Shown in pieces: positions 1 to 64,000 of a stretch of DNA of 64,000 nt. Both the position numbers and the translations under genes were made by a program. The notes beneath the pieces are model-generated. The model made no database searches and was not told where the DNA came from. It was given only the letters and a program-made list of their open reading frames with translations. This DNA is from Orenia metallireducens (GTDB lineage Bacteria > Bacillota > Halanaerobiia > Halobacteroidales > Halobacteroidaceae). The stretch lies in NCBI RefSeq assembly GCF_003001995.1, contig NZ_PVNB01000003.1:1-64000 (forward strand), in the 5' to 3' direction. Position 1 is the stretch's first letter; each line of letters begins with the position of its first letter.

Positions 1-75
1 CTTTCGCGTTCAACTTGCATGTGTTAAGCACGCCGCCAGCGTTCGTCCTGAGCCAGGATCAAACTCTCCAATAAA
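1..75 (-). rRNA. 16S ribosomal RNA, 5' end (partial)
   Basis: The reverse complement carries the universal bacterial 8F region (AGAGTTTGATCCTGGCTCAG, positions 68 down to 49), followed by the conserved text leading to ACGAACGCTGGCGGCG. Only about the first 75 nt of the 16S gene lie in the window. The rest of the rRNA operon continues past the left edge. The 5' end at about 75 is estimated from E. coli numbering, where this motif starts at position 8. Confidence 0.97.
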
Positions 76-205
76 GATTTATTTAAATGTGAATACACAT
101 TTAATAACAAAAGTTTGATTAGCTCTATATTACGCTTGGTCAAAACTTGCATTGTTTAGTTTTCAAAGACCAAATTTAGTGCCACCTTTAGTAGCGACAT
201 TTAAT

Positions 206-529
206 ATCTTATCAAATCTCATTTCAGTTGTCAATAACTTTTTAAAAGTTTTTTAGCGACAACGTCATTAATCATAACATTTTAAAGAATCTCTGTCAAG
301 AAGTTTTCTATAAGACAAAAGACTTCTTAACAAGCGACAAGATATAGTTTATCAAAAGCACTGAATCTCGTCAAGAGAAAATTAAAATAAAAAAATATTT
401 TGTAGCACAACTAATAATTTAACATCTTTAATCATAATTGTCAAGAAGAGATTAAAAATAACTTTTTTAATAAAAACATCTTCGACAAACAACGTTTAAT
501 ATGATAACAGTTAATTTACTTGATGTCAA
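206..529 (-). promoter_or_regulatory. Five tandem rRNA promoters
   Basis: Five minus-strand promoters are stacked upstream of the 16S gene, each with exactly 17 bp between hexamers. They are: TTGACA (524-529) with TATCAT (501-506); TTGACA (439-444) with TAAATT (416-421); TTGACG (369-374) with TAAACT (346-351); TTGACA (294-299) with TATGAT (271-276); TTGACA (229-234) with TAAGAT (206-211). The -35 boxes are 65 to 85 bp apart. Several have the text TTGTCGC or a close variant just after the presumed start. The stretch 76-205 is the rRNA leader. The remainder to 618 is AT-rich and holds no gene. Confidence 0.8.
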
Positions 530-599
530 ATTAAAAGTTAAACATTCATTGCTACTACTTTATAATAACTCAATCATTAAAAAATTATACATATAATAA

Positions 600-627
600 A
601 GAAAAGATAGGCAACTGCCTATCTTAA
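600..627 (-). terminator. Rho-independent terminator of the Ca2+ ATPase gene
   Basis: On the minus strand a 9-bp stem (AAGATAGGC / GCCTATCTT) with a 4-nt loop is followed by a T-rich tail. It overlaps the TAG stop codon of the ATPase gene. Confidence 0.75.
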
Positions 628-3342
628 TGATTCTTCTACATTTACAACTCCAACATCATTTTTATATAAATTTATACAAAATTGAATAAACTCAATAAGC
701 AAAGTAGACCCTCCAGAAACCAATAATACAAAAGCCCATTCACCTTTAGCTAATAAAGTAGTCTTAAATAAGCTCTGAAACATAGGCAAATATAACACCA
801 TCAGATGCATTCCAAAAGAAAATACTACTGCTAATAGTAAATATATATTAGTAAAAGGATTAATCTGCAATACACTATACTTTTCAGAACGGCAACTAAA
901 AACAAAGAATAACTGTGCCATAACTAGATTAGTAAAGGCCATAGTTCTAGCTGTTTCCAGTGAATTAGAATATCTCAATCCAAATAAAAAGACAAGTAGT
1001 GTACCAAAACCTATTAAAATTCCTTGCCCACAGATTCTCCATTTTAATCCCCCAGCAAAAATACTCTCTTCTCTTGGACGTGGTTCTTTCTCCATAATAT
1101 CATCATCAGCTGGATCTATACCTAAAGCTAATGCAGGTAATCCATCTGTTACTAAATTAACCCATAAAATCTGAATTGGAATCAGTGGTAAAGGTAATCC
1201 TAATAAAGAGGATAAGAACATCGTCAATATTTCCCCTACATTACAGGATAATAAATAACGAATAAATTTACGGATATTATCATAAATTCCTCTGCCCTCT
1301 TCCACTGCTGCTACAATCGTCGCAAAATTATCATCAGCTAATATCAATGCTGATGCCTCTTGAGTTACATCTGTTCCTTTCTGACCCATAGCAATTCCAA
1401 TATCAGCTTCCTTGATAGCTGGAGCATCATTCACTCCATCACCAGTCATAGCAACGATGTGCCCTTTTCTCTGAAGAACCTTTACAATTCTTAGCTTATC
1501 CTGAGGTGATACTCTAGCAAAGACAGAAATATCATCTATATCTCTTTCCAATTCCTTATCTGTTAGCTCCATCAATTCTTGACCAGTTATAATCTTGTCT
1601 CCAAGCTCCAATAAATTCAACCTTTCTGCTATAGCTGCCGCTGTATTCTTATGGTCTCCTGTTACCATCTTTGGCTTTATTCCTGCCTGTTTACAGAGTC
1701 TAATGGCATCTGCAACCTCAGGCCTTGGTGGATCAATCATTCCAATCAAACCAACAAAAACGATCTCATCTTCATATCTTTCTAAATTATCTTCATTAGG
1801 TTTTCCACTTAACTCTCGATAACCTACGGCCAATATTCGTAATGCTTGGTTAGCTAAGTTCTCATTCTCTCTCAATATAGCTCTTCTCTTTGCTTCACCT
1901 AATGACTTTACCTTTCCATCTTCTAAATACCTAGTACACCTTTTCAGTAATATATCTGGTGCACCCTTGATATATAATGTATATTTTTTATTATCCTCAA
2001 CAATCACCGACATTCTTTTTCTAGAAGAATCAAAAGGTATCTCTATTCTTTTAGAAAAATTATTATCTAATTCTTCCTTATCTATACCTGCATCATCAGC
2101 TGCTAAAATCAATGCTCCTTCCGTCGGTTCACCTATTATCTCTCTTTTAGACCTACTCCTATAAGAATTATCTTTAAATTTTTTATTTAATGAATCTTTT
2201 CTCTTTAACTTAGCATTATTACAGATAGCTCCTATCTCTAAAGCCTTGATGAGTGATTTCTCATTAAACTCCTCCTCTTTACAATCATAGAGTTTAGCAT
2301 TAGTATAAACTTTCTGTACAGTCATTTCATTTTTAGTCAAAGTTCCTGTTTTATCAGAGCATATTACTGTGGCACAACCTAGAGTCTCTACAGCAGGTAA
2401 CTTTCTAACAATTGCATTACGTTTAATCATTCTTTGTACACCAATAGCTAAAGCCAAAGTAACAATAGCAGGTAACCCCTCTGGGATAGCAGCAACTGCT
2501 AAACTTACTCCTGACAAGAACATCTTATAAAGCGGCTCCCCTTTTACTACCCCTAAAGCTACTACTGCAGCACAGGCTAATAAGCAGATTAAAACAATTC
2601 CTTTACCTAAATCCTCCAATCTCTCCTGTAATGGTGTTGTACTATCCTCTGCCTCATGTAACAGACTGGCAATCTGACCCATCTCTGTATCGAGTCCTGT
2701 TTCAGTAACTACAGCTTTACATCTACCTTTAGTTACTACAGTTCCCATATGAATCATATTTGTTCTATCACCAACTGCAACCTCTAGATCAGAAGTTAAG
2801 TTGCATTTTTTCTTAACAACTGGTAGTGATTCTCCTGTTAAAGAGGATTCATTAACCTCCAGGGTACTACTCTCAATAATTCTAGCATCTACTGGGATCT
2901 TATCACCAATTTCAATAAAGATTATATCACCAGGTACAAGCTCCTCAGATACTACCTCTTCGATTTCACCTTCCCGCAAGACTCTGGCCTTAGGTGCCGT
3001 TAGTTCCTTTAGTGCTTGTAAAGACTTTTCTGCTCTAAATTCTTGAACAAAGCCCATAATTGCATTCAAAATCACAATAGATAAAATAGCAATCGCATCT
3101 GCATACTCACCTAAAAACCCTGAAATAATAACTGCTGCAATTAGGACTAAGACCATAAAATCTTGAAATTGTCCTATAAATAATGAAAAGACCGAATGAC
3201 CACTATTATCAGGCAACTTATTTGGTCCAATAGTTTCTAGGCGTTCTTCTACCTGCTTATGACTCAAGCCTCTACTTTTATTGGTCTGTAAATCATCTAA
3301 TAACTGTGGTACTGCTGAAGTATATGAATCTTTTTTAGACAT
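619..3342 (-). CDS. Calcium-transporting P-type ATPase (SERCA/PMCA type)
   Basis: This is a membrane pump that exports Ca2+ at the cost of ATP. At 907 residues it has full family length. The actuator motif TGES is at 169-172, the phosphorylation motif DKTGT starts at D330, and the hinge TGDGVNDAP is at 633-641. The ion-site residues match SERCA: PEGLP in M4 (287-291), NVGE in M5 (701-704) and NLVTDGLPA in M6 (729-737), so Ca2+ is the likely substrate rather than K+ or heavy metals. The N-terminal cation-ATPase domain and the M1-M10 helices are present. A strong AGGAGGGG site precedes the ATG. It is transcribed alone, away from rqcH and toward the rRNA promoters. Confidence 0.93.
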   Translation of the reverse strand: MSKKDSYTSAVPQLLDDLQTNKSRGLSHKQVEERLETIGPNKLPDNSGHSVFSLFIGQFQDFMVLVLIAAVIISGFLGEYADAIAILSIVILNAIMGFVQEFRAEKSLQALKELTAPKARVLREGEIEEVVSEELVPGDIIFIEIGDKIPVDARIIESSTLEVNESSLTGESLPVVKKKCNLTSDLEVAVGDRTNMIHMGTVVTKGRCKAVVTETGLDTEMGQIASLLHEAEDSTTPLQERLEDLGKGIVLICLLACAAVVALGVVKGEPLYKMFLSGVSLAVAAIPEGLPAIVTLALAIGVQRMIKRNAIVRKLPAVETLGCATVICSDKTGTLTKNEMTVQKVYTNAKLYDCKEEEFNEKSLIKALEIGAICNNAKLKRKDSLNKKFKDNSYRSRSKREIIGEPTEGALILAADDAGIDKEELDNNFSKRIEIPFDSSRKRMSVIVEDNKKYTLYIKGAPDILLKRCTRYLEDGKVKSLGEAKRRAILRENENLANQALRILAVGYRELSGKPNEDNLERYEDEIVFVGLIGMIDPPRPEVADAIRLCKQAGIKPKMVTGDHKNTAAAIAERLNLLELGDKIITGQELMELTDKELERDIDDISVFARVSPQDKLRIVKVLQRKGHIVAMTGDGVNDAPAIKEADIGIAMGQKGTDVTQEASALILADDNFATIVAAVEEGRGIYDNIRKFIRYLLSCNVGEILTMFLSSLLGLPLPLIPIQILWVNLVTDGLPALALGIDPADDDIMEKEPRPREESIFAGGLKWRICGQGILIGFGTLLVFLFGLRYSNSLETARTMAFTNLVMAQLFFVFSCRSEKYSVLQINPFTNIYLLLAVVFSFGMHLMVLYLPMFQSLFKTTLLAKGEWAFVLLVSGGSTLLIEFIQFCINLYKNDVGVVNVEESLR

Positions 3343-3563
3343 CTATCCCCCTCCTAATTTAAAATTAGAATGTATTCCACAATTCTAACTATAAAATAAA
3401 TCATAGTAACTCTAACTATAACTATCATTATTCAGCTTAAGTAAAGAAAATTACCCCTTCATAAATAAAATACAAGTTATATTCACAACTAGTTAGGATC
3501 TTGATAAAGTTAATTCAAATAAAATTTTCAGAAAATCGATTTATAACTTAAGGAATTTTATAT

Positions 3564-3592
3564 TTGAAAAGAACTTAGTAAAGTGTTACTAT
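3564..3592 (+). promoter_or_regulatory. Probable promoter of rqcH
   Basis: TTGAAA (3564-3569) and TACTAT (3587-3592) are separated by 17 bp and lie about 30 bp before the rqcH start. The rest of the divergent gap 3343-3623 shows no other clear feature. Confidence 0.5.
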
Positions 3593-3623
3593 AAATGTAA
3601 AGAATATTTAAGAGGAGTTGTTA

Positions 3624-5372
3624 ATGATGTCCTTAGACGGAGTTACTCTAGCCGCTATTAAAGATGAATTTAAAAATAGATTAATTGGTGGGCGAATAGA
3701 TAAGATTTATCAGCCAAAACCTGAATTACTGACTTTAAGAATTAGACAGCCTGGTCAGAATCTAGAATTATTAATCTCTGCTGACCCCCAAGAACCAAGA
3801 GTGCATATTAGTGAAGAGAATTTTGATAATCCGATGAATCCTCCTGCTTTCTGTATGTTGCTTAGAAAGCATATTGAAAGCGGAAGGATTAAAGATGTTC
3901 AGCAACCCAATTTTGAAAGAATTTTAGAGATAACTATCCAATATATGAATAATGAAGGAAACTTAGCAGATAAGATTCTTGTTATAGAGTTGATGGGTAG
4001 ACACAGTAATATTATCTTATTGAATGAAGATCGAATGATATTAGATAGTATTAAACGGATTACCTCTAATAAGAGCCGTTATCGCCAGTTACTACCTGGC
4101 AAAGGGTACTTTCCTCCACCAGAGCAAGGAAAGAATAATCCTTTAACTACTGATTCAGAAGAGTTTACCCAATTACTTCAAAATGATCTTAATGAGCCAA
4201 TCTATCGAGCAATCATGAATAATTATCGAGGAATTGGACCTTTGATTGCTCATGAAATTGCTTATCGGGCTGACTTAAATGGCGAAGAGCAATTAACCAA
4301 TCAAAATCAGATAAAATCTTTGGGGCAAGAGTTTATAGCTATCTTTGAAGCTATTAAAAATAACAGCTTTAATCCTACTTTAGTATTAAAGAACAATGAA
4401 TTTGAAGCCTTCTCTTCTATAAATTTAGAGCAGTTTGACCTTCCAAAGAAAGAGTATGATTCAATTAGTGAGTTGATGACCATCTATTTTGTCGAAAAAA
4501 TCACACGAAGGATAATCAACCGCTATACTGAAAAGATGGGAGCAGTCATCTCTAATAATAAGGAGAAGGCTGATAAGAAATATCGTAAGCTAAGAGGGCA
4601 GCTAAAGGGAGCTCAAAATGCCGATAAATATAAGCTCAAAGGTGAATTAATCCTAGCAAATATCTATCGGTTAACGAAGGGTGAAAAAAAGGTCAAGTTG
4701 GAAAACTATTATGATGATAATAAAAAGATTACCATCACCTTAGATCCTAAACTCAATCCATCTGATAATGCTCAAAAGTACTTTAAGAAGTATGAAAAGG
4801 CTAAAAAAAGTGTCAAATATTTAAAGTATGAACTATATAAAATAAAGAATGAACTCGATTATTTAAATCAATTAGAGGTCAATATAGAACAAGCAGAAAG
4901 TGTTGAAGATTTAGAGGAGATTTATGAAGAGATGGTTCAAGAAGGATATATCAGAGAACAGAAAAAGAATAAGAATAAACGGGATAAAAAACTGCCACCA
5001 CTTAAATTCAAATCTACTGATGGGTATGATATCTTAGTTGGAAGAAATAATCGCCAGAATGACAAGTTAACAAAAAAAATTGCCAATAATCAAGATACTT
5101 GGCTTCATGTCAAAGACCTACCTGGGTCACATACCATTATCAGAAACCATACTGGTGAAGATTTGCCTGAAAATACTATTTTAGAAGCTGCTCAAATAGC
5201 TGCTTTTTATAGTAAAGGTAGAGAATCTAGTAATGTTCCTATCGATTATACTCTAATCAAAGATGTCAAAAAAGCTAAAGGAGCCAAACCAGGAATGGTT
5301 TACTATGAGAACTATACAACCTTATATGTAGATCCTAATGAAGAACTTGTGAAGAATTTAAGGGTTGATTAA
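3624..5372 (+). CDS. rqcH: NFACT-family ribosome quality control protein RqcH
   Basis: This is the bacterial Rqc2/NEMF homologue (older name FbpA, fibronectin-binding). It binds obstructed 50S subunits with peptidyl-tRNA and directs C-terminal alanine tailing of stalled chains. The order is the NFACT-N domain (SLDGVTLAAI start), a helix-hairpin-helix region, a charged coiled-coil middle (about 300-440), then NFACT-R near the C-terminus (TWLHVKDLPGSHTII, about 500-515). The E-R pair about residues 97-98, counting from MSLDG, sits where the functional D-R pair of B. subtilis RqcH lies. AGAGGAG at 3611-3617 favours ATG 3624 or 3627 over the TTG at 3618. The gene is transcribed alone and ends at a strong hairpin. 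Confidence 0.92.
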   Translation: MMSLDGVTLAAIKDEFKNRLIGGRIDKIYQPKPELLTLRIRQPGQNLELLISADPQEPRVHISEENFDNPMNPPAFCMLLRKHIESGRIKDVQQPNFERILEITIQYMNNEGNLADKILVIELMGRHSNIILLNEDRMILDSIKRITSNKSRYRQLLPGKGYFPPPEQGKNNPLTTDSEEFTQLLQNDLNEPIYRAIMNNYRGIGPLIAHEIAYRADLNGEEQLTNQNQIKSLGQEFIAIFEAIKNNSFNPTLVLKNNEFEAFSSINLEQFDLPKKEYDSISELMTIYFVEKITRRIINRYTEKMGAVISNNKEKADKKYRKLRGQLKGAQNADKYKLKGELILANIYRLTKGEKKVKLENYYDDNKKITITLDPKLNPSDNAQKYFKKYEKAKKSVKYLKYELYKIKNELDYLNQLEVNIEQAESVEDLEEIYEEMVQEGYIREQKKNKNKRDKKLPPLKFKSTDGYDILVGRNNRQNDKLTKKIANNQDTWLHVKDLPGSHTIIRNHTGEDLPENTILEAAQIAAFYSKGRESSNVPIDYTLIKDVKKAKGAKPGMVYYENYTTLYVDPNEELVKNLRVD

Positions 5373-5390
5373 AGTTACAATATCATACTA

Positions 5391-5434
5391 AAAAGAGGAT
5401 CTACTTGGCTATATAGCCAAGTAGATCTCTTTTT
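5391..5434. terminator. Bidirectional terminator between rqcH and the MATE gene
   Basis: A long stem (GATCTACTTGGCTA / TAGCCAAGTAGATC) is flanked by A-rich and T-rich runs on both sides. It can end both the rightward rqcH and the leftward MATE transcript. Confidence 0.85.
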
Positions 5435-5466
5435 CATTCAAATTAAAATCCTAAATAATATTATAT

Positions 5467-6867
5467 TCAGCTATTATTAGATACATTAACCATCTCACCT
5501 ACATTATCTTCTCTCATCTTAGCAAAATAATCCTTTAAGGTCGAAACCAACCAAAACACTAAGATAATAAAAGAAACACCTTCTGCAACAGGAAAAGCAA
5601 ACCATAGAGCAGACAATCCATATAATTCTCCCAACCAGTACATAACCGGTAATAACAAAACTATCTGTCTTAATAATGCTAATAATAAACTTGGAAAGCC
5701 CTTACCAATCGATTGAAAGGTAGTTGCTCCTATTAAGGATATCCCAATTACAGGAAAAGCAAGACTGATTCTTCTTAAAGCAGTACTACCTATCTCTAAA
5801 AGCTCCTGATTTCCATTAAAGAGTCTAATTAGCCCTTCAGGGAAGAGTTGAAATATGATAAAACCAACCATAGTAAAGATAAATCCAATCGACATTCCAG
5901 AGATTATTGTTTTTTTCATTCGCTTAGGATTATTATGCCCATAATTATAACCAACAATCGGCATAAAACCTTGACCCAGACCAAAAACAGGCATAAAGAC
6001 AAAAGACTGTAACCTAAAATAAATACCTACCACTGCAATAGCTGTTGTGTCATAACTTGCTACAATTACATTCATTCCAGCCATCATAATACTAGCAAGT
6101 ATCTGCATGACCATAGCAGGAAAACCTACTTGATACAACTCTTTAATAATTCCTAAATCAAAATTAAAGTCTTCAAGCTTTAATTGAATCTGGTTTTTAT
6201 CACTTAGAATAATTCTAGTAATGAAGGTTCCACTAATTATTCTAGAGATAACTGTGGCATAGGCTGCTCCTTCAACTCCAAAGCTAGGAAAGAACCCAAT
6301 TCCAAAGATCATCAAAGGATCTAAAATCATATTGATAACTGCTCCAATTAGCATAGTTAGCATAGGAATAAAGGTATTTCCCTCTCCTCTTAAGATATTA
6401 TTAAAGATCATAGGAACGAACATTGCTACTGAACCAATCATGATTATTCTAATATACCTAGTCCCCATATCAATTAAATTAGGACTACTTGTAAAAATTC
6501 TAATCAAATCATCGGCAAAGAAGATTCCAATTATAGCTGTGATTATCCCATAAATAATAGCTGTAAAAACTACATGTTCTGCTACATTGTTGGCTTTATG
6601 CCCTTCACCTCTTCCTAATAATCTAGAGATTAAGGAATTGGCACCAACCCCTGTTCCAACTCCCACTGCAATTAAGACCATTTGAATTGGAAAGGCTAAA
6701 GATAATGCAGATAATGCTTCAGTACTTAAATGTCCAATATAGATACTATCTACCACATTATATAATGCCTGAACTGCCATTCCAATAATTGCAGGAATCG
6801 ATAATTTAAGTAATAATGGTATAATCGCTTCTTCTCCTAACCTATCGGAGTTCTTATTAACTTTCAT
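5467..6867 (-). CDS. MATE family multidrug efflux transporter
   Basis: This is a membrane antiporter expected to export cationic drugs or metabolites using a Na+ or H+ gradient. It has 466 residues with about 12 hydrophobic helices in two similar halves. Typical MATE text is visible: the N-terminal PLLLKLSIPAIIGMAVQALYNVVD, then GVGTGVGANSLISRLLGRG and GLGQGFMPIVGYNYG. An AAGGGGGA site precedes the ATG. It lies 24 bp downstream of a MarR-type gene in the same direction, so the two probably form one transcript controlled by that repressor. The exact substrate cannot be read from sequence. Confidence 0.9.
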   Translation of the reverse strand: MKVNKNSDRLGEEAIIPLLLKLSIPAIIGMAVQALYNVVDSIYIGHLSTEALSALSLAFPIQMVLIAVGVGTGVGANSLISRLLGRGEGHKANNVAEHVVFTAIIYGIITAIIGIFFADDLIRIFTSSPNLIDMGTRYIRIIMIGSVAMFVPMIFNNILRGEGNTFIPMLTMLIGAVINMILDPLMIFGIGFFPSFGVEGAAYATVISRIISGTFITRIILSDKNQIQLKLEDFNFDLGIIKELYQVGFPAMVMQILASIMMAGMNVIVASYDTTAIAVVGIYFRLQSFVFMPVFGLGQGFMPIVGYNYGHNNPKRMKKTIISGMSIGFIFTMVGFIIFQLFPEGLIRLFNGNQELLEIGSTALRRISLAFPVIGISLIGATTFQSIGKGFPSLLLALLRQIVLLLPVMYWLGELYGLSALWFAFPVAEGVSFIILVFWLVSTLKDYFAKMREDNVGEMVNVSNNS

Positions 6868-6891
6868 AATTATTCCCCCTTAAATTCTCTT

Positions 6892-7323
6892 TTAATTATC
6901 TAATTTATTCTTTAAATTCTCATACATCTTTTTAGTTGTAATTAGATAATTCTCTAATTCATCTTGAGTTAAGCCTTCTTTCATTTCACTTTCTACCGAA
7001 TCTAATATTTTAATAAATCTAGGTTTAAATTCTTTAGCTTTAGCAGTTAAGTATAGTACTCTTTTACGCCTATCATCAAGGTCAGCCTCTTTAATTATAA
7101 AACCAACTGCTTCTAATTTCTTAATCCCTTTGCTTACAGCAGATTTATTAAGATTATAAGTCTGACATAAACTATGTTGACAAACTCCTTCCCTTCTATA
7201 TAAAGACATTAAAAGAAAGATCTGTCCATGACTAATATCATAAGGCTCTAATTTCTTATCTAATAAGGCTGCATGTGCTCTACGGATCATACTTAAATAT
7301 TTACCAATTCTTTCTCTTATCAT
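6892..7323 (-). CDS. MarR family transcriptional repressor
   Basis: This 143-residue winged-helix regulator has the MarR pattern. A helix-turn-helix (about 54-75, HSLCQTYNLNKSAVSKGIKKL) is followed by a wing with the signature DDRRKRVLYLT and a C-terminal dimerisation helix. It is the first gene of a two-gene unit with the MATE pump. Its promoter carries two copies of a palindrome, so negative autoregulation relieved by a ligand is the likely mode. GGAGG lies close before the ATG. Confidence 0.9.
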   Translation of the reverse strand: MIRERIGKYLSMIRRAHAALLDKKLEPYDISHGQIFLLMSLYRREGVCQHSLCQTYNLNKSAVSKGIKKLEAVGFIIKEADLDDRRKRVLYLTAKAKEFKPRFIKILDSVESEMKEGLTQDELENYLITTKKMYENLKNKLDN

Positions 7324-7337
7324 AACTCTCTACCTCC

Positions 7338-7400
7338 AAAAATAGTTCACCCTTCAACTATTTTTAGTATATAATAAGTTTAGTTCACTTGTCAACTATT
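7338..7400 (-). promoter_or_regulatory. marR-MATE promoter with two palindromic operators
   Basis: TTGACA (7390-7395) and TATACT (7366-7371) have an 18-bp spacer. One inverted repeat (TAGTT, 8 bp, AACTA; 7381-7398) covers the -35. A second with perfect 10-bp arms and the same 8-bp spacer (7338-7365) covers the start region. Both share the text TAGTTCAC-N3-TCAACTATT, as expected for MarR sites that block RNA polymerase. Confidence 0.75.
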
Positions 7401-7481
7401 ATTTAAAATCCAAGTTTGCTATATTCTTATAATGTAATATTTGACCATATTAATACATTACCGATATAAATAGTATCTCTT

Positions 7482-7602
7482 TATAGGTATATTACGACAC
7501 TTTTTCTTTGGTGGTTAGGAGTTAGAAATTTAGGTAGTTAAGCAGTTCCTAACCACCTACCCACCTGTCTACCTAATAAATAAAGTGTCGTAATAACTCT
7601 AT
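7482..7602. repeat. MITE-like element, copy A
   Basis: Terminal inverted repeats TATTACGACACTTT (7490-7503) and AAAGTGTCGTAATA (7582-7595) bound a 106-bp core. The weaker outer repeat extends to about 7482 and 7602. The interior is itself quasi-palindromic (GGTGGTTAGG against CCTAACCACC). In inverse orientation it matches copy D (52134-52239) with about three differences over 106 bp. It codes for nothing. It sits between the marR promoter and the kinase terminator. Confidence 0.85.
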
Positions 7603-7635
7603 TAAGGTTCATTTTAAATTCACCCATCTATAAAA

Positions 7636-7696
7636 CGAAAAAATCGCCCATTTCTAGAGTTATGTTCTCACAAAACATATCTTAGAAAGAGCGACT
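7636..7696 (-). terminator. Terminator of the hybrid kinase gene
   Basis: On the minus strand, TCGCTCTTTCTA pairs with TAGAAATGGGCGA (with mismatches) across an inner TATGTT stem. It is followed by TTTTTTCG. It lies about 40 bp after the kinase stop codon. Confidence 0.7.
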
Positions 7697-7734
7697 TATG
7701 TTTGTCATATTAGCTAAAGAGTAAAAATAATAAT

Positions 7735-8673
7735 TTATAGTCCATACACATCTGAAAATTCTACATCTATTCTATCAATTAAATTTTTCTCTTCAATATC
7801 ATAATTATTTATAGATTCTTTTACTTGATTCAACTGTTTTGTAGGTAATTCTATAATAAATTCTGTAAATTTTCCTACCTCACTTCTTACTCTAATCTCC
7901 CCTCCATGTAATTCAACAAGTAATTTAACAATTGCTAATCCCATTCCAGTTCCTTCGTTTCTTCTAATAAAAGACTTATCTACTTGTCTAAAAGATTCAA
8001 AAATTATCTTCTGCTTATCTTCTTGAATCCCTATTCCTGTATCTTTTACTATGATAACTATATAATCATCTTTATCTAATAGATTTACAGAAATAACATC
8101 CCCTTCATCTGTAAATTTTATTGCATTAGAAAGTAAGTTTAAAATAATTCTTTCAATCACAAAGATATCACAAGGAATTTCTTTGTTTTTCACATCTGAT
8201 TTAAACTCTAATACTCGATTTTTATTTTCTATATAAGTTGCTACTGAATAGGTCATCCTCTTAATAAACTCTACTATATTATAATTATCGATATTTAATT
8301 TAAAAGAATTAGAGTTTATCTTAGTGATATCGAGCATATTATCCACTAACTTTAAGAGCCTATAATTATTCTGTTTGATAATACTTGTATATTTTTTAAA
8401 CTTATATTCGATTTCCGGATTTAAAATTTTGTCTTGATATAAAGTTAACATTTGTAGTGCAGAGAAAGAAAGATTTAAGGGTGTTTTAAACTCATGAGAT
8501 AAATTGGCAAAAAACTCTAGCTTTAATTTACTATATTCTAATTCTTCTTTAAGTAATTCTCTTTCAGTAATATCTAAAGCTGAAACTAATATCCCTTCAA
8601 TTTCCCCATTTCTATCTTTTAATATATTATTCCGCCCAATAAACTTTCTCTCTCTAGCATCTTTAGTTAACAC
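7735..8673 (-). CDS. Histidine kinase module, 3' part of the frame-split hybrid kinase
   Basis: This 312-residue reading frame starts inside a PAS domain (ending in SALDITERE). It continues with HisKA (NLSHEFKTPLN, phospho-acceptor His) and a HATPase_c domain: N box NLLSNAIKFT, G1 DTGIGI, G2 GTGMGLAI. The listed start is a GTG codon without a ribosome site and is unlikely to be used. The frame stays open back to the A-run at 8697-8706, where it joins the upstream frame. It is best read as the C-terminal part of the gene at 8694-13385. No response regulator lies beside it. Confidence 0.8.
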   Translation of the reverse strand: MLTKDARERKFIGRNNILKDRNGEIEGILVSALDITERELLKEELEYSKLKLEFFANLSHEFKTPLNLSFSALQMLTLYQDKILNPEIEYKFKKYTSIIKQNNYRLLKLVDNMLDITKINSNSFKLNIDNYNIVEFIKRMTYSVATYIENKNRVLEFKSDVKNKEIPCDIFVIERIILNLLSNAIKFTDEGDVISVNLLDKDDYIVIIVKDTGIGIQEDKQKIIFESFRQVDKSFIRRNEGTGMGLAIVKLLVELHGGEIRVRSEVGKFTEFIIELPTKQLNQVKESINNYDIEEKNLIDRIDVEFSDVYGL

Positions 8674-8693
8674 AACAACCTCTTTATACTCTT

Positions 8694-8708
8694 TTATTTT
8701 TTTTTTAA
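8694..8708 (-). other. Run of ten A: frame change or slippage site in the kinase gene
   Basis: On the coding (minus) strand TTTT is followed by ten A (plus-strand T-run 8697-8706). The upstream frame reads Leu-Lys-Lys-Lys-stop here. Reading as if one A were added continues without a stop into the rest of the PAS domain. That equals a -1 ribosomal shift on A-AAA-AAA, or transcript slippage. A sequencing or assembly error, or a true mutation, would look the same. Confidence 0.75.
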
Positions 8709-11700
8709 AATTCTGTTCTTTAATTCACCTCTCATATCTTCTTTAACATAATCCATTATACTATTTCCCAAAATCTCCTCTTCATCATATCCTAAAATCT
8801 CACAACCTTTTTGATTAATCATTGTAATTTTTCCAGCTTGATTTAAGATTAAGAATACAACTTCAGTAATATCAAGATATTTCTGTAACTTATCCTTCTC
8901 CTGTTCTAGCTGATTAGTCCGTTCTCTTACTTTAGCATCCAATCTTTGATTAGAAGACTTTAAAGCTTGATATAAACTTGCATTCTCTAAAGAAATTACT
9001 ATTTGAGAAGAAAGCATCTCTAAAACTTTCAATCTATCTTCAGTAAATGCTCCTGCCATTAGATTATTCTCCAAATAAATTATCCCCTTTAATCTTCCTT
9101 GATTCATCAAAGGAAAACATAAAATTGATTTGGGTCTTCTTTGAACAATATAATTATCAGAATTGAAATATGAAGAACAAGTAGCATATTCTAAGACAAG
9201 ACTCTCCTTAGTTCTACTGACATAATTTATAATACTAGCAGGAGCATCTTTCTTTTCATCTACTGCAGTATTTGGAAGAATAACTATTTCATCCTCTTCA
9301 ACCTCTTTCTTGCCTTTTAAGATAAGGTTCTCTTCCTCCTTCATAATAAAGACTACCTTCTGTGCTCCTAAATTCTCAATCATAATTTTAACTAATTTCT
9401 TGATTAGCTCTTCTAAAACAATTTCTTCTGAAATAGCTTGACTAGCTTTGATTAATGTATTAAAATCCAGTACATCTGAATCAATCACTGTAGTCTGCAT
9501 TTTGGCTTGACTTTCTTCAATTTTCTCATGGAAAAGCTCTAAATATCTACTCTCTACATCTTCTACTTTAGCTTCTGCACCCCAAAACTTATAACACAAA
9601 CAAGCTTTCTTAAAATGTAATTTAGCATATAGATCATTGCCTTTGTTAAACCAGAATTTTGCAGCTAACTCATTAGCTAAAGCCTCATCATTGATATACT
9701 CATACTCTTTTGCTAGATCAATAGCTTTATTATAGTACTCTAGTGCTTTACAACTATCACCTATTACCTGTAAGCGTTCTGCCTCAACTAAATAGAACTT
9801 ATGAAGAAAGTTCATCGGAGCATGCTCAGACCATTTTTTCATTTTGGCTTGATTTTCGCTAACTCTTACTAATATCTGATCTTGTTCATCAGCAGTTAGA
9901 GTCGGATATACTGCAAGTTTAGCTAAAGAATCAAAGAAATAAAAGATAACTGTGTCTGCTGTCCCTGCTATAGTATTTATATACTCTTCTGTCTTCTTAG
10001 CAAATTCAACAGCGGTAGAATACTCTTGAAAGTAATACTTAAGTATTACTTTTTTCAAAAATAAATGAACCAATCCTGTTAAGTCACCAATATCAGTCAG
10101 TTTAGCTAACATCTCATTCTCATTACATAACTGCCCTGTTAGTTTAGTCGGGTCTTCAGCTTTGCCCTGCAAATTTAAAACAGTCTGTCCAAAAAGCTGT
10201 TCCCAGTTTATAGATATCCCTTGCTTGATCTTTTTTAACTTACTTAAATTATTTAATATATTCTCTTCCATTACTTGCAGCTGGCAACCGGCATAAAATG
10301 AATTCTTATCATGAGCTGTCAAGCAATAGCCAGCATATTCAAAATCACCAGTCTCTATTCCCGCCTGATACCCTTCCACTGATAAGTTTAAGGTTGTTCT
10401 CAAATGTTCTCCCCAACCTTTGATAAAATAAGTATATATATTTAAAACCATTACCTTATGTTGTTTTGAGTCATGGCTTTCTACAAAGTATCTACTTAAT
10501 TTCCCTAGTTTATAGCCAAGTTCTAAATCAATTTGTAATGAGCAGAGCATCATTCCATAAAATGAATAGACTGCTGCGGCAAATGAAGGTTGCCCATATT
10601 CTAAAGTAAGCTCCATCATCTTACCAGCTACAATCGGGCTCAATAATGGTTCGGTATGATAGGTAACCGATATACTCCGTAATAGAACCTGCATAGCCCC
10701 TACTTTAATAGCATCTTTCATAGGAGGAAGATTTTTTAACTCCTCTATTCTCATTTCTGACATAAACTCTCTGACACTTTCAAAAGCCTGCTCTACATCT
10801 AGTTGAGTGGGTTTACTTGGAATCTCTACTCCTGTTAATTTAAGCACGGTGATACAGGTATCTAAAGCCTCCTGTAACTTCAGTTGTGTTTGCTCTGCTT
10901 CTATTTTAACTAGGTAAACTTTAATTTTTTCCACTATGGTCTTAGCATTCTCTAAAACAATTCCAATAAACTCTTCCATTTCTTGATATTTAGCGACTAA
11001 ATATGCTGCTTCTGCTATCTCTGAATATAACTCTAGACTTAGCTGATAATATTCTTGCCAGCTATTGTCAGGTAATAGCTCTAAGGCTGTTTCAAGATAA
11101 AGAAATGCCATCTCATAAGCAACAGCTTTTTTAGCCAACCTAGCTGCCTCTAAATTTAACTCTGCTAATTTTATTCTCTCTTGTTGACTATCAATCTTTA
11201 TTCTTCCTGCATTATACTGCCTTATTATTCTAAATAAATCTTCTGCATCTCTTACTTTATTAGATTTTTTTAACAATAAGCGTCCTAATTCTAAATGGAT
11301 ACAATCTCTTTTATCAGCTGATAATGTAGCATAAACAGCCTGTTGAATCCGATCATGAATAAACTTAATCTTAATATCCTCTGCTTTTAATGAAGAATCT
11401 TGATTATCAATCACAATCAAACCTTTCTCCACAGCTGCTTGTAAATCTTTCAAAATCTGATTTGTAGCCTTGTCATTAATTAAAATTAAAGTCTGTAAAT
11501 CAAATTGATTTCCTATACAAGCACCATACTGTAGCTGTTCTACTGTGACCGGATTTAAATTCTTTATTTCATTTAATAAAAAATCTACTACATTATCTGT
11601 TATCCCTAGTTTTTTAATCTCTTCTATATCCCACTGCCACTGATCTAAATCATAATAGATATATCCTTTATCATATAGAGCCTGAGAAAACTGTTTTACG

Positions 11701-13385
11701 AAAAATGGATTCCCAGCAGTTTTATCAGCTATAAAACTGGTTAATTCTTCTAGATCGTTTGAATTATCCCCAAAAACTGACAATGTCTCCTCTAACATCA
11801 ATTTAATAGCTTTTGTTTCTAAGGGCTGTAACTTGATTTCATTAATAAGAAGCTCTGTAGCAGCCAGTTCAGTTACCATTGCACTAATTGGCTTGACTAA
11901 CTTATCCTTATTATCTCGATAAGCTCCAATAAGGAGTACATACTTAATTGATTTATTAGTCATTAGCCCCTTTATAAACTCTAGACTAGAAGAGTCCGCC
12001 CACTGTAAATCATCAATAAACAGTACTAAAGGATGCTCTTTACCTGAAATCGCTTCCATAAAATTCTCAAAGACAAGATTAAATCTATTCTTAGTTTGAG
12101 CTGCTCCCAATTCTGGAACAGAAGGTTGCTTTCCTATAATTAATTCTAACGATGGAATGACGTCAATGATTATTTGTCCATTATTACCTACCGCTTTGAA
12201 TATTTTTTTACGCCAAATTTCTAATTCTTCCGATGATTTTATAAGTAATTGCTTTATAAAACCTTCTAAAGCCTTAATTATAGCACTATAAGGGACAGTG
12301 CTTTGGTACTGTTCAAATTTTCCTGAGATAAAATGTGTTGATTCTTTTATGAATTTATTCTTCATTGCATTTACTAAAACAGACTTGCCAATTCCTGGAC
12401 TCCCTTTAACCAATACTAATGATTTTCTTCCATCATTAATCTTTTGATAAGAGTCAAATAATTCTTTGAGTTCTTCTTCTCTACCATATAATTTATCTAG
12501 TATTTTAAATCTATTCAAATTATCTACTTTGCCGATTTTAAAAGATGTTATCTTTCCTGTAGATTCCAAATCTTCTTGACATCTTATCAAATCCTTTTTT
12601 AAGCTATCTAAACTCTGATATCTATCTTTAGGCATTTTAGAGATTAGCTTCATTATGATATTTGAAAGTACTTCTGGTATCTTATCATTTATTTTAATAG
12701 GAGATGAAGGTTGTCTAGCTATATGTGCATAAATCAGTTCCATCTCATCAGCATAATCAAAGGGTAATTGCCCTGTTAATAACTGATAAAAAGATACTCC
12801 CAAAGAATAATAATCTGTTCTATAATCTATTACTCTATCTATTCTTCCAGTCTGCTCTGGTGCTATATAGGCTAAAGTGCCTTCCAATCGCTCGTAATTC
12901 TTATTTTTTACTTTATCTTCATCCATAAACATTGAACTGCCAAAATCAATAAATTTGACCTCCCCATGCTTATTAATCAAAATATTATCCAAATTAATAT
13001 TTAAATGAATAATTTTTTTCTGATGAATCTGATTTAGTATATCAACCAATTGAATAGCAATTTCTAAAAATTCTTTTAATTCAAGCTGCTTACTTTTGAC
13101 TAAACTTTTAAGTGTCCTTCCTTTAACACCTTCTCGGATTAAAACCGGTCTCCCTTTGGAAGTTTCTAAGTCATGTACTTTGACTACACCTTCAATTGAA
13201 TTAAGGGTTTTGGCTAATTCATATTCATGCTTTAATTTCTCAACGTTTTCTAATGTTAGCCCTTTTGATGAAATTGTCTTCAAAATAACCTTCTTCTTTT
13301 TCTTCTTATCATAGCCTAGATAAATCAAATTATTTCGTCCTTCATAAAGCAATTGATCAACTTCATATCCAGCAAGCTCCAACAT
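8694..13385 (-). CDS. Multidomain Ser/Thr kinase-like / AAA ATPase / GAF / PAS sensor, N-terminal part
   Basis: The 1563 residues read as a protein-kinase fold (about 8-270; K36 in beta-3, DFG at 147-149), an AAA-type ATPase with Walker A GSPGIGKS and Walker B LVLFIDDLQWAD, a long helical TPR-like region, a GAF domain (about 1290-1450), a coiled coil and the start of a PAS domain. This order matches the family annotated as trifunctional Ser/Thr kinase/ATP-binding/sensor histidine kinase. The HRD catalytic motif reads H-L-N (127-129), so the catalytic Asp is replaced and the kinase fold may be inactive. The C-terminal histidine kinase is in another frame beyond the A-run. Full length would be about 1880 residues. 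The signal sensed is unknown. Confidence 0.85.
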   Translation of the reverse strand: MLELAGYEVDQLLYEGRNNLIYLGYDKKKKKKVILKTISSKGLTLENVEKLKHEYELAKTLNSIEGVVKVHDLETSKGRPVLIREGVKGRTLKSLVKSKQLELKEFLEIAIQLVDILNQIHQKKIIHLNINLDNILINKHGEVKFIDFGSSMFMDEDKVKNKNYERLEGTLAYIAPEQTGRIDRVIDYRTDYYSLGVSFYQLLTGQLPFDYADEMELIYAHIARQPSSPIKINDKIPEVLSNIIMKLISKMPKDRYQSLDSLKKDLIRCQEDLESTGKITSFKIGKVDNLNRFKILDKLYGREEELKELFDSYQKINDGRKSLVLVKGSPGIGKSVLVNAMKNKFIKESTHFISGKFEQYQSTVPYSAIIKALEGFIKQLLIKSSEELEIWRKKIFKAVGNNGQIIIDVIPSLELIIGKQPSVPELGAAQTKNRFNLVFENFMEAISGKEHPLVLFIDDLQWADSSSLEFIKGLMTNKSIKYVLLIGAYRDNKDKLVKPISAMVTELAATELLINEIKLQPLETKAIKLMLEETLSVFGDNSNDLEELTSFIADKTAGNPFFVKQFSQALYDKGYIYYDLDQWQWDIEEIKKLGITDNVVDFLLNEIKNLNPVTVEQLQYGACIGNQFDLQTLILINDKATNQILKDLQAAVEKGLIVIDNQDSSLKAEDIKIKFIHDRIQQAVYATLSADKRDCIHLELGRLLLKKSNKVRDAEDLFRIIRQYNAGRIKIDSQQERIKLAELNLEAARLAKKAVAYEMAFLYLETALELLPDNSWQEYYQLSLELYSEIAEAAYLVAKYQEMEEFIGIVLENAKTIVEKIKVYLVKIEAEQTQLKLQEALDTCITVLKLTGVEIPSKPTQLDVEQAFESVREFMSEMRIEELKNLPPMKDAIKVGAMQVLLRSISVTYHTEPLLSPIVAGKMMELTLEYGQPSFAAAVYSFYGMMLCSLQIDLELGYKLGKLSRYFVESHDSKQHKVMVLNIYTYFIKGWGEHLRTTLNLSVEGYQAGIETGDFEYAGYCLTAHDKNSFYAGCQLQVMEENILNNLSKLKKIKQGISINWEQLFGQTVLNLQGKAEDPTKLTGQLCNENEMLAKLTDIGDLTGLVHLFLKKVILKYYFQEYSTAVEFAKKTEEYINTIAGTADTVIFYFFDSLAKLAVYPTLTADEQDQILVRVSENQAKMKKWSEHAPMNFLHKFYLVEAERLQVIGDSCKALEYYNKAIDLAKEYEYINDEALANELAAKFWFNKGNDLYAKLHFKKACLCYKFWGAEAKVEDVESRYLELFHEKIEESQAKMQTTVIDSDVLDFNTLIKASQAISEEIVLEELIKKLVKIMIENLGAQKVVFIMKEEENLILKGKKEVEEDEIVILPNTAVDEKKDAPASIINYVSRTKESLVLEYATCSSYFNSDNYIVQRRPKSILCFPLMNQGRLKGIIYLENNLMAGAFTEDRLKVLEMLSSQIVISLENASLYQALKSSNQRLDAKVRERTNQLEQEKDKLQKYLDITEVVFLILNQAGKITMINQKGCEILGYDEEEILGNSIMDYVKEDMRGELKNRILKKK

Positions 13386-13557
13386 ATTACTTTTTCCCCC
13401 TTTGTTTGATATATATTTCTATTTATCTACTTTGTATTTATAATTCTATATTATTGTTTTATTACCTTTAAATTACATAAATAATTTTTTAATATGACGC
13501 TATATGGATATTGAGGATGTTGTATCATTTTTTATAACAGGACGGATAATAATAAAA

Positions 13558-13589
13558 AAAGTATATGTCAATCGATTGACATATACTTT
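13558..13589 (-). terminator. Palindromic terminator of the sucrose phosphorylase gene, containing a LacI-operator-like core
   Basis: A perfect 32-bp palindrome (arm AAAGTATATGTCAATC) lies 22 bp after the stop codon and is followed by seven T on the minus strand. Its core, ATATGTCAA-YCGR-TTGACATAT, is shared with the 40-bp operator in front of the same gene. It may act both as a terminator and as a second repressor site. Confidence 0.7.
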
Positions 13590-13610
13590 AAAAAATAATT
13601 ATAATATTTT

Positions 13611-15056
13611 TTATAATGCTCTATACTCTCCAGTTTCTAAATCACGATACTCAATAGTATATTCGTAGCTCTTAAGGTTTGCTATTAATCTAGCTTCATA
13701 TTCACCATTCTGCCAAGAAATCTCCAATAACTTCTCACTACTAGTATCATGGATAGTATAATCACCATCAAAGGCTGGATATGAGTTGCGGAATTCCATT
13801 AACTTAATTAATTTTTGTACAACTGGCTTTTCAACCTCTTTGTCAATCTCTTCTTTAGTATAATAATGACGATTTATATTTCTACCAACCTTAGTCTTCT
13901 CAAGTAATTCAATATCATTTTCACCTGCAAGTAAGCCAACATAATATACCTGAGGAATCCCTGGAGCAAAAAATTGAATAGCTCTTGCCAAAAGATAAGC
14001 ATCATCATTATTTCCTAAAGCCGAATAATAAGTACAATTAATCTGATAAACATCTAAATTATCATAAGCTGCACTACTATAAACTTTCTTAACATTCGAT
14101 CCTCTAGAATAAAGTTGTTCTCTAGTCATCTCAATCTCTTCATCACTCAATAAATCTTTAACATCTACAACTCCAATACCATCATGTGTATCAAGGGTAG
14201 TAAATTGTTTGCTTGGACACTTCTTTAACCAGGCAGTCAATCTCTTGGTTGAACCACTATATAAAGAATGTAATAATAACATTGGTAAAGAGAAATCATA
14301 TACCCAATGGTCTTGATTAGCTATTTTTAACTGAATAGAGTAATGTTCATGAATTTCAGGAAGGATATCAACATTGTAAGGTTTTAAGATTGCTTTTGCT
14401 TCGTCGAGTAATTCCCAAATATCTGGTTCAATAAAGAAACAATTAGTCCCAGCCCTCTTAACAGCATAAGCAAAAGCATCAAGTCTAATTATTGAAGCAC
14501 CATGCTCTGCTAAATATACTAAACTATCTTTAATAAATTTCCTGGTAACTTCTGATTCCATATTCAAATCAACCTGCTCTTCTGCAAAAGTACACCATAT
14601 CTTTTCAGTTGTTCCATCTGAAAAATTTACATCTATATAAGGTGCTCTAGGTTTTCTCTTATAGATAAGGTCAACCTCTTCTTCAGTAGGTTCTCCATTT
14701 TCCCAAAAATCCTTATACCTAATAAAGAAATTAGAGTACGGAGAATTATCCTTATTTTTTTGAAAATCTTTATAAAAATTTGATTGGCGAGAGATGTGAT
14801 TAACCATAAAGTCATACATTAGATAAAATTCTTTACTCAAAGCTTCAATATCCTCCCAAGTTCCAAACTTTTCATCTACTTCTTTATATGTGATTGGAGC
14901 AAAACCTCTATCAGCAGATGATGGGAAGAATGGTAGTATATGAACTCCACCAATTGCATCTTTAAAATATTTTTTTAGTACATTACTTAAATCTTTTAAA
15001 TTTTTCCCCATACTATCAGCATAGGTGATTAACATTATTTCATTCTTTACTGACAT
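13611..15056 (-). CDS. gtfA: Sucrose phosphorylase (GH13 subfamily 18)
   Basis: It splits sucrose with phosphate into glucose 1-phosphate and fructose in the cytoplasm. At 481 residues it has the family's normal length, and it lacks a signal peptide. It has the characteristic [16 protein letters not shown] segment. The GH13 nucleophile is D193 in [10 protein letters not shown], the acid/base is E234 in LPEIHEHY, and the third carboxylate is in DTHDGIG. TTAAGGGGGA precedes the ATG. A LacI-family gene lies just upstream, and the intervening promoter has a large palindromic operator. No sucrose transporter is adjacent, so uptake must be encoded elsewhere, or the substrate may be internal sucrose. 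Confidence 0.93.
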
Positions 15057-15129
15057 AATTATATATCCCCCTTAATAAATTAAATTTTCAAAGCAATAGC
15101 CTCTTTTTATATCTACTAGTCACATTACC

Positions 15130-15180
15130 AGTATAAATCAAAATATAGAATATGTCAACCGGTTGACATATTCTATATTT
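15130..15180 (-). promoter_or_regulatory. Promoter and LacI-type operator of sucrose phosphorylase
   Basis: A perfect 40-bp palindrome (15141-15180, centre CCGG, half-site ATATGTCAACC) contains the -35 TTGACA (15153-15158). The -10 TATACT (15130-15135) follows after 17 bp. The central CG and half-site layout are typical of LacI-family operators. Binding would occlude the -35. Confidence 0.85.
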
Positions 15181-15212
15181 AAATTAGCTAGCAGTTATAT
15201 AACTACTAGCTT

Positions 15213-16190
15213 TTAAGTTGTTTGTCTCTCTATCAAAGCTACTGGTAAAATATTATCAATCTCTACATCATTATCATTTATCTGTTTATTAAGTAGCTCT
15301 ATAGCTAAGCTACTCATCTCTTCTATAGGTTGTCTGATAGTTGTTAATTCTGGTATAAGCAATGAAGACATTTGAATATCATCATAACCAATTATTTTTA
15401 TGTCTTTAGGTATTCTTTTATTGAGTTGCTCGCTAACTTTTATAGCATTAGCAGCAATCAAATCACTACTTGCAAATACACCATCTATATCTGGATGGTC
15501 TTTAAATAAATTTCTAATAAGACCTTCATACTGTTGGGTATTAAAGACATTCATATCCGTTTGAGCAGTTATATAATCAACATTTCTACTTTGAGCTATA
15601 TTGATAAATGCTTCATTTCGCTTATTTGCTAATAAATTCAAACTTAAACTACCACTTATGTAAGCAAGCTTTTTACAACCTTTATCTATTAATAAGTTAG
15701 TAGCTAAAGAAGCCCCCTTATAATTATCAGACGAAATATATGGAATACCTTCTATCTGCCTATCAAAGGTAACAATAGGAAGATCTAAATTCTCATACTC
15801 ACTTACTTCCATAGTATGGCTAGCCATTATAATACCATCCACTTGATTCCCTCGTAGCATTTCTGTATATTCTTTTTCTTTTTTAGGATCATGTTGAGAA
15901 TTACATAACATTATCTTATATCCTTTCTGATAAGCATACGCCTCTAAATAAAAAGCTAATTCAGAAAAAAAAGGATGAGAAACAGTTGGTATAATAATTC
16001 CAATTATATTAGATTTCTTTTTAGATAATGACCTAGCAATCTCATTTGGTTGATAATTAAGTTCTTCCATTACCTGATAAACCTTATTTCTTGTCTTATC
16101 ACTAATATAACCTCTATTATTTAAAACCCTTGAAACAGTTGTAACAGTTACACCTGCCTTTTTAGCTACATCTTTGAGTGTAATCGCCAT
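15213..16190 (-). CDS. LacI family transcriptional regulator
   Basis: This 325-residue repressor has an N-terminal helix-turn-helix and hinge helix (TLKDVAKKAGVTVTTVSRVL, then YQPNEIARSL). A periplasmic-binding-protein-like effector domain follows (IIGIIIPTVSHPFFSELAFYLE; DGVFASSDLIAANAI; IIGYDDIQMSSLLIPELTTI). It is encoded just upstream of sucrose phosphorylase in the same direction, separated by the 40-bp palindrome that is its likely operator. The ligand is probably sucrose or a sugar derived from it (inference from context). GGAGAGGA precedes the ATG. Confidence 0.92.
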   Translation of the reverse strand: MAITLKDVAKKAGVTVTTVSRVLNNRGYISDKTRNKVYQVMEELNYQPNEIARSLSKKKSNIIGIIIPTVSHPFFSELAFYLEAYAYQKGYKIMLCNSQHDPKKEKEYTEMLRGNQVDGIIMASHTMEVSEYENLDLPIVTFDRQIEGIPYISSDNYKGASLATNLLIDKGCKKLAYISGSLSLNLLANKRNEAFINIAQSRNVDYITAQTDMNVFNTQQYEGLIRNLFKDHPDIDGVFASSDLIAANAIKVSEQLNKRIPKDIKIIGYDDIQMSSLLIPELTTIRQPIEEMSSLAIELLNKQINDNDVEIDNILPVALIERQTT

Positions 16191-16231
16191 ATTATCCTCT
16201 CCATTAAAATAAGTTGATTGTAATTATAATT

Positions 16232-16274
16232 AAAAAACAAAAACAGGCACAAGTTAGTATTGTTCCTGTTTTTG
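16232..16274 (-). terminator. Terminator of the GNAT gene
   Basis: A 10-bp stem, CAAAAACAGG / CCTGTTTTTG (16238-16274), is followed on the minus strand by a T-run. Confidence 0.8.
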
Positions 16275-16291
16275 CTTTCAATTATAAAAAT

Positions 16292-17170
16292 CTAAAACTC
16301 CATCTTCATTTCTAGTCGTTCTTCTTCTTTATCTATCTCCCAAATATCAGATAGATCTAATTGTGACCACAATTTATCTTTGATATTAATATGTATGCTC
16401 TCAATACCATTATCCAAAGCCAGATTAGAAGAATAGATTAATAGTTCTTTAATCAATTCGATATTATTCTTCTCAGCTTTAGGTACATAAAGATATATAG
16501 AATTACCATCTAATAAAGTTACCCCTTCTATCCCTTTACAGCTTATCTTATGAACAAAAGGGCCTTTATAATCCAAAAACTCTTCTGCTCCAGCCTTAAA
16601 GGCCTTTAGCCAAATATAATCTCTTGCCCAAGGGCAACCTACTACTACCTGCAAATCTTTTGGCTCTTCATTAAAGTTAAGCTCTTTAACAAGCTTAACC
16701 TCTGTGTTCTTCTTAGCTTTTATACTCAGTAGCATTTGAGGATTCTCTTTAATCTCCTTTAACCCTACCTTCTTATATAACCCTTTTGATTTATTGGTAT
16801 CAGGCCAAGTCACATAAGACTTATAGCCCAAATTCTTCATGATAATAGCAGAGTATCTTACTAGCTCTATTCCAAACTTTCTTCTACCAAAATCATCATG
16901 AATATTAAGCCTTACTAGATAAACTGGGTCATCCTTAGATTCAGGCAATACCACTTCTGCATGACCAATTACTTCATCCTTTAATAGCGCAATAAAGATT
17001 CTTCCTTTTGCTTCTTTAATCAGATTGAACCTAAATTCACTTAACTGCTCTTCTTCCCACCAGTCTTCTGGGTTTGTTGCTTGATACATCTCATAAATTT
17101 TAGTGATATCATCTTGGTCTGCTTCTCTTAATAATACTCTCCCCTCATTAGTATAAACAAACTGTTCCAT
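16292..17170 (-). CDS. GNAT family N-acetyltransferase
   Basis: This 292-residue protein has one recognisable GNAT fold in its first half: LLREADQDDITKIYEMY, GRIFIALLKDEVIGHAEVV, then the acetyl-CoA loop region DFGRRKFGIELVRYSAIIMKNLGY and TNKSKGLYKKVGL. The second half (about 150-292) is less conserved and may be a second, degenerate GNAT-like domain. The acceptor substrate cannot be inferred. AGAGGTGG precedes the ATG. The gene is flanked by a terminator on each side, so it is transcribed alone, behind a long leader with a possible attenuator. Confidence 0.8.
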   Translation of the reverse strand: MEQFVYTNEGRVLLREADQDDITKIYEMYQATNPEDWWEEEQLSEFRFNLIKEAKGRIFIALLKDEVIGHAEVVLPESKDDPVYLVRLNIHDDFGRRKFGIELVRYSAIIMKNLGYKSYVTWPDTNKSKGLYKKVGLKEIKENPQMLLSIKAKKNTEVKLVKELNFNEEPKDLQVVVGCPWARDYIWLKAFKAGAEEFLDYKGPFVHKISCKGIEGVTLLDGNSIYLYVPKAEKNNIELIKELLIYSSNLALDNGIESIHINIKDKLWSQLDLSDIWEIDKEEERLEMKMEF

Positions 17171-17188
17171 CTAACCACCTCTTTGCTT

Positions 17189-17225
17189 TAAAGTAAAAAA
17201 CTATAGGTCTTGAACCTATAGCTCT
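17189..17225 (-). promoter_or_regulatory. Terminator-like hairpin in the leader of the GNAT gene
   Basis: On the minus strand a stem of about 9 bp (GCTATAGGT / ACCTATAG) is followed by TTTTTTAC. It ends only about 25 bp before the GNAT ribosome site. The preceding gene stops 450 bp upstream. The hairpin could therefore be an attenuator in a 5' leader. The stretch 17226-17669 holds short hairpins (for example AACACA...TGTGTT) and a TGTGTATAAT box but no convincing gene or known riboswitch. Confidence 0.5.
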
Positions 17226-17669
17226 AGGATAATTGGATTTCCTTAACTAAATTAATAAATTTATTGACAACACATAGGATAAACCTTTGTGTTTTTCACT
17301 TATACCTATAATAACTAATTAGCTAGCTTACTAGCTTATATAGTTAAAAAACCTATAAAATTGATTCAATATTAACTAGAAAAAATTTTAAAATATACAA
17401 ATGTTATTTTGTGTAATTTTACTGTGTGAAATTTTTAGTTGTGAAATGAAAATTCTACTACTAATTACTTTTATTATACACAACTTAGGGCAATAATATG
17501 CATTCACATCACTATAATATATAAATAAATTCAAGACTTTAATTAAATTATTAAATTTCATTCTAAAGTCAGATGACTCTAGTGAATATTCCATAACCCC
17601 AACTTATATATTGGTTATCTATCCTATAATTTATACAAACTTAGCAACAAAATCACTTGAAATTATTTA

Positions 17670-19001
17670 TTAGTCTATCTCCTGCCAGAAAGATTCGTAC
17701 TCTGCTGCTTTACTGGTCTGTGCCTTAACTCTAAACTGGTCTATCTCCTCTGAATTCTCCTTTAAGATTGATACCACTTCTGTATCTAAAGCACCACCAG
17801 TGCTCATCTCTTCTAAAATAGATAATGCTTTTTCAAGGCTCATTCCCTTTCTATAAGGTCTATCCTCAGTAAGTGCTGTAAAGACATCAGCCACAGCCAT
17901 TATCCTTGCTTCTATAGGTAACTTTTTATCTTTAGTATGGAAGGGGTATCCATGCCCATCAACTCGTTCATGGTGATAGGATTCCCAAATTTTTATCTCC
18001 TCTAACCCCTTAACTCTATCTAAAATCTTATATGTATAAAAAGGGTGCCTCTTTATAATATCAAATTCTTTTCTAGTCAATTTCCCACCTTTATTTAAAA
18101 TTTCAGGGGGAACAGCCAACTTCCCTAAGTCATGGAGATAACCTGCTATCTTAATCTGACGGCATTTAAATTCTGGCAAGCCAACCAAATTGGCCAATAC
18201 CTCTGCACTAGCAGCTACTCCACTAGAATGAGTAGCTGTAAAGCGATTTCTAAAATCTATAATTTGACTAAAAAGATTAGCCAAACTGAGTAGACCCTCA
18301 TAATTTAGCTCAAGATTAACACCTTCTACCCTTTTAGATAGAGTTCTATCTATAGCTGAACTGACTATATCAAACCAAAAAGCCTCTCTTTCAGCCAAAG
18401 ATAAGAAGGCTTCTACTAACTCTAGAGAAAAGTTATGGCCCACCTCTTGTAAAATCTTCTTAGAAATGACCTTACTTTGACTAAGGATATCTTCTTCACT
18501 AGTCTCTTTATTAATCAAGATATCGATAGCATCTGCTAAATGTATTATATGACTACCTAAAGGTACCTTCTCTCCTTTAAAACACTTTCCTTCTCCATTC
18601 TCCCAAGGGACATGGTGATAGCGTATTATTTCAGCTATCTTAACAAAAGGATTAAATTTTTTAATAAGATGGTAACCAAGTTCAGCATGACTAATAGTAC
18701 CTACATATTCATAAAAAGGACCAGTTGTAAAAAATTCAGTCTCTTCATATACTTCATCTGAAATATTCCAATTTACAGAATCCATTCTTTCATTTAAAGA
18801 AAATGCTCCTGCATCATGTAAAGCACCAGCAATAATTAAATCTTTCTCTTCTTCTTTAGATAGCTCTAGTTCTCTTCCTATACTTGAGGCTATATAGGCT
18901 ACTCGCTTATGATGACCAGTTACAATAGGACTGACTAAGTCCATAGCATCAGATAAGCACATAACCATATCAAATAGTGGTACATTCAGTTCTACATTCA
19001 T
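17670..19001 (-). CDS. Double HD-domain protein, C-terminal HD-GYP phosphodiesterase
   Basis: The N-terminal HD domain (about 25-200; GHHKRVAYIASSIG, HDAGAF, YHHVPWENGEG) lacks the GYP signature. The C-terminal domain (about 235-420) has HDLGK, HHERVDGHGYP and ADVFTALTEDRPYR, the full HD-GYP set linked to cyclic-di-GMP hydrolysis. It has 443 residues, with no membrane segment or receiver domain visible, so it is likely cytosolic. Enzymatic activity of the first domain on another substrate is possible. It stands alone, after the pyrimidine cluster terminator. Confidence 0.88.
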   Translation of the reverse strand: MNVELNVPLFDMVMCLSDAMDLVSPIVTGHHKRVAYIASSIGRELELSKEEEKDLIIAGALHDAGAFSLNERMDSVNWNISDEVYEETEFFTTGPFYEYVGTISHAELGYHLIKKFNPFVKIAEIIRYHHVPWENGEGKCFKGEKVPLGSHIIHLADAIDILINKETSEEDILSQSKVISKKILQEVGHNFSLELVEAFLSLAEREAFWFDIVSSAIDRTLSKRVEGVNLELNYEGLLSLANLFSQIIDFRNRFTATHSSGVAASAEVLANLVGLPEFKCRQIKIAGYLHDLGKLAVPPEILNKGGKLTRKEFDIIKRHPFYTYKILDRVKGLEEIKIWESYHHERVDGHGYPFHTKDKKLPIEARIMAVADVFTALTEDRPYRKGMSLEKALSILEEMSTGGALDTEVVSILKENSEEIDQFRVKAQTSKAAEYESFWQEID

Positions 19002-19129
19002 AGAACAGCTCCCTTCTTGACTCTTACATTATGAGAATCATCTGCTCTCTTTTAATATTTCTGTAATAATAATAAAAGTCCTGCAATCTAATCTAAATTT
19101 ATACTTGTAAGTAGCAAATAACAAATAGC

Positions 19130-19168
19130 AAAAGTCTATAACTGTTAATTAACAGTTATAGACTTTTT
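19130..19168. terminator. Terminator at the end of the pyrimidine operon
   Basis: A perfect 36-bp palindrome (arm AAAGTCTATAACTGTTAA) is flanked by A and T runs and lies just after the pyrE stop codon. Confidence 0.8.
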
Positions 19169-19178
19169 GAGCTATATA

Positions 19179-19751
19179 TTATAAGAATCTACTCCCTGGT
19201 TTAGTAATTTCTAATTCCTCTTGGCACATTGGGCATTCCTTAGGATCATAAGCCTTCACATCCACAGCTAACATCGATTCAGTTGGTACTTCAAAGTTAA
19301 TCTCTTTACTTCTTCTATCAACTAAGGTTCCTACTGCCACTAATTCAGCACCAGTCTCATTTAAAACCTCAATTACTTCATTGATAGACTTACCTGTAGT
19401 CAATACATCATCTACTACTAAGACCTTATCAGCTTCGTTTAATCTAAAACCTCTTCTTAAGGTCATCTTTCCATTTTCACGCTCTGTAAAGATTGTCTTC
19501 TTCTCTAATGCCAAGCCAACGGCATAGGCTAAAGTTACTCCACCCATAGCAGGTCCTACTACTACATCTATCTCTACATCTTTAAACTTATCAGCCAATC
19601 CCTCTGCCAACTCTTGAGCATAAACAGGATATTGTAAGACTTGGGCGCATTGTAAATATTGATTACTATGTAGACCTGAGCTCAATTTAAAATGCCCTTC
19701 TTGTAATACACCAGTCTTTTTAAAAATTTCTATTACACGTTCTTTTTTCAT
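19179..19751 (-). CDS. pyrE: Orotate phosphoribosyltransferase
   Basis: It transfers phosphoribose from PRPP to orotate to give OMP, step five of de novo UMP synthesis. The PRPP loop is VLVVDDVLTTGKS, and the N-terminal FKLSSGLHSNQY is typical of the family. The C-terminus has a C-x2-C pair (CPMC), common in bacterial PyrE of this length. GGAGGAG six bases before ATG 19751 (MKKERV) decides the start over an upstream in-frame TTG. It is the last gene of the pyr operon. Confidence 0.95.
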   Translation of the reverse strand: MKKERVIEIFKKTGVLQEGHFKLSSGLHSNQYLQCAQVLQYPVYAQELAEGLADKFKDVEIDVVVGPAMGGVTLAYAVGLALEKKTIFTERENGKMTLRRGFRLNEADKVLVVDDVLTTGKSINEVIEVLNETGAELVAVGTLVDRRSKEINFEVPTESMLAVDVKAYDPKECPMCQEELEITKPGSRFL

Positions 19752-19776
19752 AATTATCTCCTCCAATTTTAGGTAT

Positions 19777-19839
19777 TAGGTGGGTAGGTGGTTGGATGGT
19801 TAGGTTTTAAATCTAACTACCTAACCTCTAACTACCCAA
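19777..19839. repeat. Intergenic quasi-palindrome of GGTTAGGTAG-type units
   Basis: Between pyrD and pyrE, an arm rich in GGGTAGGTGGTTGG faces an imperfect inverse copy (CTAACCTCTAACTACCC) across a short AT loop. The words resemble the interior of MITE-like copies A and D. Confidence 0.75.
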
Positions 19840-20754
19840 CTACTTTATCGCTTTTCCCACTATCTCATTAATATCTTCATAACCTTTCTCTACTAAATAC
19901 TCCTCTATCCCATCCAATATCTCCATAGTTACTTCTGGATTGACGAAATTGGCTGTACCTACTGAGATAGCACTTGCTCCTGCTAAGAGGAATTCGATAG
20001 CATCATCGGCATTACTAATTCCACCCATTCCGATTAATGGGACCTCTACTGCTTGGGCTACTTGATAGACCATTCTGACTGCTACTGGCTTGATAGCTGG
20101 TCCCGATAATCCTCCCATCTTATTAGCTAAGATCGGCTCTTGATTGTGAATATCTATTTTCATTCCCAATAAGGTATTGATTAAGGAAATAACATCGGTT
20201 CCTGCCTCTTCTACAGCTCTAGCAATTGAGGTAATATCAGCTACATTTGGTGATAACTTAGTAATTAAGCTCATATCAGTCTCAGCTCTGACAGCCTCTA
20301 CTACTGACGCTGCCATCTCTGGTTGGGTACCAAAGGCCAAGCCTCCCTTTTTAACATTAGGGCAAGAGATATTTATCTCTAAAGCATCTACTCCTTCAAC
20401 ATTTAGTTTATTAGCCAATTTAGCATAATCTTCTACAGTATTACCAGAGATATTAACTATAGTCTTAAAGTTATAATCCTTAATCAGTGGCAAAATCCTA
20501 GCTAAGAAATGGTCTACTCCAGGATTCTGTAAACCGATAGCATTCAACATTCCTGCTGGAGTCTCAGCAATTCTTGGGGTAGGGTTTCCTAGCTTAGGAT
20601 TTAAAGTAGTCCCTTTAACCATTACCCCACCAAGTCTATTTAAATCAACGTAATTTCTATACTCTGGTCCAAAGCCAAAGGTTCCTGAAGCTGTAGTAAC
20701 TGGATTCTGTAACTTTAACCCATTTAAATCTACTGCCAAATTTGGTTTAGTCAT
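19840..20754 (-). CDS. pyrD: Dihydroorotate dehydrogenase, class 1B catalytic subunit
   Basis: It oxidises dihydroorotate to orotate with FMN. Together with PyrK, which passes the electrons to NAD+, it forms the class 1B enzyme. Visible are [28 protein letters not shown], the catalytic Cys in INISCPNV, and the FMN phosphate site [19 protein letters not shown]. The length, 304 residues, is normal. GAGGTGAT points to ATG 20754 rather than the preceding TTG. The start overlaps the end of pyrK, so the two are translationally coupled. Confidence 0.95.
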
Positions 20755-21547
20755 CAAAAATCACCTCATTTAATGGGAAGACTGGTCCTTGAATACAGGT
20801 CTTCTTATAGTCCCAACCTGACTCATTACGAACTTTAATCTTGCAAACACAGGATAAACATGCCCCTGTTCCACATCCCATCCGTTCTTCTAAAGAAGCT
20901 TCTCCCTTGATATCATTGGCTATAACCCAATTTTGTACAACCTCCATCATAACTTCTGGTCCACATGTATAGATATAATCAGCATCTATCAACGTATCAT
21001 CTAGAAATTCTGTTACAAAGCCTTGGTATCCATAGCTTCCATCTACAGTTGAAGCCTTTAATTCAACATCCATCTCTTCATAATCTGCTAGATTTAATAA
21101 TTGCCCTTTATTTTCAGCCCCGATTAAAACTGTTACCTCTTTATTTAACTCTACTAATTTCTTTACTACTGGATACAATGGCGCAATTCCCATTCCTCCA
21201 CCAACTACTACAAACTTATTAGTATCTTCAGGAATAGAGAAACCCATCCCAATTGGTCCCATAAGATCAACTTGATCTCCTGCTTTAAGTGTAGCTAATA
21301 ACTGTGTGCCTCGTCCGATTGCTCGGTAAATAATAGTTATTGTTCCCGCTTCTTGATCTATCTCATTAAGGCTGATTGGTCTTCTAAGTAAAGGGTCATG
21401 CTCATTTAACTTTGCTACCCATTTTAGATGGATAAATTGCCCTATCTTAGCCTCCTTAGCCACCTCTGGTGCATCAATAACCATCTTAAAATGCCTAGGG
21501 CTAATCTCTTCTTGCGAAATAACCTTTGCAATTACTCTTTTTGACAT
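20747..21547 (-). CDS. pyrK: Dihydroorotate dehydrogenase electron transfer subunit
   Basis: This FAD and [2Fe-2S] subunit of the class 1B enzyme transfers electrons from PyrD to NAD+. A flavodoxin-reductase-like FAD domain ([26 protein letters not shown]) is followed by an NAD domain ([18 protein letters not shown]). The cluster motif near the C-terminus is [11 protein letters not shown] plus a later Cys in [14 protein letters not shown] 21547 (MSKRVIAKV) with AAGGGGTG before it is preferred over an upstream GTG. It overlaps pyrD by a few bases. Confidence 0.95.
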
Positions 21548-21573
21548 TATCTTCACCCCTTTTCATAGAATTA

Positions 21574-21621
21574 GGAATCAGTAGTCAGGAATCCTATTAG
21601 CGATTCCTGATTCCCGATTCC
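21574..21621. repeat. Intergenic quasi-palindrome of GGAATCAG-type units
   Basis: Between carB and pyrK, two 20-nt arms (21574-21593 and 21602-21621; 17 of 20 pair) surround the loop CTATTAGC. Each arm is built from repeats of GGAATC(A/G)G. Confidence 0.8.
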
Positions 21622-21637
21622 TGCTTACTCAAATGAT

Positions 21638-24600
21638 TTATACGTAATCTTGTAATGCTTGCACACTTACCTCTTCACCTGAAGTAATCTTCTCTAATAC
21701 CTGTAAGATAGCTTTAGTTGTATCTAATGAGGTTAGAGAAGGCACACCCATCTCTACAGCATTTCTTCTAATCTTAAACCCGTCTCTAGCTGGCTCTTTA
21801 CCTTTAGTTAAAGTATTAATTACTAAGTCAATCTTATCCTCTTTAATCAAATCAATTGCATTTGGAGAACCTTCTGATAACTTTTTAACCTCTTCAACCT
21901 CTAAGCCTACCTCTGTTAATACTTTAGCTGTTCCTGTAGTAGCTACTATCTTAAAACCTAGTTTAGAGAACTCTTTAATGTATGGAATAGCCTCTTCTTT
22001 ATCCATATCGGCAATTGTCACTAGGATAGTTCCTGATTTTGGTATATTCATTCCAGCCCCTACAAAACCTTTATATAAAGCTGCTTCATAATCATAGTCT
22101 AGACCTAGAACCTCTCCTGTAGACTTCATCTCTGGTCCTAAGTTAGTATCTACCTCTGTTAATTTAGAGAAAGAGAAGACTGGAACCTTAACTGCAACAT
22201 GCTCTTTTTCTGGTACTAAGCCAAGAGGATATCCACTATCCTTTAAGCTCTGACCTAACATCGCTTTCGTTGCTAAGTTAACCATCGGTATCCCTGTTAC
22301 TTTACTTAGATAAGGAATCGTTCTACTTGATCTTGGGTTTACCTCGATTACATAAGGGGTCTCTCCATCTACTACATATTGAACATTGACCAAGCCTTTA
22401 ATATCTAAGGCTACTGCTAGTCTCTTAGTATAATCAGCAATTGTATTCTTTAACTCTTCACTGACAGTTTGAGTAGGGTAGACTGCAATACTATCTCCAG
22501 AGTGAACCCCTGCTCTTTCGATATGCTCCATGATTCCTGGAATAATTACCTCTTCTCCATCAGAGATAGCATCTACCTCTAGCTCCTTACCGACAATGTA
22601 TCTATCGATTAAGATTGGATGTTCAGGAGTTACCTTAACAGCATTCTCCATATAGTCATTTAACTCTTCATTATTATAAACAACCTCCATAGCTCTACCA
22701 CCTAGTACATAAGATGGTCTTACCAAGACTGGATAACCAATCTTATTAGCTACCTTTTTAGCCTCTTCTTGAGAAAAGACTACATCACCTTCTGGTGTAG
22801 GAATATCTAACTTTCTAAGTAAATGAATGAATTTATCTCTATCTTCGGCAAGGTCAATTGATTCAAAGGATGTTCCTATGATATTAACTCCTTCATCAGC
22901 TAATGGTTTAGCAAGATTAATTGCTGTCTGACCACCAAACTGAACTACAACACCTTCAGGTTTTTCATGCTCGATAATATTCATAACCTCTTCTTTAGTG
23001 ATCGGTTCAAAGTATAATCTATCGGAAGTATCAAAGTCTGTACTTACTGTCTCTGGATTATTATTAACGATAATTGATTCATATCCCTCTTCATGTAAAG
23101 CCCAAGCTGAATGAACACTACAGTAATCAAACTCTACACCTTGCCCGATTCTAATTGGTCCTGACCCGATAACCAAGACACCCTTCTTATCAGTAACCTC
23201 TGATTCATTGGTCTTCTCATAAGTAGAGTAGTAATAAGGAGTTTCAGCCTCAAACTCTGCTGCACAGGTATCAACCATCTTATAGACAACATCAATACCA
23301 TGCTCTTTACGGAACTCTCTAACTGTCATCTCATCAGTTCCTGTTAGAAGTCCAATCTCTTTATCAGCAAAACCAAAGCCTTTGACTTCTTTCACTAACT
23401 CTGGTGTTAAACCTTCCTTTTCTAGCTTCTTCTCTAATTGGATGACATGCTTCATCTTAACTAAGAAGAACTTAGTGATTCCTGTCAACTCATGGATCTT
23501 ATCAATACTCCAATCTCGTCCTAAAACCTCCGCGATTACAAAGATTCTTCTATCATCAGCTATCTGTAAATTCTCTGCTAACTTCTCATCGCTCCAGCTT
23601 TCAACCTCATCATGCTTCAATCCAGAAGCTCCTACCTCCAATGAACGAACAGCCTTTAACATAGCACCTTCTAAGGTACGCTCGATAGCCATTACCTCAC
23701 CAGTTGCTTTCATCTGTGTTCCTAGCTCTCTATCAGCATAATGGAACTTATCAAAAGGCCATCTTGGAATCTTTAAGACTACATAGTCTAAGGCTGGTTC
23801 AAAGCAGGCTTTTGTCTTTTGAGTGATAGCATTATCAATCTCATCTAAGGTATACCCTAAGGCAATTTTAGCTGAAACCTTGGCAATCGGATAACCTGTA
23901 GCTTTAGAAGCTAAGGCACTAGAGCGGCTTACACGAGGGTTAACTTCGATAATGATATATTCAAAGCTATCAGGATTTAGCGCAAACTGAACATTACATC
24001 CACCTTCAATTCCTAAAGCTCTGATAATCTTAAGTGATGAAGAACGTAACATCTGATACTCTTTATCAGAGATAGTCTGACTTGGTGCTACAACGATACT
24101 ATCTCCTGTATGGATTCCTACTGGGTCAAAGTTCTCCATATTACAGACAGTAATACAATTATCATTACTATCACGCATTACTTCATACTCTATCTCTTTC
24201 CAACCTTTAACACTTCTTTCGATTAGCACCTGTCCAATCAGACTATGCTTAAATCCCCGAGTAGCAATCTCCTTTAACTTCTCTTGATTATCAGCTACAC
24301 CTCCACCAGTACCACCCATAGTAAAGGCTGGACGTACAATTACTGGGTAACCAATCTCTTCTGCAATCTCTAAAACATCAGCCATCGTCTCTGCTGTACG
24401 ACTCTTTAAGACTGGCTCACCAATCTCATCCATCAAGGCTTTAAAGATATCTCTATCCTCTGCTTTTTGAATTGTCTTTAAAGGAGTACCTAACAACTCA
24501 ATTTCTAACTCATCTAAGATACCTGTCTTAGCTAAATCTATAGCTAAGTTAAGTCCTATCTGCCCACCTAAAGTAGGTAAGAGACCATCTGGACGTTCCT

Positions 24601-24838
24601 TCCTCAAAATTTCTGAAATATGCTCTACCGTTAAAGGCTCGATATAGACTCTATCAGCCATATTCTGATCTGTCATAATTGTAGCAGGGTTACTATTAAC
24701 TAATACTACCTCTAAACCCTCTTCCTTTAATGAACGGCAAGCCTGACTTCCCGAATAATCAAACTCTGCTGCCTGCCCAATAATGATTGGTCCTGAGCCG
24801 ATAACCATTACTTTATGTAAATCTTGTCGTTTTGGCAT
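21638..24838 (-). CDS. carB: Carbamoyl-phosphate synthase large subunit
   Basis: It makes carbamoyl phosphate from bicarbonate, ATP and ammonia delivered by CarA. Of 1066 residues, the two homologous ATP-grasp halves are visible: [21 protein letters not shown] near the N-terminus and [21 protein letters not shown] in the middle, each with an EVNPR motif. A C-terminal MGS-like allosteric domain follows ([29 protein letters not shown]). AAAAGGGGGA supports ATG 24838 ([10 protein letters not shown]). It belongs to the pyr operon, and no arginine genes are nearby, so it is likely controlled with pyrimidines. Confidence 0.97.
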
Positions 24839-24859
24839 AATTAATTCCCCCTTTTTGTT

Positions 24860-24901
24860 CATTACTTATTACTCTTCACTCGTTACCCGTCACTGCTTAC
24901 T
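24860..24901. repeat. Six perfect heptad repeats between carA and carB
   Basis: Six consecutive seven-base units: CATTACT, TATTACT, CTTCACT, CGTTACC, CGTCACT, GCTTACT (consensus NNYACY at the unit end). The last unit touches the carA stop codon. Confidence 0.85.
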
Positions 24902-25973
24902 ATTTATTCATTAACTCAATAAAGTTATCAAATAAATAATGTGAATCCTCTGGTCCTGGTGATGCTTCAGGATGATACTGTACTGAAAAAGCTGGTAGCT
25001 CTTTATGTCTAATTCCTTCTACAGTTCCATCATTTACATTGATATGGGTAACCTCGATATCAAGATCTTTAACAGACTCCTCCTTGATAGCAAAACCATG
25101 ATTTTGAGAGGTGATATAAACTCGATTTGTTGCTAAATCCTTAACTGGATGATTTGCTCCACGATGTCCAAATTTCAATTTATAAGTGTCTGCTCCACAA
25201 GCCAAACCTAAGATTTGATGACCTAAGCAGATTCCAAAGATAGGTTTCTTGCCAAGTAACTCTTTAACTGTCTTAACTACATAAGAAGCATCTTGAGGAT
25301 CTCCAGGTCCATTTGATAGCATAATTCCATCTGGATTGTAGCTTAAGATCTCTTCTGCTGGAGTAGTAGCTGGCACTACAGTTACTTCACAGTCACGCCC
25401 TACCAAAGAACGAACTATATTCTTCTTACCTCCACAATCTATTAAAGCTACCTTGTATTGATTTCCTTCTCCTTTAGTATAAACCTCTTTAGTAGTTACT
25501 TCACTAACTAAGTCTCTACCAGATAGCCCTGGTGCTCCTTTGGCTCTTTGGATTAATTCCTCCTCTGGGATATCCTCAGTAGTGATAATCCCTTTCATTG
25601 TCCCTTCAATTCTTAGCAGCTTTGTTAAAGCTCTCGTATCAATCCCTGAGATTCCAACAATGTTATTCTCTTTTAGATATTCTTCTATTTTATTCTGCTT
25701 TCGCCAGTTACTTGGCTCTGTACAGAACTCCTTAACTATAAATCCGTTAACATGAGCCATATAAGACTCTATATCTTCATCATTAATCCCATAATTTCCA
25801 ATTAGGGGATAGGTCATCGTTACTATCTCACCCTTATAAGATGGGTCAGTTAAAATCTCTTGATAGCCTGTCATACTTGTATTAAATACAATCTCACCAC
25901 TAGCCTCTATCTCTGCTCCAAAACTGATTCCATTAAAAACCGTTCCGTCTTCTAAAACTAATTTTGCTTTCAT
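24900..25973 (-). CDS. carA: Carbamoyl-phosphate synthase small (glutaminase) subunit
   Basis: It hydrolyses glutamine and channels the ammonia to CarB. The N-terminal CarA domain (LVLEDGTVFNGISFGA, TSMTGYQEILTDPSY) is followed by a class I glutamine amidotransferase domain: nucleophile Cys in FGICLGHQILGLA, and His and Glu in VQYHPEASPGP. The 357 residues are of normal length. It sits directly upstream of carB in the pyr operon. Confidence 0.97.
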   Translation of the reverse strand: MKAKLVLEDGTVFNGISFGAEIEASGEIVFNTSMTGYQEILTDPSYKGEIVTMTYPLIGNYGINDEDIESYMAHVNGFIVKEFCTEPSNWRKQNKIEEYLKENNIVGISGIDTRALTKLLRIEGTMKGIITTEDIPEEELIQRAKGAPGLSGRDLVSEVTTKEVYTKGEGNQYKVALIDCGGKKNIVRSLVGRDCEVTVVPATTPAEEILSYNPDGIMLSNGPGDPQDASYVVKTVKELLGKKPIFGICLGHQILGLACGADTYKLKFGHRGANHPVKDLATNRVYITSQNHGFAIKEESVKDLDIEVTHINVNDGTVEGIRHKELPAFSVQYHPEASPGPEDSHYLFDNFIELMNK

Positions 25974-26060
25974 TCCCAGACCTCCTTTTATAACCTATCT
26001 GTATATTTATTAAGATGTTTGTATTATTATACATGAATTATTCATAGTTGTAAACCGTTA

Positions 26061-26999
26061 TTACCAAGATATTTTATCGGCATCTGTTAAAGCTTTGTTA
26101 ATATTATCTTTCATCTCAACAACAGCTTCTTTTGCAGCCTCTTGATAATCATTACTATATTCCTCTTTTTGATAAGCAAAGATAATCCCTCGTGAAGAGT
26201 TAATGATTGCTCCATAGCCATCGTCATTGAAAGAAGCCAAGACATCTTCAGCAGTTCCCCCTTGAGCTCCATAGCCAGGAACTAAAAAGTAGCTCTTTTT
26301 CATTATATCTCTTAATTTTGCTGCCTCTTCTGGATAGGTAGCACCTACTACGGCACCAACAGCGCTATAGCCTCTTGTTCCAACTACCTCTTCTCCCCAC
26401 TTACTGACCAACTGAGCCATCTGCTCATAAATCTTAACTCCTCCACTCTCTAAATCCTGTAGCTCATGGGAGGAAGGATTTGAAGTCTTAACCAGTACAA
26501 AGATTCCTTTATCATAATCACGACAAGTCTCTACAAAAGGATTAATTCCATCAGAACCCAAATAAGGTGTTACTGTTAAGGAATCAGAATTACTCTCTAG
26601 TTTTTGCTCACCCCAAAACTTAGGACTTCCTAAATGCCCATCGGCATAGGCCTGTGCTGTTGAACCAATATCATTTCTTTTAGCATCATTGATAACTAGC
26701 AGACCAGCTTTTTTAGCATAGGCTACTGTATCTTCAAAAGCTTTAACACCCCAATGACCATACTGTTCATAAAAAGCCATCTGTGGCTTAACTGCTGGAG
26801 CATAATCAGCAATTGCATCGATAATCCCTTTGTTAAACTCCAAGATCGAATGGTAAACTGCTTCTAATGTAGTTCCATATTCAACAACTGCCTTATCTGT
26901 AATCTCTGTAGGAATCTGGTTCAACCTTGGGTCTAGACCTACACAAACATGGCTCTGCTTTTCATCTATTTTGTCCATTAATCTATCGGCAAAATTCAT
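26061..26999 (-). CDS. pyrF: Orotidine-5'-phosphate decarboxylase (long, subfamily 2 type)
   Basis: It decarboxylates OMP to UMP, the final step of the pathway. At 312 residues it is the longer bacterial variant. Recognisable segments are CVGLDPRL, VKPQMAFYEQYG, the catalytic region VINDAKRNDIGSTAQAYA and the phosphate site FLVPGYGAQGG. It is cotranscribed with carAB and pyrC. Between it and carA (25974-26060) no attenuator is visible. Confidence 0.95.
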   Translation of the reverse strand: MNFADRLMDKIDEKQSHVCVGLDPRLNQIPTEITDKAVVEYGTTLEAVYHSILEFNKGIIDAIADYAPAVKPQMAFYEQYGHWGVKAFEDTVAYAKKAGLLVINDAKRNDIGSTAQAYADGHLGSPKFWGEQKLESNSDSLTVTPYLGSDGINPFVETCRDYDKGIFVLVKTSNPSSHELQDLESGGVKIYEQMAQLVSKWGEEVVGTRGYSAVGAVVGATYPEEAAKLRDIMKKSYFLVPGYGAQGGTAEDVLASFNDDGYGAIINSSRGIIFAYQKEEYSNDYQEAAKEAVVEMKDNINKALTDADKISW

Positions 27000-27073
27000 C
27001 TAATTCCTCCTCAATTTATCTTATATATTATAAACCTTCAATTTATCTATAAATCAGGTCGCGTTACGACTCG

Positions 27074-27117
27074 ACCCTACTCTTTATTCTTTACTCGTCA
27101 CTGCTACTCATCACTGC
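27074..27117. repeat. Heptad-type repeat at the pyrC-pyrF junction
   Basis: Units CTTTATT, CTTTACT, CGTCACT, GCTACT, CATCACT follow one another and run into the last codons of pyrC. The words match those at the carA-carB junction (CGTCACT). Confidence 0.7.
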
Positions 27118-28390
27118 TATAAACAATTTTTCCACCTACAATGGTCATCACTGCTCTTCCCTGTAGCTCATATCCTCCAAAAGGAGTATTTTTACTTTTA
27201 GAGACTAACTCTTCAGTCTTTACTTCCCATTTATCATCTACATCTATAATAGTAATGTCAGCATCTTTGCCAACCTCTAAAGTTCCCTTGTCAATTCCAA
27301 TTACCTGAGCAGGATTGATAGTTAATTTAGCAATTGCCTCCTCTAAAGTCAAAATTCCTGACTCTACAAGCTCAGTTATTACTAAGCCCACAGCCGTCTC
27401 CAAGCCAACTATTCCAAAAGGAGCATAATTATACTCTACATCCTTCTCTTCCTCAGCATGTGGGGCATGGTCTGTTGCGATTACATCAATTGTTCCATCC
27501 TTTAATCCCTCTTTAATAGCTGCTACATCTTCAGCACTTCTTAATGGTGGATTCATCTTGGTATTGGTATCAAAGCTAGTGATTAGCTCATCAGTTAAGG
27601 TAAAGTGGTGTGGCGTTACTTCACAAGTTACTTTTACTCCTCGCTTCTTAGCTTGTCTGACTAAATCTACACTCTCCTTAGTACTGATGTGGGCGATATG
27701 CACCTTTGCTCCTGCTTCTTCTGCTAAGAGTATCTCCCGTCCCACCATTACACTCTCTGAAGAGCTTGATATCGGATTTAAGCCAGTTATCGTTGAATAG
27801 TATCCTTGATTCACTACCCCATCTCCTGCTAGATTCTTATCCTCACAATGGGAGACTATTGTCAAATCAAAGTCCTTACTATAATCTAAAGCTAATCTCA
27901 TCATTTCAGCATTCATCACTGGATGTCCATCATCAGAGATTGCTACTATTCCTGCCTCTTTCATATTAGCAATCTCAGCTAATTCTTTACCTTGACTTCC
28001 TTTAGTGATTGCCCCAATTGGATAGACATTTACTACTCCATCCCGTTTGGCTATTGATAATAGTCCTTCTACTAAGGTCTGATTATCAATTACTGGGTCT
28101 GTATTTGGCATACAAGCTACTGAAGTAAATCCACCCTTAGCAGCTGATTTGGTTCCTGTCTCAATGGTCTCTTTATGTTCAAAACCTGGCTCTCTTAAAT
28201 GGACATGAATATCGATTAGCCCTGGTGATACTACCTTACCCTCTATATCAATCACCTGAGCATCCTCTGCTGCTAAATTTTCCCCTAGCTTAGCTATCTT
28301 ACCATCAACAATTAAAATCTCTCCTGCTTTAGCTTTACTTCCTTGAATTGGATCTATTATCTTGCCACCCTTTAATAATAGTTTACTCAT
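27104..28390 (-). CDS. pyrC: Dihydroorotase, class I
   Basis: It closes carbamoyl aspartate to dihydroorotate, using a binuclear zinc site. DIHVHLREPG carries the first metal ligands, and the later His and Asp ligands lie in IVSHCED, VHIAHIST and IATDHAPHA. The 428 residues are normal. Its start overlaps the end of pyrB by 8 bp, indicating translational coupling. The 3' end touches a heptad repeat. Confidence 0.96.
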   Translation of the reverse strand: MSKLLLKGGKIIDPIQGSKAKAGEILIVDGKIAKLGENLAAEDAQVIDIEGKVVSPGLIDIHVHLREPGFEHKETIETGTKSAAKGGFTSVACMPNTDPVIDNQTLVEGLLSIAKRDGVVNVYPIGAITKGSQGKELAEIANMKEAGIVAISDDGHPVMNAEMMRLALDYSKDFDLTIVSHCEDKNLAGDGVVNQGYYSTITGLNPISSSSESVMVGREILLAEEAGAKVHIAHISTKESVDLVRQAKKRGVKVTCEVTPHHFTLTDELITSFDTNTKMNPPLRSAEDVAAIKEGLKDGTIDVIATDHAPHAEEEKDVEYNYAPFGIVGLETAVGLVITELVESGILTLEEAIAKLTINPAQVIGIDKGTLEVGKDADITIIDVDDKWEVKTEELVSKSKNTPFGGYELQGRAVMTIVGGKIVYSSDE

Positions 28391-29312
28391 TTCTACTTCC
28401 TCCTAATAAGAGATATAGTAAAGACATTCTGATAGCAACACCATTGGTTACCTGTTCTTCGATTACTGCTTCCTTACCATAGGCTAAATCTGAAGAGATT
28501 TCAATTCCACGATTAATCGGTCCTGGATGCATCACTGTTACATCATCTTTGGCCAGTTTAAGGTGTTCTCTTCTCAATCCATAACGCTTAGTATACTCTC
28601 TAATAGTAGGAAAGAATCCTTTATCCTGACGTTCTCTTTGTATTCTAAGCAGATTGATTACATCTACACCTTCAATCCCCGCTTCTAAGTCATTATAAAC
28701 TTTTACACCCATCTGCTCTATTCCCACTGGAATCAAGGTACTTGGTCCAATCAATCTTACCTCAGCACCTAATTTGGTCAACCCCCAAATATTTGAGCGT
28801 GCCACTCGACTATGCTTGATATCACCTACAATAGCAACCTTCTGCCCTTCTATCTTGCCCCTTTTCTCTTTGATAGTATACATATCTAATAAAGCTTGAG
28901 TTGGATGCTCATGGGCACCATCACCGGCATTTAAGACTGGCATATCTATGGTTTGAGCTAACAATTTTGCTGCTCCTGGTATCCCATGGCGAATTACTAC
29001 TGCATCTGCTCCTAAAGCCTTTAATGTCTTAGCTGTATCGACTAAACTTTCTCCCTTAGTCACACTGCTACTTTTAACTGATAGATTCATTGTATCAGCA
29101 CTCAAACTCTTAGCTGCTAGTCCAAAGGATGAGCTTGTCCTAGTGCTTGGCTCATAAAAGAGATTTACAACCAACTTTCCTCTTAAGGTAGGTACCTTCT
29201 TAATTGGTCTCTTTAAAATATCCTTCATCGTCTTTGCTGTCTCTAAAATTAATTCTATCTCTGATTTAGTTATATTCTCTAGCCCTAATAAGTCTTTACT
29301 CTTTAATCCCAT
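28383..29312 (-). CDS. pyrB: Aspartate carbamoyltransferase catalytic subunit
   Basis: It joins carbamoyl phosphate and aspartate, the committed step. It has the carbamoyl-phosphate loop YEPSTRTSSSFG, HEHPTQALLDMYT, and the aspartate site MHPGPINRGIEI. There are 309 residues, and no pyrI partner follows. It is the first gene after a 470-bp leader with its own promoter and two tandem PyrR attenuators, so expression of all downstream pyr genes depends on that control. Confidence 0.96.
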   Translation of the reverse strand: MGLKSKDLLGLENITKSEIELILETAKTMKDILKRPIKKVPTLRGKLVVNLFYEPSTRTSSSFGLAAKSLSADTMNLSVKSSSVTKGESLVDTAKTLKALGADAVVIRHGIPGAAKLLAQTIDMPVLNAGDGAHEHPTQALLDMYTIKEKRGKIEGQKVAIVGDIKHSRVARSNIWGLTKLGAEVRLIGPSTLIPVGIEQMGVKVYNDLEAGIEGVDVINLLRIQRERQDKGFFPTIREYTKRYGLRREHLKLAKDDVTVMHPGPINRGIEISSDLAYGKEAVIEEQVTNGVAIRMSLLYLLLGGSRNE

Positions 29313-29332
29313 ATTTACACCTCCACTGAAAT

Positions 29333-29500
29333 AAAAAATCCCTTACCAGAAAATTGGCAAGGGATAATTATAGCTATTTAAGTTTGAGTCTAAGGTTAAG
29401 CCTAAGTAAAATCAAATTTATTCCTGTTCTTAATCTTTTACTCAAACTTAACCTGAAACTGAAACTAATTTCTTCCCTTACTAATCTCTCTGGATTAACT
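29333..29500 (-). promoter_or_regulatory. PyrR-type attenuator, promoter-distal copy of the pyrB leader
   Basis: A PyrR-binding element (AATCCAGAGAGATT, 29480-29493 region) is followed by AGTAAGGGAAG and then by a terminator (ATCCCTT / AAGGGAT stem, 29339-29365, with a T6 tail). It resembles the ARUCC-N-GNGAGGYU pattern known for PyrR sites. UMP-bound PyrR would favour termination before pyrB. Confidence 0.8.
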
Positions 29501-29552
29501 TAAAGGTAAATATTCAATTTATAAAATCTAAAGTTATCAATTACTCTTGGCA

Positions 29553-29706
29553 TAAAAAAATCTTCCCACCAGGCTAAACTAGTAAGAAGACCTTTTAATA
29601 ATCTTAACTCTTAATTCAATGTATGTACTCTAAGATATAATAATACCTTTGTAACATTAAATTAACAGTTAAAACTACTTCCTTTACTAGTCTCACAGGA
29701 CTAATT
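29553..29706 (-). promoter_or_regulatory. PyrR-type attenuator, promoter-proximal copy of the pyrB leader
   Basis: The binding element TTAGTCCTGTGAGACTAG (29687-29704) is followed by a terminator. Its stem is TCTTCTTAC / GTGGGAAGA (29560-29590) with a T7 tail. It is the first of two attenuators in series before pyrB. Confidence 0.8.
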
Positions 29707-29737
29707 TAAAAGAAACTATTATTTTGTCATTACTGAA

Positions 29738-29766
29738 ATATTATCACACCAGCGATTTACTGTCAA
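29738..29766 (-). promoter_or_regulatory. Promoter of the pyrB operon
   Basis: TTGACA (29761-29766) and TAATAT (29738-29743) with a 17-bp spacer place the start about 25 bp before the first PyrR element. Confidence 0.65.
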
Positions 29767-29783
29767 CTTTTTTCTACATTTTC

Positions 29784-31217
29784 TTATATTTTGGGCAAGT
29801 GACAGATAAATTTTGTTCCAATTCCTTCTTTGCTTTCGACATTAATCCTGCCTCCATGCTCTTCTAATAAGCTCTTGACTATATACAGACCAAAACCTCT
29901 ATTCTCTCCTTTAGTAGAATAACCTGGCTCAAAGATGCTCTTTAAGATACTTTGGGAGATAACTGGACCACTATTATGAATAATAATATCAACAGCATTT
30001 CCTTTATCAAGCAATGAAACTTTTAGCTTACGTTCCCTCTTAGGCAATTTAACTAAGACATCGAAGGCATTATCTATTAGATTAAATAATATCTTTAAGA
30101 CCTTATTTAAAGGCATAGCTACATCTGATAAATCACTAGCAAGTAGCAGTTTAAGATCAACCCCTTTATCTTCAGCTTCCTTTCTTTTGGGCATGAAGAC
30201 ACTCTGTATGATATTATCATCCTTTAGCTCTAAATCCACCTTATCTAAATCTAAATGGGTATCCTTGATATAATCCTTAGCTTCTTTAACCTTATCTAGC
30301 TGTAACATAGTATAGATGGTCTGTAATTCATTTTTAAAGTCATGGCGCTGTATTCTAAGTTCTTTAATCATATCCTCTTTTAATTCTAACTTGGCATGCT
30401 GTAATTCTAGCTCTTGTTTAGCCAAGATCCCATCACTAACCTCTCTAATAAAGATACTCTTAAAAAAGTAGGCAAAAGCAATAAACTTATAGACATGTAA
30501 GAGCCAATAAGATAAGCTAAATACTTCAACTCTAAAGATTGCAAAGCTCTCACAAAATAATAAGAATATAAACCCCTTGAGTATATAAGGACTAAGAGCT
30601 TCTTTGTAAAAAACATATCCCCTAATATAGATATAGAGATTTATAGATATAGTTACAAGTAGTAATAATTTAACTAAAAGCATAACATTACCAAAGGTCA
30701 ACCATAACTTAAAGGTTAAATAAGTGATAAGCAAAGATGATAAAAGGCTAAATAAGATAGTAGAATAGAGATAATAGATATTTCTCCCTTTCTTATCTCT
30801 AATCAAGTAATTTAATAAGATAGCAAAGACTACTATCAACCTTGTACTGACTGCAAAGACTTCTGAACTACTATTATACTTTAGATAAGAATTATTAAAG
30901 ACCAAGATGGAATGCATTAAATTCATTATTCCTGCAGATAAAAAGGTAATAGAGATAAATAAGCTCTTTACATTATTATTATGGCGATAAGAATAGACTA
31001 CCAGTAAGAAGATATTGATACAAATTAATGAAATTAATAGCTCTAATATCCCCTCTAAAGAGTTATACTCTAATAAATGTATCAGGAGATCTTGAGAAAT
31101 ATTTATATTCAATTTAAAAATAGATAACCCTTTTAAAACTAAAAAAGGTAGCAGAAGTAAAAGTAAAACATCACTCCAATAGCTTAGCACCTTATAATTT
31201 TTCAAGTCAGACTGCAT
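29784..31217 (-). CDS. Membrane sensor histidine kinase with Spo0B-type H-box
   Basis: The N-terminal part of about 260 residues has roughly eight hydrophobic helices and resembles MASE3-type sensor regions. A coiled coil leads to the H-box QRHDFKNELQTI, of the Spo0B/CitA-like HDFKN type rather than HEL.TPL. A HATPase_c domain follows (NLIDNAFDVL, FEPGYSTKG, GFGLYIVKSLLEEHGG). No response regulator gene is nearby. It is a paralogue of the next gene upstream, and the two lie between uraA and pyrB. What it senses is unknown. Confidence 0.85.
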   Translation of the reverse strand: MQSDLKNYKVLSYWSDVLLLLLLPFLVLKGLSIFKLNINISQDLLIHLLEYNSLEGILELLISLICINIFLLVVYSYRHNNNVKSLFISITFLSAGIMNLMHSILVFNNSYLKYNSSSEVFAVSTRLIVVFAILLNYLIRDKKGRNIYYLYSTILFSLLSSLLITYLTFKLWLTFGNVMLLVKLLLLVTISINLYIYIRGYVFYKEALSPYILKGFIFLLFCESFAIFRVEVFSLSYWLLHVYKFIAFAYFFKSIFIREVSDGILAKQELELQHAKLELKEDMIKELRIQRHDFKNELQTIYTMLQLDKVKEAKDYIKDTHLDLDKVDLELKDDNIIQSVFMPKRKEAEDKGVDLKLLLASDLSDVAMPLNKVLKILFNLIDNAFDVLVKLPKRERKLKVSLLDKGNAVDIIIHNSGPVISQSILKSIFEPGYSTKGENRGFGLYIVKSLLEEHGGRINVESKEGIGTKFICHLPKI

Positions 31218-31391
31218 AAAATCACCATCTTGTTTATTAATAATAGTAACTCAATATACAATATTCGACATAATTCGAACATCACCTGCATAGAATTAAA
31301 AAATTTCAACAATTTATGATTAAATCTTAAAATATTTTAGATAAAAGCAAAAATTTATAAATAACAGTGAATTAAAATCACTTTATCCAGT

Positions 31392-32270
31392 CTAAACCTT
31401 AGGTAAAGTACAGATAAACTGAGTCATAATCCCCTTCTTACTTTTAACATCAACCTTACCTCCATACTCTTCTAATAGGCTTTTAACTATATATAGGCCA
31501 AAGCCTCTATCTTTCCCCTTAGTAGAATAACCAGCTTCAAAGATATTGGCTAACAAGCTGTGGGGAATAGTTGGTCCATTATTTCCAACAATTAAATCTA
31601 TCTTATTCTGGTCATCCAATAATTTAACTTCAATAAGCTTCTTATCTTGTGAGGACTTACCCAAGATATCTAGGGCATTATCTACTAGATTAAATAATAT
31701 TCTAAAGAGCTTATTTGGTGGTAGGGCAATCTGGTTTAGCTCAGCATTTAATTTAAGCTTAAAATCTATTCCTGCTCTTCTTGCTTCTTCTCTTTTAGGT
31801 AATAATACCACAGGTATTAAATAGTCATCTCCCAAATCCTCTTTAAGCTCATCTAAATCACTACTTAGCTCCTTTAGATAGACTTTAGCCCCATTAACCT
31901 TATTAAGCTCTAGCATTGTATAGATAGTCTGTAACTGATTCTTAAAGTCATGCCTCTCCATCTTTAAGTTCTTGATCTCCTCTTTATATGAATCCACTTC
32001 TAGCTGATTGACCCAAGACCCCTTTTGGCTTGAGTTATTTGGCAAGAAATCATATTTAATGATAACTTTAAAAAGATATAAACATACTATACCTTTCAAA
32101 AGATAGCAGAGAAGATATGTAAAATTTAATCTCTCTTTATCTACCTTAAAGAATCTAAAAGGGCTCTCTACCCATAGTAACCACAACAAGCCAATCCCCA
32201 TGCCTAAAGTCAATATTACTCTAAAATAATTAAATCTCTGCCCTTTTGCCTCTGCTTCCATAATTTCCAT
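31392..32270 (-). CDS. Short membrane histidine kinase, paralogue of its neighbour
   Basis: This protein of about 292 residues has two or three N-terminal membrane helices and a Spo0B-type H-box (ERHDFKNQLQTIYTML). Its HATPase_c domain is closely similar to that of the 29784 gene (NLVDNALDIL, FEAGYSTKGKDRGFGLYIVKSLLEEYGG). It looks like a trimmed duplicate lacking most of the membrane sensor. AAAGGTGG supports ATG 32270. A terminator separates it from uraA, so it is not part of the pyrR-uraA transcript. Confidence 0.83.
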   Translation of the reverse strand: MEIMEAEAKGQRFNYFRVILTLGMGIGLLWLLWVESPFRFFKVDKERLNFTYLLCYLLKGIVCLYLFKVIIKYDFLPNNSSQKGSWVNQLEVDSYKEEIKNLKMERHDFKNQLQTIYTMLELNKVNGAKVYLKELSSDLDELKEDLGDDYLIPVVLLPKREEARRAGIDFKLKLNAELNQIALPPNKLFRILFNLVDNALDILGKSSQDKKLIEVKLLDDQNKIDLIVGNNGPTIPHSLLANIFEAGYSTKGKDRGFGLYIVKSLLEEYGGKVDVKSKKGIMTQFICTLPKV

Positions 32271-32356
32271 TTCAACCACCTTTACATTTTAATGTATTAC
32301 TTTTTACAATATTAGGCAAAAAGAACAAAACTCCTCTTTATCATCTTAAAAAAATA

Positions 32357-32387
32357 AAAAAAATCTCCAATTAAATTCGGAGATTTT
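32357..32387. terminator. Terminator after uraA
   Basis: A stem AAATCTCC / GGAGATTT with A/T runs on both sides follows the uraA stop codon. Confidence 0.8.
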
Positions 32388-32412
32388 TTCTCAATTAAAT
32401 TAATTTTAACTT

Positions 32413-33708
32413 TTAGCTCTTTTTAGTTCTAGGTAATAAAATATTGAGCACTATACCGACCATTGCCGCTAAGCCCATACCCTGAAACTCTAAGACCTTA
32501 ATTTGATTGACTATAGTTTGAATTATAGCCACATTATCTAAATGTAGTAATTTAGCTATAGCAATGAAATCTATTGTCAAAGGTATACCACTGATTCCAA
32601 TAACCAGAATCGTTGAGACAATAACTAGATTTCTATTTATACTCAAATCAACTTTATTATCAACTAAGGTTCTAAGTCCAATTGATGCTATCATTCCAAA
32701 GAGTAGAATTACAATTCCACCCATTACCGATTGAGGAATAGTCTGAATCAAGGCACCAATCTTTTGAATAAAGCTCATGGCAAAGACTATAACTGCAGCC
32801 ATCTCCACAATCACTGGATTATAGACACCTGTTAAAGCCAAGACACCTATATTCTCTCCATAAGTTGTATTAGGTGGACCTCCTGCTAAGGATGCAAAGG
32901 CTGTAGCAACTCCATCACCTAATAAAGTTCTATGCAAGCCTGGTTCTTCAATAAAGTTCTTATCCACAGTCTTTGATAATGCTAGGACATCACCTAAATG
33001 TTCTACCATAGTTACAATTGCTACTGGAGCAATTAAGGCAATTGCTGAGATACCTGCCCCCCAAGAATCTAAAGCAAAGATTGAATTAAACTCTGGTAAA
33101 GCAAACCAGTTAGCTGCATGTACTGCTGAAAAATCTACTAAACCATTAAAAGATGCAAAGGCATATCCGCTAATAATCCCAAGTAAGATTGGAATTACCT
33201 TAAATATTCCTCTTCCTAAGACACTTACCCCAATAGTGACTGCTAAAGTAAAGATTGCTGTTGGTAGATGGGTCATCGCCATATCCTTAGCCACTGGAGC
33301 TAAGCCCAATCCGATGGTCATGATTACAGGACCTACTACTACCGGTGGTAAATAATTATCGATAAAGCCTGTTCCAATCTTACGAATCACAGCTGACATT
33401 ACAATATAAATCATACCTGCTACAAAACATCCAAGTAAAGCTGCTGGCAACCCATAACCCTCTTTAGCTGCAATGATTGGACCGATAAAAGCAAATGAAG
33501 AACCTAAGTAAGCTGGTACTTGTCCTTTAGTTATCACATGAAAAATCAAAGTTCCTACTCCAGATGTAAAAAGAGCTACAGCTGGATTTAAACCAGTCAA
33601 TGTTGGAACCAATACTGTAGATCCAAACATTGCAAATAGATGTTGTACTGCCAATATTAAACCTTTAGATAAAGCTATATTATCTTTTGATAATCTTTCT
33701 TTAACCAT
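32413..33708 (-). CDS. uraA: Uracil permease (NCS2/UraA family)
   Basis: This membrane symporter for uracil uptake has 431 residues with about 12-14 helices. Family text includes VPTLTGLNPAVALFTSGVGTL, AYLGSSFAFIGPI, the substrate-site segment VEHLGDVLALS and the PPNTTYGENIGVLALTGVY loop. It lies between pyrR and the pyrB operon, as in B. subtilis (pyrP). It has its own intercistronic PyrR attenuator, so uptake and synthesis of pyrimidines respond together. Confidence 0.95.
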   Translation of the reverse strand: MVKERLSKDNIALSKGLILAVQHLFAMFGSTVLVPTLTGLNPAVALFTSGVGTLIFHVITKGQVPAYLGSSFAFIGPIIAAKEGYGLPAALLGCFVAGMIYIVMSAVIRKIGTGFIDNYLPPVVVGPVIMTIGLGLAPVAKDMAMTHLPTAIFTLAVTIGVSVLGRGIFKVIPILLGIISGYAFASFNGLVDFSAVHAANWFALPEFNSIFALDSWGAGISAIALIAPVAIVTMVEHLGDVLALSKTVDKNFIEEPGLHRTLLGDGVATAFASLAGGPPNTTYGENIGVLALTGVYNPVIVEMAAVIVFAMSFIQKIGALIQTIPQSVMGGIVILLFGMIASIGLRTLVDNKVDLSINRNLVIVSTILVIGISGIPLTIDFIAIAKLLHLDNVAIIQTIVNQIKVLEFQGMGLAAMVGIVLNILLPRTKKS

Positions 33709-33735
33709 ATTTATCTCCTCCTAAGTTTTCTATCA

Positions 33736-33841
33736 TAAAAAAATCCCCAAGCCTGTGAGACTGGGGATTAAGGAGAATCTAAATATAATTATATTCAGAT
33801 TAAAACACTCAATGATTCCCCTTATAGCCTCACAGGACTAC
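33736..33841 (-). promoter_or_regulatory. PyrR-type attenuator between pyrR and uraA
   Basis: The binding element TAGTCCTGTGAGGCTATAAG (33822-33841) is followed by a terminator (AATCCCCAG / TTGGGGATT, 33741-33770) with a T7 tail. Confidence 0.88.
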
Positions 33842-33854
33842 TTTAAAAGGACTA

Positions 33855-34436
<582 letters not shown>

Positions 34437-34441
34437 CTATA

Positions 34442-34555
34442 GAAAAAGCCTTCTTACACTAGTAAGAAGGCTGGATAATCTGAATAAATTTTAGTTATAA
34501 ATAAAAGTCTATAACTAAATTTCCGCTCCTCTTACTAGCCTCACTGGACTAATTT
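34442..34555 (-). promoter_or_regulatory. PyrR-type attenuator in the pyrR leader
   Basis: The binding element TTAGTCCAGTGAGGCTAG (34535-34552) is followed by a possible antiterminator (TTTAGTTATAGACTTT...) and then a terminator AGCCTTCTTAC / GTAAGAAGGCT with a T5 tail (34447-34472). Confidence 0.88.
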
Positions 34556-34597
34556 AAAAAGGTTTTAAAAACTTCGTCATTTCTTCTTGTCTAGGAA

Positions 34598-34626
34598 AGT
34601 ATATCAAATAAATTTGCTTATGTCAA
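34598..34626 (-). promoter_or_regulatory. Promoter of pyrR-uraA
   Basis: TTGACA (34621-34626) and TATACT (34598-34603) with a 17-bp spacer lie just after the rluD-type gene and before the first PyrR site. Confidence 0.8.
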
Positions 34627-34651
34627 CAAGATTACCCAATCTTCTTAATTT

Positions 34652-35563
34652 CTATTCAAGAGTATCCAAGACTTGCCTCATATCCTCTAGTAAAGGTGCT
34701 TCAAATTCAACCCATTCTCCTGTTCTAGGGTGATAAAAACCTAAGAGATGGGAGTGTAACATCTGCCGTTTTACATCCAAAGTCTTTTGATTATACCCAT
34801 ATAACTCATCACCAACTACTGGATGACCCATATATTCCATATGAAGACGAATCTGATGGGTTCTTCCAGTCTCTAAATTGACCTCTACTAGTGAGTGTTT
34901 CTGGTAACGTTTAAGAACTTTGAATCCAGAGACTGCTTTCTTACTATTTTTACTAGTAACAGCCATCTTCTTTCTATCTTTAGAATCACGTCCAATAGCA
35001 GCATCTATCTTCCCTTTTTTATACTTAACTTTCCCTTCTACTAAAGTTAAGTAGATCTTCTTGGTATCCCGCTCTTTAAACTGCTCTGTTAAATTAAGAT
35101 GTGCTTCATCATTTTTTGCAACTACCATTGCACCTGAGGTATCCTTATCGAGTCTATGTACGATGCCTGGTCTAATTACTCCATTAATTCCTGATAAGTT
35201 ATCACAGTGGTATAATAGAGCATTAACCAAAGTCCCCTCCTCATTACCAGGTGCAGGGTGAACTACCAAATCAGGCTGTTTATTGACAACTACTATATCA
35301 TCATCCTCATAGATAATATCTAAAGGGATATTCTCAGCCTTTACTTCTAACTCTTCAGGCTCTGGAACAAGCAACTCTAGCTTATCACCAGCTGATAGTT
35401 TATAACTCTTCTTGACTGCTTTTCCATTGACTAAAACCTTATCATCATCGATTAATTCCTGCAAATAACTCCTTGATAAATCATCATTCTTCTTAGATAA
35501 GAACTTATCTACTCGTTTATTGCTATAATCAGCTTCGATTATAAATTCTCTTTTATCCTTCAT
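34652..35563 (-). CDS. RluA/RluD family 23S rRNA pseudouridine synthase
   Basis: It converts specific uridines in rRNA to pseudouridine. An N-terminal S4 RNA-binding domain (VDKFLSKKNDDLSRSYLQELI) is followed by the catalytic domain with the invariant Asp in GIVHRLDKDTSGAMVVAKN and the segment RTHQIRLHM. The length, 303 residues, is normal for RluD. It follows lspA, the usual Firmicutes order (lspA-ylyB-pyrR). Confidence 0.93.
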   Translation of the reverse strand: MKDKREFIIEADYSNKRVDKFLSKKNDDLSRSYLQELIDDDKVLVNGKAVKKSYKLSAGDKLELLVPEPEELEVKAENIPLDIIYEDDDIVVVNKQPDLVVHPAPGNEEGTLVNALLYHCDNLSGINGVIRPGIVHRLDKDTSGAMVVAKNDEAHLNLTEQFKERDTKKIYLTLVEGKVKYKKGKIDAAIGRDSKDRKKMAVTSKNSKKAVSGFKVLKRYQKHSLVEVNLETGRTHQIRLHMEYMGHPVVGDELYGYNQKTLDVKRQMLHSHLLGFYHPRTGEWVEFEAPLLEDMRQVLDTLE

Positions 35564-35687
35564 AAGTTATCACTCCGTCTAACAAATTTAATGTAATATA
35601 ATTAGTGAAAATGTGAGTAAATTCAAGACAATTTAAAAGATTTAACAACCTATAATCATCATATCAGATATATTCCTTAATTAAGGC

Positions 35688-35727
35688 TTTTTACTAATTA
35701 CTTATCACTCACTCTTTACTCGTTACT
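35688..35727. repeat. Heptad-type repeat at the lspA-rluD junction
   Basis: Units AATTACT, TATCACT and CGTTACT, with one longer unit between them, run into the last codons of lspA. These are the same words as at the carA-carB junction. Confidence 0.65.
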
Positions 35728-36168
35728 ATTATTCCCTTGGTCAACAATTAAAATCCAATAACTAAAGATTATCACTGCAACTACAATTGCTGAATCAGCA
35801 ATATTAAAAACAGGCCAAACCCTAAAATCAAAAAAATCAACTACAAAACCTAGTCTAACTCTGTCGATAAAATTGCCAATAGTACCACCTAAAGCCATTC
35901 CCAAAGCAGCTTTATTCCAACTACTTCCTAAAGGTAATTGGCGATAAAAATAAAATAACAATGCCAATACTGCTAAAGTAATGATTATAAAGAAAGGCAA
36001 TTGATCCTGTAGAATACCAAAGGCCGCCCCTCTGTTCTGTACATAAGTCAAATGAAAGACATTTTGAATAATTGGTATAGAGTCTCCTAGATTAAAGTTA
36101 GTTAAGACTAGATACTTTGTAAATTGATCTAATAATATAATAACCAAAAAAGCAACAAAAATCAGCAT
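35716..36168 (-). CDS. lspA: Lipoprotein signal peptidase (signal peptidase II)
   Basis: This inner-membrane aspartyl protease removes lipoprotein signal peptides. It has 150 residues and four membrane helices. Family motifs are DQFTKYLV, NRGAAFGIL, GNFIDRV (first catalytic Asp) and VFNIADSAI (second catalytic Asp). GGAG eight bases before ATG 36168 (MLIFVAFL) decides the start over an ATG 18 bp upstream. The C-terminal end overlaps a short repeat. Confidence 0.94.
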   Translation of the reverse strand: MLIFVAFLVIILLDQFTKYLVLTNFNLGDSIPIIQNVFHLTYVQNRGAAFGILQDQLPFFIIITLAVLALLFYFYRQLPLGSSWNKAALGMALGGTIGNFIDRVRLGFVVDFFDFRVWPVFNIADSAIVVAVIIFSYWILIVDQGNNSNE

Positions 36169-36342
36169 AGCTTCAACTCCATTCATTAAAATAATCTGCT
36201 TTATTATAGAAGCAACTTACATTTTAGCATAGATAACATAAAAAAACAATAAACTAAATCTAGCTCTACTTTATTATCTCTTCAATCAAAGTTTAATATT
36301 ATACTTATCCAGCTTGTATGATAAAATACAAAAGTTTCGTTA

Positions 36343-36469
36343 TATAGAGATAATACGACACTTTGTTTATTAGCTACTAGCTGCTGGCTTCTAGCCTTTA
36401 GCTCTTAAGGTCTTAGCTAATAACCAGTAGCTATAAGCTAGTAGCAGAACTGTCGCAATATCCCCATTA
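36343..36469. repeat. MITE-like element, copy B
   Basis: The left end is TATAGAGATAATACGACACTTT and the right end is AACTGTCGCAATATCCCCATTA (core 36351-36460, 110 bp). The interior is made of TAGCTACTAGC/GCTAGTAGC words forming a long hairpin. Copy C matches it in inverse orientation with an internal deletion. Confidence 0.82.
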
Positions 36470-36523
36470 AGTCTCACTCTAAAATTGAACACCTATATTA
36501 TTTAAACTAGCAGTTATCAACTC

Positions 36524-37216
36524 TTAATTTAACAGTGCAAATAATATTGGAGCAATAATTACAGTAATTAATCCAGCTACTCCAATAGCTAAACTACTCA
36601 TAGCACCTTCTGTCTCACCTAATTCCATAGCTCTAGTAGTTCCTATTGCATGAGCCGCAGTCCCTATGGCAATTCCTACAGCAACTTCATCTCTTACTCT
36701 AAATAGATGACAGATAAAAGGTCCTATAACTGCACCAAAGATTCCTGTGGCTATTATTACCGCTACAGTAATTGAAGGTATCCCTCCAATCTGCTTAGAG
36801 ATTTCAATCCCAATTGGAGTAGTCACAGATTTTGGAATTAATGATGTTCCAATTTGACTATTTAATCCAAAGAGCTTACTTAAGAAAAATACACTTATTA
36901 TCCCACTTAAACATCCTACAATAATTCCTACTAATATAGGTAGTAGATTCGATTTCAAAAGTTCAAACTGCTTATAAAGAGGAACTGCCAAAATTACAGT
37001 AGCAGGTCCTAAAAAAAAGGATAATAAATCTCCTCCTTGATTGTAGTATTTAATATTAATATTAAAGGTAGACAATAACCAGATAATCAATGCTATACTA
37101 ATCAATAACGGATTAAAGAGAGAAATTTTAGTCTTTCTATATAGATAAAGTCCAACTTCAAAAGATAGAATAGAAACAATCAGCCCAAAATAAGGTGTAT
37201 TCAAAAAATCTATCAT
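36524..37216 (-). CDS. lrgB: LrgB/CidB family membrane protein
   Basis: This is the partner of LrgA. The pair was first described as antiholin-like murein hydrolase regulators and more recently linked to transport of small acids such as pyruvate or glycolate. It has about 230 residues with seven or so hydrophobic helices. Family text includes PKSVTTPIGIEISKQIGG and AHAIGTTRAMELGETEGAMSSLAIGVAG. ATG 37216 (MIDFLNTPYFG) follows AAGGAGA and overlaps the lrgA stop as ATGA. A longer frame starting at 37312 is only lrgA read in another phase. Confidence 0.92.
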   Translation of the reverse strand: MIDFLNTPYFGLIVSILSFEVGLYLYRKTKISLFNPLLISIALIIWLLSTFNINIKYYNQGGDLLSFFLGPATVILAVPLYKQFELLKSNLLPILVGIIVGCLSGIISVFFLSKLFGLNSQIGTSLIPKSVTTPIGIEISKQIGGIPSITVAVIIATGIFGAVIGPFICHLFRVRDEVAVGIAIGTAAHAIGTTRAMELGETEGAMSSLAIGVAGLITVIIAPILFALLN

Positions 37217-37563
37217 AATGATCGTCTCCTTTTTAAAAGTTGAATGGTTAAACCTGTAACAATAATAACAATTATCGTTGAAATCAAGATAATAGCAAGA
37301 ATAGGAAACCATTCTTTTCTCAGTAAGTCCAGATTATTAATCAAACTAATTCCTGGAGGTACAAAAAAGAGTGCTAAGTGATCTAATAAGAACTTAGCTA
37401 TTCCATCTATCATCTCTAATTTAATAATACCTTTTGAAAGAAGAGCTAAGAGAACAATCATACCAATTACACTACCTGGTATTGGTAGGTTGAAAAATTT
37501 ATTGATAGCCTCTCCTGCCAAACAAATAACTAATATAATACATAACTGCCTAAATAACTTCAA
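37213..37563 (-). CDS. lrgA: LrgA/CidA family membrane protein
   Basis: This holin-like four-helix membrane protein of 116 residues has the family segments GEAINKFFNLPIPGSVIGMIVLL and FFVPPGISLINN. It starts at TTG with AGAGGTGATA before it and overlaps lrgB by 4 bp (ATGA), so the two are coupled. No LytTR-type regulator gene is beside it. Confidence 0.92.
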   Translation of the reverse strand: MKLFRQLCIILVICLAGEAINKFFNLPIPGSVIGMIVLLALLSKGIIKLEMIDGIAKFLLDHLALFFVPPGISLINNLDLLRKEWFPILAIILISTIIVIIVTGLTIQLLKRRRSL

Positions 37564-37817
37564 TTTATCACCTCTTTTAATACTTATAGACTTATTAGAA
37601 TAAATTCAATTCTTATCTTCAACCTCTAATTATTTTAACAATTACTTCCTACTGAATAATTATAACAAACATATGTAATATAATCTGAATTTAAAATAAA
37701 ACTTAATGGATATATAACGTCATAGTTAAATTTTATTCTAGATTCACGAATCTCTATCTAAAACCTAATAAAGGTATCAAATAATTAAATATGATTATAT
37801 TTTAACATATTTAGAAT

Positions 37818-37850
37818 AAAAAACAAGAGAGCAAGCTAGTGCTTACTCCC
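37818..37850 (-). terminator. Terminator after yteA
   Basis: GAGTAAGC pairs imperfectly with GCTTGCTC across ACTA, followed by TTGTTTTTT on the minus strand. Confidence 0.65.
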
Positions 37851-38556
37851 ATTCTTTTCTTCTTCTCTTCTGCCTTTGACCTGTTAGCTGGTCATCTTTA
37901 TCTATAACCTCACCATCACCTAAACTTTTATCCATAATTTGATCTCCCCAATTAACTAGTCCTTGATTCTCATCAGCATCAATATAGCTGTCATCATCAT
38001 CGATTGCTCCAGTGATATCTGATGGTGTATTAGAGGTACCATATCTGGCTACAGCTTGCCAAGCATCTTCTCCATCAAAGGCAACATTATCTGTATCATC
38101 GGTCATAGCAAAGGGGTTACCATTATGAAGAGAGTCTATAGCATTCTCTTCAATTGGTCGTGAATTGTGTCCATTTGTACCAATTCTTAATTCACTTTTA
38201 GACTTACAGTCAAAGCAGAAGGTACTATATGGCATAGCCTCTAAACGTTCTGGATTAATGGCTTTACCACAAGAGTCACAATGACCATACTGTCCTGTTT
38301 CAATCTTCTCTAAAGCATCATCGATCATCTGTAAGATCAATTGGGCATTACCGCGTATTCCAATATCTTTAGCCCTGTCAAAAGTGTTAGTACCTTGATC
38401 AGCAGGATGATTGTCATAAAAGGATAGCTCTCCTGTTGAATATCGTAAGCTGTGGCCTAAGCCCTCATATCCTTTGTCATCAACCTCACCTATCTGATGT
38501 AACATACTCTGCTTTTCCCATAATAACTTCTTCTTATAGTAGTCTAAATCTTGCAT
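37843..38556 (-). CDS. yteA: YteA family DksA/TraR-type zinc finger protein
   Basis: This 237-residue protein is of the sporulation-linked YteA family, related to the RNA-polymerase-binding factor DksA. An N-terminal coiled coil (about 1-100) is followed by a C4 zinc finger, CDSCGKAI with CFDC about 20 residues later. The acidic C-terminal region (about 140-220) carries DDDDSYIDADE. B. subtilis YteA is annotated as a sporulation protein of unknown detail. AAGGTGGGA precedes the ATG. It is transcribed alone. Confidence 0.87.
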   Translation of the reverse strand: MQDLDYYKKKLLWEKQSMLHQIGEVDDKGYEGLGHSLRYSTGELSFYDNHPADQGTNTFDRAKDIGIRGNAQLILQMIDDALEKIETGQYGHCDSCGKAINPERLEAMPYSTFCFDCKSKSELRIGTNGHNSRPIEENAIDSLHNGNPFAMTDDTDNVAFDGEDAWQAVARYGTSNTPSDITGAIDDDDSYIDADENQGLVNWGDQIMDKSLGDGEVIDKDDQLTGQRQKRRRKEWE

Positions 38557-38572
38557 AATTTATTATCCCACC

Positions 38573-38659
38573 TTAATTAATGATAGTTTCTAAAAAGTAA
38601 AGTGTAGTCAGCTGGTATTGTTAGTGTTTTGTATTGTCTCTTTACTATCATTGATTAAT
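38573..38659. promoter_or_regulatory. Inverted repeat in front of yteA
   Basis: TTAATTAATGATAGT (38573-38587) is matched 14 of 15 by the inverse copy at about 38644-38659. They enclose about 55 bp, with the inner arm overlapping the ribosome-site region. This could be a leader structure or a regulator site. Confidence 0.4.
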
Positions 38660-38749
38660 TTACCCCAAACTGATAAATTTAATTATGGAATCTTTAAAAG
38701 TGGGTTAAAGCTAATTATTTTGCTAGTTAAATTTCGCTATATCCATAAA

Positions 38750-38834
38750 TGGGTATATTGCGACAGTTCTGCTACTAGCTTATAGCTACTGTTTATTAGC
38801 TAATAAACAAAGTGTCGTATTATCTCTATATTGT
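38750..38834. repeat. MITE-like element, copy C
   Basis: The ends are TATTGCGACAGTTC (38756-38769) and CAAAGTGTCGTATTATCTCTATA. In inverse orientation it equals copy B over both ends and the GTAGCTATAAGCTAGTAGC segment, but lacks about 40 bp of the interior. It lies between yteA and the amylase terminator. Confidence 0.8.
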
Positions 38835-38879
38835 ATCACTTCATATTTAATTCAATATAAACTTACAATCACATTAACA

Positions 38880-38905
38880 AAGCACCAGATTAAAATCTGA
38901 TGCTT
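38880..38905 (-). terminator. Terminator after the GH13 gene
   Basis: AAGCATCAGATT pairs with AATCTGGTGCTT, followed by TTGTTAATG on the minus strand. The T-run is weak. Confidence 0.6.
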
Positions 38906-38946
38906 TGACTTAGGCTTTTACTTTTCTGTTGATGGCTTATCACCAA

Positions 38947-40968
38947 TTATTCATTATTATCCGCCTTCAAAATCGCTACATTATAACCTTCTACATTAAT
39001 TTTAATCTTTCCATGCTCTACCTGATACTCTTTATTTGATAACAGTTCTATAAAAAGATCTATATCTATAGCTAGCTCTTCTAAGTCAAACTCTAGCTCA
39101 GCACTTAAATTACTATTATTAAAGATAACTAATAACTGATTATCTTCTTTTTTACGGGTGAAGGCATAGATATTATTGATTGCATCCTTCTTAATTAAAG
39201 TAAAATCACCAGTCCTCAAAGCTATATTATCCTTGCGAATAGCAATTAAGCTCTTATACCATTCAAACATATCTCTGTCCTGTCTTTGTTCATCCCAAAT
39301 CATTGTTCGTCTACAATCGGGATCACCGCCACCCTCCATAGCTAGCTCATCACCATAATAAATCATTGGAGCTCCTAGGTAAGTCATTTGGAAGGCGACT
39401 GCTAACTTATGGCGAGTTTTATCCCCATGTGAAATAGTTAAAACACGCCCTGTATCATGACTATCTAATAAATTTAATGATGCAGCTTGAGCAGGTGACT
39501 TATATAAGGTTCTAACCTTAGCTAGCCTGTCCTCAAAAGTATTGACATTAATCTTTCTTCTAGAGAAGAAATCCCAAACAGATGTTGCAAATAGATAATT
39601 CATTACACCATCAAACTGCTCTCCACTTAGCCAAGGGGTGGCATCATGCCATACCTCTCCTACTATATAAGCCTCAGGATTTGCCTCTTTGACTACCTTT
39701 CTAAATTCCCTCCAAAAATAATGATCAACCTCATCAGCAACATCCAATCGCCAACCATCTATTCCAACCTCTTCAATCCAATAGCGAGCTACTTCTAATA
39801 AATACTCCCTTACCTCTGGGTTAGCAGTCTTTAATTTAGGCATTGACCAAACACCATTGGCGAAGGTTTCATAATTAGGATAAATAACCTTAGCTAATTC
39901 ATCAACTTCAGTTGCTCTCTCCCAGAGTTGATGAGCATCTAACTTAGATATATCTTCACCTTTATTCCTCTCTTCTACAAGATAAGCTACCAATCCCAAA
40001 ACATACTCTTTATCCTCCTGACTCTCCAGCTCTAACTTTGCAATTATCTCTTCTTGCAAAGTAGTTAAACTAGGTGAGTCTGATTGAAGTAGCTTCTCTA
40101 TAACCTTATTTATCATCCCTCTAGTAGAGCTAGGAGTTTTCTTAACAGGAAAACCATCAAGATAATACCAATCCTTATATTTAGAATCTTCGCCCTTCTC
40201 TATTATATCTTGAAAAGCAAAAAATTCATTACTAGTATGATTAAATACTCCATCAAAGATAACCTTAATTCCACGTTGATGAGCCTGATTAATCAGCTCT
40301 TTACAGGTATCTATATCACCAAGCTCTGGATCAATCTCCATATAATCGACAATATCGTACCTGTGATTGGTAGATGATTTGAAAACAGGGGTCAAATAAA
40401 TTGCTGTAATACCCAAGTTCTCTAAATAATCTAGTTTCTGAATAATTCCTGCCAGATCTCCTCCATAGAAGGAATGCCACTGTGGCATCTCATTCCAATC
40501 TGTCAATTTATTAGTGTTAATAGTTGGATCACCATTATAGAATCTATCAGGAAATATTTGATAAAACACAGCATCTTTAACCCAGTTAGGTGTATCAAAA
40601 TAATCCTTCTCACAGATATATGTATATTGAAAACACCCATTATAATCAATTACATCTTTAGCAAAGCCATAACTAGAATAATAACACTGCTCTTCACCAT
40701 CATCTAATAAAAAATAATATTTAAATCTCTTCTTAGAGAATTGCATCTCTACTCTAAAGTAGTCAAAAAGCTCATCTGAACTATACTTGTTCAACTCAAG
40801 GGTAAAGCGGGGTAAATTATTATCCCAATCTCTAAATCTCTCATCATAAAATACATGTACCTTCTTTAAATCACCTTTTTTTGCCCTTAATTGTATAAAT
40901 AGTTTATCATCAGCGACTGGATAAGCATAGTTTCCATAAGGTTGGTGATAAATTGCTTCCTTTAACAT
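38947..40968 (-). CDS. Cyclomaltodextrinase / neopullulanase-type GH13 enzyme
   Basis: It hydrolyses cyclodextrins, pullulan or maltooligosaccharides in the cytoplasm, with no signal peptide. The N-terminal CBM34-like domain (about 1-120) is followed by the GH13 barrel: DAVFYQIFPDRF, FDGVFNHT, nucleophile Asp in GWRLDVAD (about 409), acid/base Glu in IVGEVWHD (about 438), and LLDSHDTGR. A C-terminal beta domain completes it. A stretch of about 88 residues (about 278-365, genomic 39874-40137) replaces the short link usually found between the FP-x and MPKL segments. AAGGAGGA before ATG 40968 decides the start over an upstream in-frame codon. A cre-like palindrome lies just upstream. Confidence 0.9.
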   Translation of the reverse strand: MLKEAIYHQPYGNYAYPVADDKLFIQLRAKKGDLKKVHVFYDERFRDWDNNLPRFTLELNKYSSDELFDYFRVEMQFSKKRFKYYFLLDDGEEQCYYSSYGFAKDVIDYNGCFQYTYICEKDYFDTPNWVKDAVFYQIFPDRFYNGDPTINTNKLTDWNEMPQWHSFYGGDLAGIIQKLDYLENLGITAIYLTPVFKSSTNHRYDIVDYMEIDPELGDIDTCKELINQAHQRGIKVIFDGVFNHTSNEFFAFQDIIEKGEDSKYKDWYYLDGFPVKKTPSSTRGMINKVIEKLLQSDSPSLTTLQEEIIAKLELESQEDKEYVLGLVAYLVEERNKGEDISKLDAHQLWERATEVDELAKVIYPNYETFANGVWSMPKLKTANPEVREYLLEVARYWIEEVGIDGWRLDVADEVDHYFWREFRKVVKEANPEAYIVGEVWHDATPWLSGEQFDGVMNYLFATSVWDFFSRRKINVNTFEDRLAKVRTLYKSPAQAASLNLLDSHDTGRVLTISHGDKTRHKLAVAFQMTYLGAPMIYYGDELAMEGGGDPDCRRTMIWDEQRQDRDMFEWYKSLIAIRKDNIALRTGDFTLIKKDAINNIYAFTRKKEDNQLLVIFNNSNLSAELEFDLEELAIDIDLFIELLSNKEYQVEHGKIKINVEGYNVAILKADNNE

Positions 40969-40989
40969 AATTAATCCTCCTTTACGTAA

Positions 40990-41003
40990 TGGAAACACTT
41001 CCA
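40990..41003. promoter_or_regulatory. cre-like palindrome before the GH13 gene
   Basis: TGGAAACACTTCCA has the 14-bp layout of CcpA/LacI-family sites, though it departs from the core CG. It lies about 20 bp before the start codon. Either carbon catabolite control or another LacI-type regulator could act there. Confidence 0.5.
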
Positions 41004-41101
41004 AAACAAAAGACAATACCATGTCCCGATAAAATTTAATAAATGATTATTTATCTTATTTATTCTCTATATCCTTTGAATAGTCCTGCAAAAAATAAAA
41101 A

Positions 41102-41177
41102 TGGCTCCCCGAGCAGGACTCGAACCTGCGACTCGATGGTTAACAGCCATCTGCTCTACCAACTGAGCTATCGGGGA
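41102..41177 (-). tRNA. tRNA-Asn (anticodon GTT)
   Basis: The 76-nt cloverleaf has acceptor stem TCCCCGA / TCGGGGA, D-arm AGCTCAGTTGGTAGAGC, anticodon stem GATGG / CCATC with loop CTGTTAA (anticodon GTT), and T-loop GGTTCGAGTCC. The 3' CCA is encoded. Confidence 0.97.
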
Positions 41178-41212
41178 ACAACAAAAATTAACTATCTTTA
41201 TTTTATATCTTA

Positions 41213-41241
41213 ATTATAAAACAATCTCTACCACCTGTCAA
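41213..41241 (-). promoter_or_regulatory. Consensus promoter of tRNA-Asn
   Basis: TTGACA (41236-41241) and TATAAT (41213-41218) with a 17-bp spacer: a perfect housekeeping promoter about 35 bp before the tRNA. Confidence 0.9.
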
Positions 41242-41315
41242 CTGTGAAATTATTGTATCTATGGTGATTATTATGAATTAGTACTAAAGCTCTATTTATT
41301 CAAATTTGAACTCAC

Positions 41316-41954
41316 TCAGATCTCTTTATCTTGACTTTTAAGCTCTAGATATCTATCATAAGCCTTCTTTATTTTCAAAAAATCCTTCCAAACAGGTAAC
41401 TTCTTCTTTTCATCTCTTAATAATGCGGCTGGATGAAAGGTGGGTAAAAAATAATATCCCTTAGACTCAAACCATCTTCCCCTCATTCTAGTAATACGCC
41501 CATTGGGATCTAATAATCCACGTAATGCAGTTGAACCTAATGGAACTATAATCTTTGGATTGACCAATTTAATCTCCTGAGCTAAAATCCATAAACAGCT
41601 CTTCATCTCATTAATTGTTGGTTGGCGATTTCCAGGAGGGCGACATTTAACCACATTAGTAATATAGATATCCTCACGTTCAATCTCAGCAGCCTCTAAT
41701 ATCTTATTTAGTAGCCGCCCTGCTTTACCAACAAAAGGAATGCCTTCTCTATCCTCATCAGCACCAGGTCCTTCCCCTATTAGCATTAGACCAGTATTAG
41801 AATTACCACTACCAAAGACAACCTGTGTAGCCTGATCACATAGAGCACAGCGTTGGCATTTAGTAGCTATAGATTTTAGCTCCTCTAATGATTCAAATCT
41901 ACTCTCATCCTTTTGATCAAATAGCTCCAATTGCTCTTTGGAATAAAATAACAT
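41316..41954 (-). CDS. Type-4 uracil-DNA glycosylase with [4Fe-4S] cluster
   Basis: It removes uracil from DNA to start base excision repair. Cysteines in KCQRCALC and later in KCRPPGNRQP and KSCLW fit the family-4 cluster. The active-site segment GEGPGADEDREGIPFVGKAG and the C-terminal FHPAALLR are diagnostic. It has about 212 residues. GGAG seven bases before ATG 41954 decides the start over the preceding TTG. It lies downstream of a terminator ending the 42030 gene. Confidence 0.94.
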   Translation of the reverse strand: MLFYSKEQLELFDQKDESRFESLEELKSIATKCQRCALCDQATQVVFGSGNSNTGLMLIGEGPGADEDREGIPFVGKAGRLLNKILEAAEIEREDIYITNVVKCRPPGNRQPTINEMKSCLWILAQEIKLVNPKIIVPLGSTALRGLLDPNGRITRMRGRWFESKGYYFLPTFHPAALLRDEKKKLPVWKDFLKIKKAYDRYLELKSQDKEI

Positions 41955-41979
41955 CAAACCACTCCTGTATAACTTAATA

Positions 41980-42010
41980 ATAAAAAACCAGTAGTTCTAC
42001 TGGTTTTGAC
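41980..42010 (-). terminator. Terminator of the 42030 gene
   Basis: AAAACCAGTAG pairs with CTACTGGTTTT, with a TTATTATT tail on the minus strand. Confidence 0.8.
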
Positions 42011-42029
42011 AGATTTTCTATTCTCTTAA

Positions 42030-42611
42030 TTAGACTAAGAAATTAGGATAAGGTTGCATTAGATTATACAAATCAGCCTTCTTCTCATCTAATTCCTCTA
42101 CTAAAATTGTCTTCCAATCTAAATTCCCTTTATTCTCAGTCAATAAGTAATCTAAATGCTTGTACAATTGACTGAATTCTTTCTTTTCTAGTAGTAACTT
42201 CTCTTCATAAAACCATTTACCTATACTTATTAATATATTGATATTCTCTTGATTAAGTTGAAACAGCCTCTTCTCTTTTAATTTAAGAGATCGTTCTAAA
42301 CGTAGCTTCTGTTCTTTTGCATTCTCTTTAGTCTGTTGATTTAAATAGACCAAATTTTCCAGTTTCAACTCCACATTGCTAACCTCTTCTTTTAAATTGA
42401 AGATGCGATTTTGAAGTTGATTACATAGTAATAAATTATTAATTACTAAAGTTAATAGATCTTTTATATCGACATTTAATTTATAATCATAATTTAAGAT
42501 AATTTCTGAATAGTTCTTTACAACCAAACAGCCTAATGAGATAAATATGTTCTTTATATCACAATTACTGATCTTAAACTCCTTATATTTATCTATAGCC
42601 AAATTTAACAT
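42030..42611 (-). CDS. Uncharacterised coiled-coil protein
   Basis: I do not recognise a family. The 193 residues are rich in Leu, Lys, Glu and Asn. The first 75 residues are helical and moderately hydrophobic (NCDIKNIFISLGCLVV, DLLTLVINNLLL). A long coiled coil spans about 75-130, and the C-terminal 60 residues include DWKTILVEELDEKKADLYNLM. No signal peptide, transmembrane helix or metal motif is seen. The ribosome site is weak and distant (GTGGGGG). It has its own terminator and faces away from the ylqG-like gene across a 419-bp AT-rich gap (42612-43030) in which I see no clear element. Confidence 0.6.
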   Translation of the reverse strand: MLNLAIDKYKEFKISNCDIKNIFISLGCLVVKNYSEIILNYDYKLNVDIKDLLTLVINNLLLCNQLQNRIFNLKEEVSNVELKLENLVYLNQQTKENAKEQKLRLERSLKLKEKRLFQLNQENINILISIGKWFYEEKLLLEKKEFSQLYKHLDYLLTENKGNLDWKTILVEELDEKKADLYNLMQPYPNFLV

Positions 42612-43030
42612 TAGATGAATCAGCCCCCACTTATCAAACTTATTAAAATCAGTTAACTCCGTAGAAGAATTACTAGTTATAATAATTACGAAATTTCCTG
42701 AAACCCTTACAGCATTGAATTCAACTTAAAAACCTAGAATAAATGATTTATTATTTAAAGAAGGTTTGTAACTAAAAATATAGAATTTATTGATTAAGAA
42801 AGTAATGATTACTCCCATTAACTAATTAATTAGGATTTAGACACCATCCATTTCTTACTGCTTGTCCAATTAAATATTTAAATAAATTAATCTTATGATA
42901 TAGAATTATTAGGACAAATCCTGATGTATTATTTACTAATCTTTGCTTCTATACTAAAGATAAAGCTTGTAAATAATTATTGGAGAATCTTAAAATTATA
43001 GATATTTTGAATATCTTGAGAGGTGATGTT

Positions 43031-44539
43031 ATGATTAGAATAAATAATAATCCAATACTAAATAAGTATAACTTAAATAAGGATAAAATGTCAAATTCAA
43101 TTAAAGAAGATATAGGTCAATATAAGAAGAATTCTTTAACTATCGACGAATTACTACATAATTTAAAGCTAGAATTAAATAAGACTAATCGGGCGATTTT
43201 AATAGAGTTAATTAAAACAAATATGCCCTTAAAAGAAGATTTCTTTATAGATATTAGCAAATTTCTCGATAGTTTTGATAATGATGCTGAAATGAATCTC
43301 CAAGCAAAGATAAAGGTTGCCTTATTATTAAAGAAGTTAAATCTACCACTTAATATGAAATTCTTCAACTTATTTAAAGAGAATACTGAATTAAAGGATG
43401 AATTATTAAAGGAATTAAACAATTGGACTAATAAAGCTACTTTAGCTAACGTTACAGACAAAGAAGAAAGTTCTCAAAAGATAAGCAAGCTCCTTAAAGA
43501 ATTCAATGTAGAAGAGAATCCTAAGAATAAAGAAATTCTAAAATCAATGTCAAAGTTTGAGCTGGAACTAAATAAAGAGAACTTTATTAGTATCTCTAAA
43601 GAGCTTAGCAGCTCTGATTCTAAGCAAATACAGCTTGTAACACTACTTAAGAAGCTACAATTACCAATTAATAACCAAGCTTTAAAGGAGTTATTCTCCC
43701 AACTAAAGCTTAATAATTCAGATAGTCTAGCTACATCTATGAAAAAATTAATTTCTACTTTACTAGTTAATGAGTCTAAACCTGACTCTTCTGCTTTAAT
43801 CTTGCCTAAAATTAAAGAAATAATTGACCAGAACCCAAAGATACTTGTTGAAATCAAGGAAGCTTTACCCAAAAAGGACTTTGAACTTTTAAGTAAGAAG
43901 ATCAACCTCTCTGCTGAAGATGAGGTTAAAATTTTAAAGAAGATTGTTAAAGAAGAATTAAGCCAAAAGATAATTACTCCAAATAACTTAACAGTGGAGA
44001 ATTTAAAAGACTCTTTAACGACTCTTAATTCCAATAATGATAAAGCTGATAAACTCTTAAAGACGCTATTCCATCTTACAGCTGATAATAGCTCTGAGGA
44101 AGTAGCGCAAAGCAGTGATAAGCTGCTAAAGCAGTTACTTGTCCAGCGAACACTTAATTACAATAATGACATAACAACCCTCTTCTTACCCTTCTTTATC
44201 GAAGAGAATATTAATTTGGCTGAAATCAAAGTCAACCATGAGGGTAAGAACAGCTCTTCAGAAAATGATGACTTAAATTTATCCTTTGCTGTAAGAACTC
44301 CTAAACTTGGCGAGGTAGAGATCAAACTCAAGATTAAGGATAAACAGCTTAATGGGTTGTTAAATACTGATAACTCTAAAACTTTAAAACTCTTACAGGA
44401 AAATCTAAATCTATTAAGATCAAATCTAGGAGAGAGTGACTATCAAGTAAACTACCTTGCCTGCAAATTATTAGAACAAGAAGTACTCACTTCTAATCAA
44501 GAGGAGATAAAGATGACCAATGTCGATTTTAAAATTTAA
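43031..44539 (+). CDS. YlqG-like protein with FliK-type C-terminal domain
   Basis: This is a hydrophilic, low-complexity protein of about 502 residues, rich in Lys, Leu, Asn and Ser. The last 90 residues resemble the flagellar hook-length control (FliK) C-terminal fold: RTPKLGEVEIKLKIKDKQLNGLL, then LLQENLNLLRSNLGESDYQV. It is followed by a FlhB-C-like gene, which matches the ylqG-ylqH pair of B. subtilis outside the flagellar locus. AGAGGTGA before ATG 43031 decides the start over an upstream TTG frame. The role is unknown. It is not a complete flagellar gene set, since no other fli or flh gene is near. Confidence 0.7.
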   Translation: MIRINNNPILNKYNLNKDKMSNSIKEDIGQYKKNSLTIDELLHNLKLELNKTNRAILIELIKTNMPLKEDFFIDISKFLDSFDNDAEMNLQAKIKVALLLKKLNLPLNMKFFNLFKENTELKDELLKELNNWTNKATLANVTDKEESSQKISKLLKEFNVEENPKNKEILKSMSKFELELNKENFISISKELSSSDSKQIQLVTLLKKLQLPINNQALKELFSQLKLNNSDSLATSMKKLISTLLVNESKPDSSALILPKIKEIIDQNPKILVEIKEALPKKDFELLSKKINLSAEDEVKILKKIVKEELSQKIITPNNLTVENLKDSLTTLNSNNDKADKLLKTLFHLTADNSSEEVAQSSDKLLKQLLVQRTLNYNNDITTLFLPFFIEENINLAEIKVNHEGKNSSSENDDLNLSFAVRTPKLGEVEIKLKIKDKQLNGLLNTDNSKTLKLLQENLNLLRSNLGESDYQVNYLACKLLEQEVLTSNQEEIKMTNVDFKI

Positions 44540-44585
44540 TTAATTAAAAGATTTAAGCCTTAATCTTGAAAGTAGGTGAATTAAA

Positions 44586-44864
44586 TTGAAGAAGAAAAAT
44601 AAACAAGAGATACAAGAAGAAGCTGTTGCTTTAAAATATAATTCAGAAGAGGATTTTGCACCAATTGTTATTGCTAAAGGAAGAGGAGAAATAGCTGAAG
44701 AGATTATAAAAAAGGCCAAAGATTGTGAAATCCCTATCAAAGAAGATAGGGATTTAGTCCAAGTACTCTTACAACTACAATTAGGCGAAGAGATACCCGA
44801 AGAGCTTTATGCTGTAGTAGCAGAGATTTTAAAGTTTATCTATAGCTTAGAAGAATTAATTTAG
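44586..44864 (+). CDS. FlhB cytoplasmic-domain homologue (YlqH-like)
   Basis: These 92 residues match the cytosolic C-terminal half of FlhB/YscU export-gate proteins without the membrane part: VALKYNSEEDFAPIVIAKGRGEIAEEIIKKAKDCEIPIKEDRDLVQVLLQLQLGEEIPEELY. The NPTH autocleavage motif of true FlhB is not present. It starts at TTG with GTAGGTGA before it and follows the ylqG-like gene after 46 bp. Its TAG stop overlaps the stop codon of nth on the other strand by 2 bp. Confidence 0.85.
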   Translation: MKKKNKQEIQEEAVALKYNSEEDFAPIVIAKGRGEIAEEIIKKAKDCEIPIKEDRDLVQVLLQLQLGEEIPEELYAVVAEILKFIYSLEELI

Positions 44865-45517
44865 CCCTCTTTCTGCTCAAGTTGCTGATAATAATTACAA
44901 TAATCTTTAACAGGACACTCTAAGCATTTAGGTCGCCTTGCTTTACAGATATTTCTTCCATGAAATATCAACCAATGATGAGCAGGTGACCATAGCTTTT
45001 GGGGGATAACCTCCATTAAATCCTCTTCAGTCTCTCGCACATTCTCACTATCAGCTAAACCAATCCGATTAGAGACTCGAAAGACATGGGTATCAACGGC
45101 AATGGCATCCTTACCAAAGATAATACTTGTCACCACATTGGCTGTCTTGCGCCCTACTCCTGGTAGCTCCATCAACTCTTTTCGCTCTTTGGGTACTTGA
45201 CCACCATATTCATCTATTAGCATCTGACAGGCCTTTACAATATACTTACTCTTATTTCTATATAGACCTATCCCCTTAATATGCTCTTCTAACTCCTCTG
45301 GCTCTAAGGAAGCAAAATCTTGAGGAGTTTTAAACTTTTTAAATAAATCTTTAGTTACATTATTTACCTGTTTGTCGGTAGTTTGAGCCGACATAATTAC
45401 AGCTATTAACAGCTCAAAGGGATTATTATAATTTAATACCGTCTGGGGTTTATCATATGTATCCTTAAGTATCATTAATATCTCTTCTGCTTGTTGACTA
45501 CTCTTTAGATTCTTCAT
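44861..45517 (-). CDS. nth: Endonuclease III
   Basis: This DNA glycosylase/AP lyase acts on oxidised pyrimidines. It has 218 residues with the helix-hairpin-helix LMELPGVGRKTANVVTS, the catalytic Lys within that segment, the catalytic Asp in VDTHVFRVSNRIGL, and the C-terminal [4Fe-4S] cysteines (C-x6-C-x2-C-x5-C) in ICKARRPKCLECPVKDYC. It ends tail to tail with the YlqH-like gene and may be cotranscribed with the hydrolase gene upstream. Confidence 0.95.
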   Translation of the reverse strand: MKNLKSSQQAEEILMILKDTYDKPQTVLNYNNPFELLIAVIMSAQTTDKQVNNVTKDLFKKFKTPQDFASLEPEELEEHIKGIGLYRNKSKYIVKACQMLIDEYGGQVPKERKELMELPGVGRKTANVVTSIIFGKDAIAVDTHVFRVSNRIGLADSENVRETEEDLMEVIPQKLWSPAHHWLIFHGRNICKARRPKCLECPVKDYCNYYQQLEQKEG

Positions 45518-45581
45518 TTATCTTCCCTCCTCTGCTTATTAACTTATCCATTATCAGAGGAATTCCTTCATATTAATTCTT

Positions 45582-46397
45582 TTATTCAAATACTTCTTTA
45601 AGCCATCCTATACAGAGCTTCATCCAAGTAGCAACACGAGGATAAGTACCTATCTCACCATTATCTGTCTCTTTAGTTGCTAATGATAATCCATGAGGAC
45701 CCTTAGGGTAAAGATGGAATTCAAAAGGCACCTTCTTTTTACGCAGCTGTTGAATAAATAATAGACTATTCTCTACTGGGACAGATCTATCCTCAAGGGT
45801 ATGCCAGATAAAGGTTGGAGGTAAATCTTTATTGACTTGGGTCTCTAAAGACATCTCCTGTAATACTTCTGGCTCTGGTTTAGCTCCTAGTAGATTATTA
45901 AAAGAGCCTTGGTGAGCAAACTCTCCAGCTGTAATAACAGGATAGGATAATATTAAGGCATTAGGAGCATTCATCCCAATTTCAATACCTGGTATATCTA
46001 GATATGATTTTTGCCAATGTACACCTAGACTGGCTGCAAGATGACCACCAGCTGAAAAGCCACATACTGCAATTTTCTGAGGATCTAGCTTCCATTTATC
46101 AGCATTTTCCCGAATTATACAGATGGCACGTGATAGATCAAGTAAAGGCTGGGGATGCTTGTTAGGCGCTACACTATAATCCAAAACAAAAGCATGATAC
46201 CCTGCAGAGTTGAATTGTAAAGCTACCGGTTCACCTTCTCTCTTTGAAGTATATTCATATCCTCCCCCAGGACAGATGAGAACAGCACCTCTCTTTTCAT
46301 CTCCAGCTAAGATAAAGGTCTCTAAAGTGGGCTCAAAAGTGATTTTTTTACTTCCCAAAGAATTATTCTCCCATATTTTTATAATTTTATTGATCAA
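45582..46397 (-). CDS. Alpha/beta hydrolase, carbohydrate-esterase-like
   Basis: This 271-residue protein lacks a signal peptide. The oxyanion segment is LICPGGGYEYTS, the nucleophile elbow is CGFSAGGHLAASL (Ser in GFSAG), the acid Asp is in HTLEDRSVPVENS, and the His is in KGPHGLSLAT. This pattern fits the BD-FAE/acetyl-xylan-esterase-like group that deacetylates sugars, but the substrate is unproven. It starts at TTG with AAGGGGGA before it. It is followed by nth after 64 bp without a terminator. Confidence 0.82.
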   Translation of the reverse strand: MINKIIKIWENNSLGSKKITFEPTLETFILAGDEKRGAVLICPGGGYEYTSKREGEPVALQFNSAGYHAFVLDYSVAPNKHPQPLLDLSRAICIIRENADKWKLDPQKIAVCGFSAGGHLAASLGVHWQKSYLDIPGIEIGMNAPNALILSYPVITAGEFAHQGSFNNLLGAKPEPEVLQEMSLETQVNKDLPPTFIWHTLEDRSVPVENSLLFIQQLRKKKVPFEFHLYPKGPHGLSLATKETDNGEIGTYPRVATWMKLCIGWLKEVFE

Positions 46398-46594
46398 TTT
46401 AAATCCCCCTTAACTATAATTATTATATGGATATCGTTTTCCACATCAGTCTCTAACAAGTAATCTTAGATAAATATTGTTGTTCATCCTTATTTTATCA
46501 TTATCTAGATAGCTATTCAATTGCTATTATTTCTAATTCAACTCTAAAATCATCTCAATTGAAACTAGCTAATATTTATCAACTAAGAAAAGTA

Positions 46595-46621
46595 ACAATG
46601 AATTGTTCATATACATATTAT
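46595..46621 (+). promoter_or_regulatory. SigK-like promoter of the first YmaF gene
   Basis: GTAAC (AC at 46595-46596) is followed after 17 bp by CATATTAT (46614-46621), which fits CATANNNT. The pattern AC-N16/17-CATANNNT matches the known SigK consensus. Confidence 0.6.
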
Positions 46622-46646
46622 AAAGAAGATAAAAGGAGGGATTAAA

Positions 46647-46991
46647 ATGGGAAAGTACCCTGATGATGAAAGACCTGTTAGAGATAGGATATATCATCTA
46701 CATAGATATAAGGGGGTTACTTCCAATGAAGAGGAGCATGATCATACTTATGAAGCAGTAACAGGACCCCCTATCTATGAGAATAATACTCACTACCATG
46801 GTTATCACTCTACAACCAATGTTGTTCAAAGGCATAAGCATAGCTGCCAAGGAAGAACAGGACCAGCAATTCCAAATCTTGTTGGTCATATCCATCTACT
46901 TGATGGAAGAACAGATTTTGCAGATAATCATAGACACAACTATCAGAGTAAGACCTCCAATCCAATCATAAAAATTAGTGATGAAGACTGA
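46647..46991 (+). CDS. His-rich YmaF family protein (first copy)
   Basis: This 114-residue hydrophilic protein contains six HxH pairs (HLH, HDH, HYH, HKH, HIH, HRH) whose first residues are spaced 14, 18, 14, 18, 14 apart. Aromatic-x-G-x-T turns follow most of them. The 32-residue repeat suggests a beta-rich solenoid with regularly placed metal-binding His. YmaF is a Bacillus family of unknown function. The start MGKYP is shared with the next gene. AAAGGAGGG precedes the ATG. The SigK-like promoter suggests expression in the mother cell late in sporulation (inference). Confidence 0.8.
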   Translation: MGKYPDDERPVRDRIYHLHRYKGVTSNEEEHDHTYEAVTGPPIYENNTHYHGYHSTTNVVQRHKHSCQGRTGPAIPNLVGHIHLLDGRTDFADNHRHNYQSKTSNPIIKISDED

Positions 46992-47015
46992 TAACTAGTA
47001 TTTTAAAAATTTGTA

Positions 47016-47041
47016 ACCAATTATTATCTATCCCATATCAT
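47016..47041 (+). promoter_or_regulatory. SigK-like promoter of the second YmaF gene
   Basis: GTAAC (AC at 47016-47017), 16 bp, then CATATCAT (47034-47041). It fits AC-N16/17-CATANNNT. Confidence 0.62.
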
Positions 47042-47065
47042 AATCTTGAGAAAGGAGGACTATAA

Positions 47066-47503
47066 ATGGGTAAATATCAAAGAGATAGAGAACGTAGAAG
47101 AGATCCAAGGGATCCTGGATGTCCACGTAGACCAGGAAGAACAAAGAATGAAAATCCTGATTTTCCAGATTTTCCAGACTTCCCCGATTTTCCAGACATA
47201 CCTGAACCTGAAAGAAGACAGCATGTGCACAATTATCGTGGTATAACCTCTTATGATGATAGACACCGCCATCGGTTTGAAGGTCAAACTGGTAGACCTA
47301 TCCATAATGGAGATACCCATTACCATAACTACCAAGGTGTAACTACCACCGATGATGGGCATCAGCACCATTATCGGGGCAGAACTGGACCAGCAATTAA
47401 CACTAGACGTGGTCACATCCATGAGATGGCAGGAGAAACAAGCCTCAATGATGGACATCGCCATAATTATGAAGAGAGCACTTCTCGTCCAATTCCAGAA
47501 TAA
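47066..47503 (+). CDS. His-rich YmaF family protein with PDF repeats (second copy)
   Basis: This 145-residue paralogue of the preceding gene has an N-terminal extension: an Arg-rich start (MGKYQRDRERRRDPRDPG), then four to five PDF tripeptides (NPDFPDFPDFPDFPDIPEP). The six HxH pairs (HVH, HRH, HYH, HQH, HIH, HRH) repeat the spacing 14, 18, 14, 18, 14 exactly, with G-x-T turns between. AAAGGAGGA precedes the ATG. A structural role in a spore layer or metal binding is plausible but not shown. Confidence 0.8.
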   Translation: MGKYQRDRERRRDPRDPGCPRRPGRTKNENPDFPDFPDFPDFPDIPEPERRQHVHNYRGITSYDDRHRHRFEGQTGRPIHNGDTHYHNYQGVTTTDDGHQHHYRGRTGPAINTRRGHIHEMAGETSLNDGHRHNYEESTSRPIPE

Positions 47504-47510
47504 TTTCTGA

Positions 47511-47537
47511 TAAGCCACAGGTTTAAACCTGTGGCTC
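47511..47537 (+). terminator. Hairpin after the second YmaF gene
   Basis: The palindrome GCCACAGGTTTAAACCTGTGGC (47513-47534 region) lies 10 bp after the stop codon. The T-run after it is poor, so termination may be weak. Confidence 0.6.
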
Positions 47538-47678
47538 AATATTATAATAAAACAAATACAAAATCTTTAATAATTTCTATATAACATCATACTTATGCTT
47601 ATACTCAAACTCAATCTATTATACTATCTCCATTACCCTATAATTTTCCTATATTGAACTCCAACAAATATATTGGTA

Positions 47679-47705
47679 ACTATTTCTTAAGCAACTGCAT
47701 AACAT
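47679..47705 (+). promoter_or_regulatory. SigK-like promoter of the small basic peptide gene
   Basis: GTAAC (AC at 47679-47680), 17 bp, then CATAACAT (47698-47705). Confidence 0.6.
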
Positions 47706-47736
47706 AGCATTAACAGAAAAGGGGTGATTATCACAA

Positions 47737-47832
47737 ATGGGAGGATATCCAAAAAAATATGATGATGGTAAAGGTAAAAAAGGTAGAAAAGATAGAAGGC
47801 GTAGAAAGAAAAGATATTCAACTGAAAAATAA
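47737..47832 (+). CDS. 31-residue strongly basic peptide
   Basis: The reading frame begins MGGYPKKYDD and continues with a block of Lys, Arg and Gly (GKGKKGRKDRRRRKKR), ending YSTEK. AGGGGTGAT lies about 10 bp before the ATG. A SigK-like promoter precedes it and a strong terminator follows the stop codon, so it looks like a real small gene. The MG-x-Y start and the basic tract recall the N-terminus of the neighbouring YmaF genes. It may be a small spore coat or DNA/polymer-binding peptide, but I do not recognise a family. Confidence 0.65.
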   Translation: MGGYPKKYDDGKGKKGRKDRRRRKKRYSTEK

Positions 47833-47839
47833 ATAAGAA

Positions 47840-47870
47840 TAAGGTGAGCAAAATGCTCACCTTATTCTTA
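47840..47870. terminator. Bidirectional terminator between the small peptide gene and ribH
   Basis: AATAAGGTGAGC pairs with GCTCACCTTATT across an AAAAT loop. It serves both converging transcripts. Confidence 0.85.
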
Positions 47871-47880
47871 TTTAAAATTA

Positions 47881-48354
47881 TTAAAATTGATTCATTAAAT
47901 TTGCCATCTCTAATGCTCCAACTGCTGCTTCCCAACCTTTATTCCCTGCTTTAGTACCAGCTCTCTCGATAGCCTGTTCAATAGTATCTGTCGTAAGAAT
48001 TCCAAACATCACCGGTAATCCACTGTCTAAACTGACCTTGGATATACCCTTAGATGCCTCTGCACAAACATAATCAAAGTGTGGTGTAGCACCTCTAATT
48101 ACCGCCCCTAAACAGATAATAGCATCGTAGTTGTTAGTAGTTGCCATCTTCTTAGCTACTAAAGGAACTTCAAAAGCTCCAGGAACCCAAGCAACCTCTA
48201 TATCCTCTTCCTTTACTCCATGGCGCTTTAATGCATCCAATGCTCCACTTAATAATCTACTAGAGATAAACTCATTAAACCTTCCCACTATAATTCCAAA
48301 TTTAAGTCCTGCTCCTATTAACTTTCCTTCATATGATTTAGCGAAATTATTCAT
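47881..48354 (-). CDS. ribH: 6,7-dimethyl-8-ribityllumazine synthase
   Basis: It condenses the pyrimidinedione from the RibD branch with dihydroxybutanone phosphate, the penultimate riboflavin step. It has 157 residues with [19 protein letters not shown], the [16 protein letters not shown] segment and [21 protein letters not shown]. It is the last gene of the rib cluster, separated from ribBA by 422 bp holding a repeat element. Confidence 0.96.
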
Positions 48355-48415
48355 TTTTTATTTCTCCCCTTTATTTACTTATAATATATTTATGTTAATA
48401 AACAAACTTATACAA

Positions 48416-48740
48416 TATAATGATAATGCAACACTTTTGAATTTACAATTAAAAAGATTTTAAGGTTTTTAAGTCGAAAAAAATTTCTGTTTGAACGAAG
48501 CAAAAATTGAGCTAGGATTTAGAGTATCATGAAATTTTGATTTAGAGAGTCTAATAAGTGATAATACTCATTATTTTGATTGCTGAGTGAGTTGAATTTT
48601 TTTCTAGACTTTTTGGTGACTTTTGCGGCAATGGCAAAAGTCACTCGGGAAAAAAGCTGATAAGCTTTCCCGAAAAATATTTTAATAATTTTACTCTCTT
48701 TTTAAAGTGAAAAGTGTCGCTATATCCCCATTAAACACTA
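48416..48740. repeat. MITE-like element, copy E (long interior)
   Basis: The right end AAAGTGTCGCTATATCCCCATTA matches the ends of copies B and C. A degenerate left end (TGCAACACTTTTG, about 48433) faces it. The roughly 300-bp interior is unlike the other copies. It contains two adjacent hairpins: GTGACTTTTGC with GCAAAAGTCAC (48616-48644) and TCGGGAAA with TTTCCCGA (48645-48673). No reading frame of note lies inside. Confidence 0.6.
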
Positions 48741-48776
48741 CTATCTATATCAAAATTCAATTATCAAAACAAATTA

Positions 48777-49979
48777 CTAATAATTATTCTCCAACATATG
48801 TCCAAGTTTCTCTTTTTTAGTCTCTAAATAAGCCTTATTAGCACAATTAGCCTCCATCTGATGGGGTACTCTCTCTAGTATATTCAGTCCATAACCTTCT
48901 AGCCCCACAATTTTGCGAGGATTATTGGTCATCAATCTAATACTGCTCAAACCTAAATCAGCCAATATCTGTGCTCCTATGCCATAATCTCTCATATCAT
49001 CAGCAAAGCCCAATTCCCGATTGGCCTCTACAGTATCTCTACCTAAATCCTGAAGATGATAAGCTCTTAATTTGTTAGCTAAGCCTATCCCCCTTCCTTC
49101 TTGGCGCATATACAGGACTATACCTTCTCCTTCCTCTTCAATCCTTTTTAGAGAAGCTGCCAACTGGTCACGACAATCACAACGTAATGAACCAAGAGCA
49201 TCCCCTGTTAAGCACTCAGAATGGACTCGTACCAATACATTCTCTTTTCCTTCCACTTCACCTTTAATAATAGCTAGATGGCACTTATCATCAACATCAT
49301 TCTCATAACCAATTACTCTAAAGTCACCAAACTTACTTGGTAGGCTTACTTCTGGCAAAGGTCTAATTAGCCTGTCCTTATTCATTCTATACTTGATTAA
49401 ATCGGCTATAGTAATTATCTTTAAATCATGCTTTTTAGCAAAGTCCATCAGTTCAGGTACTCTAGCCATAGCTCCATTATCAGACATAATCTCACAGATT
49501 ACCCCAGCAGGATAGAATCCAGCTAAACGGGCTAAATCAACTGCTGCTTCAGTATGGCCAGCCCTTCTTAAGACTCCACCCTCTTTGGCTCTTAAAGGGA
49601 AGATATGACCTGGACGAGCTAAATCGCTAGGCTCTGTCTTAGTATCAACAACTGCCTGAATAGTTTTTGCTCTCTCAAAAGCTGAAATTCCAGTAGTAGT
49701 ATCTTTATGGTCAATAGAAACTGTAAAGGCCGTTTCATGGCTATCAGTATTATTATCTACCATCTGATTTAATTTTAGCTCCTGCAAGCGTTCTGCTGTA
49801 GTAGGTAAACAGATTAATCCTTTACCATATGTAGCCATAAAATTGATACTTTCAGGGGTAGCCTTTTCAGCAGCCATTAACAGATCCCCTTCATTTTCTC
49901 GCTCTTCATCATCTACTACAATTACCATCTTACCAGCTTTGATATCTTCAATTGCTTCTTCTATTTTGTTGAACTTCAT
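48777..49979 (-). CDS. ribBA: Bifunctional DHBP synthase / GTP cyclohydrolase II
   Basis: The N-terminal RibB domain (about 1-200; [31 protein letters not shown]) makes dihydroxybutanone phosphate from ribulose 5-phosphate. The C-terminal RibA domain (about 205-400) opens GTP, with zinc ligands in [16 protein letters not shown] and the segment [18 protein letters not shown]. The 400 residues are normal for the fused enzyme. It follows ribE in the operon. Confidence 0.97.
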
Positions 49980-50003
49980 CTAATTCACCTCTCCTTTTAA
50001 GTT

Positions 50004-50119
50004 CAGTAACGAGTGATGGGTGAACAATGACGAGTAAAAGACTTAATAATTATTATTGAATGTCTATACTTATTACCTATTCCATTTACCCATTACTCGT
50101 CACCCGTTACCAATAACTG
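50004..50119. repeat. Inverted pair of heptad arrays between ribE and ribBA
   Basis: The left arm (50004-50040) reads in units AGTAACG, AGTGATG, GGTGAAC, AATGACG, AGTAAAA. The right arm (50082-50119) carries the inverse words TCGTCAC, CCGTTAC, CAATAAC. The arms are similar but not exact inverse copies. Confidence 0.8.
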
Positions 50120-50123
50120 CTCT

Positions 50124-50783
50124 TTAAGCCAATAGAAAACCATTATCCTTTAACAGATCTAGATCTATATCTGATTTTTTATTACCTTTATCTTCCTTAG
50201 AACCAAGCATTCTCTCTACATACTTACCAATCATATCTACCTCTAAATTGACCTTAGCACCAATCTCCTTCTGACCAAGTAAGGTAACTTGACTGGTATG
50301 AGGGATTAATGAGATAGCAAAGCTACTTTCATCTAAATTAGCTACCGTTAAGCTAACTCCATCGATAGCAATTGATCCCTTATGAATAATGTATTTTAAG
50401 ATATTCTTAGGTGCTTCAATGGTTATAACTGTAGCATTATCCTCTCTCTTTTTTGATTTAATAGTACCTAGCCCATCTATATGTCCAGAGACCAAATGAC
50501 CACCTAGCCTGTCTCCTAGCCTCAATGCCCTCTCCAAATTAACCTCTGAACCAACCTTTAAATCCCCTAGACTGGAATGCCTCATCGTCTCAGGCATCAC
50601 ATCTACGGTAAATTCCTTCTCTGTAAAGGAGGTTACTGTCAAACAGACACCATTAGTAGCAATACTATCACCTAATTTAACATCCTCTAAGACTTTAGCT
50701 GCTTCTATCACCAATACAATCGACTTACTTCCCCGCTGAATCCGCTTTACCTTCCCTAGCTCTTCAACAATACCAGTAAACAT
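50124..50783 (-). CDS. ribE: Riboflavin synthase, alpha chain
   Basis: It dismutates two lumazine molecules to riboflavin. Two homologous lumazine-binding barrels are visible, each with its GVCLTV or GVSLTV signature: N-terminal MFTGIVEELGKV, GDSIATNGVCLTV; second HLVSGHIDGLG, GSIAIDGVSLTV. The length, 219 residues, is normal. GGTGG seven bases before ATG 50783 is preferred over the preceding TTG. It is the second gene of the rib operon. Confidence 0.96.
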   Translation of the reverse strand: MFTGIVEELGKVKRIQRGSKSIVLVIEAAKVLEDVKLGDSIATNGVCLTVTSFTEKEFTVDVMPETMRHSSLGDLKVGSEVNLERALRLGDRLGGHLVSGHIDGLGTIKSKKREDNATVITIEAPKNILKYIIHKGSIAIDGVSLTVANLDESSFAISLIPHTSQVTLLGQKEIGAKVNLEVDMIGKYVERMLGSKEDKGNKKSDIDLDLLKDNGFLLA

Positions 50784-50805
50784 CAATTCACCACCTTTTC
50801 ATTCT

Positions 50806-50920
50806 AGTTTACAATTTATAATGTACAATTTACAATTTGAAAAGATTATTAAACTCCTATGAATCATTTACATTCAAATACTCTTAATTATTAATTCTCA
50901 ATTGTATATTGTCAATTTGT
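50806..50920. repeat. Inverted pair of TTTACAATT-type units between ribD and ribE
   Basis: The left arm (50806-50839) repeats TTTACAATTTA/TGTACAATT. The right arm (50884-50920) has the inverse words TCAATTGTATATTGTCAATTTG. A 45-bp spacer separates them. Confidence 0.75.
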
Positions 50921-52012
50921 CATATATTCTGGATATCCTACTACTAGTATATCCTCTCCTACTAAAGTAACCTCTTTATTTACTACTTTAATTCCTTCAG
51001 AGATTTGACAAACTCCCTCTCCACATACAACAGAAATGGCATCACTTCCCCCAATAATCTTAGGAGCAATAAAGTAGTATAATTTATCAACTAGCCCTTC
51101 TTCCAAAAATGAGGAGCTGACTTGACTTCCTCCCTCGACCAATAAGCTTGTTATCTCTCGCTCTGCTAGTGAGTCCAATAATAGATTCAAATCTATATTA
51201 TTCCCTGCTCCAGCTTCAATAATCTCTACTCCCTTTTCAATTAACATCTTTTTCTTCTCTTGACTACTACTTTTTAGAGTAGCAATTATAGTTTTAGCAT
51301 CAGATTCCTGATTAATAATATCAGCATTTAAGGAAATTCTCAACCTACTATCTAAAACAATTCTTGTAGGATCTTGCCCTCCTTGGGGCAATCGAGTGGT
51401 TAAACGGGGATTATCTGCTAATACTGTTCCTATCCCAACCAAAATCCCATCCACTTTATCTCTTAATTGGTGGACTAACTGACGAGACTCTGTTCCACTA
51501 ATCCATTTAGAATCACCAGTCTTAGTCGCCACCTTACCATCTAAGGTCATAGCATTCTTTAAGATAACAAAAGGCTTGTTAGTAGTTATATATTTAATAA
51601 AAATTTCATTGGCTCTTCTAGCTTCATCCTCTAATATCCCTACCTCAGTCTCGATTCCAGCCTGATTGAGCAGTCTAATCCCACTTCCTGCTACCTGAGG
51701 GTTAGGATCTTCCATAGCAATCACTACCCTCTTTATCCCTGCTTTAATCAAAGTATTAGCACAGGGTGGGGTCTTACCATAATGGGAGCAAGGCTCTAAG
51801 GTCACATAGACAGTAGCACCCCTAGCCTCATTGCCTGCCTCTTTTAAAGCATAAACCTCTGCATGGGCACCTCCAGCATGATGATGATACCCTTCTCCAA
51901 TCACCTTCCCATCCTTTACTATCACTGCCCCTACTATAGGGTTAGGGCTTGTCCTCCCCTCTGCTTGTCGAGCCAGATTTAATGCACGTTGCATATAATC
52001 TTTGTCGGTCAT
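50912..52012 (-). CDS. ribD: Bifunctional riboflavin deaminase/reductase
   Basis: The N-terminal zinc deaminase domain (about 1-145; HAEVYALKEAG, then PCSHYGKTPPCANTLIKAG) and the C-terminal NADPH-dependent reductase domain (about 148-366; MTLDGKVATKTGDSKWIS, LLVEGGSQVSSSFLEEGLVDK) carry out two steps after GTP opening. The 366 residues are normal. It is the first gene behind the FMN riboswitch, but 390 bp separate the two, including MITE-like copy D. Confidence 0.97.
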   Translation of the reverse strand: MTDKDYMQRALNLARQAEGRTSPNPIVGAVIVKDGKVIGEGYHHHAGGAHAEVYALKEAGNEARGATVYVTLEPCSHYGKTPPCANTLIKAGIKRVVIAMEDPNPQVAGSGIRLLNQAGIETEVGILEDEARRANEIFIKYITTNKPFVILKNAMTLDGKVATKTGDSKWISGTESRQLVHQLRDKVDGILVGIGTVLADNPRLTTRLPQGGQDPTRIVLDSRLRISLNADIINQESDAKTIIATLKSSSQEKKKMLIEKGVEIIEAGAGNNIDLNLLLDSLAEREITSLLVEGGSQVSSSFLEEGLVDKLYYFIAPKIIGGSDAISVVCGEGVCQISEGIKVVNKEVTLVGEDILVVGYPEYMTN

Positions 52013-52124
52013 AGTCTGATTCTCCTTTATGTACTGAAATTAGATTTTAGCTATATTTTAATATGGTTACAAATAGTAATAATTTTTATTTTAACCTATA
52101 ATTATAAAATTCAAATGTATGTTT

Positions 52125-52246
52125 CTATAGAGATATTGCGACACTTTGTTTATTAGGTAGACAGGTGGGTAGGTGGTTAGGAACTGCTTAACTACCTAAA
52201 TTACTAACTCCTAACCACCAAAGAAAAAGTGTCGTAATATACCTAT
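52125..52246. repeat. MITE-like element, copy D
   Basis: TATTGCGACACTTT (52134-52147) and AAAGTGTCGTAATA (52226-52239) bound a 106-bp core, almost identical to copy A in inverse orientation (about three differences). It lies in the 5' untranslated region of the rib operon, between the riboswitch terminator and ribD. Confidence 0.88.
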
Positions 52247-52331
52247 ATTATCTTATATTTTAATTAAATTATAAAGACACAAATCTACAAGCCTAAGAAT
52301 CATATAAAAATCAAAACATTCAATAGCTCAA

Positions 52332-52372
52332 AAAGAAAAGGTACTCAAAGAATTATTCTTCGAGTACCTTAA
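52332..52372 (-). terminator. Expression-platform terminator of the FMN riboswitch
   Basis: AAGGTACTCGAAGAAT pairs with ATTCTTTGAGTACCTT, followed by TTCTTTTT on the minus strand. Confidence 0.85.
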
Positions 52373-52407
52373 AGTTCGTAAATAAGATTAATCTTATTTT
52401 ACTATAT

Positions 52408-52516
52408 CACTTCTTCTCTCTTCCAGACTTTAACTGTCGGCTCTGGAATCTCACCAGATCTGCTTGCGCTCGCGGGCTATTACCGCCGGTTAGGAATTAC
52501 ACCTGACCCCGAAGAA
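52408..52516 (-). promoter_or_regulatory. FMN riboswitch (RFN element)
   Basis: The minus strand shows the conserved RFN order: TTCTTCGGGGTCAGGTG, TTCCTAACCGGCGGTAAT, AGCCCGCGAGC, GCAGATCTGGTGAGATTCC, GAGCCGACAGTTAAAGTCTG, GAAGAGAGAAGAA. FMN binding would lead to termination at the hairpin at 52332-52372 and shut off the rib operon. Confidence 0.96.
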
Positions 52517-52549
52517 TTTAACATTATTAAATTTTATACTTTACAAATA

Positions 52550-52578
52550 ATAATACCATATTATAATAACTAAAGCAA
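52550..52578 (-). promoter_or_regulatory. Probable promoter of the riboflavin operon
   Basis: TTGCTT (52573-52578), 17 bp, and an extended -10 TGGTATTAT (TATTAT at 52550-52555) lie about 35 bp before the riboswitch. Confidence 0.6.
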
Positions 52579-52592
52579 CTTAAAATTAGAAG

Positions 52593-53237
52593 CTATGACC
52601 TCTTCAATTCTGCTATAGCCTTCGTTCTATCTTCAGCACCAAAAACTGCTGAACCAGCTACTAAAACATTTGCTCCTGCTTGAACTACCTCAATTGCTGT
52701 AGTATTTGGTTTGATTCCACCATCTACTTGAATATCAATCTTCAAACCTTGCTCTTCAATCATCGCTCTTAACCTCTTAATCTTAGACAACATCTCTGGA
52801 ATAAAGCTCTGCCCCCCAAAACCAGGATTAACTGTCATCAATAAGACCATATCCAACTCACCTAATACATATTCGATAGCACTTAAGGAGGTAGCAGGAT
52901 TTAATGCTACTGCTGCCTTGACACCATTTGCCTTGATATTTTGAACAGTACGATGCAAATGAGGACAAGCCTCAACATGAACAGTGATGATGTCTGCTCC
53001 TGCCTTAGCAAATTCAGGGATATACTGATCAGGATTTTCAATCATCAAATGAACATCTAATATCTGTTCTGTCTTATCTTGGATAGAGTTCAAAACCAAA
53101 GGTCCAATGGTAATATTAGGAACGAAATGTCCATCCATCACATCAATATGTAAATACTCTGCTGACTTTACTGTTTCAATCTCTGCTGCCAATTTACTAA
53201 AATCTGCTGATAAAATCGATGGTGCAACTTTAATCAT
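52593..53237 (-). CDS. rpe: Ribulose-phosphate 3-epimerase
   Basis: It interconverts ribulose 5-phosphate and xylulose 5-phosphate in the pentose phosphate pathway. This TIM barrel of about 214 residues has [60 protein letters not shown] and [17 protein letters not shown] before ATG 53237 decides the start, 2 bp after the rsgA stop. The conserved order rsgA-rpe is kept. Confidence 0.97.
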
Positions 53238-53239
53238 AA

Positions 53240-54130
53240 TTATCTCCTCCAATTCTTCTCTTCTGCTTGCTCTATCTCTGCTAAAAATTCTAAATAATTC
53301 TCATAGCGATGCTCTGCAATCTTGCCCTGCTCTAAAGCATCCTTAACTCCACACTTTGGCTCATGGCTATGGGAACAAGGATAAAATTTACAATCATCTA
53401 AACTCTCTAAAATTTCAGGAAAGAAGTACTGTAAATCCTCTGAGGCTATAGAGCTAACATCAAGGGAACTAAAGCCTGGAGTATCAGCAACCCATCCTCC
53501 AAACTCTAAAGGTAATAACTCCACATGGCGAGTAGTATGGCGTCCTCGCTTAATTCTCTCACTAACCTCACCCATCTTTAACTCTAAGCCTGGTTGAATA
53601 ACATTTAATAAACTAGATTTACCTACTCCAGAAGGACCTGCAAAGACTGAGACCTTATCCTTTAGGGCTTGTCTTAATTCATCAATCCCTAGATTATCCT
53701 CTACACTAGTATAAATCACCTTATATTTAACCTGTTCATAAGGCTTTAGAACTTCTTTAGCCACTTCCAACCCTGACAGGTCTACCTTATTAATACAGAT
53801 AATAATCTCAAAGTCCTCAGCCTCAGCTAAGACCAATAATCTATCCAATAATTTATAATGTAAATCAGGCTCCCTAATAGCTGAAGTAATTACCACTTGC
53901 TCCACATTGGCAATTGGTGGACGAAAGAGATAATTATCCCTCTCCTTTCTATTCTCAACTACTCCAGTCTGATCTTCAAAGATAGTAAAATTAACTATAT
54001 CCCCTGCTATAATATCGACCTTCTCCTGCTTTAACCTACCTCTAGCCCTACATTCATAAGTTTCTTTACTTTCAAAATCATAAACATAAAAAAACCCTCC
54101 AAAAGCCTTTAAAATCCTTCCTTCCTTCAT
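53240..54130 (-). CDS. rsgA: Ribosome small subunit-dependent GTPase A
   Basis: This circularly permuted GTPase assists late 30S assembly. An N-terminal OB fold is followed by permuted G motifs: G4 [10 protein letters not shown]1 [16 protein letters not shown]3 DTPGFSS. The C-terminal zinc site has Cys and His in [22 protein letters not shown] before ATG 54130 (MKEGRILK) is preferred over an upstream GTG. It lies downstream of the PASTA kinase, the usual Firmicutes order. Confidence 0.96.
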
Positions 54131-54161
54131 AACCACTCTCCTTTTAAATTCAGGGGTAAAA

Positions 54162-54215
54162 GCAGTGACGAGTAAAGAATGAGATAAGTTAAAACTTATC
54201 TCACTCTATCTCTGC
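54162..54215. repeat. Intercistronic hairpin between the PASTA kinase gene and rsgA
   Basis: GAGATAAGTT faces AACTTATCTC, and the outer arms GCAGTGACGAGTAAAG and CTCTATCTCTGC pair imperfectly. The GTGACGAGTAA word recurs at the other junctions. It may also act as an mRNA 3' structure. Confidence 0.7.
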
Positions 54216-54217
54216 TC

Positions 54218-56194
54218 TTAAACCTGCTTTTCATAATATAACTGTCCATCTAGATAAATTCTAATCGTTCCTGGTCCTACGATAATGACATCCTTAACTA
54301 CAGTATCGCCAGCTTGATGGATCTGGTCATAGACTGTTCTCTGGCCATTATCATCTTGTACTACAAACTCTACCCTCTTCTCATTACCAGGTGGTATATT
54401 AAAGCGAATCTTGCGGTCTTTAATTTCAGAACCTCGTGGATTACGGATTCCTGTGCTGATGATCAACTGAATTGTCGATCCTTCCATTATCTTAGTCCCT
54501 GTACTAGGTTTTTGAGCAATTACTCTACCTTGATGGTAGTCTAGACTCTCCCGTTTTAAGACTTGACCTAAAATTAAGTTCAGCTGTCTTAATCTCTCTA
54601 CAGCCTCTTCCTGGCGTAACCCAACTAAATTAGGAACTTCCACCTCTTGAGGCTCTCTACCTTTACTGATAACCAGATTGATATCAGTACCCGCCTTAAC
54701 CTCTATTCCTGGTTGGGGATCCTGAGAGATAATCTGACCCTCAGCAACTTCATTGCTATACTCTTCTTTAATTTCTCCTTTTTGAAGGTCTAATTTATCA
54801 AGTTTAATCTCAGCCTCCCTCAAAGTGATATTGAGCAATTCAGGAACTTTAGATACCTGAGCTCCCTTACTGACTACTACCTCAATCACTCTAGCCTTCT
54901 TTACTTTATTATTAGGAGGGATACTTTGAGAAATAATATGATCCTTCTCAATCTCTTGGCTATAACTCTCATAATAGACCTTCAAACTCAAACCCTTAGA
55001 TTCTAAATCTTGGCGTGCAACCTCTAAATGCTTACCTACCAAATTTGGAACCTTCACCTCTTCAACATTAACATACTGTACCAGCATAAAATAACCAACA
55101 CCCATAATTACAATGAAGCTAGCCGCTAAAATTAATAAAGCTGTTAACAGGCCACTTCTCTTCTTAGCTGGGACCTTCTTCTTTGAAGTGGGTTCTTTAT
55201 TCTTCTTTTCCTCCACTACATCCACTCCCCTAAGCTTTTGTTGAACTTCTTCTTTCTTGATTATATTAGTATTATTCTTCTCTTTCTCTTTTTTAATCTC
55301 TTTTTGGTAATCCTGTTTGGACATAATCATGGTATGCTGATTTGCAATGCTCTTAACTTCTTTAGCTTGATTAGCAATATCTTCTTCAACTTCCTTCAAA
55401 TCTCTTAACAGCTCTACCACAGAATTATATCTATTCTCTGGCTCTTTAGCTATTGCCTTTAGAATAATCTCTGCTAATCTATCTGGGAGCTGAGAATTTA
55501 TTTTTTTGGGGTCTTCTGGCGACTCTTCAATATGCTTTAAAGCAATTGAAACATGATTATCTCCAGTAAAAGGTACACTTCCTGTTACTAATTCATAAAG
55601 TACAACCCCTAAAGAATAGATATCAGATTTAGTGCTGACCTTTCCACCTTTTGCTTGCTCTGGCGAAAGATAATGGGCAGAGCCCATTATCGAATCAGTT
55701 TGACCCATAGTTGCTGAAGTTACAGCTTGAGCAATACCAAAATCGGTCACTTTAACTCTACCATCGTCTGTCAAAAGAATATTATGGGGCTTAACATCAC
55801 AATGAACAATATTATTACGATGGGCCTTAATTAGAGCATTACATACTCCAGTTACTATCTTTATAGCTTGATCAATCTCAATTCTTTCAACCTCTTTTAG
55901 ATGTTCCTTTAAATCCTTTCCAGTAATATATTCCATTACTATATAATTAATATCGTCCTCTTTGCCTATATCAAAGATATTAACTATATTTGGGTGGGAA
56001 AGGCTTGCTACTGCTTGAGCCTCATGCTTAAAGCGTCTAACAGCAGTCTCATTGTCAGCAAAATGGGGTTGTAGAATCTTAACAGCCACTTCACGACCTA
56101 ATAGCTGGTCTTTAGATCGATAGACAATAGCCATACCACCAGTACCGACCTTCTCTACAAGTTCATATCTTGAATTTAAGACTTTACCGATCAT
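54218..56194 (-). CDS. prkC: Membrane Ser/Thr protein kinase with PASTA repeats
   Basis: The cytosolic kinase domain (about 10-270) has GTGGMAIVY, AVKIL (catalytic Lys), HCDVKPHNILL (here HCD in place of HRD, Asp kept) and VTDFGIAQ. A linker rich in Lys and Glu and one membrane helix (about 347-370) lead to three PASTA domains (VPNLVG and VPELLN starts) and a C-terminal 65-residue extracellular beta domain. It is expected to sense muropeptides or lipid II and control the cell wall, spore germination and translation. GAGGTGA before ATG 56194 decides the start. The phosphatase gene lies directly upstream. Confidence 0.95.
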   Translation of the reverse strand: MIGKVLNSRYELVEKVGTGGMAIVYRSKDQLLGREVAVKILQPHFADNETAVRRFKHEAQAVASLSHPNIVNIFDIGKEDDINYIVMEYITGKDLKEHLKEVERIEIDQAIKIVTGVCNALIKAHRNNIVHCDVKPHNILLTDDGRVKVTDFGIAQAVTSATMGQTDSIMGSAHYLSPEQAKGGKVSTKSDIYSLGVVLYELVTGSVPFTGDNHVSIALKHIEESPEDPKKINSQLPDRLAEIILKAIAKEPENRYNSVVELLRDLKEVEEDIANQAKEVKSIANQHTMIMSKQDYQKEIKKEKEKNNTNIIKKEEVQQKLRGVDVVEEKKNKEPTSKKKVPAKKRSGLLTALLILAASFIVIMGVGYFMLVQYVNVEEVKVPNLVGKHLEVARQDLESKGLSLKVYYESYSQEIEKDHIISQSIPPNNKVKKARVIEVVVSKGAQVSKVPELLNITLREAEIKLDKLDLQKGEIKEEYSNEVAEGQIISQDPQPGIEVKAGTDINLVISKGREPQEVEVPNLVGLRQEEAVERLRQLNLILGQVLKRESLDYHQGRVIAQKPSTGTKIMEGSTIQLIISTGIRNPRGSEIKDRKIRFNIPPGNEKRVEFVVQDDNGQRTVYDQIHQAGDTVVKDVIIVGPGTIRIYLDGQLYYEKQV

Positions 56195-56218
56195 CGACGT
56201 CACCTCAAAGTTTTAAAC

Positions 56219-56929
56219 TTAATTATTACAATATATAAGCACTGTAATATTATCATATCCACCCTGTTCATTAGCCATTAATGCCATTTTATCAGTCTTC
56301 TTTTGTAAATCTAAATCCTCTGCTAAAATCTTAGCAAGTTCATCATTAGATAACATATTGGTCAATCCATCAGAACATAATAAGATTAAATCATCAGCCT
56401 CCAACTCTAACTCAACTAGATCAGCTTCAATCTCTTCTTTAACCCCTAAAGCCTTAAGCAATAGATTCTTCTTAGGATGATTGTCAGCCTCTTCTTGGCT
56501 AATTAGATTATTTCTAAGTAGCTCACCCACATAAGAATGGTCAGCAGTTAACTGCTTTAAGTTTCCATTTCTAAACAGATAAGCTCTACTATCTCCAATG
56601 TGTCCAATTATTAATATTCTATCTTTAATAATTCCCATAGTCAAGGTGGTTCCCATCCCATAATACTCTTCTTTAGCCAAACCTTCTTGATAAATTCTCT
56701 GATTTACTAACTCTATACACTCTTTGATACTATCATTTAAAGAATCATAATTAAAATTATACTCTTTTATCTCTTTAACTGCCAAGGAACTGGCTACATT
56801 TCCTCCCTGATGTCCACCCATCCCATCAGCTATAACGATAATATCCAAATCTTGTTTATTGATTACCAGATAACTATCCTGATTCTCCTTTCTAACCTTT
56901 CCTACTTCACTAGTAGCTCCATACCTCAT
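56219..56929 (-). CDS. PP2C-type protein phosphatase (Stp/PrpC)
   Basis: This metal-dependent Ser/Thr phosphatase reverses PrkC phosphorylation. The 236 residues include RKENQDSYLV, VIADGMGGHQGG, GMGTTLTMG, IGHIGDSRAYLFR, TADHSYV, LLCSDGLTNML and GGYDNITVLIY, giving all metal-binding Asp. It sits 24 bp before the kinase gene in the same operon. Confidence 0.96.
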   Translation of the reverse strand: MRYGATSEVGKVRKENQDSYLVINKQDLDIIVIADGMGGHQGGNVASSLAVKEIKEYNFNYDSLNDSIKECIELVNQRIYQEGLAKEEYYGMGTTLTMGIIKDRILIIGHIGDSRAYLFRNGNLKQLTADHSYVGELLRNNLISQEEADNHPKKNLLLKALGVKEEIEADLVELELEADDLILLCSDGLTNMLSNDELAKILAEDLDLQKKTDKMALMANEQGGYDNITVLIYCNN

Positions 56930-56942
56930 TATATCACCTCAC

Positions 56943-57704
56943 TTACATCTTAAGGCAGAATTCTAGTTCACTCTCCCCTAATCTAATTTTATCACCATCT
57001 ACCAATCTCTTACTTTCGATCAACTGATTATTAACAAAAACACCATTTGTACTATTGAGATCATTAATTAAGTAATAATGACCCTTTTTAATAATTTGAG
57101 CATGAACCCTTGAGACTTTATGATCTACTAAGACAACCTCATTATTCTCTTGACGACCTATATTGGTCTCTATAGAGTTGATTTCAAATCTCTTTAGCTC
57201 AACTCCATTATCTAATAACCTTAAATAGCACTCCCTTTGGGAAAGAGGTCTCACTTTTACAGTATGATTTATCTTTGCTAAATTATTACTATTCTCTTCT
57301 GGAACTTTAAATATTTTCGTGCCACCATCTTCAGTATTCTCCAGGTTAAATTCATCAAGACTAAACTCACCTATGACCATCAAATTCTCTTCAACTTTAG
57401 TACTGAGTGTAAAAGCTAGCTTTAGTTCTCCTCTAAGCTTAAGACCCTTTTTAGCAATCTCCTCTAAAATTACTTTCTTTAATTTATTCTCAGTCTCCGT
57501 ATTTAAGTTATTAAGCTCATTTTTATCTTCTAGAGGGATTATAACTTTATAATCATTTGGAACATAATCACCTTCAGTTCCCTTTCTTAATCTATTCTCC
57601 ATATCAATAACTATCTTTCTAATCATCTTCTGATAAAAGGGGTTTAAAGAGTCAATCAAAAATATCTCCTTAATCTTTCTAGCCAATTTCATTGGAAACT
57701 TCAT
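56943..57704 (-). CDS. FHA domain protein with N-terminal DUF3662-like domain
   Basis: The first about 120 residues resemble the DUF3662 (FhaA N-terminal) domain. The C-terminal about 90 residues form a forkhead-associated phosphothreonine-binding domain: IGRQENNEVVLVDHKVSRVHAQI, LNDLNSTNGVFVN, RLVDGDKIRLGESELEF. Its place in the operon before the phosphatase and PASTA kinase suggests it binds a kinase substrate or the kinase itself. It has 253 residues and no membrane helix. It overlaps the rlmN end by 4 bp. Confidence 0.9.
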   Translation of the reverse strand: MKFPMKLARKIKEIFLIDSLNPFYQKMIRKIVIDMENRLRKGTEGDYVPNDYKVIIPLEDKNELNNLNTETENKLKKVILEEIAKKGLKLRGELKLAFTLSTKVEENLMVIGEFSLDEFNLENTEDGGTKIFKVPEENSNNLAKINHTVKVRPLSQRECYLRLLDNGVELKRFEINSIETNIGRQENNEVVLVDHKVSRVHAQIIKKGHYYLINDLNSTNGVFVNNQLIESKRLVDGDKIRLGESELEFCLKM

Positions 57705-58738
57705 CTTTTCGCCTCCTTGGCTTGTAATTGCCCACAGGCTGCAGCAATGTCAGCACCCCGCTCTACTCTAACTGTAACTGCTATCCCTTCATGCTCTAAT
57801 TCAGCTTTAAAATTATTTATCCTATTCCTATCTGGTTTACTATACTCTAGACCTTCTACTTGATTGATTGGAATCAAATTCACATGGCATAATATCCCTG
57901 ATAATAGTTTTGCTAACTCTCTAGCATCCTTTGGGGAATCATTGACTCCTTTAACTAAAGAATATTCAAAACTAATCCTCCGCCCTGTCTTCTCTATATA
58001 ATAACGACAGCTCTCTAATAAGTCTTCTAAGGGATATCTATCATTAATGGGCATCATCTGACTTCTCAATCTATTATTAGAAGCATGTAAGGAGATGGCT
58101 AAGGTCAACTGTAGCTCTTCTTCTGCTAAGCTCTTAATCTCTGCTACCAGACCACAAGTGGACAAGGTAATTCTTCTCATCCCTATATTCAATCCATTAC
58201 CATCATTCATCAAACTGATAGCTTTAAGTACTTGATTATAGTTAGCTAAAGGCTCTCCCATCCCCATCAAAACTACATTACTAATCTCCTCATCTCTCAA
58301 TCTAGCAATGCTTATAATCTGATTGATAATCTCCCCTGAGCTTAAGTTTCTAGTCAGACCATTTAACCCAGTAGCACAGAAATTACACCCCATTCCACAG
58401 CCTACTTGGGTAGAGATACAGACACTACGTCTGTTATCCTGATAAGGCATAAAGACACTCTCTATCCGCTGACCATCCTCTAATTCAAAAAGATATTTAA
58501 TAGTACCATCTTTAGATTCTTGAGAGGCAATCACTTCCAATTGGCTAATATAAGCTCTATTAACTAACTTGTCTCTCAAACCCTTAGAAAGATTACTCAT
58601 CTGTGAAAAGTCTATAACCTTCTTATCATAGATCCAGTTAAATAGCTGTTTGGCTCGAAAACTCGCTTCACCTAAAGAACTAACTACTTCTTTCAACTCT
58701 TCTAAGCTTAGTCCCATCAAATCTACTCTTTCTCCCAT
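57701..58738 (-). CDS. rlmN: 23S rRNA (A2503-C2)-methyltransferase, radical SAM
   Basis: It methylates A2503 of 23S rRNA (and often A37 of some tRNAs). The cluster motif CGMGCNFCATG (C-x3-C-x2-C) and the substrate-handling segments VLMGMGEPLANY and SLHASNN are visible. The C-terminal Cys that accepts the methyl adduct is in ADIAAACGQL. The 345 residues are normal. It overlaps the FHA gene by 4 bp, so the two are coupled. Confidence 0.96.
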   Translation of the reverse strand: MGERVDLMGLSLEELKEVVSSLGEASFRAKQLFNWIYDKKVIDFSQMSNLSKGLRDKLVNRAYISQLEVIASQESKDGTIKYLFELEDGQRIESVFMPYQDNRRSVCISTQVGCGMGCNFCATGLNGLTRNLSSGEIINQIISIARLRDEEISNVVLMGMGEPLANYNQVLKAISLMNDGNGLNIGMRRITLSTCGLVAEIKSLAEEELQLTLAISLHASNNRLRSQMMPINDRYPLEDLLESCRYYIEKTGRRISFEYSLVKGVNDSPKDARELAKLLSGILCHVNLIPINQVEGLEYSKPDRNRINNFKAELEHEGIAVTVRVERGADIAAACGQLQAKEAKR

Positions 58739-58761
58739 TCTTAACTTCCTTCCCCTTTGTT

Positions 58762-58871
58762 CAGTTTACAGTGTACAATTTACAGTTATAGTTCAAAATC
58801 ATTTAATACTTTAACTGTACTTTTAATAACTTTCTTTTAATCTCGTTAGTAGCTACTCGTCACTCATTACC
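58762..58871. repeat. Intergenic repeat at the rsmB-rlmN junction
   Basis: The arm GTTTACAGTGTACAATTTACAG (about 58763) has a partial inverse copy CTTTAACTGTAC (about 58810). A second set with the words GTTAGTAGCTACTCGTCACTC (58845-58866) runs into the end of rsmB. Both word families recur at other junctions. Confidence 0.65.
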
Positions 58872-60206
58872 GCTTTTAACCATTTTTGCTATAAAAAATC
58901 CTTCAATTAAGTTATCATCAGGAAGCAACTGTAAAGTTCCCTCTGTTAGATACTCTGTTAATCCAAAGCTTTGCGCCGTTTGACTTAAATCAACCAATTT
59001 AAAATTATCATGTTTTTCTAGAAAACCTTTAATAATATCTATATTCTCTTCATCAGTAAAGGTACAGGTACTATAGATCAATACTCCCCCAGCTTTAAGT
59101 AGCTTAGCTCCATTTTCTAATAATTCTGCCTGTAGCTGCTGTAGTTCTAGCAGATCTTGAGGCTTTTTTTGCCAACGAATCTCTGGCTTCTTAGCCATAA
59201 TCCCCAAACCAGAACAAGGAGCATCTACTAGGAGCTTATCTATCTTCTCAGTAAAGCTAACCTCTCTTCCATCACTACAGATGGTCTCTACATTAGTAAT
59301 TCCAAGCCTAGTACAATTTTCATGGATCAATTCTAGCTTATGTTGATGGACATCGACAGCATAGACTTGTCCACCATTATTCATCAGTTGTGAGAGATGG
59401 GTTGTCTTACCACCTGGAGCACTACATAAATCTACAACTCTATCATCAGCCTCAGGAGCTAAGATATGGGCTACCAACATTGATGCCAAGCCTTGCACCT
59501 GAAATTTACCTTCCTCAAAAGACTTTAACCTATCTATCGATGGATATTTGATTAAATTGATTGCTTCTGGCACTAAAGCTATAGGCTCAGCAGTAACCTG
59601 ATCCTCTACTAAGCTTTGAATTAAAGAGTCTCTATTAGTCTTTAAAGTATTTGTTCTAATTACAGTAGCAGGTATTTTGTTTAGATTATTAGCAATCTCA
59701 ATTGCTTTATCGATCCCATAGTTTTTTACCCAGCGCTCTACCAACCATTGGGGCTGTGAATACTTATATCTAATATGCTGAACTGGATCCTTCTCTAACT
59801 TAGGATAGTTAATCTTATCTAAATTACGGATGATATTTCGTAAGACACCATTGATAAATTTAATAGCTCCTCGATTACACTTGGATTTAGCAGCCTCTAC
59901 AGTTTCATTCACAGCCACTGGAGCAGGTATCTTGTCTAAATAATAGACCTGATAAACCCCCAGCCTCAAAGAATTTCTCACCCAAGGTGTCATCTTCTTG
60001 ACCTGACGGCTGGCAAATTTGTTGATAATCCAGTCTAGAGTATTTCTTCTTCTGATAACTCCATAGATAAGCTGAGTAGCTAAACTCCTATCCCTTTTAT
60101 CCAAATTGGATTTATTCAATAAAGTATTTACTACTAGGTTAGAGAATCCATCCTCTTCATTAATCTTATATATTCCTTCTAATGATATCACTCTTGCATT
60201 TCTCAT
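58860..60206 (-). CDS. rsmB: 16S rRNA (C967-C5)-methyltransferase RsmB
   Basis: The N-terminal NusB-like RNA-binding domain (about 1-140) is followed by a SAM-dependent methyltransferase: VDLCSAPGGKTTHL, VDAPCSGLG, and the catalytic Cys in YSTCTFTDEEN. It has about 448 residues. GGAGG before ATG 60206 (MRNARVIS) decides the start. It follows the metallopeptidase terminator and leads the rlmN-FHA-stp-prkC run. Confidence 0.96.
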   Translation of the reverse strand: MRNARVISLEGIYKINEEDGFSNLVVNTLLNKSNLDKRDRSLATQLIYGVIRRRNTLDWIINKFASRQVKKMTPWVRNSLRLGVYQVYYLDKIPAPVAVNETVEAAKSKCNRGAIKFINGVLRNIIRNLDKINYPKLEKDPVQHIRYKYSQPQWLVERWVKNYGIDKAIEIANNLNKIPATVIRTNTLKTNRDSLIQSLVEDQVTAEPIALVPEAINLIKYPSIDRLKSFEEGKFQVQGLASMLVAHILAPEADDRVVDLCSAPGGKTTHLSQLMNNGGQVYAVDVHQHKLELIHENCTRLGITNVETICSDGREVSFTEKIDKLLVDAPCSGLGIMAKKPEIRWQKKPQDLLELQQLQAELLENGAKLLKAGGVLIYSTCTFTDEENIDIIKGFLEKHDNFKLVDLSQTAQSFGLTEYLTEGTLQLLPDDNLIEGFFIAKMVKSGNE

Positions 60207-60237
60207 ATAAAAATCCTCCATTTATGTAATTATTATA

Positions 60238-60292
60238 ACAGTGACGAGTCAACAGTAGCCAAGAAAATTTCACTGATTTACTCGCTACTAAA
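60238..60292. repeat. Intergenic repeat before rsmB
   Basis: ACAGTGACGAGTCAACAGTAGC (about 60238-60259) faces the partial inverse copy ACTGATTTACTCGCTACT (60272-60289). It uses the GTGACGAGT word family. Confidence 0.65.
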
Positions 60293-60400
60293 TTATAGTA
60301 GTTTCTATGTTCTATAATAATATTAAATTTTTAAACCTCTAATTTATATAATACCAAGATATAATCTATTATTCCATAGATATATTAAATTAACTCATAA

Positions 60401-60455
60401 AAAGAAAAGCCGATTCATCCCTACCTCTATATAGATCAGGGTTTCTCGGCTAATC
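60401..60455 (-). terminator. Terminator after the zinc metallopeptidase gene
   Basis: On the minus strand AGCCGA / TCGGCT encloses an inner CCCT / AGGG stem, followed by TTTTCTTTTT. Confidence 0.75.
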
Positions 60456-60475
60456 TTAATAATATCTAAAGTATA

Positions 60476-61168
60476 TCAATCATCATCCATCATTCTACTA
60501 AGCACTAATAATCTAATTAAATGACCAATAGCCACTAAGGTAGCAGCAACATAAGTTAAGGCAGCTGCATTTAAGACCTTCTTAGCTCCAGAGATCTCTT
60601 GTCTATCTAAATAGTTATGCTTCTCTAATAGCTTCAAAGCTCGACTACTTGCATTAAACTCTACTGGCAGAGTAACAATCTGGAATAAGGCTGCACCAGC
60701 AAAGAAGATCAAGCCTAGATTCAATAAGAATCCTGAACCAAAGATTAAACCAATCATCGCTAAAAAAGGTCCTGCTTGAGATCCCAAGTTGGCAACTGGC
60801 ACTAAAGAATGGCGAAATCTCAAAGGTGCATAATCTACATTATCCTGAATAGCATGACCTGTCTCATGGGCTGCTACTCCCAGTGCTGCTAAGGAACTAC
60901 TCCCATAAACATTTGAGGATAACCTTAGCGTCTTGGAACGAGGATCATAATGGTCTGTCAACTCACCACTTACCCTCTCTACACTGACATCATTGATTCC
61001 TTCATTTCTCAACAACTGATAAGCTATATCGGCTCCAGTCAGATTACTTTTAGAGCGAACATCCAAATACTTGTTGAAAGTACTTTTGACCTTAAACTGT
61101 GCATAAAGAGCCAATAAAATCGCCGGTAATACAATAATCATCGTTGGATCAAAAAAGAAGAAAGGCAT
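60476..61168 (-). CDS. YugP-like membrane zinc metallopeptidase
   Basis: This protein of about 230 residues has an N-terminal membrane helix (MPFFFFDPTMIIVLPAILLALYAQ), the zinc motif HETGH in LGVAAHETGHAIQD, further helices (about 115-160), and a C-terminal helix pair. This pattern is the neutral zinc metallopeptidase family 2 (YugP). AGGGGG before ATG 61168 decides the start. The natural substrate is unknown. It may be the last gene of the priA-def-fmt run. Confidence 0.88.
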   Translation of the reverse strand: MPFFFFDPTMIIVLPAILLALYAQFKVKSTFNKYLDVRSKSNLTGADIAYQLLRNEGINDVSVERVSGELTDHYDPRSKTLRLSSNVYGSSSLAALGVAAHETGHAIQDNVDYAPLRFRHSLVPVANLGSQAGPFLAMIGLIFGSGFLLNLGLIFFAGAALFQIVTLPVEFNASSRALKLLEKHNYLDRQEISGAKKVLNAAALTYVAATLVAIGHLIRLLVLSRMMDDD

Positions 61169-61190
61169 TAATCTTAACCCCCTCAAATTA

Positions 61191-61287
61191 GTTTACAGTG
61201 TATAGTGTATAATTGATAATTATAAAACCTAAATGAATTTAATGGTTTTGAACTTAACTGTAAATTATCAACTATCAACTATCAACT
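61191..61287. repeat. Inverted repeat arrays between the DUF116 and metallopeptidase genes
   Basis: The left arm (61191-61224) reads GTTTACAGTGTATAGTGTATAA and onward. The right arm (61252-61287) has perfect heptads ATTATCA, ACTATCA, ACTATCA, followed by ACTG. The arms are partial inverse copies. Confidence 0.78.
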
Positions 61288-62020
61288 GCTTGATAGCTTC
61301 TTCTATCTTCTCTATCTCAACACCAGTATTGATACAAGGACCATGGGGTCGTAGATTGACCACCCCGATTACTGGCATAGGATAGATATCTTGGATTCCA
61401 CTACTTAAATCACGTTCACAGGCTACAGCAATAATCGCCTTTGGTCTGATATCTTTGATAATCTTTCTAGCTAAAGTACCACCAGTTGCAATCGCTAAAT
61501 GGACTCTATACTTTTCAGTAACTTCAATCAAGTCCTGTACTTGGCACCTGCCACAGCGTTTACAATTATTTAGATCAGTGGTCACTCTAAAGCTACATTC
61601 TGAATTCTGAATACAATGGGGTACCAATACCATGATATCCTCAGGAGCTAAATTCATCTTTTCAGGATTGATCAACTGATTACTTACATTGATAAATGAT
61701 GATTGAATCGACTCCTTATCAAGACCAAGCAGCCCCCCTAAATAGATAATTACAGGTAGAAAATAAGAGATAACTATCTTAGTAGGGATAATTAAAGGCT
61801 TGATGGGCTTACCTAATTTCTGTGTTAAGATAATACCTAAAATCCCTAAGATTAATAAGAGGGCTAGAATAGATAAAACTATACTTATAATTATTAATAC
61901 CCCTTTACTTAGTAGACTAAAACCAAAAAAGTTTAGATACCAGACTCCCCCTACAAAGATACTTAATATAGCTAATGCTAGTAATAATAGTCCCATAAAT
62001 AGTCCCTTTGATTTCTCCAT
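61268..62020 (-). CDS. DUF116 family protein
   Basis: This 250-residue protein has two to three N-terminal membrane helices (about 8-105) and a cytosolic DUF116 domain with conserved cysteines: VPHCIQNSEC, then NCKRCGRC (C-x2-C-x2-C), and later VACERDLSSG and NLRPHGPCINTG. The cysteine arrangement suggests an iron-sulfur or zinc site. The function is unknown. It starts 5 bp after the fmt stop codon and is part of the same operon. Confidence 0.85.
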   Translation of the reverse strand: MEKSKGLFMGLLLLALAILSIFVGGVWYLNFFGFSLLSKGVLIIISIVLSILALLLILGILGIILTQKLGKPIKPLIIPTKIVISYFLPVIIYLGGLLGLDKESIQSSFINVSNQLINPEKMNLAPEDIMVLVPHCIQNSECSFRVTTDLNNCKRCGRCQVQDLIEVTEKYRVHLAIATGGTLARKIIKDIRPKAIIAVACERDLSSGIQDIYPMPVIGVVNLRPHGPCINTGVEIEKIEEAIKQLIVDS

Positions 62021-62025
62021 AAGCT

Positions 62026-62970
62026 TTATTCTCCTAACTTGCTTCCTACTTTAATATCATATCCCCTTAGATAATCGGTAGCATCTATTCTCTGCTTACT
62101 GGCTGGTTGCACCTCTGTCAATAATAACTGACCTTTTCCAGTCTGTACTACAATCCCTAACTCATCATCTACCTTGACAACAGTACCAGGGTTTATTCCT
62201 GCTTTAGAATTATCATCATAGACCTTAGAGTTCCATAGCTTTAGGCGACTCCCATCACAATATGTATAAGAACCTGGCCATGGATTTAGTCCCCTAATTA
62301 GATTCCAGATACTCTTAGCATCCTTAGACCAATCGACCAATCCTTCTTGTTTAGATATCTTAGGTGCATAAGTAGCCTGTTTATCATCTTGCTCTTCTCT
62401 AGGTGCACTACCCTCTTCAAGCTGCTTTAAGGTTTCTACTATTAAATTTGCCCCTAAATTAGAAAGCTTATCATGTAATGTCCCTACAGTATCTTCAGGA
62501 GCAATATCTAACTCATCCTTTAAGATCATATCACCAGTATCCATTCCCTTATCCATATGCATAGTAGTAATTCCCGTCTTCTCTTCACCATCGATAATCG
62601 CTCGATGGATTGGAGCTGCACCTCTATACCTTGGTAATAAAGAAGCATGGATATTGATACAACCATATTTAGGTAGATTCAATACCTCCTCTTTTAGAAT
62701 CTGTCCATAAGCAACCACTACAATTGCTTCTGGATTCCATTCCTTAAGCTTGGCTATTCCCTTAGCAGTAGAGACCTTCTCTGGCTGAAATACCTCTATG
62801 TTATGCTTTAAAGCTTCCTTCTTAACTGGAGTTGGCTTTACCTGCTGCCCTCTCCCCCTTTTGCGGTCTGGTTGACTGACCACACCAACTACATCTAGAA
62901 ACTCGGCTTCAATCAATGCCTGTAAACAAGGAACTGCAAAATCTGGTGTTCCCATAAATGCAACTCTCAT
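62026..62970 (-). CDS. fmt: Methionyl-tRNA formyltransferase
   Basis: It formylates initiator Met-tRNA using 10-formyl-THF. Family segments are AFMGTPDFAVPCLQAL, VSQPDRKRGRGQQVKPTPVK, the catalytic region GCINIHASLLPRYRGAAPIHRAI, and GMDTGDMI. A C-terminal OB-like domain is present. It has about 314 residues. TTGGAGG before ATG 62970 (MRVAFMG) decides the start over an upstream extension. It follows def, the usual order. Confidence 0.97.
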   Translation of the reverse strand: MRVAFMGTPDFAVPCLQALIEAEFLDVVGVVSQPDRKRGRGQQVKPTPVKKEALKHNIEVFQPEKVSTAKGIAKLKEWNPEAIVVVAYGQILKEEVLNLPKYGCINIHASLLPRYRGAAPIHRAIIDGEEKTGITTMHMDKGMDTGDMILKDELDIAPEDTVGTLHDKLSNLGANLIVETLKQLEEGSAPREEQDDKQATYAPKISKQEGLVDWSKDAKSIWNLIRGLNPWPGSYTYCDGSRLKLWNSKVYDDNSKAGINPGTVVKVDDELGIVVQTGKGQLLLTEVQPASKQRIDATDYLRGYDIKVGSKLGE

Positions 62971-63012
62971 TCTATCCCTCCAATTTAAAAACAAAATAAA
63001 TTTCAAAAACTT

Positions 63013-63112
63013 ATTAGCCACGAATTTCACAAATCTTCACTAATTAATTCAAAATCATTTAAATTAATCTTTTTATTTTATTCGTGTCCTATTAGTGTTA
63101 ATTTGTGGCTAA
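63013..63112. repeat. Inverted repeat arrays between def and fmt
   Basis: The left arm (63013-63046) begins TTAGCCACGAATTTCAC. The right arm (63078-63112) ends TTAATTTGTGGCTAA. Paired inversely they share CACGAAT, CACTAAT and TTAGCCAC words, as eight-base-like units. Confidence 0.78.
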
Positions 63113-63183
63113 ACATATTCATTTTTTCATCTTGTATTATGTAGAGTGTGAGTAGATTTTCACTCACACTCATCCTTTATATT

Positions 63184-63621
63184 TTAGAGATAATCAACAA
63201 ATAACTTACCATCTAAGTGATCTATCTCATGTTGTAAAGCACGAGCTAATAACCCTTTTCCCTTAACTATTATCTCTTTGCCATCTCTATCTAGAGCTTC
63301 AACCTTAACTTTATAAGCTCGCTCTACCTTGGCAGTTTTTTCTGGAATACTTAGACACCCCTCATTATCAATATAGGTCTTCTCAGAGCTTTCAATAATC
63401 TCTGGATTAATCAATTCAAGAATTCCAGAACCGACATCTATCACCACAATCCTTTTAGAGATACCCACTTGAGGAGCAGCTAGTCCTACTCCTGGTGCAT
63501 CATACATAGTCTCTGCCATATCATCAAGTAATTTTCTAGTTTTATCAGTTACCTCTTCTACTTCTTTACATTTAGTTCTTAAGACAGGATCCCCTATCTC
63601 TCTAATCTTTAATAACGCCAT
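63184..63621 (-). CDS. def: Peptide deformylase
   Basis: It removes the N-formyl group from nascent proteins. All three motifs are present: [15 protein letters not shown] and QHEIDHLDG (two His and one Cys metal ligands, with the catalytic Glu). It has 145 residues. CGGAGGTG before ATG 63621 (MALLKIRE) decides the start. It lies in the order priA-def-fmt. Confidence 0.97.
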
Positions 63622-63641
63622 CTTTAAACACCTCCGAAAAT

Positions 63642-63737
63642 TCAATTCACAATTTATAATTGACGATTTACAATTAAATTCTATAAATCAATCACTTGTA
63701 ATTGTAAATTGTACACTTTACATTATCAATTAGTAAT
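63642..63737. repeat. Inverted repeat arrays between priA and def
   Basis: The left arm (63642-63680; CACAATTTATAATTGACG and onward) faces the right arm (63695-63737; TGTAATTGTAAATTGTACAC and onward). The words match the ribD-ribE junction (TTTACAATT, TGTACAATT). Confidence 0.75.
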
Positions 63738-63742
63738 TATTA

Positions 63743-64000
63743 TTATAACATTCCTAATGGGTCAACATCAACACTTACCTTAATTGTCTTTAAAGTAGAT
63801 AATTCATTTAGTTTCATCAAGCTCTCCTGATTGATACTTCTCATAGTATCTAAGTCTCCCCCTTTAAGTAATAACTGCCACCTATGTTGCCCTCTTACCT
63901 TACTTAAAGGAGCTTGCACAGGACCTAAGAGCATTATCCCTTCTTCATCTAGTTTATGCAATTTCTCTCTGATAATATCACTTAATAGATTTGAAACCTC
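63743..64000 (-). CDS. priA: Primosomal protein N' (PriA helicase), C-terminal end (partial)
   Basis: The frame is open to the right edge and ends at 63743. It covers only the last 85 or so residues: GPVQAPLSKVRGQHRWQLLLKGGD is the typical PriA C-terminal domain, and the end SVDVDPLGML is also typical. The 5' part lies outside the window. PriA restarts stalled replication forks. It heads the operon with def and fmt. Confidence 0.93.
   Translation of the reverse strand, partial: EVSNLLSDIIREKLHKLDEEGIMLLGPVQAPLSKVRGQHRWQLLLKGGDLDTMRSINQESLMKLNELSTLKTIKVSVDVDPLGML

Follow-up and report, generated by a model that had tools for sequence, protein, structure and literature searches.

Three small genes follow one another in the genome of Orenia metallireducens, each with nearly the same promoter-like sequence in front of it, and the question raised by this locus is whether these sequences are promoters of SigK and whether the gene products belong to the outer layers of the spore. 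Two of the genes encode members of YmaF, a conserved family that has received little functional work so far, and the third encodes a basic peptide of 31 amino acids. The window analysed here is the whole stretch of 64,000 nucleotides that contains them, and its features are listed in Table 1 together with the sigma factor genes discussed below.

Table 1. Features of the three-gene locus and sigma factor genes considered in the text. Positions without a prefix refer to the window; other positions are given by genome (G000 is the present one) and contig.
Feature	Position	Strand	Details
SigK-type promoter 1	46592..46622	+	GTAAC-N17-CATATTATA; AC at 46595
YmaF-family gene 1	46647..46991	+	114 aa; PF12788, 72 bits (cut-off 27); genome search E 2.8e-19
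SigK-type promoter 2	47013..47042	+	GTAAC-N16-CATATCATA; AC at 47016
YmaF-family gene 2	47066..47503	+	145 aa; PF12788, 84.4 bits (cut-off 27)
Perfect palindrome, terminator-like hairpin	47513..47536		AGCCACAGGTTTAAACCTGTGGCT; separates gene 2 from promoter 3; fold -18.2 kcal/mol, z -6.4
SigK-type promoter 3	47676..47706	+	GTAAC-N17-CATAACATA; AC at 47679
Basic peptide gene	47737..47832	+	31 aa, Lys/Arg-rich; MGGYPKKYDDGKGKKGRKDRRRRKKRYSTEK
Long hairpin after third gene	47832..47872		before convergent ribH; fold -29.2 kcal/mol, z -11.5
ribH	47881-48354	-	convergent to the 31-aa peptide gene
FMN riboswitch	52407-52520	-	RF00050, 113.6 bits
SigE-like gene	G000 C6:145409-146038		intact
sigK, 5' half	G000 C31:30780-30992		profile positions 2-72
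Split sigK locus	G000 C31:30780-32481		L075
Split sigK locus	G002 C6/C7		L078, L077
Split sigK locus	G007 C87/C44		L080, L079
Split sigK locus	G010 C35:22893-25549		L081
Intact sigK and second 3' half	G001 C8:29114-35147		L076; 3' half 5 kb downstream

The original prediction had placed GTAAC-N16/17-CATANNNTA before each of the three genes, and all three sites were recovered exactly where it had put them; they are the only GTAAC-type sites in the whole window. Each combines an AC -35, a spacer of 16-17 bp and a CATANNNT -10. The SigK consensus of Bacillus is MWCM-16-CATANNNTD (PMC9562818), and the -35 with its flanks reads AACA in site 1, AACC in site 2 and AACT in site 3, the final T of site 3 falling outside M. 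The start codons at 46647, 47066 and 47737, assigned from ribosome-binding sites, lie 24-31 bp beyond the promoter ends, with the ribosome-binding site in between. A second species of the genus (G001) retains the three sites with altered spacer sequences; the counterpart of promoter 1 there is GTAACACTCAAATATTGATAAACATATTATA, and that of promoter 3 is GTAACTATTTCCTGATCAATCACATACTATA, ahead of the orthologue of the 31-aa peptide. Preservation of the motif before orthologous genes, with drifting spacers, is found in G001, G002 and G005.

Regarding the organization of the locus, the palindrome between gene 2 and promoter 3 suggests that the third gene is transcribed as a unit of its own. Its peptide has an orthologue with 78% identity in G001 and none in the six remaining genomes of the family, and searches of Pfam and NCBIfam gave no match to it; for this gene a SigK reading is suggested by the promoter and that one orthologue. 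The adjacency of YmaF and ribH is preserved in G001, G002 and G005. A riboflavin-linked role for the YmaF genes was considered and rejected, because ribH is convergent and lies behind a hairpin, so that no shared transcription is implied. The riboflavin genes adjoining the YmaF cluster are themselves preceded by an FMN riboswitch on the minus strand.

Promoters of YmaF genes were compared across the phylum in a sample of 100 genes from 46 families. Start codons were set by a rule based on ribosome-binding sites, and the stretch from 15 to 140 bp before each was examined. AC-N16/17-CATANNNT was found in 50 of the 100 upstream regions, a count that does not stand for 50 independent events because the genomes are related and that becomes 20.7 of 46 when weighted by family. 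About two were expected: dinucleotide shuffles gave a mean of 2.2 and a maximum of 7 (300 shuffles), the same stretches read on the opposite strand gave 1/100, and other genes of the same loci gave 1/67. The commonest spacers are 17 and 16, the motif mostly ends 19-61 bp ahead of the start codon, and A or C is favoured on either side of AC, which is the M-AC-M form of the SigK -35. Besides the family of the window itself, the full GTAAC occurs in six other families. Across the phylum, T is favoured at -2 and A or C at -1, and G at -3 only mildly, so that this lineage adds its own preference for GTA to the general M-AC. The strict motif is missing from half of the 100 regions, and a relaxed form is also missing from 39 of the 100. 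As B. subtilis ymaF moreover has an early, SigE/F-type promoter (PMC4410918), SigK control of YmaF is not universal. In other genera of the class, YmaF genes (five loci) have CGTA in place of CATA in the -10 at the right spacing, as in AACATATTTACTCTCTCCTGCGTAAAATA; this is possibly a lineage variant of the SigK -10.

Two other regulators of the mother cell have to be weighed as the source of these sequences. GTAAC could be a binding site for SpoIIID that overlaps the promoter and adds SpoIIID timing to a mother-cell sigma factor. One SpoIIID box of C. difficile is TGTAACAAT (PMC5025042) and site 1 reads AGTAACAAT, but sites 2 and 3 (GTAACC and GTAACT) fit the box more poorly, and in the sites of the six other families GTAAC stands at a constant, -35-like distance of 16-17 bp from CATA. 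The two readings are not mutually exclusive, although we consider a SpoIIID site unlikely. A still less probable alternative is that SigE, acting early in the mother cell, reads the three genes instead of SigK. The CATA-type -10 is common to both mother-cell sigma factors, the early promoter of B. subtilis ymaF is of the SigE/F type, and the present genome has an intact SigE-like gene and only half of sigK. However, none of the three sites has the SigE -35 (ATA) at the right position, and among the 100 YmaF upstream regions SigE-type sites number 1, with 0.45 expected, compared with 50 for the AC type, counts from which SigE is unlikely as the reader of these promoters. In C. difficile, moreover, the YmaF-like gene CD3620 stands at 0.04 in a sigK mutant and only at 0.34 in a sigE mutant (PMC3789822).

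That the matches are accidents of a loose consensus in AT-rich DNA is hardly credible, even though bare AC-N17-CATANNNTA occurs about as often in this genome as its reversed control (182 sites against 172), since AC-N16/17-CATANNNT occurs in 1.3% of 125-bp stretches of the window, so that three of three upstream regions would carry it by chance with a probability of about 2e-6 before GTA is counted, the sites persist in G001, and the motif turns up repeatedly in YmaF promoters. The bare SigK consensus, being at background level, was rejected as standalone evidence in this genome. The longer form GTAAC-N16/17-CATANNNTA is enriched genome-wide, with 12 sites against 3 for the control (all counts are pattern searches, and the control is the pattern read backwards), and 3 of the 12 are at this locus. 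With the bare form at background, it is the GTA prefix that carries the weight in this genome, which bears out the view that GTA before AC strengthens the case. Counts of GTAAC-type sites in the eight genomes of the family range over 5-12 per genome, against 1-3 for the reversed controls.

Most of the remaining GTAAC sites of this genome and of the family stand before sporulation-type genes. These include a YlmC/YmxH sporulation protein, identified by TIGR02888 in this genome and with similar proteins in four others; a LysM protein near SafA/ExsA (TIGR02899, 60 bits, short of the 67.85 cut-off); tiny hydrophobic peptides, behind which lie genes that by eye resemble coat F; and Asp/Ser-rich repeat proteins. 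Three of the 12 sites in this genome look like chance matches, two of them lying within genes of the opposite strand and one having no evident downstream gene. In several genomes of the family (five loci) a GTAAC-type SigK-like promoter precedes a conserved peptide of 39-40 aa (MKxDFLFAWSKNEHD...GGFKLP...), to which Pfam and NCBIfam gave no match.

The state of sigK itself is relevant to a SigK reading. In this genome only the 5' half of the gene is found, running into a recombinase gene, and neither profile nor DNA search finds the 3' half in the assembly, which is most simply explained as an assembly gap. The gene is similarly broken in G002, G007 and G010, and the sequence of the 5' breakpoint, AATACTAACGTAA, is identical in G000 and G002. 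In these loci a skin-like element interrupts sigK near profile position 70 and carries a convergent recombinase gene of about 485 aa; the element of G010 is about 2 kb and contains little beyond the recombinase. The layout is that of the skin element of C. difficile and B. subtilis, where a large serine recombinase excises the element before SigK is made (PMC5025042). Because the cut 5' half adjoins the recombinase gene, SigK of this organism could probably be made only after a similar excision. G001 has an intact sigK and also a second 3' half, before which stands a sequence that looks like a right junction and resembles that of G002; this second half may have been left behind by a skin-like element that was duplicated or rearranged.

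The family is almost confined to genomes that have sporulation sigma factors. In the phylum sample, a SigE/SigK-type match was found in 96 of 97 YmaF-positive genomes and in 244 of 301 YmaF-negative ones (Fisher p 7e-7, uncorrected for relatedness). Within the class, sigK, whole or split, is present in 12 of 13 YmaF-positive genomes, and the genomes that lack sigK also lack YmaF, with the single exception of G041, an assembly that is 93% complete.

The original prediction put forward a spore role of YmaF as one not known to be described; it is wrong that such a role is undescribed. CD3620 is SigK-dependent by the mutant values given above and is also marked as spore-detected (PMC3789822). The homologue CDIF27147_03838, assumed here to be the same gene, was found in exosporium/coat-enriched extracts, and the recombinant protein bound E-cadherin, its surface exposure being called unclear (PMC13339774). 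In addition to its sporulation promoter, B. subtilis ymaF is a germination Tn-seq hit (PMC6568419). A link between YmaF and the spore was therefore already known, and what is new is how widely the promoter evidence extends, together with the ladder of histidine pairs described below. The rest of that claim, transcription by SigK in the mother cell and a role in the spore, is strongly supported by the sequence comparison, through the count of 50 in 100 and the M-AC-M flanks.

The likeness to these systems is partial. C. difficile shares with the present locus the YmaF family, but it is another organism, the published regulon table lists no SigK promoter for CD3620, and the present locus combines two adjacent YmaF genes with a basic-peptide gene. 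B. subtilis ymaF has the YmaF domain and sporulation-associated transcription, but it has an early promoter and belongs to an operon with miaA and hfq (ymaF-miaA-hfq), whereas here the promoters are SigK-type and the neighbours are nth/esterase-like genes and ribH.

The product of YmaF gene 2 contains six His-x-His pairs, at residues 53, 67, 85, 99, 117 and 131; the pairs at 53, 67 and 85 are invariant and the other three nearly so among 84 homologues. The repeat is a 32-residue unit in which the pairs are spaced by 14/18. This conserved ladder most likely holds divalent metal ions. Among solved structures the sole sequence match is the tip of the phage T4 gp37 fibre (2xgf, E 0.042), a marginal and composition-biased match, and the arrangement HxH-x3-GxTS-x4-HxH with spacings of 14 and 32 is present in both proteins. 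In HxH fibres, the pairs of three chains, six histidines in all, hold an iron ion (PMC6116203). A gp37-like needle would be an intertwined trimer with one metal at each HxH level. The AlphaFold model of YmaF, made for the monomer, shows a compact all-beta domain, and its pLDDT exceeds 90 for most of residues 52-145. A PDB fold search with the model gave no significant match (best Foldseek E 0.075), the best VIA-align Z of 5.5 was a weak one to the small designed-type barrel BBn6, and the viral-protein fold search was likewise without a significant match. The matches listed in these fold searches do not include gp37, and a tblastn search of phage records with YmaF gene 2 gave no match.

Combining this information, the three promoters are real SigK-type promoters and very probably functional, on a family linked to spores. 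We regard as highly probable an account in which each of the two YmaF genes and the basic-peptide gene would be transcribed from its own promoter, late in sporulation and in the mother cell, by RNA polymerase bearing SigK, which would read GTAAC as an extended -35 together with the CATANNNTA -10. The products would then be small structural or metal-binding proteins placed in the coat or exosporium, with the YmaF ladder holding metal. SigK dependence and a spore location of these particular products are what the sequence predicts, and a place in the outer layers would be expected by analogy with the C. difficile relatives. The three genes thus most likely encode spore-envelope proteins of a known kind. 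A broader reading is possible, if on balance doubtful, in which YmaF would be a widespread class of SigK-made envelope proteins whose six-pair ladder would hold metal ions (iron, zinc or manganese) in a row, either within a small beta barrel or as a gp37-like oligomeric, metal-pinned needle, giving the spore a metal-loaded surface structure.

For the family, SigK-type YmaF promoters in more than 20 bacterial families unite hints that had been scattered over a regulon entry of C. difficile, a proteomic hit and a Tn-seq hit. They lead to the general prediction that YmaF would be a spore protein of the late mother cell, and the conserved ladder of histidine pairs makes metal binding a property that can be tested concretely and cheaply.
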